The notes below the pieces were generated by a model, which did not search any database, was not told the origin of the DNA, and saw only the letters and a list, made by a program, of their open reading frames with translations. Positions 1 through 37,089 of a stretch of DNA of 37,089 bases are shown here, piece by piece. Made by a program: the position numbers and the translations under genes. Where the stretch lies: the IMG/VR virus record IMGVR_UViG_3300009537_000072, positions 1 to 37,089 of that record. One strand, 5' to 3'. The stretch is from a virus. How positions within the stretch are numbered: position 1 is the stretch's first letter; every line of letters starts with the position of its first letter.

Positions 1-9
1 GGAGGAAGC

Positions 10-90
10 ATGAAGCTAGAAGACATCCCCAGCATCGCGCTGTTACTATTTCTTTTGTACTGCGCAGTACATTCATGCTCATGGTTTTAA
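10..90 (+). CDS. 26-residue single-pass membrane peptide
   Basis: This tiny gene encodes 26 residues. A short polar start (MKLEDIPS) is followed by a hydrophobic stretch, roughly residues 9-20, and a Cys/His/Trp-containing tail. A strong GGAGGAA Shine-Dalgarno at bases 1-7 precedes the ATG. Another GGAGGA lies directly after the stop and serves the next gene. If the window is closed into a circle, the upstream gene (36662 onward) stops at 11-13, giving an ATGA overlap with this start, the usual arrangement here. It is probably a small inner-membrane peptide made early in infection. No function can be assigned. Its reality rests on the ribosome site and the context, not on homology. Confidence 0.55.
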   Translation: MKLEDIPSIALLLFLLYCAVHSCSWF

Positions 91-99
91 GGAGGACGA

Positions 100-366
100 A
101 TGAGTAAGACGCTAACGCTGACTGTAAGTGACGAGGTTTATGAACGACTACAACTACTGGAGGAGGCTGACGGAAAGATGTTATCCGCAGGCAAGGCGGG
201 TGCGAACGTACCGCTTGTCATGGGATACCTGTGCAGAGCCATCGCCGCGATGTCATCCGAGGTATTGGAGGACTACAAGACGGACGACGAAACCGAAGTG
301 ATGCTTGACTTTGCCGGGCTGGTACGGTCGATGTACCACGACTACCCGAAACCGAACTTAAACTAG
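100..366 (+). CDS. Hypothetical early protein, 88 aa
   Basis: I do not recognise this protein. The N-terminus (MSKTLTLTVSDEVYERL) alternates hydrophobic and polar residues and then becomes helical, which could be a ribbon-helix-helix type DNA-binding fold; that is only a resemblance. The remainder is acidic, ending in a short Pro/Asn-rich tail. A clear GGAGGA site at 91-96 fixes the ATG. It lies 9 bp upstream of the exonuclease gene and is probably co-transcribed with the recombination genes, so a regulatory or accessory role there is possible but unproven. Confidence 0.75.
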   Translation: MSKTLTLTVSDEVYERLQLLEEADGKMLSAGKAGANVPLVMGYLCRAIAAMSSEVLEDYKTDDETEVMLDFAGLVRSMYHDYPKPNLN

Positions 367-375
367 GAGAACCGA

Positions 376-1293
376 ATGAGTAAGAAGGACAAGACAGGTA
401 TGAGCCATGAGCAATGGGTGGAGGCTAGACGCTCCTTTATCGGCGGGTCCGATGCGGGTGTAGTCGCAGGCGTCAACCCCTACAAATCGTGGCTAGAGTT
501 GTACTACGACAAGCTTGGAGAGTTGACTATCGAAACCACCTTCCCGATGCGGTTGGGTTCGCATACCGAAGCCTTTATCCTGAATGAGTACAGGGATATG
601 ACAGGCTTGGATGTGCGGTCGGATAGCTACATCTGGCAGGACGACGAGCGCCCGCACATGGGCTGTAACCTGGACGGCTTGATTGTCCACAGCGACACCG
701 ACATGGAGATTGTGGAGATTAAGCACACAGGTTATAACTCCGAGTTCGGTACGGAAGGTACGGATGAAGTGCCTGAATACTATAACATGCAGGTGCAACA
801 CTGCCTCTACGTTACGGGCTTGAACCGTGGCAGAATCGTGCATGTGGCTGGCAACCGACCGCCGAAGGAGTATATCATTGACCGCAACGATGCACTCCTG
901 AAGGACTATGTTGAGTTGTGTGACCAGTTCTGGGCGCACGTAAGGGATGGTATCCCGCCTGAGCCTGAGACGCATGACGATGTGAAGCGTCTGTATAAGG
1001 AGGATAACGGGAAGTCCATAGACGCCACCGATAGAGTGATGGGCCTGGTGGAAAGACTCGCCAAGGTGAAGGGAGATATCAGGGGTCTGCTGGAATTGCA
1101 GGAGTCCTTGGAGTTGGCGGTGAAGGAGTACATGGGACACAATCAAGTGTTGTCCTACGAAGGCGGTGTGATTGCAACGTGGAAGACCAGCACACGCGCA
1201 TCGCTTGATACCAAACGCCTGAAGTCTGAGAACCCTGCGGTGTATAGCAAGTACACTGTGGAAAATACGATGAGGAGGTTTAACCTGAAATGA
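376..1293 (+). CDS. YqaJ-family (lambda-type) recombination exonuclease
   Basis: This is a PD-(D/E)XK nuclease of the YqaJ viral recombinase family. In that family the enzyme resects double-stranded ends 5' to 3' and hands the single strand to an annealing partner. Visible motifs in order: the arginine/GGSD entry motif near residues 19-26 with the NPYKS segment at 34-38, the GSHTE helix with Glu65, Asp100 in CNLDG, the catalytic ExK pair Glu114/Lys116, and the glutamine motif around Gln139/Gln141. The length of 305 residues is normal for the family. The C-terminal third is helical and ends in basic residues. The stop overlaps the next start as ATGA. The RecT gene two positions downstream is the expected partner, so this is a two-component recombination module. 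Confidence 0.93.
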   Translation: MSKKDKTGMSHEQWVEARRSFIGGSDAGVVAGVNPYKSWLELYYDKLGELTIETTFPMRLGSHTEAFILNEYRDMTGLDVRSDSYIWQDDERPHMGCNLDGLIVHSDTDMEIVEIKHTGYNSEFGTEGTDEVPEYYNMQVQHCLYVTGLNRGRIVHVAGNRPPKEYIIDRNDALLKDYVELCDQFWAHVRDGIPPEPETHDDVKRLYKEDNGKSIDATDRVMGLVERLAKVKGDIRGLLELQESLELAVKEYMGHNQVLSYEGGVIATWKTSTRASLDTKRLKSENPAVYSKYTVENTMRRFNLK

Positions 1294-1475
1294 GCGAGCC
1301 TAGACGATGCCCCTGGTGTCACGGCGACGAATGTGACCTGGGCGAGAATGGAGAATGGTGTTGGGTCTTCTGCCCAGACTGCGGTATGCAAGGCCCGATT
1401 GACAAACACAAGGAAGATGCCATAAGCATCTGGAACAACCTACCGAGGGTAGAGATTGGAGATACGGATGAGTGA
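1290..1475 (+). CDS. Lar-like restriction-alleviation zinc protein, 61 aa
   Basis: This small protein has paired cysteines at its start (CPWC) and again further on (CPDCG), followed by GP and a helix ending in SIWNN. This is the pattern of the Lar restriction-alleviation family, short zinc-binding proteins from Rac prophage and many phages. In Rac, Lar modulates host type I restriction. The domain also occurs in phage proteins where that activity has not been shown, so the family call is firmer than the function. The start overlaps the exonuclease stop (ATGA) and the end overlaps the RecT start by 8 bp, so all three are translationally coupled. Its place between exonuclease and annealing genes suggests it protects incoming DNA or the recombination intermediates. 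Confidence 0.75.
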   Translation: MSEPRRCPWCHGDECDLGENGEWCWVFCPDCGMQGPIDKHKEDAISIWNNLPRVEIGDTDE

Positions 1476-2298
1476 AACCAAAGCAGTACAGAAGGTTGGT
1501 GATTTCGTTAAGGGGTACATGCCGGATATCACCGAGATTGCGGCGTCCAACATCAAGCCGGAACAGCTTGCGCGTATCGCCGTCATTATCTACAACGGAG
1601 ACGATAAGCTGAAGCGGTGTACCCACGGCTCGCTGGTCACAGCCGTCATGGAGTGCGCATCGTCGGGACTCATGCCTGCAACCGGGGCAAACTCCCCATG
1701 CTACTTCATTCCCTACGGCAATCAGGTCAAGTTCCAAGTCAGCTATATGGGCCTTGTCCAGTTACTCCTGCGCTCCCCACAGGTCAAGCAGGTGTACGCT
1801 GAAGTGGTCTGCGAGAATGACGACTTTGAATACGAGATTGGGTACGCGGGTCAGTCCCTTACCCATATCCCCAAGTTCGGGGACCGTGGCAAGATGAAGC
1901 TGGCCTATGCCGTAGCCGTACTGACAGACGGGTCAAGGCAGTACGCCGTATTGGATGAGGACCAAATTGATAGGCGGCGTAACAAGTCAAGGCAGAAGGA
2001 AACAGGCGTATGGAAAGAGTGGCCGGAAGCCATGTGGAAGAAGTGCGCCGTGAGAGAATTGTCGAAGTGGTTGCCCATGCAACCGGAAGCTATGTCGGCT
2101 ATCAGCCACGACGAGAACGCTGAGTTGGGACTGCCCTCCAGCTTCTCCATTCCCACAGAGGAGAGAGTATTCGATAACCGCACCGATGCCCTTGCCGACA
2201 GGGTGAAGTCGCGCAAGAAGAAGGAGCCGATTGACGTAACCCCGCCGAAGGAAGAACCGCAAACCGAAGGCGACTTATGGGAGGAGTATAAGCCATGA
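1468..2298 (+). CDS. recT: RecT-family single-strand annealing protein
   Basis: This is a RecT/RedB-type protein that anneals complementary single strands after the partner exonuclease has resected an end. Family signs are the N-terminal region rich in KP and QLARIAVIIY, the block CASSGLMPATG near residues 60-75, the aromatic run YFIPYGNQVKFQVSYMGLVQ, and the basic Arg/Lys-rich segment leading to CAVRELSKWLP. The C-terminus is acidic and proline-rich. At 276 residues it is the usual length. I chose ATG at 1468 because GGAG sits at the right distance; an in-frame TTG at 1456 has no better signal. It overlaps the Lar-like gene and is overlapped by the next gene, so expression is coupled. Confidence 0.93.
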   Translation: MSETKAVQKVGDFVKGYMPDITEIAASNIKPEQLARIAVIIYNGDDKLKRCTHGSLVTAVMECASSGLMPATGANSPCYFIPYGNQVKFQVSYMGLVQLLLRSPQVKQVYAEVVCENDDFEYEIGYAGQSLTHIPKFGDRGKMKLAYAVAVLTDGSRQYAVLDEDQIDRRRNKSRQKETGVWKEWPEAMWKKCAVRELSKWLPMQPEAMSAISHDENAELGLPSSFSIPTEERVFDNRTDALADRVKSRKKKEPIDVTPPKEEPQTEGDLWEEYKP

Positions 2299-2651
2299 AA
2301 TTATATGTATCAGGTACAAACATGACAGTCACATCAGAGACGGACCACGAAAAAAAGATGGTCAATAGGTTGGCTAACAGCCTTATACCAGAAGGCTCGT
2401 TCGCTGTGCTTGAAATGGTGGACCTAAGCAATCCAGACGGGCATAACAAACTACGACTTAGGCTAGTGCCGCCTGGAGAAGCGGTGACAAGAGTGAAGTG
2501 TGAGATAGTAAGAGAGATAGATAAAAAAAGGGTTAAGCTGATTGAGGTTGTGGATAAGCAACAGCTTGCCAAACCGCACCCCTCAAAGGCGCTCTCTGAA
2601 CAAGGTGAACTGAAGTCGTACTCAAACCTGAAAGAACTTGAATTTGATTAA
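2295..2651 (+). CDS. Hypothetical protein, 118 aa, after RecT
   Basis: I do not recognise this gene. It starts within the RecT stop (ATGA), so it is translated as part of the recombination cluster. The middle of the protein (around residues 35-85) looks like alternating beta strands with many basic residues, including KLRLRLVPPG and KRVKLIEVV. The C-terminus is Ser/Lys/Glu-rich. This part of the operon is noticeably richer in A/T than the upstream exonuclease gene, with AGA, ATA and AAA codons frequent, which hints at a different origin from the YqaJ-RecT genes. A nucleic-acid-binding accessory role would fit the charge and the neighbourhood but is a guess. Confidence 0.7.
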   Translation: MKLYVSGTNMTVTSETDHEKKMVNRLANSLIPEGSFAVLEMVDLSNPDGHNKLRLRLVPPGEAVTRVKCEIVREIDKKRVKLIEVVDKQQLAKPHPSKALSEQGELKSYSNLKELEFD

Positions 2652-2672
2652 CGTAGAAGGAGAGGAGGTAGA

Positions 2673-2957
2673 ATGACGATAATTTACGACGAACATGCAA
2701 GGCCATTCAAACTTATAAACTGGCATAAGGACGGTGTTGAGTATGAGAGCGAAGTACCAATAGATACTATGCATGTGCATCTAACATCAACCAATGGCGA
2801 TGTTGGTGCTTGGTCAGACATGCTTAACCATATAGGCGTAGAAAACAAGGGAGACAGGACTATAATCACTATCACTCCTTGGTCTATCTATGTGAAAGAG
2901 AAGGAGGAGAAGGAGAGGAGGACTAATGAACAGCGAGAAACTGGACCGCATCAATGA
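2673..2957 (+). CDS. Hypothetical protein, 94 aa
   Basis: This is an unrecognised small protein. It reads as a mixed alpha/beta N-terminal two-thirds, with strands such as FKLINWHKDG and TIITITPWSIYV, and then a highly charged Lys/Glu tail. A GAGGAGG-type ribosome site sits 5-10 bases before the ATG. The charged tail is encoded by a purine-rich stretch (about 2895-2922) that also provides the ribosome site for the next gene, which begins 32 bp before this one ends. The tail may therefore be shaped by that signal as much as by protein function. Confidence 0.65.
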   Translation: MTIIYDEHARPFKLINWHKDGVEYESEVPIDTMHVHLTSTNGDVGAWSDMLNHIGVENKGDRTIITITPWSIYVKEKEEKERRTNEQRETGPHQ

Positions 2958-3231
2958 GATGATTAAGAGGCATGAGCAAATCATCCTTGATAGCACTTGG
3001 AAACTTAACGCGCTAGAGGAAATTAAAAAGCTCTACGCAGAATGGGAGAAACACTATGAAACGACATCACCCGATAACGCTTGCGGCCATTCTTCTGATA
3101 GCCCTTTCGCTCAGTTGTGTCTTGAATGCCTGGGCATACAGGGAGTTCACGGACGCCAGGTTGAAAGTGTGGATGGAAAAGAGAATCCAGAGGCAGGACT
3201 TGTGCGCTCCTGTGGAGGAGGACAAGGGTAA
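2926..3231 (+). CDS. Hypothetical coiled-coil protein, 101 aa
   Basis: The first 44 or so residues form a convincing amphipathic helix or coiled coil (heptads from MNSEKLDRINEMI to KKLYAEWEKHYE). The second half changes character to a loop-rich sequence with CGH and CLECLG. Those cysteines and the histidine could make a small metal site, but could also be a by-product of overlap, because from 3056 onward a second frame reads as a plausible membrane protein. A strong GGAGAGGAGG signal precedes the ATG. This resembles the nested Rz/Rz1 layout, but this protein has no membrane segment, so I do not call it a spanin. Confidence 0.55.
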   Translation: MNSEKLDRINEMIKRHEQIILDSTWKLNALEEIKKLYAEWEKHYETTSPDNACGHSSDSPFAQLCLECLGIQGVHGRQVESVDGKENPEAGLVRSCGGGQG

Positions 3232-3268
3232 GACTAGGGGTTCGGCTTATCGTAATCCGGCCTTGTAG
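3056..3268 (+). CDS. Small membrane or exported protein, 70 aa, nested in +1 frame
   Basis: The predicted protein begins MKRHHP and then has a hydrophobic segment (about residues 7-27, ITLAAILLIALSLSC followed by VLNAW). After it comes a positively charged helix and a polar tail. This is either a membrane anchor or a signal peptide. The cysteine at residue 21 lacks a standard lipobox because the -3 residue is Ser. GGGAGAA lies 5 bases before the ATG. Most of the gene is nested in the preceding gene in another frame, and it runs 35 bp past the end of the convergent late operon. It is the last rightward gene before the late block. Identity unknown. Confidence 0.5.
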   Translation: MKRHHPITLAAILLIALSLSCVLNAWAYREFTDARLKVWMEKRIQRQDLCAPVEEDKGKTRGSAYRNPAL

Positions 3269-3644
3269 CCAACCACCTTTCCTTCTGACGCTTAGCCCGC
3301 TCTGCCATAGCAATCTTCCAAGCGAGTTCCTCCTTGGTGTATGGCAGGGTGGGCTTCTTCTTTCTCGCCCTCCAGGTGCGGATAAACTTCTTCGACTCCT
3401 TGGCGATAACGTCCTTACGAGCGGTGTAGTAATGCCCCTTCATGCGCATGGACCCGTTGTTGGCGAGTATCCAGCGCAACCCCTTCTCTTCCCAGATACG
3501 GCGCACCGTCCTTAACTCAAGGTTGTTTACCTTGGCGATATACTTCTGGATTTCGGGAGCGGAGTTAAGGTTCTGCGCATCGTCGCTTTTGATATTCTTG
3601 AGTAGCTTGTTCCGCTCCTTCTGGATATCATCTAACCGAGACAC
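3234..3644 (-). CDS. Hypothetical basic protein, 136 aa, last late gene
   Basis: This is the promoter-distal end of the leftward operon. The protein is strongly basic, with runs of Lys/Arg such as RTWRARKKKPTL and AERAKRQKERW, and is mostly helical, consistent with nucleic-acid binding. The N-terminal 45 residues resemble a helical bundle with acidic and basic faces. No known domain was recognised. The start is a GTG at 3644, inside the end of the upstream gene (17-bp overlap). No good ribosome site is visible, so it may depend on translational coupling. The 3' end overlaps the convergent early gene by 35 bp. Confidence 0.65.
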   Translation of the reverse strand: MSRLDDIQKERNKLLKNIKSDDAQNLNSAPEIQKYIAKVNNLELRTVRRIWEEKGLRWILANNGSMRMKGHYYTARKDVIAKESKKFIRTWRARKKKPTLPYTKEELAWKIAMAERAKRQKERWLATRPDYDKPNP

Positions 3645-4071
3645 GGCCCGTCTGCCTTAACATTCGCTTGGTTTCCTCGGACAGTTCGGGGTACGGGTCG
3701 GCGCTCTTGGCGTGCGCAACCGTGGCAACCGGGTCGTCCGTTACCAGGCTATTGTAATAGCAATAGACGTTGGTGAATCCACGCTGATTGACCTTGTGCC
3801 TGACGCTGATACTCACCGTCCTGCCAACGATATTGCCCACGTTATCCCGCAGATGCTTCTCCGGTTCCTTCCCTGACGGCACAGGAAAGCCGATGACATT
3901 CATCTTCTCCCGCAGGATGTTGGGTCCGCTGGTGGTATGCAACGCAATCCTGTCGTTCCATTCCAACCCGTCGTCCCCTCGGAGCTGTATGCTGACTCTC
4001 GGAGCCTTATCGTGGCGCGGCTCAATCTCACACCCCTTAATCGTTACCACATGGTTTCCTTCCGGTATCAT
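3628..4071 (-). CDS. DUF669-like protein, 147 aa (single-strand binding fold suspected)
   Basis: The protein begins MIPEGNHVVTIKGCEIE and proceeds through strands such as RVSIQLRGDDG and RTVSISVRH. This start (PEG-x-VTIK) and the later region with NILREKMNVIGFPVP resemble the DUF669 family of phage proteins, commonly linked to replication or recombination. The match is by eye only. I moved the start from an upstream in-frame ATG to 4071 because AAGGAG lies 6-11 bases upstream and the first 39 residues of the longer reading overlap the upstream gene's end with unlikely composition. It is odd to find a replication-like protein at the far end of the structural operon. Confidence 0.7.
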   Translation of the reverse strand: MIPEGNHVVTIKGCEIEPRHDKAPRVSIQLRGDDGLEWNDRIALHTTSGPNILREKMNVIGFPVPSGKEPEKHLRDNVGNIVGRTVSISVRHKVNQRGFTNVYCYYNSLVTDDPVATVAHAKSADPYPELSEETKRMLRQTGRVSVR

Positions 4072-4081
4072 ATCAATCTCC

Positions 4082-7000
4082 TTATTTGAACGTATCCATA
4101 ATCGCTTCGGCATTCGCCAAATCAAACCACTCTTTAGTCCCCATCTTACCCTCGTCCTCCAGCTTGCGCAGGCGACGGGATATCTCATTCGCCTGATAGC
4201 CCAACGACAGGCTACGTTTAGACCAGGGCTTGATGAATCGTTCCATCATGGCCTCGCCAACGTCCTCGCCCAGAGGATACCTGCCGCTGGTTTCAAGTAC
4301 GCCAGCCGCCTCAAGGGGTCGCTGAAACCACTGCGCAGGCGGGTAAAACTTTCCTCCTATCTCACGCAATACGTCTTTCTCTCCCCTATAATCTCTCCCG
4401 AAAAATGGGTCTTTGTACTTCTGGAATCCAGTCATACTGCTTCCAATAAGACCTGTAGCCCCCTGGATGACCGGGCTGGCAAGGGTCATGGGGTTTGCCG
4501 CACCTTCGGATACCGTCTGCCCCAACGCGGGGAACATGGACAGCGCACTGCTTAGGTCGTAGTAGTCCAGCGCCAAGCCACCCTTCTTGGTCATACCCAA
4601 CCCTACAGGGAAGGGGGAAGTCTGATAAGGGGTATCCTCAAACTCATCGTAGGGCAGATAACCCACAATCCCGGCCTCCTGTTGCGCCCTCTCTCTCATC
4701 TTGGGAATCGCGCTCATGGACCTTGGATTGCGGGACAGCATCTTCCACCAGTAAGGGATGTTGTTGCGGGTAAAGGTCCAGAAGGTGAAGATATTCTCCG
4801 CGTGCTTCTGCGCCCTAGCCGCCAACTCTCCCGCCTTACCGGGATTGTCCGTAACTCTGGAGTAGATGTTGTAAAACAGGTCATCCGGCATACCCGCACC
4901 CCAATGGGAGGAGTGCGCACCAATAGCCGAAGCCATCTTATTCTCCCCGCGAACGATACGGTGCGTCAGATAGTTGCTTAGCCTAGCAAGGTCATCGCCC
5001 TTGGCGGATACGGAGAGGGAGAAGTCGGACAACAGCTTTAGACTAGCGCCGTGTTCCAGCTTCTTTACCAATGGGTTAGCCGCAACCTCCTGCGCCTTCT
5101 CTCCGAATATCTTCCCTATCTTCTGCTCCGCTGGGGTGGCTTGAGTCTTCACGCCGGATATACGCTCTCCTAACCCCTTCCTCGATACCTCCATCCCGTA
5201 GCGCGTCTTCCGGTTGCTTAGAACGCCAAGGTCAACTACCTCATCGAGTATCTGTCTCATCGTTACATACTCGCCCGTACCCGTCAGTATCTTCTCGTCA
5301 ATGCCGATAGGATTGACCTTGCCAAGCATACGGTCCATGACCGAACCTATCTTGTTGACAAACAACACATCTTCGCCAGCCAACATCTGCCCTGTCTTGC
5401 GCGACATTACCCTGTCGGTATTGAGTAGTTGGATGGCGTAGTTCATCCCGCTAAGATTCTCGCCGGGAGTAAACTCAAGGATGTTCTTCAGGTTGGCATC
5501 CAAGAAGTTACGGATACCAGTCTTCGGCATAGCCAGAAGGACAGGGCGCAACCAATGGTGCATCGTTTCGTATGCCAGGTATGCCTTGGCTAGACTGCTA
5601 TCCGCATTGTTGTTGTAGTTATGGGTTGACTTCAGCAGTCCATAGATATCGGGATTGATTGCATAGTCCGCATACTTCTCAGGCAATCCAGGTACAGCCT
5701 TCTTCAAACTATATACCGGAGCGCCGTTGTCCTTGAACCAGCCGGAATACTCAGGCTTACCTGACATTCCATGCTTGGGGTGAGCCACCATGCGCGGGTC
5801 ATCCACCATGCGCATCACCATGTTATTCGTTGAGCGCACCCTTGCCGACGCTCTCCCGCGCCTCATTACATTCTCTAGGATATCGTAATCGAATAGCGCA
5901 CCGTCCTCAGCCATGCCTCGTATCTGGCTGGCAAGCTCCTTGCGCTGGCCGATGAAGTCAGCGAAGTCCTTATCGTTGCGTATGAATACGTCCGCATCCT
6001 TATCCAACGCCTTCAGCGCCGCCGCTCTAGCGTCTTCAAGGGATTTCCAATCGTCAAGATGCTCGACTGCGGAACGCAACTCATCCTGAAAGGCGCGGTC
6101 CATCTCCAATGAACTGAAGACTTGCCCCGCGTCCGTCCGCGCCTCGCGGAAGGAGGCCGCAACGCCTGAGTTAGCCGCCTCGTATGCCGGGGCGATATGA
6201 TTATCCACACGGTCGGCAAACTTGAGTAGCTTCTGCGCCTCGAAATCAAACCCTCCCTTTTTGGACATAGCGTATAACAGCTTCGTCCTTTTAGATAGGT
6301 CGGCCAATGTCTCCCGCATACCAGACAGTTTCTCATGGAGTCCAGGGTTAAGGTATCGAGGCACATAGTTGCGCTTGGATGGACCGGCAAACAAGTCCTT
6401 CTGTTTAAAATTATTCCAGCTATACCTGCCGAATATCTTCTTCCCGCCCACTTCCATATCCTGCCACGCCCTGGATACAGCGAAATGCTCAGGCGTTTCG
6501 TACTTGTCTATAGCCGAATTGATTTCCTTCTTGAAAGCGTCGATAGCATCTTCCGCAGTACGGAACTCTTTGCGAAAAGCATCATCGCTTTCAATCGCTG
6601 TCTCGGCAACGCGCCGCATCTCCGCTTCCACTTCATCCTTGAACTTCCATCGGTAGGTAGAGCCTACTCCCGCCTCACGCTCGACGCGGTTAAGCTCTCT
6701 AAGGTTATCGTTAAGGACTCTGGCAACCTGGTCTAGCGGGTCGTTGGGGTCGTACTGCTTAAACTCCAAGAATTGAGAGAAGTCGTCGCCGGGAGCAAGC
6801 ACTTGGTCTGGCATCGCCCCGGTTCGCTTATATCTGAATTGCTCCGTCCGCTCCAACAGTCTGCCAAACTCATCCATGATAGCCTTGGTGTTGGCCTTCT
6901 GGCCCGTACCGCCACGCGCAAGGTCAACGATGTTGGGCATCTTGCCGACTCGCTGGAAGTGCGCCTTGGCTTCTGGGATTTCATCCAGCATCCTGAACAA

Positions 7001-8386
7001 TCGAGGCACAAACTCTTCGCCGTACAGCTTCTCGTATTCGGAGGTTTGCTTTAACAACTCCTCCTTCTGGGACTGTCTTACGGTCTTCTTATACTTGTCG
7101 CCGCCTGCCGTAACATCGTCCCAGAACTTGTTGACGCTACGCCTGCTTACGCTTTGCGTACCCAGAAAGCCGGGAGCCGCGCCCATCGCACGCTTGCCCT
7201 TGTCGGACGCCTGCCTGTATTGAGTGAGCAATTCGCCGGGAGCGTGCTGACCAATCACCTTTTCCGCGTCCTTGCTATCCAAGAACTGCCGGTCCTTCTT
7301 CAACTCCTTCTTCGCCTGCTTATACCCTCTGGCGGAAGGGTCCAGGTTGGTGATGGTATCGTCAATAAAGTCGGTCAGGGATACGGGAACTTCGCGCACA
7401 GAGTCGTCACCCATGCGCTGTACCTTGCGTATCTCACCATTCTTCATATAGAATCCGGCGCTGGTCTTGCTCTTAATAGCCATCTCCAACGCCTCATCAG
7501 CGGACCCGCGAACGATATTGTCAAGGCTGTTCAATACCCTGCCGAATCGCTTTGCCGCCTTGCCCGTAGGCGCACCAGGGAAAGCTAGGTCGCCAATAAA
7601 CGTGCCTACCTTCATCGCCGTACCGGGCTTATAGTCAGGACCACCGATAGACTTGGCAGTCTCAAGGAATCCAGGCTTTGTTTTCGTCCACTCCTTCAGG
7701 AAGCCACGGTCGGTATCACCACGGATGGCCTTTGTCGCCGCAGATATGCCTGTCGTTGTACCGCTCCAGAACAGGGAAGACGGTAACAGGTCCAGCACCG
7801 CCATGCCCAACGCTCCCGGCGCGGACATAGCCGCCTTGCCAAACTCGCGCTTGCCCAATGCATAAGCCGTCTCAGCCAGCGGAGCGAGAGAGGCTTCCAA
7901 CGGACGAAAGGCATCAGCCGCCTCCTGCCCTACCTGCTCATACTCCTTCTCCTCTGCGGCCTCATACTCGGCCCTGCGAACCGCCGCATCCCTCATGGAC
8001 TCTTCGGCCTTCATCTCCGTTTGGATAGCGTGTGGCGTGTAGCCGAAACGTCTGCCAGCATCGCCTGTGGATTTGCCAAGGTCGGATACGGGACCGGCAA
8101 CCGCCCTCTCCCCAGCGCCGAATAGAGATTTAGCCACATCCCAGAACCCAACACCCTTATCCTTCTGGACAGGCTCAGGAGGCGCGGGTAGGTTGTCATC
8201 GCCGCCGCTTAATGCGATATCGAGATATTTATTGCTAGTCGCCTGCTGTGCGGGTGCAGGCGCATTATCCGTATCATCGCTTAAGGCAAGGCTAAGATAC
8301 TTATTCGGCTCAGGCTTGTTTTCCTCTTCATCTCCCAGAGCCAATTTCAAATAATAGTCTGAACTATTCTTCTGCGAGAAAGCCAT
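4082..8386 (-). CDS. Very large internal virion / ejection-type protein, 1434 aa
   Basis: This is the largest gene of the window and the third of three consecutive large genes at the end of the late operon. That is where short-tailed phages keep proteins carried inside the capsid and injected with DNA. The first 70 residues contain three exactly aligned copies of YLxxALxxxxxNxPxP (starting at residues 12, 30 and 54). A long, mostly helical body rich in Lys/Glu/Arg follows. A C-terminal region of about 400 residues contains aromatic stretches such as FWTFTRNNIPYWWKML and Gly-rich segments that could insert in membranes. The C-terminal part recalls large polyvalent phage proteins, but no catalytic motif was recognised. 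No lytic transglycosylase motif was seen. The start overlaps the upstream stop by 23 bp. Confidence 0.85.
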   Translation of the reverse strand: MAFSQKNSSDYYLKLALGDEEENKPEPNKYLSLALSDDTDNAPAPAQQATSNKYLDIALSGGDDNLPAPPEPVQKDKGVGFWDVAKSLFGAGERAVAGPVSDLGKSTGDAGRRFGYTPHAIQTEMKAEESMRDAAVRRAEYEAAEEKEYEQVGQEAADAFRPLEASLAPLAETAYALGKREFGKAAMSAPGALGMAVLDLLPSSLFWSGTTTGISAATKAIRGDTDRGFLKEWTKTKPGFLETAKSIGGPDYKPGTAMKVGTFIGDLAFPGAPTGKAAKRFGRVLNSLDNIVRGSADEALEMAIKSKTSAGFYMKNGEIRKVQRMGDDSVREVPVSLTDFIDDTITNLDPSARGYKQAKKELKKDRQFLDSKDAEKVIGQHAPGELLTQYRQASDKGKRAMGAAPGFLGTQSVSRRSVNKFWDDVTAGGDKYKKTVRQSQKEELLKQTSEYEKLYGEEFVPRLFRMLDEIPEAKAHFQRVGKMPNIVDLARGGTGQKANTKAIMDEFGRLLERTEQFRYKRTGAMPDQVLAPGDDFSQFLEFKQYDPNDPLDQVARVLNDNLRELNRVEREAGVGSTYRWKFKDEVEAEMRRVAETAIESDDAFRKEFRTAEDAIDAFKKEINSAIDKYETPEHFAVSRAWQDMEVGGKKIFGRYSWNNFKQKDLFAGPSKRNYVPRYLNPGLHEKLSGMRETLADLSKRTKLLYAMSKKGGFDFEAQKLLKFADRVDNHIAPAYEAANSGVAASFREARTDAGQVFSSLEMDRAFQDELRSAVEHLDDWKSLEDARAAALKALDKDADVFIRNDKDFADFIGQRKELASQIRGMAEDGALFDYDILENVMRRGRASARVRSTNNMVMRMVDDPRMVAHPKHGMSGKPEYSGWFKDNGAPVYSLKKAVPGLPEKYADYAINPDIYGLLKSTHNYNNNADSSLAKAYLAYETMHHWLRPVLLAMPKTGIRNFLDANLKNILEFTPGENLSGMNYAIQLLNTDRVMSRKTGQMLAGEDVLFVNKIGSVMDRMLGKVNPIGIDEKILTGTGEYVTMRQILDEVVDLGVLSNRKTRYGMEVSRKGLGERISGVKTQATPAEQKIGKIFGEKAQEVAANPLVKKLEHGASLKLLSDFSLSVSAKGDDLARLSNYLTHRIVRGENKMASAIGAHSSHWGAGMPDDLFYNIYSRVTDNPGKAGELAARAQKHAENIFTFWTFTRNNIPYWWKMLSRNPRSMSAIPKMRERAQQEAGIVGYLPYDEFEDTPYQTSPFPVGLGMTKKGGLALDYYDLSSALSMFPALGQTVSEGAANPMTLASPVIQGATGLIGSSMTGFQKYKDPFFGRDYRGEKDVLREIGGKFYPPAQWFQRPLEAAGVLETSGRYPLGEDVGEAMMERFIKPWSKRSLSLGYQANEISRRLRKLEDEGKMGTKEWFDLANAEAIMDTFK

Positions 8387-9833
8387 AGTCTTTGCCTATC
8401 GCACTTAACGCCTTACTAGCTCGTTGCTCAAGCTCAACGCCGGTCTTGCCAGCGGAAATTAACCCGTTAATAACCTCCTCATAGGCGAGTAACGCCTTGG
8501 AATAATTCCTGACGGTTTCCTTGTCCGTCTTCCTCGCTCCGCGAATAAGCTCCTCTAGTCCATCCATATCGCGCAACACCTCTGGATGCTCCATAATCAC
8601 ATCCTTTAGCTTCTTATCCTTCAAGCTTGGCTCAGGAAAGACTTCCTTGAAATAACGAATCCTTTCAGTCGGACCTTTTTCCAGGGCAGATGATTGGACT
8701 TTAGGCGTCCCAGCGCCAGCCAATCTCTTGCCGGTAAAGTCTGTCTCTGCCTTTGCGAGTCCGGTCCTGGCGTCTGTAAGGCCGATATTCGCCTCCTGCC
8801 CCAACAAGCCTGTCAGCATAGACTGAACCTCTAATGCCTCCTGACTTGGGAAGCCAGCCGCCTGCGCCGCTTCGGTCATTCTCTTCACCTTGTCCAACAA
8901 CACCCTGCCCTGGTCCATGTTTAGCTGGTGTTGCTCCCTTTTCATCCCCTGATTCTCTTCGGTTAGCGCCTGCTCCTGCATCCATCTCTCGGAATCAATC
9001 GTCGTGCCTTGGCTCATTGCCTTCTCTTGCGCTCTGGCTAGATTGAGACGGGCCTTACCCTCATCAAGCCCAAGCTCCTGAGCCTTCGCCTTAATCCAGC
9101 CTTCACTAATGCCGTTAGCCTGTAGGATGGCATCGTAATCCTTGTCTTCCTGAACCTGTCGGCCAAACGTGTAGGCGCTCTGGTCCATGCTTTGTCTAGT
9201 CTGGTCCTCAAGAAGACCAAACTTTTGAAGCTCAAGGTCGGCTTGATGCTTAAACTGTTTTTCATTAAGGCCATAGTTAGCGGCCCATTGAGACATCTGA
9301 TTGTCAATCTGCTGTTGAGTGAGTCCCCTATCCTTGGCCTGCTCCGCAATTCTCTGAGCAAACTGGCTCGCTTGTTGCTCCAACTCCTTGCCCTGCATAG
9401 CCTCGCGGGACGCGATATTGGCATTCGTATCGCCGGAAGGTGTGGCGTGCAGGTCTTTCTGGGCATTGAGTCTTGCCACAACTTCAGCCGGAATACCCTC
9501 AAAGAATTGCTGTTGCTGAGCCAGCCTTGCCGCTTCAGCCGCGGATAGGTTGCTGAAGAACTCCTTGTTTTGCAATTGCGCCTCATCAAACTGCCGGGCC
9601 TTTTCCGCTCGCTCCTTCGCCGCCTGCCGCGCATCTGCCTCCATCTTGTTGCGCGCCATGAATGTCCCTGATAGAGTATCAAGGCCATGCGTGAAGCCGC
9701 CTGCGCTGTTCTGCACCATGCCGGAAAAGCGGTCCATGTTCTCACGCCTGCGCGACTCGTCAATCATCTGACGACGATTTCTGTCCTCTTCAAGACCGCG
9801 CATTAAAAGACTTAGCAGTTCTGAACCTGGCAT
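8364..9833 (-). CDS. Gln-rich coiled-coil internal virion protein, 489 aa
   Basis: The protein is almost entirely helical and rich in Gln, Ala, Glu and Lys. Long amphipathic stretches run from residue 15 to about 390, and a short alanine-rich C-terminal helical domain follows. This composition and the position between two other large late proteins fit an internal core or ejection protein of a short-tailed phage. There are no cysteine clusters or enzyme motifs. I chose ATG at 9833, preceded by TTGGAGATTGAT with a good GGAG; the in-frame TTG at 9845 would place the initiation codon inside that site. The 3' end overlaps the 1434-residue gene. Confidence 0.82.
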   Translation of the reverse strand: MPGSELLSLLMRGLEEDRNRRQMIDESRRRENMDRFSGMVQNSAGGFTHGLDTLSGTFMARNKMEADARQAAKERAEKARQFDEAQLQNKEFFSNLSAAEAARLAQQQQFFEGIPAEVVARLNAQKDLHATPSGDTNANIASREAMQGKELEQQASQFAQRIAEQAKDRGLTQQQIDNQMSQWAANYGLNEKQFKHQADLELQKFGLLEDQTRQSMDQSAYTFGRQVQEDKDYDAILQANGISEGWIKAKAQELGLDEGKARLNLARAQEKAMSQGTTIDSERWMQEQALTEENQGMKREQHQLNMDQGRVLLDKVKRMTEAAQAAGFPSQEALEVQSMLTGLLGQEANIGLTDARTGLAKAETDFTGKRLAGAGTPKVQSSALEKGPTERIRYFKEVFPEPSLKDKKLKDVIMEHPEVLRDMDGLEELIRGARKTDKETVRNYSKALLAYEEVINGLISAGKTGVELEQRASKALSAIGKDYGFLAEE

Positions 9834-9859
9834 ATCAATCTCCAAAGATGGTTATCTTA

Positions 9860-10081
9860 TCAGCCGCCGCCGCTACCGCCGCCTGCCGCCCCAACAATGG
9901 AGCTAAGGATACCTGGCGTAGCCTGTATCCCAGCGCCGTAGAGAGCGTGACGCTTGGCTTCCTTGTCCTTCCTGTCCTGCTTGCGGTCTGCAAAGGAATC
10001 ACGCATGTTGTTCGTTTGCTCTTGAGTCGTAATCGCCTGAAGCAGATTAGCTACAAGTTCATCGTATCCTGCGTATGGCAT
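9860..10081 (-). CDS. Small late protein, 73 aa, Gly-rich C-terminus
   Basis: The N-terminal 45 residues form a charged helix (YDELVANLLQAITTQEQ, then an Arg/Lys/Asp run). The C-terminus is small and glycine-rich (SSIVGAAGGG and similar), with a weakly hydrophobic segment before it. The stop of the upstream gene and this ATG overlap as TGATG, with GGAGGT 5 bases upstream. An alternative GTG three bases earlier is less likely. Its place between two internal virion protein genes suggests a small virion or chaperone component. No family recognised. Confidence 0.72.
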   Translation of the reverse strand: MPYAGYDELVANLLQAITTQEQTNNMRDSFADRKQDRKDKEAKRHALYGAGIQATPGILSSIVGAAGGGSGGG

Positions 10082-11541
10082 CACTTACCTCCTTGCATGT
10101 AGTACAAATCCCTGATTTGCTGGATTTGCCGTGGGTTGTCTCCAAAGTTAATCTGCGCAATTAGGTTATCAATACCTCCGTACTGGTCTGCCCACCCAAC
10201 AATGTTCCCGCTTTCTAGGATGGATTGCGGCGTTATGTTTCCGGTGGAGTCAACGATAGGCTTCATGTTGCCCTTCGCCCCCGCAAGCGCCATCTCATGC
10301 TCCAGCTTTTGCGCCTCATCCTGGCGTAGCAGGTCGTTGTAGTCCATCGTCACGCCATGCTCAAAACCGGCCATATCTATATCCATCCCGCCCATCGTCC
10401 TGTATTGGTTGGTTAGTGCGTTTGTGTTATTGGCCCATGTATTGCCCATCGCTTGGGCAAGATTCCCCATGTTAGCCCCCAACCCGCCAAGGTTGGTCGC
10501 TCCGGTGATATCCTGCCCACGCGCCATAAGGTTGTTTGCCTCATTCTCAATCTGCGCCCGTAGCTGGGCCTCCTGGTCGGCAAGGTTACGCCGGGTAATA
10601 TCCGACTGATTTGCTATTGACGCCTCCAGCGCGGCCTGCTGGTTGGAGATATCGCCGGTAAGGAAGCGACCTGCCTGCGCCTCTTCCATGCCGCCCATCT
10701 GCCCGAAGGCTTGGTTATACAACCCGCCAGCGGCAAGACGGTTCTGCATCTCCTGGTCGGCAATATCCAACAACGCCTGCATCTGGGCATCCTGATAGGC
10801 ATTCTCGGACTGGATACCCGCCCCGATACCGATGGCTGACCCGCCCAAACCGGACGCCGCCATCGCGCCACCCAGCCGGTTACGCTCAGCCTCCTGTTGC
10901 TCCTGTAGCCGCCGCATCTGGTGGTCCACACGGTCCTGCCAGAGAGGGTCTTCATTGCTCAGAATGCCCCCGTATTGGCCCGACAATAGCCCGTAATCGT
11001 CTCTCATCTGCCCAAGGACATCCTGCGTACCCACGCGCTCGGCCCCCACCTGCATCCCGCCTCCGCTCACGTTGCCTGCCGAAATGCCTGACCCCCCGTA
11101 ATTTCCAAGCATTCCAGATAAGGCGTCGGCCCCCTGCCCGATAAGACCCGCCCCTTGACCGAAATACTGGTTGTAGGTATCGTCTGGGTTAAGAAACCGC
11201 TGCTCGTATGCGTTCCTGACTTCTGGGTTTATCTGTGGCGTATTCGGGGACGTACCCGCCCCCTGCATAGCCAGCTTACCCTGCGTATCGGCGGCATTGT
11301 AGATGGTCTGCTTGCCGCCTGCTACCAACTCAGGGTCGGTGGCAAAGGCGTTACGGATAGTGTCAGCCGCCCGGTCGCTGGTATCCTTTGGCCCCGTCTG
11401 CACCCTGATTGTGCCACTGGTGTTCTGGGGCTTATTCGTAAGCGGGGTTGCCGTTACCGCGCCAGCCGCGCCAGTGGCAGAGTTTGCCACATTCTGCGCG
11501 GCTTTCGTGGGGTCATGTAGCATTTTGTTTGAAGCAGCCAT
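10081..11541 (-). CDS. Ala/Gly/Gln-rich virion protein, 486 aa (ejection-type)
   Basis: This is the first of the three large genes in transcription order. The N-terminal 100 residues are low in hydrophobics and rich in Thr, Ala, Asn and Gly. The central part is rich in Gly with repeated short hydrophobic patches (for example GGSAIGIGAG). The remainder is Gln/Ala-rich helix with motifs such as RRLQEQQEAERNRLGGAMA. The overall look matches ejection proteins that form a channel after leaving the capsid; a specific family was not recognised. The coding start lies only a few bases after the predicted start point of an excellent promoter at 11551-11579, with a weak AGGTG as ribosome site. Confidence 0.8.
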   Translation of the reverse strand: MAASNKMLHDPTKAAQNVANSATGAAGAVTATPLTNKPQNTSGTIRVQTGPKDTSDRAADTIRNAFATDPELVAGGKQTIYNAADTQGKLAMQGAGTSPNTPQINPEVRNAYEQRFLNPDDTYNQYFGQGAGLIGQGADALSGMLGNYGGSGISAGNVSGGGMQVGAERVGTQDVLGQMRDDYGLLSGQYGGILSNEDPLWQDRVDHQMRRLQEQQEAERNRLGGAMAASGLGGSAIGIGAGIQSENAYQDAQMQALLDIADQEMQNRLAAGGLYNQAFGQMGGMEEAQAGRFLTGDISNQQAALEASIANQSDITRRNLADQEAQLRAQIENEANNLMARGQDITGATNLGGLGANMGNLAQAMGNTWANNTNALTNQYRTMGGMDIDMAGFEHGVTMDYNDLLRQDEAQKLEHEMALAGAKGNMKPIVDSTGNITPQSILESGNIVGWADQYGGIDNLIAQINFGDNPRQIQQIRDLYYMQGGK

Positions 11542-11550
11542 AACGCACCT

Positions 11551-11579
11551 ATTATACTAAGTTGGGTCCACAATATCAA
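11551..11579 (-). promoter_or_regulatory. Predicted sigma70 promoter inside the late operon
   Basis: On the minus strand, TTGATA (11579-11574) and TATAAT (11556-11551) are separated by exactly 17 bases: 11 of 12 consensus positions with ideal spacing. The -35 lies in the last codons of the 63-residue gene. The expected transcription start falls about 7 bases past the -10, near 11544, only a few bases before the ATG at 11541. The message for the first ejection-type gene would then be almost leaderless. The sequence is directly seen; promoter activity is inferred. Confidence 0.6.
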
Positions 11580-11748
11580 ACACAAGTTCGGCTGTGCCTT
11601 GACCGATAACGATGGTGTTGGCAACCAGCTTGCGCGGCCCGGTGTCCATGTGTTCTTTCAGTAGTTTCAAGGTCGTATCCTCTCCCGGCGTGTAGCTCAC
11701 CAAGGAAAGGGTCTTCGCGGTACTGTCATACGTCATATTAAAAGCCAT
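11557..11748 (-). CDS. Small beta-rich late protein, 63 aa
   Basis: This short protein starts MAFNMTYDSTAKTLSLVSY and alternates hydrophobic and polar residues through most of its length, suggesting a small beta-sandwich or a minor virion protein. The C-terminal AELVFDIVDPT is also strand-like. A GAGGT site precedes the ATG by about 6 bases. Its last codons contain the -35 element of the predicted internal promoter. No family recognised. Confidence 0.65.
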   Translation of the reverse strand: MAFNMTYDSTAKTLSLVSYTPGEDTTLKLLKEHMDTGPRKLVANTIVIGQGTAELVFDIVDPT

Positions 11749-11757
11749 AGTAACCTC

Positions 11758-12051
11758 TCATATCTCGCTGGTTGAAACGACATTTCGCAGGAAGTAAACC
11801 CTGGGTGGAGGTGGCGGTTGCCCACCGCCTTGCGCGTTAGGTTGTATCTGCGCCACCAACTCGTAAGTGTCCGGGTGTTCCTTCCTTATCTTCGCCCCGC
11901 TGGGATTTTCCGCCGTGGAGTCCACGGACAGGAGGTATATCCCTAGAATGACGCCATTGACGACATCGCCGTTGGACATCCTCAGATTGACCGGCTTACC
12001 CACCTGATAGGGGGCATCCACATAGGTTAGATTTAGGTTGAATATAGCCAT
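11758..12051 (-). CDS. Late protein, 97 aa, beta-rich
   Basis: The protein has strand-like stretches (MAIFNLNLTYVDAPYQVG, VVNGVILGIYLLSVD), a polar middle and a proline run (PPPPPRVYF) near the C-terminus. Compact beta proteins of this size in this position are often decoration or fibre-attachment components, but I found no specific match. The ATG shares a base with the stop of the upstream gene (TAATG). The gap to the next gene is 9 bp. Confidence 0.68.
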   Translation of the reverse strand: MAIFNLNLTYVDAPYQVGKPVNLRMSNGDVVNGVILGIYLLSVDSTAENPSGAKIRKEHPDTYELVAQIQPNAQGGGQPPPPPRVYFLRNVVSTSEI

Positions 12052-12881
12052 TACAAATTCGCTATCCCCGCGCCTACCTTGGTGGATGGAACGATAATCG
12101 CCTGGTATTGCGCGGAAACGACGTTGTTTCCCGCAACGCTTCCCTGTCCGGTGACTTTGATGTCATGCTTCTCGCCCACCCTTGCGATGGGGACGCCGCC
12201 ATTCAGGCCGAAGCGATCAACGCCCTCATAGTATCTGAACTGCTTGATGTTCTGAAATACGTTGGGGGTGGCGACGGTGCTGGCGTCACGCGAGCGGAGC
12301 CTGACCGTAACGCTGTTTCCCGCCGCCAAGCTGGTGACGATCTGGGCATGGAACCCAACGATAATCGCCGTGTGGCTCGCCGGGACGGTGAACATGGAAG
12401 ACCGACTTCTGTTTTCCCCCGCGCTGATGAATGCCCTTGAATCCGCCGCCGCCGGAATGCCCGTCGCCGGGGGAGTGGAATCCGAGCCGAGATGCAGGTT
12501 GCCCGTCGCCTGGGTGATGCCCAGAACCTCCATCTTGTGGATGCGGATATACTGGTTGGCGGTCGCGTTCTCGCCGCCCGCGCCTAACTGCCGAGCGTCA
12601 CCCGCCGTTCGGGTCGTAATCGTTTCGGAAGCCAACGTGAAGTCGGACTTCAGCCCATAAATCTTAACGCTGATGTCGTTGTCCCCCGCGACGGTGCTGG
12701 TAAGGTACAGCGTCTCTGCCGCCGTCGCGTAGGTGTAGGCTCCGGTCTTGTCCCATATCTCCACTTCGGTGCTATCGACCACCGTACTGACAGCGGACAT
12801 ATCCACCGTCCCAACACTATTGTAGTTGTTGAGAAGAAAACCCGCGAGGGAGTCTTGGTACATCCAGCCGTTATTAGCCAT
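12051..12881 (-). CDS. Probable virion structural protein, 276 aa
   Basis: This is a beta-rich protein with the repeated look of phage decoration or fibre proteins: many Thr/Ser/Val/Gly strands, a segment near residues 65-115 with DISVKIYGLKSDF then YIRIHKMEVLG and NLHLGSD, and no membrane segment or enzyme motif. The C-terminal half continues in the same style (SVTVRLRSRD, VVSAQYQAIIVPS). Similar strings occur in structural proteins of environmental short-tailed phages, from memory rather than a search. It overlaps the neighbouring 66-residue gene by 8 bp upstream and shares a base with the downstream start. Confidence 0.75.
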   Translation of the reverse strand: MANNGWMYQDSLAGFLLNNYNSVGTVDMSAVSTVVDSTEVEIWDKTGAYTYATAAETLYLTSTVAGDNDISVKIYGLKSDFTLASETITTRTAGDARQLGAGGENATANQYIRIHKMEVLGITQATGNLHLGSDSTPPATGIPAAADSRAFISAGENRSRSSMFTVPASHTAIIVGFHAQIVTSLAAGNSVTVRLRSRDASTVATPNVFQNIKQFRYYEGVDRFGLNGGVPIARVGEKHDIKVTGQGSVAGNNVVSAQYQAIIVPSTKVGAGIANL

Positions 12882-13074
12882 TCAGAATCTCAATAGCCGT
12901 CATCGGTCCAAGCGGAATGAGCATGTGATTCTGTTGAGGATGGACAATGACATTCAGGTAGAACAACCCGATATCCTTGTCCTCGTCAACGGAGTGAACC
13001 GTGAGTCCGTAAGACAGCACTCCGCAGAAATTAACGTTCACATTCTTGCCGATATAGTGGTCGTAGTTTCCCAT
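12874..13074 (-). CDS. Small late protein, 66 aa
   Basis: The sequence is short and mixed alpha/beta: MGNYDHYIGKNVNVNF, a single Cys, and VIVHPQQNHMLIPLG near the C-terminus. An AGGAGAAAG site lies just before the ATG. It lies between the paralogous fibre-like genes and the 276-residue structural gene and could be a small virion subunit or chaperone. No family recognised. Confidence 0.65.
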   Translation of the reverse strand: MGNYDHYIGKNVNVNFCGVLSYGLTVHSVDEDKDIGLFYLNVIVHPQQNHMLIPLGPMTAIEILNG

Positions 13075-13089
13075 AGTCTTTCTCCTTGT

Positions 13090-13815
13090 TTAGTAATCGT
13101 ATCCAATAATTCTGACTCCAAGGCGACTGCCTGAGCCGAATGTCACATTGCTACCAACCCTGAGCGCGAAGCTCTGGTTAGTGTTTCGTATCCTGACAGT
13201 CCTTTTGACAGTAGTTGCCGCCGCGATAATAGCTAAATCTACATCGTCCGCAGGGGGCAGTGGGTGATGCCCGTCTTCCGCGCCTGAAAAATTTGACGCA
13301 TCCCTGATTATTACAGCGTTTGCATCGCTATATCCGCTCCTCTGTGGGTGATGCACAACCGCCGCAGTTGTGTCAATGTAGAACGTAAGCTCCAAATCCA
13401 GGAACCGCGAACCGTATTCTGGGTAAGTAGCGACATTCCTGTCTTCTGTGGAGCTATAATTAAAATTAGCTCCTGCGGTGAGAGGTATAATAGTGAAAGC
13501 AGAGTCATTCGTGGCGTCAACAGCGTATGAGCCGCTTAGGTCAATACTCATGTGCGTGTTTTCAGAGTCTCGCGTACTGTTCCCGCTGTAAACACACCAT
13601 TTACTTGACGCCGTTCGGCTTATTGGATAGCGTATTCTCCTGCCTGGGATTATAGAGTAATCAGATTCTCGTTCGCCGTCAGAACCTGAATGGTCCGTGG
13701 AGTTAATGGCTGTTGCCATATTATCCAACTCTGTCGTCAGCTTTGTACCGTCGATTACCTTCCCGTTTTCAAGCCAACGGTCTGTAAGGTCGTATGCCGG
13801 TGTGTACTCAGACAT
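13090..13815 (-). CDS. Fibre-like structural protein, 241 aa (paralogue of next gene upstream)
   Basis: This protein shares a distinctive motif with the upstream-transcribed neighbour (13808-14461): HHPQRSGYSDANA followed about 15 residues later by DGHH and then ADDVD. Both have an N-terminal helical region with a TELD/DELD core followed by beta-rich sequence and a C-terminal strand ending in IRIIGY or IRTIGY. I take them as products of a tandem duplication. The role is probably a tail fibre or decoration subunit. I chose ATG at 13815, which overlaps the upstream stop by 8 bp; the in-frame TTG at 13824 is less likely. The AGGA site is weak, so coupling to the upstream gene is likely. Confidence 0.75.
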   Translation of the reverse strand: MSEYTPAYDLTDRWLENGKVIDGTKLTTELDNMATAINSTDHSGSDGERESDYSIIPGRRIRYPISRTASSKWCVYSGNSTRDSENTHMSIDLSGSYAVDATNDSAFTIIPLTAGANFNYSSTEDRNVATYPEYGSRFLDLELTFYIDTTAAVVHHPQRSGYSDANAVIIRDASNFSGAEDGHHPLPPADDVDLAIIAAATTVKRTVRIRNTNQSFALRVGSNVTFGSGSRLGVRIIGYDY

Positions 13816-14461
13816 AATACCCAATCGTCCTAATGTTAAGTCTTAGTTCAGTTGTGGGCGTACCTACCGCATTGGCTCCAGCCCAATAGGATATCTTTCT
13901 TGTGGTATTATCAACCTGTAATATAACCTCTGCGTAAAGCGCGTCACTCGCACCGACAGAGCGGTCCACATCGTCCGCGATTGAGTAAATGTGATGCCCG
14001 TCAGCCACACCATCACCATCTTCAAGCATAAAAAAAGCGTTTGCCGTGGCGTACCCAGCTCTTTGCGGGTGGTGGATTGTGCGAGTGCCGCCAGAGCCGA
14101 CCCTTAATGTGACCCCAAGCCTGACCGCATTAGCAAGCTCTGAGCCTGCAAAAGCATCGCCGGTAGCGTCAAGCGTGATATCCGTTACGGCCCCGACCGT
14201 CAAGCCGACACCTCCGCTCCCAACGGTCTGATTGTTCCCCGCATCTGCACCGTTCACTACGGTTACAAATTTGCCGTAAGCGTTATCCGCCGAAGCATAG
14301 GACACCTTATAGCCGGAAGCAAACACAAGGTCGCGCTTGCCGGAATATATCTGGTCATTATAATTATGAGCAGACGCCGCCCTGTCAAGCTCGTCTCGCA
14401 GAGCATCGTTGTCGATAGTGGCCCCAGATGTTGGGTTGTATCCTCGTACCCATTGACTCAT
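13808..14461 (-). CDS. Fibre-like structural protein, 217 aa (paralogue)
   Basis: This is the companion of 13090-13815. The shared block reads HHPQRAGYATANA, then DGHH and ADDVD, and the C-terminus LRLNIRTIGYYV matches the partner's ending. The N-terminus differs: here MSQWVRGYNPTSGATIDNDALRDELDRA looks like a short helical hook, as used to attach fibres, followed by beta-rich sequence with many Gly/Asn turns. Start and upstream stop overlap as ATGA. The two copies have diverged strongly at the DNA level, so the duplication is old or the pair was acquired together. Receptor binding is possible but unproven. Confidence 0.75.
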   Translation of the reverse strand: MSQWVRGYNPTSGATIDNDALRDELDRAASAHNYNDQIYSGKRDLVFASGYKVSYASADNAYGKFVTVVNGADAGNNQTVGSGGVGLTVGAVTDITLDATGDAFAGSELANAVRLGVTLRVGSGGTRTIHHPQRAGYATANAFFMLEDGDGVADGHHIYSIADDVDRSVGASDALYAEVILQVDNTTRKISYWAGANAVGTPTTELRLNIRTIGYYV

Positions 14462-14997
14462 TGCGATATCACCCTATCTGAAATGAGGCATGAAGAATAA
14501 ATCTCATCTGCCGTGGTTCGTATTTCATGGCATGTGCCTTGCTCCATGCCGTACATGCACACCGCCGCCAGCTTGTCCGTACTATTCATCGAACGCGCAG
14601 GCGTACTGCCGTCATTCCATAAACCCCACGCCGCAAGGTCCGTAAGCGCGGCGGCGGTAAGGTTGTTACCGTTGGAAAGGATAAAAAGAATCATAATGCC
14701 TTCTGCATAGTCTTCCCAATCGGTCATATCAAAATCGGCACACAGCCCGACAAACCTAGCGTGTCCTGAAGGTCTGTGTGTATGCCTGTTAATGACATAC
14801 GCGCTCATCTCACCAGACGACGAAATAGTATAATCGTAGCCATTCGGACCAATCTTACCAAACTTCCTGTCATTACTATCAAAACCAACCACAGAAAAAG
14901 CAATGCCAGGAGGAAGGCCGAGCGCAACCGCTTCAGCCATCTTATGGTCGCCTGCCGCACCACGGTCCTCCGGTTTAATATGAACGCGCCTATCCAT
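14458..14997 (-). CDS. Late protein, 179 aa, unknown
   Basis: I do not recognise this protein. It has an N-terminal charged part (MDRRVHIKPEDRGAAGDHK), a mixed middle with GFDSNDRKFGKIGPNGYDY and a C-terminal half with five cysteines. The region MILFILSNGNNLTAAALTDLAAWGLW is the most hydrophobic but looks like buried helix rather than a membrane segment. I place the start at ATG 14997, which overlaps the nozzle gene's stop (ATGGATAG) and has GGGAG upstream. The longer in-frame reading to 15072 would lie inside the nozzle gene. It is probably a tail or fibre component by position. Confidence 0.68.
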   Translation of the reverse strand: MDRRVHIKPEDRGAAGDHKMAEAVALGLPPGIAFSVVGFDSNDRKFGKIGPNGYDYTISSSGEMSAYVINRHTHRPSGHARFVGLCADFDMTDWEDYAEGIMILFILSNGNNLTAAALTDLAAWGLWNDGSTPARSMNSTDKLAAVCMYGMEQGTCHEIRTTADEIYSSCLISDRVISQ

Positions 14998-16963
14998 TGG
15001 GTCCACTCCCGTAGGTGGGTGCGCCGAAGTCGCGTTCAGCGTTATAGACAAGCTCAACACTATGCAACACAAACCCCGTAGGCTGTGCTATGGAAACGGT
15101 TGCGCTTGTGCCGCCTGATGCCTGTGTTATTGTTACCGACTTATCGCTCCCTGCATCGACTTCACAGCCAACGCTAACGATGCCGGATATCACCCTTTCG
15201 CCTGAGTCAATGACAAATCTCTTTCTCGCCCTACCAACGGATGTGTTATAGACTGCATCCTCGGTTGCAACGGTTCCATACTGGTTACTATCTTCGCCAG
15301 CTTGCCTGAAAGCCCATGCCTTCGGGTTAGGGTTGGAGTCAGCGTATAACTGCAAGTCAACATTCCAATCCCCTATCGGCTCCATCTCATATATTACTCC
15401 AGTCAATCTTTTCACAACACCTGGAGAACCCATATCCAAATCCTGCGCCTTGACTTTAGTTCTAAATGCGCTTCCCAAAGAAACCATATCGTAGTGGTCA
15501 TAATAGTTGGAGGCGGTAGAATTATTAGACTTCATTCTCCACCAAAGGTCATGGTCATCGGTACCGGCAAACAGCAGAACAATGCCGCCACTTCTCATTA
15601 GCGCACGCTGAGTATTATTAAGATAAAACATCCTCAAATCAATGCCGCTATTGATAGAGGCAAAAGTATTCCCAACCCCATAAATATCGTAATAGTCGGC
15701 AGAGCTTATCTTAAATCCGTATTCCAACTCACCTGCCCATCGGTTAAGGAAATAGTCATACACCAACCCCAGCGTTTTATTATTCCCAGGAGAAGGCCAA
15801 AGAACCGCAAGATACCCAGGCTCATCCATGCGGGTTACAATCGCACTTTCTATCTGTCCTGCGGTTAGTTTCTTCAGGGTTGGCGCAACGGGGTCACTGA
15901 CCGTCTGAGAGGATACACCGTCCGTCAAAACCAACTCCCCAGAGGCCGTGATAAAAGCCAGCATACCGGATGAATCTCTTGACTCCGCTCCTCCTACGGA
16001 TGAAGAGATATATTCAATACCCTGTCTTGATGGACAACCCACATCAAATACCCTAACAAGCCGCGTGCTGGAGCCTTCTCCTGTGTTACCACTGAACCTC
16101 CACACCGACTTGCGAGTGAATATATAAACTGAGTCGCCAAAACTAATCAAACTGCGTATGTCATCTCCAGAGCCACTCCCAATCTTTAGGAAGTTGTTTG
16201 TTTCGTCAAATGTAAAATACTGGGGCGCTCCTTCTGGCGTCTGGTTCAGACTGTAAAATACAAAGTTTGGCGCTTCATCATTAACATAAAACGCCTGCCC
16301 TCTGTGGATAAGAACGATGGCGGACCTTGCTACAATGTCTAAATGGGCAGGGTCCATACCTGCCATTGAAACAGCCGCTATATCTAATGTCACCTCTTCA
16401 GTTTCGCGCATTCTTTGCAACAACCCGCCTGTCGTAAAAAACGTTTCCTTGTATGCGCCAGGAGAATACCCAACAGACGAAGAATCGTAACTGGCGTGTG
16501 AGAACGACTGCGAACCAGAATACGCCGCCTGCTCGTCAGTGCTGTCTGCAAGATGCCTCATGTTCGTGCCTTTCATGTAGGCTGAGGCATTAAGAGTTCT
16601 GGCAGACTGCGACCTTGTGAGCATCTGCCCGTCTGATGTCATAAACGAGAAATAATAATCAATACCTCCCGATGTGTTCCTGCACTCTATAGGCACAAAG
16701 CCATTAATATCGCATTCTTCTGGCGTGTCTATAGTCGTGGTGACATAATTATTGATGAGCGACGGGATTGCGCTTTCCCATACTCTTGTTGTGTTCTGTG
16801 ATGCTCCAGGGGCGAACTTGGCGCTGGGCCTTCTGCGCACAACGGCGTCCCTCCCTATGATGCAGTTCAGGCATTCATAGGCGGAATCATCAGCGGCAAC
16901 CGGCTTCCCGCGCTTGTCCAGGTGCGTGAAGATGATGCGTTTTCGTTGTCCGTCTTTCGGCAT
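14990..16963 (-). CDS. Probable tail nozzle / tail-tubular-B-like protein, 657 aa
   Basis: This large beta-rich protein follows the adaptor gene, as the nozzle or tubular B protein does in short-tailed phages. Its middle carries repeated beta-propeller-like signatures: SLISFGDSVYIFTRKSVWRFSG near residues 265-287 (phage propeller proteins typically have such a GDSVYIFT-KS-V-x-F pattern), then SGMLAFITASGELVLTDG and LVYDYFLNRWAGE. These resemble the P22 gp10/T7 gp12 class in architecture, though sequence identity cannot be judged here. The N-terminus has a CxxC (ECLNC). TGATG overlaps connect it to the adaptor gene, and ATGGATAG connects it to the next. Confidence 0.75.
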   Translation of the reverse strand: MPKDGQRKRIIFTHLDKRGKPVAADDSAYECLNCIIGRDAVVRRRPSAKFAPGASQNTTRVWESAIPSLINNYVTTTIDTPEECDINGFVPIECRNTSGGIDYYFSFMTSDGQMLTRSQSARTLNASAYMKGTNMRHLADSTDEQAAYSGSQSFSHASYDSSSVGYSPGAYKETFFTTGGLLQRMRETEEVTLDIAAVSMAGMDPAHLDIVARSAIVLIHRGQAFYVNDEAPNFVFYSLNQTPEGAPQYFTFDETNNFLKIGSGSGDDIRSLISFGDSVYIFTRKSVWRFSGNTGEGSSTRLVRVFDVGCPSRQGIEYISSSVGGAESRDSSGMLAFITASGELVLTDGVSSQTVSDPVAPTLKKLTAGQIESAIVTRMDEPGYLAVLWPSPGNNKTLGLVYDYFLNRWAGELEYGFKISSADYYDIYGVGNTFASINSGIDLRMFYLNNTQRALMRSGGIVLLFAGTDDHDLWWRMKSNNSTASNYYDHYDMVSLGSAFRTKVKAQDLDMGSPGVVKRLTGVIYEMEPIGDWNVDLQLYADSNPNPKAWAFRQAGEDSNQYGTVATEDAVYNTSVGRARKRFVIDSGERVISGIVSVGCEVDAGSDKSVTITQASGGTSATVSIAQPTGFVLHSVELVYNAERDFGAPTYGSGPNG

Positions 16964-17664
16964 CAGTACCTATCAAACGTCTCTCGTATCCGTTCTTTGT
17001 CAAACTCCGACTTCGGAGTGATGTCCACATCGTCGGGCGCATCGCTGTTCAGCGCCTTTATCATCCTATCCAATAACTCCTCGTATCTGGCTTTCGGCTC
17101 GTTCAATCCCTGCTGGTGCATCATGTAGCACATATCCGCCGTACCGTGGATAATCACCCACTCCCAGCCGTGGTCTTCTGGGAAGATGGTGATTTCGTCA
17201 TTGTCGTTATAGACATACGACTGCCCACGCTTGTAGGTCAGCTTGAACTGTGTCGGCGTGACATTGATGGGATAGTACACCCGCATACGCCAACGCTTCG
17301 TATCCTTGTCGTAGTAGCAGGTATAGACGTAACGGTCATAGGACTGCCCACTCTGTATCCGCAGGAATACTTCGTTGGTCACATGGTCCAAACGGTAGTC
17401 GTAGCCGCCGTAGGTCATGTGAATAACTTCCATCTCCCTGAAGTCTTGCGGGAGGAGATAGTCGTTGCTCGCCGTAGAATCATACGAGATGGTGGTTTCC
17501 GTCATCAGAAATGGGCAGTCCTTTGTCCGTGAACGAACAAAGTTCAACGTCTCCTGCACAACCTTGTTGACGTAATCGGCGGAATAGTCGGTGTATAGCC
17601 GACTGGTCTGCGTAGTGTCGCCAACCATAGCGCAGGCGTGCTTCTTGATAAAGCTCAGTTTCAC
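16963..17664 (-). CDS. Head-tail adaptor (tail-tubular-A / gp6-like), 233 aa
   Basis: The protein has the pattern of connector adaptors: an N-terminal helix (SADYVNKVVQETLNFVRSR), a strand with DYLLPQDFREMEVIHM near residues 73-88, a beta-hairpin region with many tyrosines (RYVYTCYYDKDTKRWRM), and a C-terminal helical bundle (HGTADMCYMMHQQGL and the following helix). It would sit below the portal and above the nozzle. The GTG start overlaps the upstream stop (GTGA). Position next to the nozzle-like gene supports this call; the family assignment is by pattern and not by search. Confidence 0.78.
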   Translation of the reverse strand: MKLSFIKKHACAMVGDTTQTSRLYTDYSADYVNKVVQETLNFVRSRTKDCPFLMTETTISYDSTASNDYLLPQDFREMEVIHMTYGGYDYRLDHVTNEVFLRIQSGQSYDRYVYTCYYDKDTKRWRMRVYYPINVTPTQFKLTYKRGQSYVYNDNDEITIFPEDHGWEWVIIHGTADMCYMMHQQGLNEPKARYEELLDRMIKALNSDAPDDVDITPKSEFDKERIRETFDRY

Positions 17665-18320
17665 CTAGCCGTTCTCCTGGCTTCGGCAACCTCGTCCATA
17701 GACTCGTAGTTCTTGCCTTTCATACGGATTGCCTTGGGTTTCTGGTCGGTCATATCCACCATCGTTGTCCCGACCTTCTTGGTCTTGCCTTCAATTCCCC
17801 AGAAGAGATTATCCAGCATATCCAGTGTCCCATGCTCCCTGCCGAATCCGGCGTTGGGAGAGGTAATCTTTTCCCACATGCGGTCAAGCTCAAAGTCCTT
17901 CAGGTCGTACCGCTTCTTGTTCTTGGCGAACCAGTCGCGCAAGTCAAGGTGGCCGCAAACCTTCGTACCCGGCACTCTGAACTTATCGCCGCCGGAAGAC
18001 TCGGCAACGACCTTGACGGCTACCCAAGTCTTGGAAAACTTGGCTACAATGTCGTCCTGCACCTGCGACTCCATCTGTCCAGACTTCGGGTTATACACCG
18101 AAACGGGTACGCTGGGAGCCTCACGCAACAGAATGGTCGTACCGGGCGAGGTGCAGTAAAGGTTCATATCCACCCCCTCGTACTCGGATACGAAGGGAGG
18201 CTCCGCAACCGGAGTCACCTTTACCTTGGCAATGGCTTCAGCCAGCACGCTTAACGCATCGCCGCTCAAGCCCTGTCCATTACCCTTGCTCTGCTTCTCT
18301 TTCTCAATCTCAATCGCCAT
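17661..18320 (-). CDS. Late protein, 219 aa, unknown (between capsid and adaptor)
   Basis: I do not recognise this gene. The N-terminus is a charged, low-complexity stretch (MAIEIEKEKQSKGNGQG) followed by a helix, then a beta-rich part with SEYEGVDMNLYCTSPG and later KFRVPGTKVCGHLDLRDW. The C-terminus is basic. AAGGAG lies 8 bases before the ATG. It is separated from the capsid gene by a structured 85-base gap (see the hairpin), so its expression may be lower than that of the capsid. A capsid-associated or minor head role is plausible by position only. Confidence 0.7.
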   Translation of the reverse strand: MAIEIEKEKQSKGNGQGLSGDALSVLAEAIAKVKVTPVAEPPFVSEYEGVDMNLYCTSPGTTILLREAPSVPVSVYNPKSGQMESQVQDDIVAKFSKTWVAVKVVAESSGGDKFRVPGTKVCGHLDLRDWFAKNKKRYDLKDFELDRMWEKITSPNAGFGREHGTLDMLDNLFWGIEGKTKKVGTTMVDMTDQKPKAIRMKGKNYESMDEVAEARRTAR

Positions 18321-18342
18321 CAGTTTCTCCTTGGTTTAGGGT

Positions 18343-18395
18343 GCGGGGCCGGGTTGGTAAGCAAGTTATTAGTGAATAACAGCACCCGGCCCCGC
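18343..18395 (-). promoter_or_regulatory. Nested hairpin directly downstream of the capsid gene
   Basis: The arms 18343-18354 and 18384-18395 are perfect 12-base inverted complements (10 G/C bases plus the closing positions). Inside the 29-base loop lies a second perfect hairpin, GTTATT (18365-18370) and AATAAC (18375-18380) with a four-base loop. The outer stem begins about 10 bases after the capsid stop codon. No uridine run follows in the direction of transcription, so it is not a standard intrinsic terminator. An mRNA-protecting element, RNase site or partial attenuator separating abundant capsid message from the genes below is the likeliest role. Confidence 0.8.
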
Positions 18396-18405
18396 TAACT
18401 CTGTT

Positions 18406-19644
18406 TTAGTCGCCCACGTTGGTGCAGAGGGCGTGATTGCCGGTCGAGCCACCGATAATCTGAGGACAGCATCGAGCGATAATCTGCGCCTTGGCGATAG
18501 AATCGTCGTTGTCCTGCTGGTCGAAAGCCCAGGTCGGCTTGCCGTTCGCCACCTTCTTACCGGCGCGACACGGAGCGTAACGCATACAAATCTTGTCTTT
18601 GTTACTCGCGTCGAACAGGTAGATGGTGTTGTCGCCAACATCATCCAAAACGTCTTCGCCGTGGATGTCAATCATGATGCCGCCAAGATTGATGGTCTTG
18701 ACATGCAACTTAATCTCTTCCGGCAGCTTGTCGTTGAAGATGATTTGGTTCTCGTACATGGAATTGAACTGCTGGGTAATCGAGGTCGGCATTACCATCA
18801 CGCCGTGAGTCGATTTGGAAATGGTCCGCCAGTTCGTCACCCAATTACGGAAGAAGCTCTTGCTCATCGGGCTACCGGACAGGTTGGCGTTTACCGTACC
18901 GTTGGTCAGGTAGGTACGCGCACCGCCGAAGATGGGCAGAGTGTTGTTGGTGACGGTGGGATATCCCCTGTCCTGAAGGAAGAACGCGGACAGCATCTTC
19001 CGACGAAATCGCTCCTCGGTGAGAGCCATTTGGTGGTCCCACTCGCTGAAGTTGCTCTTGCCGTGGATGGCGCTGTAGGAACGCATCGTCTCCGACATAT
19101 CCAGAGTCTCGCTGAAGATGGACAGATAGTTCCAGTAGTTGGACCGGCTGTGCATCGTGGACTCATGGCTTCGGCTACGCTCCTCGCGGGACGGAATCAG
19201 CAGTTGCCAGGTGTCGTTGTCGTTGATGGTCTGAGCGGAGCTAACCGACTCGCCCACGCCACGATAGCCAAGCGTGACTTGGTTATTGGCGGTATCCACT
19301 TCGGTCACAATGACCTGCTCGGCGGTACGGGTATTGCGGGCAACCGTACCCGTAACCCATCGCTCGACATTATCGACATCCATCGCGCCGGTGGCGGCGG
19401 GGACCGTGGAGCCGTTCACATCGGTCAACGGCATCAAAGTTTCCTCGTCCCAGATAATGCGAGGCGACTTCGCAGGTTTCCAGTTCAAGGTGGAGAGATA
19501 CGCATAAAACGTACTCTTGGTGATGTCTCTGTTAAAGATATCCTCGGACCAATCATCGTGGTATCTACTTGTATTGTTAGTGGCGTCGGAGAGGTCAGGA
19601 AGGTTTAAGCCTCCCGCTCCGAAGTAGTTATAGTCAAGAGCCAT
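18406..19644 (-). CDS. Major capsid protein (SU10 / DUF5309 type), 412 aa
   Basis: This is the main shell protein, expected to adopt the HK97 fold. The N-arm contains KSPRIIWDEETLMPL (about residues 59-73), followed by DNVERWVTGTVARNTRTAEQ, then TLGYRGVGE, and a long helix with NYWNYLSIFSETLDMSETMRS, an order typical of the DUF5309 capsid family. The latter half has a beta-strand region with HVKTINLGGIMIDIHGE and a C-terminal domain with several cysteines. The AAAGGAGAACTAACTG leader precedes the ATG. The same leader is duplicated upstream of the 81-codon gene. Placement after the scaffold gene and abundance-type leader support the assignment. Confidence 0.85.
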   Translation of the reverse strand: MALDYNYFGAGGLNLPDLSDATNNTSRYHDDWSEDIFNRDITKSTFYAYLSTLNWKPAKSPRIIWDEETLMPLTDVNGSTVPAATGAMDVDNVERWVTGTVARNTRTAEQVIVTEVDTANNQVTLGYRGVGESVSSAQTINDNDTWQLLIPSREERSRSHESTMHSRSNYWNYLSIFSETLDMSETMRSYSAIHGKSNFSEWDHQMALTEERFRRKMLSAFFLQDRGYPTVTNNTLPIFGGARTYLTNGTVNANLSGSPMSKSFFRNWVTNWRTISKSTHGVMVMPTSITQQFNSMYENQIIFNDKLPEEIKLHVKTINLGGIMIDIHGEDVLDDVGDNTIYLFDASNKDKICMRYAPCRAGKKVANGKPTWAFDQQDNDDSIAKAQIIARCCPQIIGGSTGNHALCTNVGD

Positions 19645-19715
19645 CAGTTAGTTCTCCTTTAAAAGTTGGTTACGCTGACTTCTTCTTTACCGCCTTGCGA
19701 TAAGCCTTCATTTGC
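19642..19715 (-). repeat. 74-bp direct repeat, copy 1 (scaffold 3' end + capsid leader)
   Basis: Bases 19642-19715 match 19902-19975 with a single mismatch (19645 versus 19905) at an offset of exactly 260. The unit contains the last 15 or so codons of the scaffold gene, its stop, the AAAGGAG leader and the ATG trinucleotide. Copy 1 feeds the capsid gene; copy 2 feeds the 81-codon gene. Inside copy 1 the scaffold codons are read out of frame as the tail of the 81-codon gene. Confidence 0.95.
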
Positions 19716-19904
19716 GCCGGTGGCGGCGGGGACCGTAGAACCGTTCACGTCGGCCAACGGCATCAAAGTTTCCTCGTCCCAGATAATGCGAGGCGACTTC
19801 GCAGGTTTCCAGTTCAAGGGGGAGAGACGACCAAAATACGTTCTCGTAACGACTTCACCTTCACAGACAAGGAAAAGGTCATCGAAGTAATTGTCAGGAG
19901 TCAT
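19659..19904 (-). CDS. Mosaic 81-aa ORF built from terminase, capsid and scaffold pieces
   Basis: The gene has an intact ATG with the duplicated AAAGGAG leader and an uninterrupted frame. Residues 1-19 come largely from an antisense copy of the TerL nuclease 3' region. Residues 27-64 reproduce the capsid N-arm nearly unchanged. Residues 65-81 are the scaffold C-terminal codons read in another frame. It inserts a 260-bp block between scaffold and capsid genes without damaging either. It may be a recombination scar that happens to be open, or a small product carrying a capsid N-arm that could interact with capsid or scaffold. Because its translation signals copy those of the capsid, it is likely translated. 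A chimeric assembly is possible but less likely, since the copies differ by silent changes. Confidence 0.6.
   Translation of the reverse strand: MTPDNYFDDLFLVCEGEVVTRTYFGRLSPLNWKPAKSPRIIWDEETLMPLADVNGSTVPAATGANEGLSQGGKEEVSVTNF
19714..19827 (-). repeat. 114-bp duplicate of the capsid N-arm coding region
   Basis: This block matches 19385-19498 in the capsid gene at an offset of 329, with only about six scattered mismatches. It encodes residues 27-64 of the 81-codon gene, which match capsid residues 50-87 with two changes (Thr to Pro and Thr to Ala). Most of the other base changes are silent, so the donor seems to have been a related functional capsid gene rather than a freely drifting copy. 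Weaker protein-level similarity continues a few residues further upstream. Confidence 0.93.
19848..19887 (+). repeat. 40-bp inverted copy of the TerL nuclease gene 3' region
   Basis: Read on the plus strand, these 40 bases encode NDFTFTDKEKVIE. They match, in inverted orientation, bases 23204-23243 of the TerL nuclease gene (NDFTFTDEEKVIE) with three mismatches, two of them silent and one Glu to Lys. In the 81-codon mosaic gene the stretch is read antisense as part of its first 20 residues. Confidence 0.88.
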
Positions 19905-19975
19905 TAGTTAGTTCTCCTTTAAAAGTTGGTTACGCTGACTTCTTCTTTACCGCCTTGCGATAAGCCTTCATTTGC
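19902..19975 (-). repeat. 74-bp direct repeat, copy 2 (true scaffold 3' end)
   Basis: This is the partner of 19642-19715. Here the scaffold codons are in frame and end at the genuine scaffold stop (19930). The leader and ATG at the end of the unit start the 81-codon mosaic gene. The near-identity of the copies suggests a recent event or continuing homogenisation between them. Confidence 0.95.
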
Positions 19976-20838
19976 TGGCTGAACGAGGGAGGCGGACGAA
20001 ACTGTGCCATAGGGTCGATTTGCTTTTGGCCCTGAAACATCGCATTGTTGGGAAACGCAGTCGCCATGCGCCCCTTCGTGCGGTCCTTCATTGCCTCTTG
20101 GCCGTACTGGAATAGCTTGTCGTTCATGGAACCCAACACGCTATCGACAACCTGATTGAGCCTGTGGCCCGTCACCAGGTTGGTTCGGTTGTCAACATCC
20201 AGAGCGCGTCGGGCGTCATCGGGATTGCTCAACCGTTGGGACAGGGCTTGCCGAAACTCGCCCCGCACATTGTCGGGAATGCCGTACTTGTCCAACGTCT
20301 GCTCCATATACCCCTGCGCTTCCTGCGCCGCTTGGTTGAGGAAACGGGCATTGTCGTGCTGGACGATAATGGACTGTTGCTCGGCATACCGAGACTCAAT
20401 CTCCTTCAGTCGCTCGGCCACTTCCACATCCTTGCGTTGCAAAGCGGGAGCGACGATTTGAGCAACAAAGCCAACCGGATTGTTTTCCAACAACTCCCGT
20501 TGTTCTTCCGGCGTAAGCTGACGCTGGGGAGGTGGCGCGGTCTGGGTAGGGCGTGAAGCCGACTCCTTCAAAGCCGCCATCGACTCGGCAAGCAACTCCT
20601 GGGAGCGCAACGAACGCTCCTCAATAGCCGCCATACGCTCCTCGTAGGGGCGTTTGGCGGCGTAGTCCTCTGCGGGGGGAGCCTGGACTTTAGGTTCTTC
20701 CGGCTCAGGCTCGTCCACTTCCGGCTCGTCGTCCTTGTCACCCTTCCAGATGGGACCGCCGATATCCTCCTCCACCAGAGAAGCGATATCCTCTTCTTCT
20801 TCCAAGCCGTCGTTAAAAATCAGGTCGTCATCAGGCAT
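19930..20838 (-). CDS. Scaffolding protein, 302 aa
   Basis: The protein has the composition of phage scaffolds: a very acidic N-terminus (MPDDDLIFNDGLEEEEDIA), a Pro/Glu-rich linker, long coiled-coil helices with many Gln/Glu/Arg residues, and a short basic C-terminal helix (MKAYRKAVKKKSA) of the kind that binds the coat protein. It lies just before the capsid gene in transcription order. I chose ATG at 20838, with AAGGAG 5-6 bases upstream; the in-frame ATG at 20853 would put that signal inside the coding region. It overlaps the upstream 131-residue gene by 8 bp. No protease gene was recognised nearby, so cleavage of the scaffold is uncertain. Confidence 0.85.
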   Translation of the reverse strand: MPDDDLIFNDGLEEEEDIASLVEEDIGGPIWKGDKDDEPEVDEPEPEEPKVQAPPAEDYAAKRPYEERMAAIEERSLRSQELLAESMAALKESASRPTQTAPPPQRQLTPEEQRELLENNPVGFVAQIVAPALQRKDVEVAERLKEIESRYAEQQSIIVQHDNARFLNQAAQEAQGYMEQTLDKYGIPDNVRGEFRQALSQRLSNPDDARRALDVDNRTNLVTGHRLNQVVDSVLGSMNDKLFQYGQEAMKDRTKGRMATAFPNNAMFQGQKQIDPMAQFRPPPSFSQQMKAYRKAVKKKSA

Positions 20839-21226
20839 CGTAATCTCCTTCAATGTTGGGTATTAGGTCAGGGTTAAGCATGTAACCCAAATCCGGTATG
20901 GCTCCATCGGGATTGATAAAGCCGTCTGATTCATTCTCGTAATAGGTCGCAAGGCAAGCCTCAACAGCGTCACGCACATTCGCCAACACCACCTGGATAT
21001 GCGGCAGGCTGTTGCGCATGTCCTCATGGTCGGCAGTCGTCTGACCCGTAACGGCTTTGTAGGCATACCCCTCAAACTCGCCTTCGATGATATTGAAGAT
21101 GGTATCCAAGGCCGCCTGGGAGCATCCGTTTTCCAAGATGGACCCGCGCTCATACAGCAAGTTGGGGTCCACGTTGCGCTCCATCCTCTCAGGGGGACGT
21201 ATGATATGCGGTCGCACTTGCTTCAT
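20831..21226 (-). CDS. Hypothetical protein, 131 aa, between portal and scaffold
   Basis: I do not recognise this protein. After a basic, Pro-rich start (MKQVRPHIIRPPERMERNVD) it becomes helical with an alternating acidic pattern; the C-terminal part is acidic with Pro and Asn (NPDLIPNIEGDYDA). Its start overlaps the portal stop as ATGA and its end overlaps the scaffold start, so it is tightly coupled to head genes. A portal-associated or scaffold helper role is the simplest inference. No protease or decoration motif was seen. Confidence 0.7.
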   Translation of the reverse strand: MKQVRPHIIRPPERMERNVDPNLLYERGSILENGCSQAALDTIFNIIEGEFEGYAYKAVTGQTTADHEDMRNSLPHIQVVLANVRDAVEACLATYYENESDGFINPDGAIPDLGYMLNPDLIPNIEGDYDA

Positions 21227-23142
21227 TGCACCATCCCTGGGTCGGGCGGGGCCGCAGGCGGGGTCGCTTGCGTCTCGCCAGCCTCAAACATTTCAGACCC
21301 TTGCGGAGCCATCTCTTGCGTAGGCATCGCTTCGGGACCGGGTTGTTGCGGCATCTGCGGTTGTTGCATCATCATCATGCGGTTGATATAACCCTGATAC
21401 GCGCCGCGAATAAGGGATACCAGCTTGTCCTTACCCGGCACTTCGGAAGCCGCAACTTCCCTCAACCTCAACTCCATCTGTAGCTGTACGGCTTCGATGA
21501 TGGCGTCCTGCGCGGGTTGCGCACCTATCCAGGGGTCGGCCATCAAGTTCTGGATAAGCCCGGTAATCTGCTGTTGCACATACTCCCGAACAGCCAACCC
21601 GCTTGAGCCGGTAGGCACAAAGTCAAAGCTGTTCGCCGCAAGGGTGGTGAAGAAGCTGGGGCCAATCTGGATTTGAGGCATGTTGTTGGAGTCGCGTGCC
21701 TCCACCAAAAACTGAGACTCCACAAGTTCCAGAGGTACATACCGGCCTTCGACGGGTACTTGCACATACTCGTCCATCAGATGCTTGTACATCAGGAAGT
21801 CGATACGGGCCGACCTTGCGATACAGTCCTGACCCCAACGCTCATTCTCCAAGAAGTAGCGCATACGGGATTCGGATATCTGCAACGCCTGACCGCCGTA
21901 GGTATCCTGACGCTGGGCGGAAGCGCCAACCGACAGGACCGATTGCCCCGCCGCTCGCTCCGTGTAGTCGATTACACGACTCTGCAACTCCCTGCCCTCG
22001 TTGCCCATCTGCGGTTGCTCAAAATTCATAACCACATCTTTGAGCAACTTGCCGGGAGGCAGGTCCACAGGGATGCTCTTATCGGGACCGGGGATGAAGT
22101 CTTCCATCTTCAGGCCCGTAGTCTTATCGAATACGCGCATCCGGTGTACGGACAGTACCGCGTTATCCTGGTAAGCTCCCTCGTAGGCGTTAATGGATTC
22201 CTGCAAGGAGGCCAACGTCTCCACCAACGAATGGCCGACAAGGAAGTCGCCATGCGGCTTGAACTGCCAGCAGGTAAACGGCTTCTCATGGATGATGTTA
22301 TCCCTCTGCTCCAACATCACCTTCTTGCTGAAGTAGTCGATGATGCAGGTGTAGTCGTCATCCCACCATTCCAACCATACTAACCAGGGGTCTTCATCGT
22401 TGTAGATATTGCTACGGTAGCGGTCTTTGAATAGCGGTCCCGCCATCCCCAGCGAACTGTAGATATCGTCTATGGTGTAACCCTTCTCGGCTGCGCTCAA
22501 GCCCAGCCCAGGGAGAGAGTCTTTTTTCAGTGGCGCACCCGCGTCAATCATATCCTCAACATCCGACCGCCGCAGTACGCGCCACTGAATAAGCGGGGTG
22601 TCCTCGAACCTGGGTTTCGTCGGGTCCCAAACGAGGTCAAGCGGTGATGTACGCCTCCATTCTGGCCGGTCCTTGTAGGGCAGTCCGTTGGCCGCAAGTT
22701 CGATTTCCCACGCGCCCTTCTCAAACCCTACGCCCCACAAGAGGCTGTCGAGCGCGGCCATTTCAGCGGCTCGCCGTCTATGGGTTCGCATCCAGTTGCG
22801 TGCGATTACGTTCTCTGCGATTTCGCCCTTTAACTCGTTCTCGATGGAACGGGTATCTGGCCTCGCATGGAATGGAGGGTCGGTGGCAAACAACGCCTGC
22901 ATGTGTCTTGGCAATTCGGTGTCCACCACCCAATAAACCAGAGGCACATTGACGTTGGCGCGGTAGGGGTCAATCCGGCTGGGAGGCCGGTATCCCCAAT
23001 ACAGCCGCAGGAAATAGGCCCACTTGCGATGGTAGTTGTTCTCGATAACTCCAAGCCAATCCTTGAAAGTATCGTGAACATACTCGCCAAGCTCGCCCGT
23101 TCTCGCCTTCTTCTTATTGAACTTTCGGAGTATGGATGCCAT
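21223..23142 (-). CDS. Portal protein, 639 aa
   Basis: This is the ring protein at the unique vertex through which DNA enters and leaves. Portal-like features are the N-terminal basic segment, the region with WAYFLRLYWGYRPPSRID, a wing-like domain with EWRRTSPLDLVWDPTKPRF (near residues 160-180), a strand-rich part with FTCWQFKPHGDFLVGHSLVE, the helical stem and loop around VMNFEQPQMGNEGRELQS, and a C-terminal Gln/Met/Pro-rich tail. The length fits portals of short-tailed phages. It follows the TerL nuclease half with a TGATG overlap, as the portal normally follows the terminase gene. Confidence 0.88.
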   Translation of the reverse strand: MASILRKFNKKKARTGELGEYVHDTFKDWLGVIENNYHRKWAYFLRLYWGYRPPSRIDPYRANVNVPLVYWVVDTELPRHMQALFATDPPFHARPDTRSIENELKGEIAENVIARNWMRTHRRRAAEMAALDSLLWGVGFEKGAWEIELAANGLPYKDRPEWRRTSPLDLVWDPTKPRFEDTPLIQWRVLRRSDVEDMIDAGAPLKKDSLPGLGLSAAEKGYTIDDIYSSLGMAGPLFKDRYRSNIYNDEDPWLVWLEWWDDDYTCIIDYFSKKVMLEQRDNIIHEKPFTCWQFKPHGDFLVGHSLVETLASLQESINAYEGAYQDNAVLSVHRMRVFDKTTGLKMEDFIPGPDKSIPVDLPPGKLLKDVVMNFEQPQMGNEGRELQSRVIDYTERAAGQSVLSVGASAQRQDTYGGQALQISESRMRYFLENERWGQDCIARSARIDFLMYKHLMDEYVQVPVEGRYVPLELVESQFLVEARDSNNMPQIQIGPSFFTTLAANSFDFVPTGSSGLAVREYVQQQITGLIQNLMADPWIGAQPAQDAIIEAVQLQMELRLREVAASEVPGKDKLVSLIRGAYQGYINRMMMMQQPQMPQQPGPEAMPTQEMAPQGSEMFEAGETQATPPAAPPDPGMVQ

Positions 23143-24398
23143 CAGTATTGAGCTCCGCAGTTATGGAATGAGGCGAGTTCGTAGAACAGGCTATAGTCGT
23201 TTCCTTCGATAACCTTTTCCTCGTCTGTAAAGGTGAAGTCGTTCTTGCCCAAGTTGACGTTGGGCATTCCCGTCTTCACTTCCTTCTCCCATTTGTGGGT
23301 GTTATGGACCAGGTCCGTAACCGTATCCATCAAATGGCTGTAATCGTTCTTATCCGGTTTCTCTGGCAGTTTGACGTTACCCTTGGAGTCCATCGCCCAG
23401 TGGTAGCCGCCGATAAAGCCTGCCAACAACCCGCCCTTTTCACGCGCTTGCATCAGGCGGGGCTTCCCGCTTTGCGGGATAACGTATCCATGATTCTTCA
23501 GCTTCAGCCGCACTTCGCCTTCCGCGTCGGGGAATAACAAGGCGCGAGTCTTCTCAATCTTTTCCTCTACCCTGAAGCCGGTCATGTACTTCGGTCGCCA
23601 TCCAAAATTGCGCAACCATCGCTCGTCGCTGATACCCGTCTGGTTGGAACGTTGCTTCATCGCCGGGTCGCCGTAGCACACCAGACGCCCTTCACTCTGC
23701 AACGCCCTAAGAACTTCAGGGGTAGGCTCCTTCTTGGATAGGTCCATCTCATGGAAAAACTCATGCTTCAGGATGAAGTGTACCCATTTAAACATCTGGC
23801 TGATATGCGCGTTATCCCCAAGGATTTCGCACAATACGCGCAGACGCCGCTTGGAGTCCCACTGGCTGAAGGTAACGGCGGAATGCCGCATACCTGGGTC
23901 GTAGCACATCAGCAACGGTTCTTCCGGTAAAAACTTCAATTCCAAATCCACATGGTCTTCTTCGGTAAACTCAGGGAAGATGCGCGGACCAGCGGGACCG
24001 TCGAAGTCAATCTCGTATAGCTGACGCCATTTGGTGGGACGCCCGTAGTAGGACGCCATCTCCTGACGTTGCCATTTAGGATTCAGGTCGGGGTTCTTGT
24101 CGGGGTCACTGGAATAGTGAACGAACAAAACCCCGACCCGATTTCCCTTATTCAAGACAAACTTAACGCCTGAGTCGAATTGATGCGTAGGGATGGAACC
24201 CATCGTCGCGTTGCATTCGCACTCAAAGCATTGGTACTTGTCCGCGTCTTCGTCTCTGTGGCCCATCCTGTTAAGCGCAGGCTCAAAGGAGGCGCGACAC
24301 CACACGGTATCCTTATCGCACTCTTTACAGTAGTGCGTAAGGACGCCGTAGTCGTCCCGCTCCAGGTCCTTGCGCTTGATGGTAACAGGGTTAGCCAC
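23142..24398 (-). CDS. Terminase large subunit, C-terminal nuclease half, 418 aa
   Basis: This gene encodes only the nuclease part of a large terminase. The RNase H-like active site is visible: Asp167 in LLMCYDPG, Asp244 in CYGDPAMK and Asp358 in YSHLMDTVTDLV. Before it, VLFVHYSSDPDKN and WRQLYEIDFDG are the usual linker motifs between ATPase and nuclease domains. No ATPase motifs are present; they lie in the separate gene 25889-26593. The N-terminus carries two CxxC pairs (Cys24/27 and Cys57/60), a probable zinc ribbon, which could be a docking module for the ATPase half. GTG start with AAGGAG upstream. Forty bases of its 3' end are also found inverted in the mosaic gene. Confidence 0.88.
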   Translation of the reverse strand: MANPVTIKRKDLERDDYGVLTHYCKECDKDTVWCRASFEPALNRMGHRDEDADKYQCFECECNATMGSIPTHQFDSGVKFVLNKGNRVGVLFVHYSSDPDKNPDLNPKWQRQEMASYYGRPTKWRQLYEIDFDGPAGPRIFPEFTEEDHVDLELKFLPEEPLLMCYDPGMRHSAVTFSQWDSKRRLRVLCEILGDNAHISQMFKWVHFILKHEFFHEMDLSKKEPTPEVLRALQSEGRLVCYGDPAMKQRSNQTGISDERWLRNFGWRPKYMTGFRVEEKIEKTRALLFPDAEGEVRLKLKNHGYVIPQSGKPRLMQAREKGGLLAGFIGGYHWAMDSKGNVKLPEKPDKNDYSHLMDTVTDLVHNTHKWEKEVKTGMPNVNLGKNDFTFTDEEKVIEGNDYSLFYELASFHNCGAQY

Positions 24399-24406
24399 GA
24401 TACTCC

Positions 24407-25444
24407 TTACTCGCTGACGTAGGTAATACGCACATCAAAAAGGTTGTACGCATCGTCGGCATGGGTGCCGGGGGCGATGGCGATACCCAAAACGCTTGCG
24501 GCGTCAGGAACGTCCTCCGCCGCGACCGTCGCCGTTACATTCTCTGGGGTTGTCGCGTCCGTAAGGTTCCCGGTTGTATCCGATACGTTGGCCGCGAGGA
24601 CCGTGCCAGCGACCGCCCAATTGGTCAGAACCGTAAACCCGCTGGCAGATGAACCTGTGTCATCTTTCGCGGCGAGAATGGTTACCGTCACATTGGACGC
24701 CCCACTGAAGTTTGCAGGGAGAGCCACGCCGGAACAAATGACATCCGCATTGCCCGCCGCCCACTGGATAGTAGGCAACGCAATCGTGTCGAGAGTCGTT
24801 GTGCCGCCCTTCAAGATAGGGGTGGTATCAGAAGCCAAGATACCACCAGAACCATCAGCGGCTCCAACCGCCGCATCGGGAACATCGCCATCGGCATCGC
24901 ATTCACGGAAGGTATGCAACGGGATCGTAACTTCGTTGATATTCCCGTAAATCTGGTCTAAGGCGTTGGCGACGGTCGCGGCGGCGGTTTGCGAACCGCC
25001 ATCGTCAAAGCCGATGAGGTTGCTTCCCGTGGTGGCGGTGTTCTCGGAGACCAACTCCAAAAGGCATTCGTCCAAATCCACGCAGTCCTCAAACGCGGCG
25101 GTCATCGCCGTGGTCGCGCCGATGATGGCCGCGCCCTGGTCGTTGTCGCCAGCCGCGCCAAGCTCAATCAGGCAATCGCTGACGTTGGTGCAGGCGTCGT
25201 AAGCTCCACCAGTGATATCAGTGACATCAACACCAATGCTACTTGCTCCATCAGCGGCATTGGTGACGGCGTTAAGGTTGTCTTCCATGTCATCGAGCGC
25301 ACGACACATATCCAACCCGTTGTCGAGAATGCCGAACTTGCGTTTGCAAGCGGCTTCCATTGCGTCGGTGAAATAAGTGCCTGCAAAAACAGGGGCGGTC
25401 ATAAGAAGGATGACGCCCAAGGCAGTGAGTAAGATTCGTTTCAT
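24407..25444 (-). CDS. Secreted or exported Cys-containing repeat protein, 345 aa
   Basis: The first 21 residues (MKRILLTALGVILLMTAPVFA) form a textbook Sec signal peptide with a cleavage site after VFA. The mature protein holds an N-terminal helical part with repeated modules. Two copies (about residues 60-80 and 95-115) share a CX5C-L-x-E-L pattern with GAAIIG and GSNLIG endings. A third, TVANALDQIYGN, lacks cysteines. Modules of this LxEL type recur in phage fibre proteins. The C-terminal 150 residues are beta-rich, Thr/Ala/Val-rich, like an adhesin or fibre domain. It sits between the two terminase genes, which is unexpected. An AGGAGA site supports the ATG. Confidence 0.75.
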   Translation of the reverse strand: MKRILLTALGVILLMTAPVFAGTYFTDAMEAACKRKFGILDNGLDMCRALDDMEDNLNAVTNAADGASSIGVDVTDITGGAYDACTNVSDCLIELGAAGDNDQGAAIIGATTAMTAAFEDCVDLDECLLELVSENTATTGSNLIGFDDGGSQTAAATVANALDQIYGNINEVTIPLHTFRECDADGDVPDAAVGAADGSGGILASDTTPILKGGTTTLDTIALPTIQWAAGNADVICSGVALPANFSGASNVTVTILAAKDDTGSSASGFTVLTNWAVAGTVLAANVSDTTGNLTDATTPENVTATVAAEDVPDAASVLGIAIAPGTHADDAYNLFDVRITYVSE

Positions 25445-25469
25445 CGTTAAGTCTCCTAGTTAGTTTACG

Positions 25470-25889
25470 TTAGGCGTCCTCGCCACTAACAAGCACTCTT
25501 GGATAGCAATCGACATCCGGCGTGTTATCCGCCGCTACCATAGTCAAGGTGTCGATTCCCAAGTCGGCATCGTCGAAATTCGCCGCGAGATACAGGTTGC
25601 ACAAAGGCGCGGCTCCAGGCGTCACCGTCAGGTCTTCTCCATCCGGCGACAACATACAAACCAGCTTCGGGCTTACAATCCCGCCACTGCTATTGGAATG
25701 GGCCGCAGCCGTAGTCACCGCCAACCCGTCCGCATCCGTACCGCCATCGGCAACCTTATGGTCGGTGGAGGTATGCATATCCGCGTTAATCGTCTTGCTG
25801 ACAACCAACGGCTTTGAGGTCAGGTTGCCATTCTCGTCCTTCTGCTCGATTCGCAGAAACAACTCTACGGTCTGTACCTTTGCCGCCAT
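25470..25889 (-). CDS. Beta-rich small structural-type protein, 139 aa
   Basis: The sequence has alternating strands (VQTVELFLRIEQKDENG; PLCNLYLAANF) with Asp/Gly/Thr-rich loops and no membrane or enzyme motif. This is typical of a decoration or minor structural protein. Its ATG shares a base with the TerL ATPase half stop (TAATG), and GGAGGT within the end of that gene is its ribosome site. With the exported protein gene it forms the pair inserted between the two terminase halves. Function not identified. Confidence 0.7.
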   Translation of the reverse strand: MAAKVQTVELFLRIEQKDENGNLTSKPLVVSKTINADMHTSTDHKVADGGTDADGLAVTTAAAHSNSSGGIVSPKLVCMLSPDGEDLTVTPGAAPLCNLYLAANFDDADLGIDTLTMVAADNTPDVDCYPRVLVSGEDA

Positions 25890-26593
25890 TAGTGCAAACC
25901 TCCATACGTTCCAGTCGTTTCCTTCTGTACGTCCTTACATAGACGATAGAAGTCCTCCTGACCCTTGGGGGTGGAGGTAATCAGAATACGCTTCGCCATC
26001 GGTACGGCTGCTTCGTATCTGTCTCCGAAGTCGGATTGACGGCTTGCTTCGTCAAACCAGACAATGCTTGCCTGATACTGGTGAAGTTGCTCCTCGCCTT
26101 CGGGCAACCCGCCGATAAAGGCGGAATTGCCGAATGTGATGAGGTTCGCCGCCGGACTGGCTGGCACGCGCTCTTTCAACCATGACGGCTGATTGTTGTA
26201 GATGGACCAGCAACGGCCCCTACCTGTGTACTCGCCCGTCTCCGTCTTCTTCTTGGTATGCTGCGCTCCGCGATACACGATGTACGCGGAGTCGTCGCCC
26301 TTCTTGTTCACCACAAGGATTTCCGCCCCAGGGTTGAACATGGCGTAGTGGACACAGAACGCGGACGCCTCCCAGGTCATGAGCATCTGCCGCGTCTTGG
26401 GGATAGCCACATGCCGGATGGAGTCATTCGCCAACATCTTGCAGATGAGGAGGTTGTACGCCTTATCCGGCATGTGCTGTTTCCCGCGTTCCTTGTCGAA
26501 GCTAAGGCAGTAATCGCCCTTGAACCGCCAGTACAGGTAGTCCCTGCAACGGTCAAACTCTCGGTCGTAGTCGATGTCCCGCCTAGCCGTCAT
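25889..26593 (-). CDS. Terminase large subunit, N-terminal ATPase half, 234 aa
   Basis: This gene encodes the motor part of a large terminase. Motifs in order: a deviant Walker A, PKTRQMLMTW at residues 65-74, of the kind seen in gp2-like terminases; the Walker B strand SIVWFDEAS at 176-184 with Asp181 and the catalytic Glu182; and the coupling motif ITSTPKG at 205-211. The protein ends about 20 residues past that, just where a normal terminase would continue into the nuclease domain. The missing half is the separate gene 23142-24398. The Walker A lacks the usual Gly, which is family-typical rather than a sign of decay. The ATG shares a base with the upstream stop (TAATG). Confidence 0.87.
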   Translation of the reverse strand: MTARRDIDYDREFDRCRDYLYWRFKGDYCLSFDKERGKQHMPDKAYNLLICKMLANDSIRHVAIPKTRQMLMTWEASAFCVHYAMFNPGAEILVVNKKGDDSAYIVYRGAQHTKKKTETGEYTGRGRCWSIYNNQPSWLKERVPASPAANLITFGNSAFIGGLPEGEEQLHQYQASIVWFDEASRQSDFGDRYEAAVPMAKRILITSTPKGQEDFYRLCKDVQKETTGTYGGLH

Positions 26594-27153
26594 TAGGCAT
26601 TCCGGTTGTCTCGCGTCAGGTCAAGGGTGCTATTCGGATTAACAACCTCTTTGACGTAGATGGCATAACGGCAAGTGCCGCCATCGCCGGGGGCTTCGTT
26701 GTTCGCCATCGTTCTCATATAGAGATGTCGGAACCCTTGAGTGTCGATTCGCGTGTTCGGGGCCAAGGTTGTTACGGCGGTACCTTCTGCGGTGTTCTCT
26801 ACCTGCGCAATATCCACCGGGATAAGCTGAGTGCGAAGCGTGAACTCCGCATTCGTAAAGGCGGTCCCTGCCGCCACAACAGCCTTGTTATACGAAGGCA
26901 AAATCTCTACAATACCAGCCGCCTCATAACTACCTGTTTCCAGGGGGATGATGTAAATGGCGTCAAAAAGTAAAGGTCCGCCGTCGTTGCCTGCGGTCGC
27001 CGTGTTCAGGTCGGAATTGACATCTTTGTAATGGTTGGCGTCTTCGACATCGACAACGGTTCCCCACTGCTGGGTTGTGTCAACCTGGCTGTCGAGCAAG
27101 TGCCATTTCTCTCCCTTTTCAAAGGGGTGCTTTTGATAAGAGCTAACAGGCAT
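26593..27153 (-). CDS. Virion structural-type protein, 186 aa
   Basis: The protein begins MPVSSYQKHPFEKGEKWHLL and then has strands separated by Asp/Asn/Gly loops, with no membrane segment. The style matches decoration or head-associated proteins of phages of this type. AAAGGAG precedes the ATG. The 3' end shares its last base with the start of the TerL ATPase half. By position it belongs to the virion assembly block. No family recognised. Confidence 0.7.
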   Translation of the reverse strand: MPVSSYQKHPFEKGEKWHLLDSQVDTTQQWGTVVDVEDANHYKDVNSDLNTATAGNDGGPLLFDAIYIIPLETGSYEAAGIVEILPSYNKAVVAAGTAFTNAEFTLRTQLIPVDIAQVENTAEGTAVTTLAPNTRIDTQGFRHLYMRTMANNEAPGDGGTCRYAIYVKEVVNPNSTLDLTRDNRNA

Positions 27154-27176
27154 TAGTGTTCTCCTTTAGTTAAGGT

Positions 27177-27908
27177 TTACGGTCCATCAAAAGATTCAGC
27201 CACATCTGCGCTGGCTGTGGATAAACGGTGTAGCATGATTTTACCCGCTCCCGCAGTGCCGGTATCTATCTGTGTGACTACCGCAAGATAGCGGGAGGAG
27301 GCTGTGCGGTCGGGTACGATAAACTCCTCATGCAGATAGGAGTGCGCACCTGCCGGGTCGTCCTCAAAGACGAGAGCGGACCAGTTGGCCCCATGAGCAA
27401 TCATGTTGGTGGCCCACGTTGCGTAAGTGGCATTCGCATCCAGAGCGGCTGGGGTGGCATTGGTCAGGATGATAAACGCACGTTGGTTTGCCGCCGAATG
27501 GGTAAGCTCAAACTGTATCTTGTAAACGTCAAACAGTGGAGGAGTCGAGCTGATAATCGAGCCGCTGACATAGTTGTTCTGCAACCCGTCATACGGCATG
27601 GTGACGATGTTGTCGTTCACGGAGTCAATCGAAGCCACGGTGAAAGACTCCCAATGGTAGCTGGTGGTGTCCCAGATATAGTACAGCGTACCTACCGTGA
27701 AGTTGTCCGCGTCGGTGTTGATGCTTAACGTGCTGGGTCCGTTGCCTGACGCCGTGAATGCCGCATCCGTGGTGTCCACGGAGGTAAGGGCATCGTAGGT
27801 CATATTGGCGTTATTCGCCTCTCCAGCGAGGCTCAAGGTCAATACGCCGCCTCGATTCAAATCCTCGTCATGTAGCACTCGGTTGGGTGTCGGGTCGATA
27901 TAGCTCAT
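27177..27908 (-). CDS. Virion structural-type protein, 243 aa
   Basis: This is a beta-rich protein with an N-terminal strand region (GGVLTLSLAGEANNANMTY), a central portion with DNFTVGTLYYIWDTTS and later FIILTNATPAALDANAT, and a C-terminal segment with SRYLAVVTQIDTGTAG. The composition (Asn/Thr/Ala/Asp-rich) fits fibre or decoration proteins. A GGAGAAG signal within the end of the preceding gene serves the ATG. I cannot assign a more exact role. Confidence 0.7.
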   Translation of the reverse strand: MSYIDPTPNRVLHDEDLNRGGVLTLSLAGEANNANMTYDALTSVDTTDAAFTASGNGPSTLSINTDADNFTVGTLYYIWDTTSYHWESFTVASIDSVNDNIVTMPYDGLQNNYVSGSIISSTPPLFDVYKIQFELTHSAANQRAFIILTNATPAALDANATYATWATNMIAHGANWSALVFEDDPAGAHSYLHEEFIVPDRTASSRYLAVVTQIDTGTAGAGKIMLHRLSTASADVAESFDGP

Positions 27909-27910
27909 CG

Positions 27911-28363
27911 CTACTTCTCCATGAGAGATTCCCCGGTTTCACCGGAGAGTATGTTGGTAAGGTCAAGGTCGAATCCGCCAATCTGCAACGCCGCGCCGAC
28001 GAAGTAGGGATACGGGGTCTTGTAGTCATCCAGGCTGTACCCAAACTCAAACCCGCCGAAGACGTTAATCTTGAAGAAGTCGTCATACTGGACGCCTACC
28101 GCCGTGGCCCCATGAACGGAGTCACCCGACTTGATGGACGCGCCACCGGACCCGTAGAACGAAAATCCCTCATAGTCAATCGCATTCACCGCTCCCATGA
28201 CCATCGCTCCGATAGGCTGGATGCAATAGCTACGCTCCCCGCAAGGCCGGTAGGAAACCGCAGTCCCCGTAAGCAGGGACAGGCGGGTAGTTCCGGCATC
28301 GTCCTGAGACAATGCCGGACCCGCAACCATGAGGAGGAGTAGGGAGGTTATGAGAGCCTTCAT
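27911..28363 (-). CDS. Small outer-membrane barrel-like exported protein, 150 aa
   Basis: The first 19 residues (MKALITSLLLLMVAGPALS) are a clear Sec signal peptide. The mature part is rich in alternating hydrophobic/aromatic strands such as YEGFSFYGSGGASI, FFKINVFGGFEFGYSLDD and YPYFVGAALQIGGFDLDL, with glycine turns. The size fits a small outer-membrane barrel or lipocalin-like fold. Only two cysteines occur in the mature protein. Such proteins in phages can change the host surface after infection, for example to block superinfection, but that is inference. ATGA overlap with the upstream exported-protein gene. Confidence 0.7.
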   Translation of the reverse strand: MKALITSLLLLMVAGPALSQDDAGTTRLSLLTGTAVSYRPCGERSYCIQPIGAMVMGAVNAIDYEGFSFYGSGGASIKSGDSVHGATAVGVQYDDFFKINVFGGFEFGYSLDDYKTPYPYFVGAALQIGGFDLDLTNILSGETGESLMEK

Positions 28364-28935
28364 TGGTTACATGCCGCGTCGATATACGGCTCACCCTTCA
28401 GCGAGGCGCAACAGTCGGAAGTGGCAAGCCACTGGTCCATGCCGCTTGCAACAGCGGTTGAAATACACTCCTGCAACAACTCGTAAGGGGTAAGGTCGGC
28501 TGGGTCTTCGCAGTTGCCGTCAGGGGCATACTCGACAACCTCAACCGGGATGATAGGGTCGGGATAGTAATCCCCAACCAGGTCGGGGTATCCATCCTTC
28601 TTGATGGTGATTTCGTAAACGGTGCTGAAGTCAACACAGTTCATTCCGTACTGTCCGATAGGCGCGCCCAGGGAGCGGTTAAGGATAACCGCCTCACGCG
28701 AGCCGTCGGGACGGACGGAGAAAAGGTCAACGTCAATAGGCTCACCGGAGCATCTATCCACCACTTGGGTGACGATAGTGCCGGAACCGCCGGGACATTC
28801 AAACGGGTTAATCTCCTTCTCCTTGTAGCCGCATGAGGATGTGGCGAAGAAAAGAAGAAGCAGGATGATTCCGATAACGGACGTCGCAATTAAGTCTTTG
28901 GTATACATATCAAGTTCCTTCCACCACTGTTTCAT
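28360..28935 (-). CDS. Membrane-anchored or lipoprotein-like Cys-rich protein, 191 aa
   Basis: After a short basic/aromatic start (MKQWWKELDMYTKD) comes a hydrophobic segment (about residues 16-32) ending in ATSSCGYKEKE. Cys34 might be a lipidation site, but the -3 position is Thr, so the lipobox is weak; a plain membrane anchor is the alternative. The rest is exposed, with about eight more cysteines and a beta-sandwich-like part near residues 50-125 (GEPIDVDLFSVRPDG, YEITIKKDGYPDLVG) that recalls carboxypeptidase-regulatory-like domains. The ATG at 28935 overlaps the upstream stop (ATGA). A second ATG at 28908 with GGAAGGAAC upstream is also possible and would shorten the N-terminus by nine residues. 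Confidence 0.72.
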   Translation of the reverse strand: MKQWWKELDMYTKDLIATSVIGIILLLLFFATSSCGYKEKEINPFECPGGSGTIVTQVVDRCSGEPIDVDLFSVRPDGSREAVILNRSLGAPIGQYGMNCVDFSTVYEITIKKDGYPDLVGDYYPDPIIPVEVVEYAPDGNCEDPADLTPYELLQECISTAVASGMDQWLATSDCCASLKGEPYIDAACNQ

Positions 28936-29264
28936 GGTAAAGCTCCGTAGATTTCAAGCTCTTTCTGAATATCCTCCAGCTTCCGCTGTTGGGGACGCGC
29001 CACGATTTGAGCCTTGATATGATTGCTAATCCGAAAGCGTTCCGCGTCCAACGCTTCTGCCCGTTGCGCCGTCGTTAGCGCAGGTTGTTTGTTGCGGTCC
29101 TGCCATCCCTGTACGAGAAGGTAGGCTACCGTAATACCTGCGGTTAGCATCGCCTGAAGGGGCGCCTCGATCTGCGCCGCGTTAATGAAACCCAACCCGC
29201 CCAGAAAGCTCAACAGCTTCCGGGAGAGGAGGCTCGATACGAACGCCGCTATCCTGTCCATCAT
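28932..29264 (-). CDS. Holin-like small membrane protein, 110 aa
   Basis: Two hydrophobic segments are visible in the N-terminal half, around residues 17-30 (LLSFLGGLGFINAA) and 33-53 (LQAMLTAGITVAYLLVQGW). A long charged helix follows (RAEALDAERFRISNHIKAQ and beyond). The N-terminal arrangement with short loops and the location near an amidase gene fit a holin or holin-like lysis component, but families of holins are too diverse to confirm by eye. GGAGACAG precedes the start. Confidence 0.6.
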   Translation of the reverse strand: MMDRIAAFVSSLLSRKLLSFLGGLGFINAAQIEAPLQAMLTAGITVAYLLVQGWQDRNKQPALTTAQRAEALDAERFRISNHIKAQIVARPQQRKLEDIQKELEIYGALP

Positions 29265-29275
29265 GGTCTGTCTCC

Positions 29276-29536
29276 TTATATCTTCTTCTCATCCAGTTTG
29301 TGGTCACCACACCAATCGCTGGTGAACACCGCCGGGTAGCCATTCATCGTTGGGGCGTGTCGGCGACAACGGCCAATCGCCCCTCTGGCGTCCGCCGGGT
29401 TGCCGACTTTCTGGACGTACCACATACACGTTCCGCACTTCATCCCGGCGGACCTATGCATCCACGGGTCTCCACTCGGCTCGATCTCTCCCCCGTTATA
29501 TCTTCCTGGCTCATTCGGTATCGGTCCTGTCTTCAT
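29276..29536 (-). CDS. Small Cys-rich protein, 86 aa
   Basis: The protein contains a CxxC pair (KCGTCMWYV), then GRCRRHAP and a closing WCGDH, four cysteines in a spacing suitable for a single metal site. The N-terminal 25 residues are polar and Pro/Gly-rich. No signal peptide. Its start overlaps the stop of the upstream gene as ATGA with GGAG in that gene's last codons. It lies between two membrane protein genes in the envelope block; the role is unknown. Confidence 0.68.
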   Translation of the reverse strand: MKTGPIPNEPGRYNGGEIEPSGDPWMHRSAGMKCGTCMWYVQKVGNPADARGAIGRCRRHAPTMNGYPAVFTSDWCGDHKLDEKKI

Positions 29537-29763
29537 GGTCTTACTCCTTGTGTGATTATCAGGTCGATTATCTTATCCAGTTTCTCACTCACCTTGTCGA
29601 TATCCTTCTCATGCCTCTGTTTCAATCCTGCGATATCCTTGGTATTCGTTTTCACATCGCCCCCCAATATCCCGTATCCATAGGCGAGACTAGCCAAGGC
29701 TAGAAGAATGGTCGTAATCACGCCCACCATCTGCCATGTAACTTTCCCATTCCCTGCCGCCAT
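29533..29763 (-). CDS. Single-span membrane protein with coiled coil, 76 aa
   Basis: A single hydrophobic helix lies around residues 10-30 (WQMVGVITTILLALASLAYG), followed by a heptad-like coil to the end (KDIAGLKQRHEKDIDKVSEKL). This topology (N-terminal anchor, long coil beyond) is that of an inner-membrane spanin subunit or XhlA-like protein, but the coil is short for a spanin and no nested partner was found. The ATG shares a base with the preceding stop (TAATG). It is part of the envelope/lysis block. Confidence 0.62.
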   Translation of the reverse strand: MAAGNGKVTWQMVGVITTILLALASLAYGYGILGGDVKTNTKDIAGLKQRHEKDIDKVSEKLDKIIDLIITQGVRP

Positions 29764-30647
29764 TAAACACCCCGCATTCTCTGTAGCATGTCCTGTTGTT
29801 GGGCGAACTGGTTTATCCGTTGCCGACCGGCATCATCCGCGTTTTGCGCGAAGTAGCCCCGAAGCTGGTCCTGCGGGGACGCGCCCATCGCGCCTCGTAT
29901 TTGGGTCTGCCCTGTGGCATCGGTGTTGTTGTAAAAGTAATTCTGCAATGCACTACCGGCATTGCCCTGCCCTATCAGGTTAGACAAGGCTCCCGGTGCG
30001 GCGGCGTTCAGTTGAGCCGACGCCTCCATCGCCCTTGGGTCCGCTTGGTTTCCCAGCGCATTCGTTAGCGGCTGTGCATTCTGTGAGAAGTAATTGCGAA
30101 GCTGGGTTGCCGCGTCAGGCTGTCCCAGCGCCGGTCCCGTACTGGCTCGAATAACCGGAGGCTGACCGCCCGTTACCGCGTCCTTCACCCTCGACTGAGC
30201 CGCGTCCCTGTACCCACCCCTTTTGTCAATAACATTCTGCTGGACATCGGCCTTGGTCGGAGTGGCGGCGGGTTGCACCGCATTTCGCAGACTGCTTGCC
30301 AGCACGCCTCCTTGTCCGCCTAATTGGTCCAGAGGCTTCAGGGAGAGGTTGGGGTTGCGCCACTTCGCCATCTCCTGGATACGGGCCAACTCTTCCGGCG
30401 ACCGCTGGGGCCGCGTTTGCTGTACCGGAGTCGGAGTCGCAGGTTGGGTCGGTTGCGGAGTGGGTTGCGCCGGGGGTGGAGTCGTCGGCTGGGTCGGCTG
30501 AGTCGGAACCGCAGTAGGCTTATTCCCGCCTGGAGTCCAGGTGTTGACCCCTTGCGGACCTTGGGCATTCTGTACCGCGCCCTGAGCCAACCCCTGTGGA
30601 GGGGAGGGGGGGGCGGTCTTCTGTATTCCTTGCTGATTATAGGCCAT
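29763..30647 (-). CDS. Pro/Gln-rich protein with C-terminal YF repeats, 294 aa
   Basis: The first 95 residues are a low-complexity Pro/Thr/Gln region, including PPAQPTPQPTQPAT, likely disordered. The C-terminal third carries three copies of a short repeat with consensus [Q/A]L[R/Q][N/G]YFxxN (QLRNYFSQNA, ALQNYFYNNT, QLRGYFAQNA). No signal peptide or membrane segment was seen. An 8-base cytidine run (coding strand; 30606-30613) encodes part of an N-terminal proline stretch and could slip. It starts immediately after the amidase stop. Virion-associated or lysis-associated roles are both possible by position. Confidence 0.7.
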   Translation of the reverse strand: MAYNQQGIQKTAPPSPPQGLAQGAVQNAQGPQGVNTWTPGGNKPTAVPTQPTQPTTPPPAQPTPQPTQPATPTPVQQTRPQRSPEELARIQEMAKWRNPNLSLKPLDQLGGQGGVLASSLRNAVQPAATPTKADVQQNVIDKRGGYRDAAQSRVKDAVTGGQPPVIRASTGPALGQPDAATQLRNYFSQNAQPLTNALGNQADPRAMEASAQLNAAAPGALSNLIGQGNAGSALQNYFYNNTDATGQTQIRGAMGASPQDQLRGYFAQNADDAGRQRINQFAQQQDMLQRMRGV

Positions 30648-31229
30648 CTAAGCAACCTCCAGATAGACGCGGCGGTAGGCAGTCGATAAGGCCGAAGCCA
30701 GATTGCTCATGGCCGCATAGCGGTTGGATAACAGTCGGTGCAACGCAGGCTCGTTGGAAATAAACTCAAGCTCCAACACGATACCGGAGCATTCCCCGCC
30801 GCATACGTCGGCAAACCCGTCCCTGGACTCAGGCAATAGATAGGTGCGCCGTGTAGGGAAGTAGCGGTCTGACATCAGCCCGATAACCTGATTGCAAAAT
30901 TCGACAGCCTCTTCGGTCGCCAGATTGTCGTAGCAAATCCAGAAGCCATTGGCGTCCTTGCTGGTGGAGGCATTCAAATGGACATCGAGTGCCACATCGG
31001 ATAGCAGACCCTTGGCGATACCGCCCTTGCGGACAAGCCCGTTATCGTGGTGGAAATTCTCAATGAAGTAGGTGGAAATGTAGTGGGTAGGGAAGCCGGA
31101 AGTCACCAGGCTCATAAAGAGTATGGGGTTGAATATCGTTGATACTAGACGGTTTTCGGTGACAGTTACCCCGTCGAGCATCCCTTCTGCCCCCTGCTTG
31201 TCGGATGTATGCCCGTCGAAAAGAATCAC
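30648..31229 (-). CDS. N-acetylmuramoyl-L-alanine amidase-like endolysin, 193 aa
   Basis: The sequence matches the Amidase_3 pattern: LFDGHTS with His7 near the N-terminus, TENRLV with Glu27, DVALDVHLNAS with the third zinc ligand near residue 82, and LELEFISNEPAL with the catalytic glutamate near residue 166. It would cleave the amide bond between the sugar and stem peptide in the cell wall. It is short and has no signal peptide or binding domain, so it would need a holin to reach the wall. The start is GTG at 31229 overlapping the previous stop as GTGA. The fold call is moderate because the central part is divergent. Confidence 0.72.
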   Translation of the reverse strand: MILFDGHTSDKQGAEGMLDGVTVTENRLVSTIFNPILFMSLVTSGFPTHYISTYFIENFHHDNGLVRKGGIAKGLLSDVALDVHLNASTSKDANGFWICYDNLATEEAVEFCNQVIGLMSDRYFPTRRTYLLPESRDGFADVCGGECSGIVLELEFISNEPALHRLLSNRYAAMSNLASALSTAYRRVYLEVA

Positions 31230-31687
31230 CTTTGCTGTAATCCCTGCATCAGTTTTCTGAGGATATCGTTCTTATTGGGTTCTCCCATGGCGGCGGGGAT
31301 AAAGGGGAAGTCTGGGGGCGGGTTCTCTCCGTACAGGGATTGGAGGTATGCGGCCTGTATCTGGGCCGGGTTGTTCATGCCTGGCGCTTTGTCTGTCAGC
31401 GGTCGATTCTCCCGCTTCTGTTCGGCAACATACTCAGGGATGGACATACCCAGCAAGGCGGCAAGCTCCTCCTCTGAACTCCTCCCTGAGCGCGGGTCCG
31501 TCTTATATTCATCATACATATAGTCTTGTTCAAACCTTTGCGGCGGCTGGAAGCCGGTATCGGACGGGGTGTACGAAAGCTCGTTTTCGTCTGTCCCCTC
31601 GGAAAAGCGGGCATCAGGAAACTGCTGAAGACGCCGATTCATCAGGACCGCTTGCAGTCGTTTCTCTTCTGGGGTCATGTTCGCCAT
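31226..31687 (-). CDS. Hypothetical protein, 153 aa, first gene of the leftward operon
   Basis: This is the first leftward gene after the divergent promoter region. The N-terminus is helical and basic (EEKRLQAVLMNRRLQQ); the middle is acidic with Tyr/Pro-rich loops; the C-terminus (NKNDILRKLMQGLQQR) is a charged helix. No signal peptide or domain was recognised. GCAAGGAGT precedes the ATG by 7-8 bases. By position it could be an early-acting or terminase-related protein, but there is no sequence evidence. No other obvious small terminase subunit was found in the genome. Confidence 0.65.
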   Translation of the reverse strand: MANMTPEEKRLQAVLMNRRLQQFPDARFSEGTDENELSYTPSDTGFQPPQRFEQDYMYDEYKTDPRSGRSSEEELAALLGMSIPEYVAEQKRENRPLTDKAPGMNNPAQIQAAYLQSLYGENPPPDFPFIPAAMGEPNKNDILRKLMQGLQQR

Positions 31688-31856
31688 TCCGACTCCTTGC
31701 CGTTAATAAACCAAGCCGATATTAAAGTACCACATTTAAACAGTCACTTCAAGTATTTTTTTATTTTTTTTCGGCGGGGTAGTTGACAACGGTTAAAACC
31801 AACGCTAGACTACGTTTTCAGTGTTTGGGACAAAAACATCAGAATGAAAGGCGACC
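31688..31856. promoter_or_regulatory. Divergent regulatory region between early and late operons
   Basis: This 169-bp gap is the largest intergenic stretch of the genome and separates the two transcription units. It is markedly A/T-rich, with poly-T stretches at 31756-31771. It holds the rightward promoter detailed separately. For the leftward operon only weak elements are visible, for example TTGAAG at 31752-31747 with TACTTT 17 bases further on. No RNA gene or coding frame is evident. A replication origin or operator could also lie here. Confidence 0.7.
31783..31811 (+). promoter_or_regulatory. Rightward early promoter (sigma70 type) with A/T-rich upstream tract
   Basis: TTGACA (31783-31788, perfect) and TAGACT (31806-31811, four of six) are separated by 17 bases. 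The T-rich tract at 31756-31771 lies at the distance of an UP element. The spacer contains the small dyad GGTTAAAACC (31791-31800), which could be an operator. It would drive SSB, DnaB and the rest of the early operon. Confidence 0.75.
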
Positions 31857-32237
31857 ATGAGCGCGAAACTCAACTACCTATTAATTGAAGGTCGGGCGGG
31901 CGGCGACCCCGAACTTCGGGAATACAACGGCAAGCCGGTAGCCAGCTTCAGCTTGGGGTGCGAGCATCCCTGGATGAAGAAGGACAATAAGCCGGAAACC
32001 TTCTGGGTGAAGGTGTCGGCATGGGGGAAGACCGCCGAGTTTGTATCCAATTATGTCAGGAAGGGGAACCGCGTCAGGGTTCAGGGTACGCCCCGCGCCT
32101 CGGCCTATATCGACAAAAGCGGGGAAGCCAAGGCGTCCCTGGACTGCCGCGCCGATTCCGTTGAGATTATTGATTGGCCCAAGTCACTAGGTAAGCCAGA
32201 AGGGAAGGCACAGGATGACGATGACCTTCCCTTCTAA
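31857..32237 (+). CDS. ssb: Single-stranded DNA-binding protein, 126 aa
   Basis: This OB-fold protein follows the bacterial SSB pattern: N-terminal MSAKLNYLLIEGRAGGDPEL, then PVASFSLGCEHPW, ETFWVKVSAWGKTAEFVSNYV and KGNRVRVQGTPRASAYIDKSG. The C-terminus ends in an acidic tip, DDDDLPF, the typical site for partner proteins. It would coat single strands during replication and RecT-mediated recombination. GAAAGG lies 7 bases before the ATG. It is the first gene of the early operon. Confidence 0.92.
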   Translation: MSAKLNYLLIEGRAGGDPELREYNGKPVASFSLGCEHPWMKKDNKPETFWVKVSAWGKTAEFVSNYVRKGNRVRVQGTPRASAYIDKSGEAKASLDCRADSVEIIDWPKSLGKPEGKAQDDDDLPF

Positions 32238-32241
32238 AACT

Positions 32242-32256
32242 TAAAGTGATACTTTA
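32242..32256 (+). promoter_or_regulatory. 15-bp dyad just before the dnaB start
   Basis: TAAAGT-GAT-ACTTTA is a perfect 6-base dyad ending 5 bases before the helicase ATG. No clear Shine-Dalgarno is visible there. It may be an operator or a weak RNA stem affecting initiation. Chance occurrence cannot be ruled out. Confidence 0.35.
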
Positions 32257-32260
32257 GATT

Positions 32261-33580
32261 ATGCCCGGTGGCCATACTCCGTCTAGCCTGCCAGTCAAGA
32301 GCGACATAGAGCGTTCTTTGCTGGCAGGCATCTTTTTCTCCCCGGAAACGCTAACAAAAATAGCAAGGTGGGAGCCGCACCAGTTATTCTTCTCCGAAGT
32401 AAACAGGTGTGTATATAAAGAGGCGCGTGACCTGTACGCGAAGAAGAAGCCCGTGGATATCGTGTCGGTCAGTCATGCGCTGGAAGAGGCGGGAGTATTG
32501 GAGAGAATAGGAGGAAGCGAAGTGCTGATGGAGTTGACGGCCACCACGCCGCCTCCATCAGCCGTTTCCCACTACGCCGAAATACTGGTTGACCTTGCCG
32601 AGCGCAGGCGGGTAATCGCCACAGCCAGTCGTATTGCCGAAGCCGCGAGGGAGGGCAACCTTGACGGGCTGAGAGAGGATATCGAGCATCTATCAACGGG
32701 TGCGATACGAAAGGGCGAGATACAGATAACGACCGCCAGGGACGCCATCATAGACGCCATCCGGTACATGAAGAAGGCGCGGGAGAGTACGGATGGTATC
32801 CAGGGGCTACGGTCTGGGTGGGAGGATATAGACGACCGGACGAACGGGTTTGAGCCGGGCGACCTTACCGTTATCGCCGGAAGACCGTCAATGGGTAAAT
32901 CCGCGATGGCAAACGAGTTGGCGTACAATATAAAGGAGCCGGTGATATTCGCCTCTGTGGAGATGCGCCCAGAACGCCTTGCCCTGCGGCGTCTATCCAA
33001 CGTATCCGGCGTACCGATGAAACACCTGCGGACGGGTATGCAGTATTGGCAAGGGCCGAAGCCAAGCCACAGCGATGTGGATATCATCCAGCAATCGCAG
33101 GTGAATTATATGTACTCGCCATCGACCAGCCCCGACGATATACGCGAAGCCCTTGCGCAGACGCCGGGAATCAAGGCGGTGATCATAGACTACCTGCAAC
33201 TGATGTCCTCCCAGCGGAGATTCAACAGCACCAACGATAAGATAGCCTACTTCAGCCGGGAGTTGAAATCCATCGCCATGCAATTTAAGGTGCATGTATT
33301 CGCCCTGTCCCAGCTAAACCGTGGGGTGGAAAGCCGGGTGGACAAGCGCCCGTTAATGAGCGACCTGCGGGAATCGGGCGCGATTGAGCAGGACGCCGAT
33401 ATCGTTATGCTACTGTACCGCGACGACTACTACGACAAGAGCGAGAAGGCCGAGCGGAATATCCTGGAAGTGAATATCGCCAAAGTGCGCGACGGCGAAA
33501 CGGGAATGGCGAAGCTGGTATTCGACAGGGAGAAGATGAAGATTAGCTCTTATCAAGGAAGGCAGGAATGGATCGAATAG
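32261..33580 (+). CDS. dnaB: Replicative DNA helicase (DnaB type), 439 aa
   Basis: The N-terminal helical collar begins near residue 12 with SDIERSLLAGIFF. The RecA-like ATPase domain follows with GLRSGWEDIDDRTNGFEPGD, Walker A GRPSMGKS (residues 207-214), the catalytic Glu234 in SVEM, Walker B VIIDYLQLM with Asp310, and the late motifs SQLNRGVESRVDKRPLMSDL and GAIEQDAD. It would unwind the fork and load the host polymerase. The length is slightly shorter than bacterial DnaB, normal for phage versions. No strong Shine-Dalgarno precedes the ATG; a small dyad lies there instead. It is the second early gene, after SSB. There is no primase or polymerase gene nearby, so the host must supply these. 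Confidence 0.95.
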   Translation: MPGGHTPSSLPVKSDIERSLLAGIFFSPETLTKIARWEPHQLFFSEVNRCVYKEARDLYAKKKPVDIVSVSHALEEAGVLERIGGSEVLMELTATTPPPSAVSHYAEILVDLAERRRVIATASRIAEAAREGNLDGLREDIEHLSTGAIRKGEIQITTARDAIIDAIRYMKKARESTDGIQGLRSGWEDIDDRTNGFEPGDLTVIAGRPSMGKSAMANELAYNIKEPVIFASVEMRPERLALRRLSNVSGVPMKHLRTGMQYWQGPKPSHSDVDIIQQSQVNYMYSPSTSPDDIREALAQTPGIKAVIIDYLQLMSSQRRFNSTNDKIAYFSRELKSIAMQFKVHVFALSQLNRGVESRVDKRPLMSDLRESGAIEQDADIVMLLYRDDYYDKSEKAERNILEVNIAKVRDGETGMAKLVFDREKMKISSYQGRQEWIE

Positions 33581-33600
33581 AAACCGACCGCGGAGGACGC

Positions 33601-33780
33601 ATGACCGAAACGAGCAAACTGGATAAGTGTATCGAGTGGGGCAAACGGGTCAAGGAGTGCATTGACAAATATGAGGACAATGCGGAAATGAGTCCAGAAA
33701 CCCTAGCAAACCTTGATTGCCTGTTAAACGAACTCGGTATTGAATGCAACTATTTTCCAATGGGAACGGAGGAGTTATGA
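33601..33780 (+). CDS. Small early protein, 59 aa
   Basis: After the start MTETSKLDKCIEWGKRVKEC it is helical and acidic, with several cysteines, ending near LNELGIECNYFP. I prefer ATG 33601, which has GGAGGA 4-9 bases upstream. An in-frame ATG at 33568 overlaps the helicase stop and is also possible. The stop overlaps the next start as ATGA. No family recognised. Confidence 0.6.
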   Translation: MTETSKLDKCIEWGKRVKECIDKYEDNAEMSPETLANLDCLLNELGIECNYFPMGTEEL

Positions 33781-33995
33781 CACCGGAACAGCGAACAGAC
33801 ATATTGAACAGGAGTGATAAACGGAAACACTCATGGCACTGCAATCCGTTGCCGACTGGGTGCGTTTGCTCAAAGGCCGATATTGCCGCGCTCCTTGCCG
33901 ACAATGAAGCGCAAGCGCAGGAGATTAGGCGGTTAAAAAAGACGAACGCCGAACTAAAAAGCGCATTCAAGGCCGCGAAAGGAGAGAAGGGATGA
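33777..33995 (+). CDS. Short TPEQR/ALLADNE protein, 72 aa
   Basis: The protein begins MTPEQRTDILNR, contains KADIAALLADNEAQAQEIRRLKK (coiled coil) and ends in KAAKGEKG. A longer relative with the same N- and C-termini is encoded at 36327-36665, so the two are paralogues. A Cys/His-containing loop (SWHCNPLPTGCVCS) separates the two helices here and is absent from the paralogue. The last 24 bases are identical to the end of that gene and contain the ribosome site of the next gene. Function unknown. Confidence 0.65.
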   Translation: MTPEQRTDILNRSDKRKHSWHCNPLPTGCVCSKADIAALLADNEAQAQEIRRLKKTNAELKSAFKAAKGEKG

Positions 33996-34351
33996 ATCTT
34001 GAGCATTTAGCCGACGAGGTAAGGCGGATCTACTCGCTATCGAGGTCGCAGGCGGTTAGGATCGAACAACTTGAGCGGGAGTTGGAGGAGGAACAAGCCG
34101 ACCACGCCGCGACGAAAACGGAGTTGACCAGACTCAGGGGGTTAGGCGACCCCAACAAACTCAGCAAAGAGTTGGACGAGGCGAGGGAGGCGATACACGA
34201 AGCCCTTGATATCATCTACGACCTATGGGACGGTGGTGTCGGCTACCTTGGAGAGAAGGAAGAAAAACGCCGTAGGCAGAATGTCGATGATTGGAACAAC
34301 CGCCGCGCCGTCGCCCTCGCCGCCGTCCGAGCCGCGAAAGGAGATAAGTGA
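33992..34351 (+). CDS. Coiled-coil early protein, 119 aa
   Basis: Residues 20-75 form a long charged coiled coil (RIEQLERELEEEQADHAATKTELTRL). A helical domain with Trp/Asp (YDLWDGGVGYLG) follows, and then a basic C-terminal part ending in RAAKGDK, the same junction cassette seen in other early genes. ATGA overlap with the previous gene and GGAGAGAAGGG upstream. Helicase- or DNA-binding accessory roles are possible, without evidence. Confidence 0.65.
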   Translation: MNLEHLADEVRRIYSLSRSQAVRIEQLERELEEEQADHAATKTELTRLRGLGDPNKLSKELDEAREAIHEALDIIYDLWDGGVGYLGEKEEKRRRQNVDDWNNRRAVALAAVRAAKGDK

Positions 34352-34722
34352 TGGCCTCGCTACCACATAGGATGAGGGAGATGGCTGACGCTATCGAAGA
34401 GATTGAAACATGCCTTGGGCCGCACAGAGATAGCTCTGGCAGATGTAGGTTAAAAGACCTTTATAGAGCCAGCGAAAGCATGTACTTTATCATAAAGCAC
34501 TGCGACAAGGAGGACGACGCCGTACTGCAATTCGCATTCAGCGGTATTTGGTACCTGGAGCTGTATATAAGGGATGTGGTATGGCGCGACTTTGGAAGGC
34601 TTATCCGCGGGGGTGCCGTTACAAAGGCGAATACCCCACCCGTACCAAAGACAAGAGATGAGGCTATAGAAACGGCAGAGCGATGCATGGAAGCCACGAA
34701 AGGAGTGAAGGATGAAGGGTAA
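34351..34722 (+). CDS. Hypothetical early protein, 123 aa
   Basis: The N-terminal 30 residues are a charged helix (HRMREMADAIEEIETCLG) and the rest mixed, with an aromatic segment around GIWYLELYIRDVVWRDF. It ends in ATKGVKDEG, again a version of the AAKG cassette. I place the start at ATG 34351 (TGATG overlap), with AAAGGAG 7 bases upstream; the GTG at 34348 is an alternative. No recognised domain. Confidence 0.6.
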   Translation: MASLPHRMREMADAIEEIETCLGPHRDSSGRCRLKDLYRASESMYFIIKHCDKEDDAVLQFAFSGIWYLELYIRDVVWRDFGRLIRGGAVTKANTPPVPKTRDEAIETAERCMEATKGVKDEG

Positions 34723-35017
34723 GTACGGGGAGCCGTGGGAGGAGTTTGTGTCGGACAGCGGGAGTCCGGTTATAGTTTACAAAGACACAAAGATGATGGT
34801 CCCTTGCAAAAAGGATGTGGTTTTTGGAAGGATTATTCCCTGCGTAAACGCGCTGGAAGGACTCAACCCGGAAGCGGTGCGGGAGTTGGTGGATGCGGCG
34901 AAGAGAGTCACGGCAGAAACGTGTTACAAGGAACAATACGGCAAACACCGTTATCTGCTCGACGACCAACTCTTCGAGCAACTCCGCGCCGCGCTGGAGA
35001 AGCTGGAGGAGAAGTGA
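34712..35017 (+). CDS. Hypothetical early protein, 101 aa
   Basis: This protein resembles common phage early proteins with an N-terminal GEPWEEF segment and a later block RIIPCVNALEGLNPEAVRELVDAAKRV, where a helix follows an alternating strand. It has three cysteines and ends in an acidic/basic helix. It overlaps the preceding gene by 11 bp and its stop overlaps the RusA start (GTGA). Members of this loosely defined group have no known activity. Confidence 0.65.
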   Translation: MKGKYGEPWEEFVSDSGSPVIVYKDTKMMVPCKKDVVFGRIIPCVNALEGLNPEAVRELVDAAKRVTAETCYKEQYGKHRYLLDDQLFEQLRAALEKLEEK

Positions 35018-35415
35018 ACGAGCATATCGTTATCGATATCGGCATTCCTCCGTCCGTTAATAAGCTGTACTTCAACGCGAAGCATGGGCGCGTGATGACC
35101 GACGAAGGCCGCAGATGGAAGACGGCATTCTTCTTGCATCTGCTGAAAAGCAGGATGCGTCCCAACCGTGGAGGCAGAACGCCGGAAAACGAATACAAGC
35201 TGAGCCTGATATTCTACGCGCCGCAATCCTACTGGTACACCAAGGACATGAGGCCGAAGAAGCGGGATGTAACCAACCTGGTAAAGATAACGGAAGACAC
35301 CCTATCGGATTACCTGCGCACCCTAATACCAGACTTTGATGATTGCTGGTTTTTTAAGACCAGCTTTAAAAAGGAAGTGCGCGAAACGCAAGGGATAGGG
35401 ATACGGATTTATTAG
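35014..35415 (+). CDS. rusA: RusA-type Holliday junction resolvase, 133 aa
   Basis: This is a small dimeric endonuclease that cuts four-way junctions made by recombination or replication. The RusA pattern is visible: IDIGIPPSVNKLYFNAKHGRVMTDEGRRWK at the N-terminus, then RPKKRDVTNLVKITEDTLSDYL carrying the Asp-rich metal-binding segment, and PDFDDCWFFKTSFKKEV closing it with further Asp residues. The length is normal. The start is GTG at 35014, overlapping the previous stop, with GGAGGA nearby. It joins RecT and the exonuclease as the recombination set. Confidence 0.88.
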   Translation: MNEHIVIDIGIPPSVNKLYFNAKHGRVMTDEGRRWKTAFFLHLLKSRMRPNRGGRTPENEYKLSLIFYAPQSYWYTKDMRPKKRDVTNLVKITEDTLSDYLRTLIPDFDDCWFFKTSFKKEVRETQGIGIRIY

Positions 35416-35425
35416 GAGATGGGAT

Positions 35426-36091
35426 ATGAAGAAGAAGCACGAAAACTACCTGCACATAAACTCAAGCGGGTTTAGGTTTAATTCTGAGGGCGACCACTTC
35501 ACGCAGACATACGAAATAACAGAGAGGGGATTCAGGCTAACCGTTGAAACCAAACCAGAGGAGGAACCGATGAAAAAAGAGTACAAAGTCACCGAGGAGC
35601 TTATCCGATATTACTGGCCGGATGCGTGTGGCACGAAAGGGTGGGTTGGTGAGCCAATAAGATTGGCCAATATTGCCTCACGCGTTGAAAACGATGGCAT
35701 CGGGTTGGACAACCATAACGCCCGCGAGTTCTTCCGCAGGGTGCTGGAGAAGGAGGGGGAGGTATTCACTGACCTCGCCGGTGAAATTAACACGATAAAA
35801 AGACGCCTCTGCGCCCGCCTCGACAAGTTGAAGGAGGAGAAGCCGAAGGTGGTGGAATGCGCAAAATCATACGCCACTGTTGGCAGGTGTAGTCACCCTT
35901 GGGCTAAAGTTACCGCAAGCGCGATAGATTGCCACGGCAAGGTCAACTACTACCCAGAACGCCCGGTGGAGGATTTGGCGAAGTGGTTACACAACGAAAC
36001 AGATGGATACATTAGCAGGATAATGTCAAAACCCCTTGCTGAAGACTTGTTGGAATGGATCGCCAACCACGATAAGGCTGTCGTCCGGTGA
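35426..36091 (+). CDS. Hypothetical early protein, 221 aa (possible two starts)
   Basis: The first 48 residues are a short polar module. An internal ATG at 35570 with GAGGAGG upstream begins MKKEYKVTEELIRYYWPDACG and could start a separate 173-residue protein. The rest has helices with AREFFRRVLEKEG and a C-terminal mixed part. The protein is charged throughout and has four cysteines. AGGAG lies 8 bases before the first ATG. No domain recognised. Confidence 0.62.
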   Translation: MKKKHENYLHINSSGFRFNSEGDHFTQTYEITERGFRLTVETKPEEEPMKKEYKVTEELIRYYWPDACGTKGWVGEPIRLANIASRVENDGIGLDNHNAREFFRRVLEKEGEVFTDLAGEINTIKRRLCARLDKLKEEKPKVVECAKSYATVGRCSHPWAKVTASAIDCHGKVNYYPERPVEDLAKWLHNETDGYISRIMSKPLAEDLLEWIANHDKAVVR

Positions 36092-36123
36092 GTACACCGG
36101 CGCCGCCAGGAGGCTGTGGTGCG

Positions 36124-36330
36124 ATGAGAAGAACCCAAGAAGACTGGAAGTGCCGCGTGTGCGGTAAACCTGTTGGACCTACCGACTGCATATTTATCTG
36201 GTACTACTGCGACGAGTGCTTTATGGACTACGAAAGAAACGGAGATGCGGACAAGGGGGATATGTACGAGGCGCCGGAGATGGAGCCGTTCGAGGGTGTG
36301 GAAGCAAACTGGACAGTGGAGGAAGCGTGA
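36124..36330 (+). CDS. Small zinc-ribbon-like protein, 68 aa
   Basis: The sequence WKCRVCGKPVGPTDCIF and later YYCDECFMDYE has two CxxC pairs around an aromatic core, a classic zinc ribbon or rubredoxin-like knuckle. The C-terminal half is acidic (EAPEMEPFEGVEANW). I place the start at ATG 36124, which has AGGAGG 10-15 bases upstream; an in-frame GTG at 36088 overlapping the previous stop is an alternative that adds 12 residues. Its end overlaps the next start as GTGA. It could be a transcription or host-takeover factor, but that is inference. Confidence 0.65.
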   Translation: MRRTQEDWKCRVCGKPVGPTDCIFIWYYCDECFMDYERNGDADKGDMYEAPEMEPFEGVEANWTVEEA

Positions 36331-36665
36331 CACCAGAACAGCGAGAGAAGATCCGGGATAGGTTACGGGACAGCTATCAAGAGTTTGATGTGTCTGTTGT
36401 TGCGATGGCTCATATGCTAACCGACATCACCGCCCTACTAGCCGACAACGAGCGGTTGGAGTGGGAGTTGGATGATCAACGCGAGTGCCACCACAACGCG
36501 AAAGCTGATGCGTTGGAACTACGGCGGGAATTGGAGGAGGCGAGGGATGTAGGAGCGAGGGAGGCCATCACCTTGAGAGAGCGAGAAACAGAGTTGGAGG
36601 AGGTGATGGAGGAGATGGAGAGACGACGGGATCAAAGCCAAGCCGCGAAAGGAGAGAAGGGATGA
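36327..36665 (+). CDS. Coiled-coil TPEQR/ALLADNE protein, 112 aa (paralogue)
   Basis: This is a longer relative of 33777-33995. It starts with GTG then TPEQREKIRDRLR, has the ALLADNE motif, and runs as a long charged coiled coil to an identical C-terminus (AAKGEKG). The final 24 bases match the end of the other gene exactly. GGAGGA precedes the GTG, which overlaps the previous stop. The long coil and identical ends suggest a shared binding partner or simply module shuffling. Function unknown. Confidence 0.65.
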   Translation: MTPEQREKIRDRLRDSYQEFDVSVVAMAHMLTDITALLADNERLEWELDDQRECHHNAKADALELRRELEEARDVGAREAITLRERETELEEVMEEMERRRDQSQAAKGEKG

Positions 36666-37089
36666 AAATCAAACTCACCCAACAAGACGGCACTACCCGT
36701 AACGGTATGCTGTGGGAGGTCGGTAAAACCAACGTTGCAACGGGCGATGGTAACGAACTGTGTACCGACGGCGTACTGCACTACTACGACTCGGTAGAGC
36801 TTGCGTTATTCATGAACCCGATTCACGCGGACATTGATAACCCTCGCGTATTTGAGGTACGCGGACGATCGGTAGTCAGCGACAAAACCAAGGGCGGCGC
36901 TAAGCGGCTGACCGTAGTGCGAGAAATAACCGACTACAAAATGCCGACGACAGGGCAATGCGTTACGTTTGGCATTTTGTGCGCCAAGGCGGTATGCGAC
37001 GACACTGCATGGAATGAGTGGGCGGACAATTGGCTAAGCGGAGAGGATAGGTCAATGTCGGCGGCGTGGGCGGCGGAGGCGGCGGCGGA
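36662..37089 (+). CDS. Partial early protein, continues across the window end
   Basis: The reading frame is open to the last base, 142 codons. The protein starts MKIKLTQQDGTTRNGMLWEVG, continues with HYYDSVELALFMNPIHADI, then VFEVRGRSVVSDKTKGGAK and a C-terminal part with WNEWADNWLSGEDRSMSAA, ending in an Ala/Glu-rich stretch. This style is common in phage early proteins with a DUF7666-like N-terminal fold (recognised loosely). If the two window ends are joined, the frame adds four codons (Glu-Glu-Glu-Ala) and stops at bases 11-13, for 146 residues. That would overlap the next start as ATGA. The start overlaps the previous stop in the same way. Confidence 0.7.
   Translation, partial: MKIKLTQQDGTTRNGMLWEVGKTNVATGDGNELCTDGVLHYYDSVELALFMNPIHADIDNPRVFEVRGRSVVSDKTKGGAKRLTVVREITDYKMPTTGQCVTFGILCAKAVCDDTAWNEWADNWLSGEDRSMSAAWAAEAAA

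Follow-up and report, generated by a model that had tools for sequence, protein, structure and literature searches.

A 260-bp block of duplicated and inverted late-gene pieces upstream of the capsid gene of an uncultured tailed phage: a candidate recombination or template-switch scar

In classical phage mosaics whole genes or domains are swapped at collinear places. Red-type systems are efficient in recombining DNA that is strongly diverged (PMC2327257). Templated insertions made by microhomology-mediated template switching are described mainly from eukaryotic genomes (PMC8421209, PMC11724301). Chimeras are also formed in vitro during multiple displacement amplification (MDA); more than 85% of these are inverted, and more than 70% have 2–21 nt of complementarity at the junction (PMC1855051). 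A 260-bp block in an uncultured phage, flanked by the scaffold-position gene and, directly downstream, by the gene for the major capsid protein (MCP), was compared with these systems.

The window, meaning the whole stretch of DNA analyzed, was the 37,089-bp virus record IMGVR_UViG_3300009537_000072, classed as linear in IMG/VR. Its minus strand carries a tailed-phage late region consisting of TerL, portal, scaffold-position and MCP genes. The MCP gene (18406-19644, minus strand) was intact, coded for 412 aa and matched Pfam PF17236 (SU10_MCP, E = 5e-10), while a search of solved structures with the MCP sequence gave no match. The gene at 19930-20853 (minus strand) codes for an acidic, coiled-coil-like product that had no family match; a scaffold role was assigned to it tentatively from position and sequence character. 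As listed, this open reading frame (ORF) starts with TTG at 20853, and an in-frame ATG preceded by GAAGGAG is present at 20838. A RecE-like exonuclease (376-1293; phrog_434) and a RecT-like annealing protein (1456-2298; phrog_148) are encoded on the plus strand.

TerL was apparently split. The ATPase half (25889-26593, minus strand) covered phrog_2 positions 275-417, and the nuclease half (23142-24398, minus strand; phrog_2, E = 2e-5) covered positions 423-605 and started with a cysteine-rich, zinc-finger-like stretch. Two genes were located between the halves, at 25470-25889 (139 aa) and 24407-25444 (345 aa, with a signal-peptide-like start).

The neighbouring genes at 13090-13824 and 13808-14461 (minus strand) resembled diverged paralogues, with similar starts (DRWLENGKVIDG... 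and VRGYNPTSGATIDN...) and HHPQR[SA]GY..AN in both. A 25-nt start region, GCCGCGAAAGGAGAGAAGGGATGAA, was 72-100% identical at four early genes on the plus strand (33972, 34331, 34693 and 36642); it takes in the tail of the gene in front (...AAKGEKG) together with the ribosome-binding site, a pattern that would fit duplication or exchange of small gene cassettes.

The block was examined on the minus strand with a repeat finder, ungapped comparisons and blastn, and the three strongest repeats of the whole window fell within it. Its position and the 260-bp repeat spacing agreed with the preliminary description of this DNA, and the pieces were far beyond chance. A direct repeat, previously given as 74 bp with one mismatch, was real; on alignment it was exact over 70 nt (19646-19715 and 19906-19975) and extended to 83 nt with 3 mismatches. 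The upstream copy (19906-19975, minus strand) holds the scaffold 3' end with its stop, followed by the leader and ribosome-binding site of a chimeric ORF. The downstream copy (19646-19715, minus strand) contains the leader of the MCP gene; its scaffold-derived portion, read in another frame than in the scaffold gene, supplies the C terminus of the chimeric ORF. A copy of MCP codons 50-87 was located at 19714-19827 (minus strand); against the resident sequence at 19385-19498 it had the expected 114 nt, with 5 mismatches rather than about six (blastn, E = 7e-50). The 40-nt inverted copy of the TerL nuclease 3' region was found as claimed, at 19848-19887 on the plus strand against 23204-23243 on the minus strand, with 3 mismatches; pure coincidence was rejected for this piece (E = 2e-10). 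Pairwise alignment of the three segments showed the earlier account to be accurate to within a few bases.

Global alignment of the leader and chimeric ORF with the leader and MCP gene, followed by shuffle tests, revealed MCP-like sequence on both sides of the TerL piece. The first codons of the chimeric ORF (19884-19904, minus strand) were homologous to MCP codons 1-8 over 21 nt, with one codon missing and 3 mismatches (shuffle p = 0.0005). A diverged segment of 18 nt after the TerL piece (19828-19847, minus strand) reads TRTYFGR against TKSTFYAY of MCP codons 42-49 and is one codon shorter (shuffle p = 0.003). The order in the block is thus leader, MCP start, inverted TerL piece, MCP codons 42-87 and a jump back to the scaffold end. 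An origin from neighbouring late genes, as first proposed, was upheld; since both segments flanking the TerL piece align to MCP, the block reads as one duplicate of the MCP 5' end whose interior has been replaced, and not as three independent fragments. These alignments are most simply described by a tandem duplication running from the scaffold 3' end through the leader to MCP codon 86, with codons ~9-41 (about 33) of the upstream copy apparently swapped for the inverted TerL piece.

Boundaries between the segments, each clearly homologous to other genes, were sharp, as in a phage mosaic recombination scar. The block also resembles scars of the Red/RecT type (PMC2327257) in having late-gene segments out of context, a divergence of several per cent and a phage-encoded exonuclease and annealing protein. 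It differs from phage mosaics in being a partial tandem duplication that also holds a short inverted piece from another gene. Rearrangement scars of such a kind are to be expected in phage genomes; for its 260 bp, this one has an unusually rich anatomy.

Five nucleotides (CTTCG) at junction 1 occur both in the MCP start and in the antisense strand of TerL, and two (GC) are shared at junction 3; the exact position of junction 2 could not be fixed. All pieces lie within 4 kb of one another in the same genome, the TerL source being 3.3 kb away. A short piece copied from a few kilobases away, here inverted, with junction homology of a few nucleotides, is also what the template-switch reports describe (PMC8421209, PMC11724301). 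For the block such a mechanism is a candidate, and its TerL copy, unlike such insertions, is 7.5% different from its resident template.

MDA chimeras likewise contain an inverted segment from a few kilobases away joined at short complementarity, which is their signature (PMC1855051), and the flanking repeat was exact over 70 bp. Accordingly the main rival explanation is that the block is a chimera produced by whole-genome amplification or by assembly of a multi-strain sample, and that no real phage carries it. Several strains may have been in the sample, because the record is classed as linear and has no near relative among cultured phages. Intramolecular MDA chimeras, however, copy the same molecule (PMC1855051), and copies from one molecule would be identical. 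Here 5 of 114 positions differed in the MCP piece and 3 of 40 in the TerL piece, and the adjacent MCP-like segments differed strongly, so that identity with the resident template was confined to the 70-bp repeat. A chimera of two strains would escape this identity test, but an artefact would then need a second strain and no fewer than three junctions within 260 bp. An artefactual origin was considered rather unlikely, though the strongest of the rivals.

The differences between copies were examined by codon. Three of the five in the 114-nt MCP piece were silent, falling to 4 of 9 over a 117-nt stretch that extends into the diverged edge. In the TerL piece two of three were silent in the TerL frame, a frame that is meaningless in the inverted copy. 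For the core pieces together (MCP and TerL), 3 of 8 differences were non-silent against ~75% expected under neutrality, and 7 of 8 were transitions; with the diverged MCP edge added, 6 of 12 were non-silent and the silent excess had p = 0.055. The earlier statement that the differences are mostly silent is thus weakly supported. As a sign of selection it was down-weighted on these figures. The further argument, that the differences speak against simple assembly error and suggest a related-phage donor, was reasonable but statistically weak. The pattern gives a weak hint that the pieces may have diverged as working genes in a relative.

Divergence was also uneven: the 70-bp leader repeat was unchanged, the MCP and TerL pieces together had 8 changes over 154 nt, and the MCP-like segments beside them had many more. 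Parts of the block seem, on these counts, to have different histories. Every piece comes from genes of this genome within 4 kb, and a single event might have duplicated the leader, the MCP 5' end and the TerL piece within the phage itself, after which the upstream copy drifted neutrally. Drift should hit all parts alike, however, and the changes ranged from none in the repeat to segments near the limit of alignability; a mosaic source fits this uneven spread better than uniform drift after one duplication. In addition the TerL amino acids were kept at two of three differing sites despite the inversion, although the numbers are small. Self-duplication could still be saved by gene conversion of the leader repeat at a later time, but it was judged improbable.

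The 81-codon open frame claimed for the block was real (19659-19904, minus strand; product MTPDNYFDDLFLVCEGEVVTRTYFGRLSPLNWKPAKSPRIIWDEETLMPLADVNGSTVPAATGANEGLSQGGKEEVSVTNF). Its leader, AAAGGAGAACTAACT(A/G)ATG, is a perfect copy of the capsid ribosome-binding leader, so translation of the frame would be plausible if it were transcribed; a search around the block turned up neither a sigma-70 consensus promoter nor a terminator. The MCP-derived part stays in the MCP frame, and the TAA stop directly abuts the ribosome-binding site of the downstream MCP gene. These features could favour a functional gene, in which an 81-aa truncated capsid N-terminal segment tunes or interferes with capsid assembly, or in which reading of the leader alters MCP translation. 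When the junction phases of the same pieces were varied, however, 18 of 27 combinations kept at least 62 open codons; the TerL antisense piece was open in two of three frames, as was the MCP piece. The open frame is therefore not evidence of selection, and it was no longer than expected from the pieces. The product moreover ends in out-of-frame scaffold sequence. Single-sequence AlphaFold models, made with no alignment, were too poor for a fold search; the low mean pLDDT of 42 for the chimera would count slightly against a function, but is uninformative because the intact MCP scored 30 under the same conditions. A functional gene was considered very unlikely on this evidence. Very little credence was likewise given to the idea that the frame is a newborn phage gene, seen soon after its origin, whose putative capsid fragment would modulate the phage's own assembly or poison that of a competing relative.

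A close relative of the phage was sought in several collections. None was found in IMG/VR through the MCP, the TerL nuclease half, the TerL ATPase half, the portal, the tail gene at 14990-16963, the chimeric protein or a degenerate DNA pattern of the TerL piece; none in GTDB genomes by MCP or portal; and none in phage records (tblastn, distant blastn) or plasmids. Because the single-protein scans depend on exact 8-residue word matches, they would miss relatives with less than roughly 60-70% identity (an estimate). The TerL ATPase half had distant matches only, with at most 24% identity among the matches listed, and a DnaB alignment comprised 80 distant helicases with ≤38% identity among the matches listed. 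When 43 records were tested for the MCP protein none matched; one of them matched SU10_MCP by family profile only and was too distant to help. A donor genome for the block was likewise not found in these viral contigs, genomes, phage records and plasmids. As searches with its head and tail genes detected no close relative in IMG/VR, GTDB genomes, phage and plasmid records, the phage appears to belong to a sparsely sampled lineage; a lack of matches in these scans, which may leave out records very similar to the window, is not proof of uniqueness.

The reading preferred here, with a rough probability of 0.55, is that the block is a recent, probably non-adaptive recombination or template-switch scar that involved a close relative. 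The leader and MCP 5' segment would have been tandemly duplicated, and MCP codons ~9-41 of the upstream copy replaced by the 40-nt inverted TerL copy. Most of the upstream copy would have come from, or passed through, a genome about 5-7% diverged, for instance that of a co-infecting relative. The route would most likely have been strand annealing or template switching at short homologies, such as the 5-nt match at junction 1, during phage replication. Formation of the block was possibly helped by the phage's own RecE and RecT. Phage-driven recombination is plausible because homologues of both are encoded, and the original suggestion that a RecT pathway made the block can be taken as far as plausible and no further.

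Because exact 70-bp repeats flank the unit, the block is predicted to be easily deleted again. Repeats of this length 260 bp apart in a RecET phage should often recombine and remove it, and its persistence would mean a recent origin, selection or a mixed population. If the block is an artefact, methods that detect chimeras among records of uncultured viruses could usefully be tested on it. If it is real, it would be a clear snapshot of phage late-gene rearrangement, in which 260 bp combine a duplicated part, a templated piece in inverted orientation and a source diverged by several per cent. It would then also show how new small open frames, complete with working translation signals, can emerge as a by-product of rearrangement, and would caution against taking every intact small ORF in a late operon for a gene.
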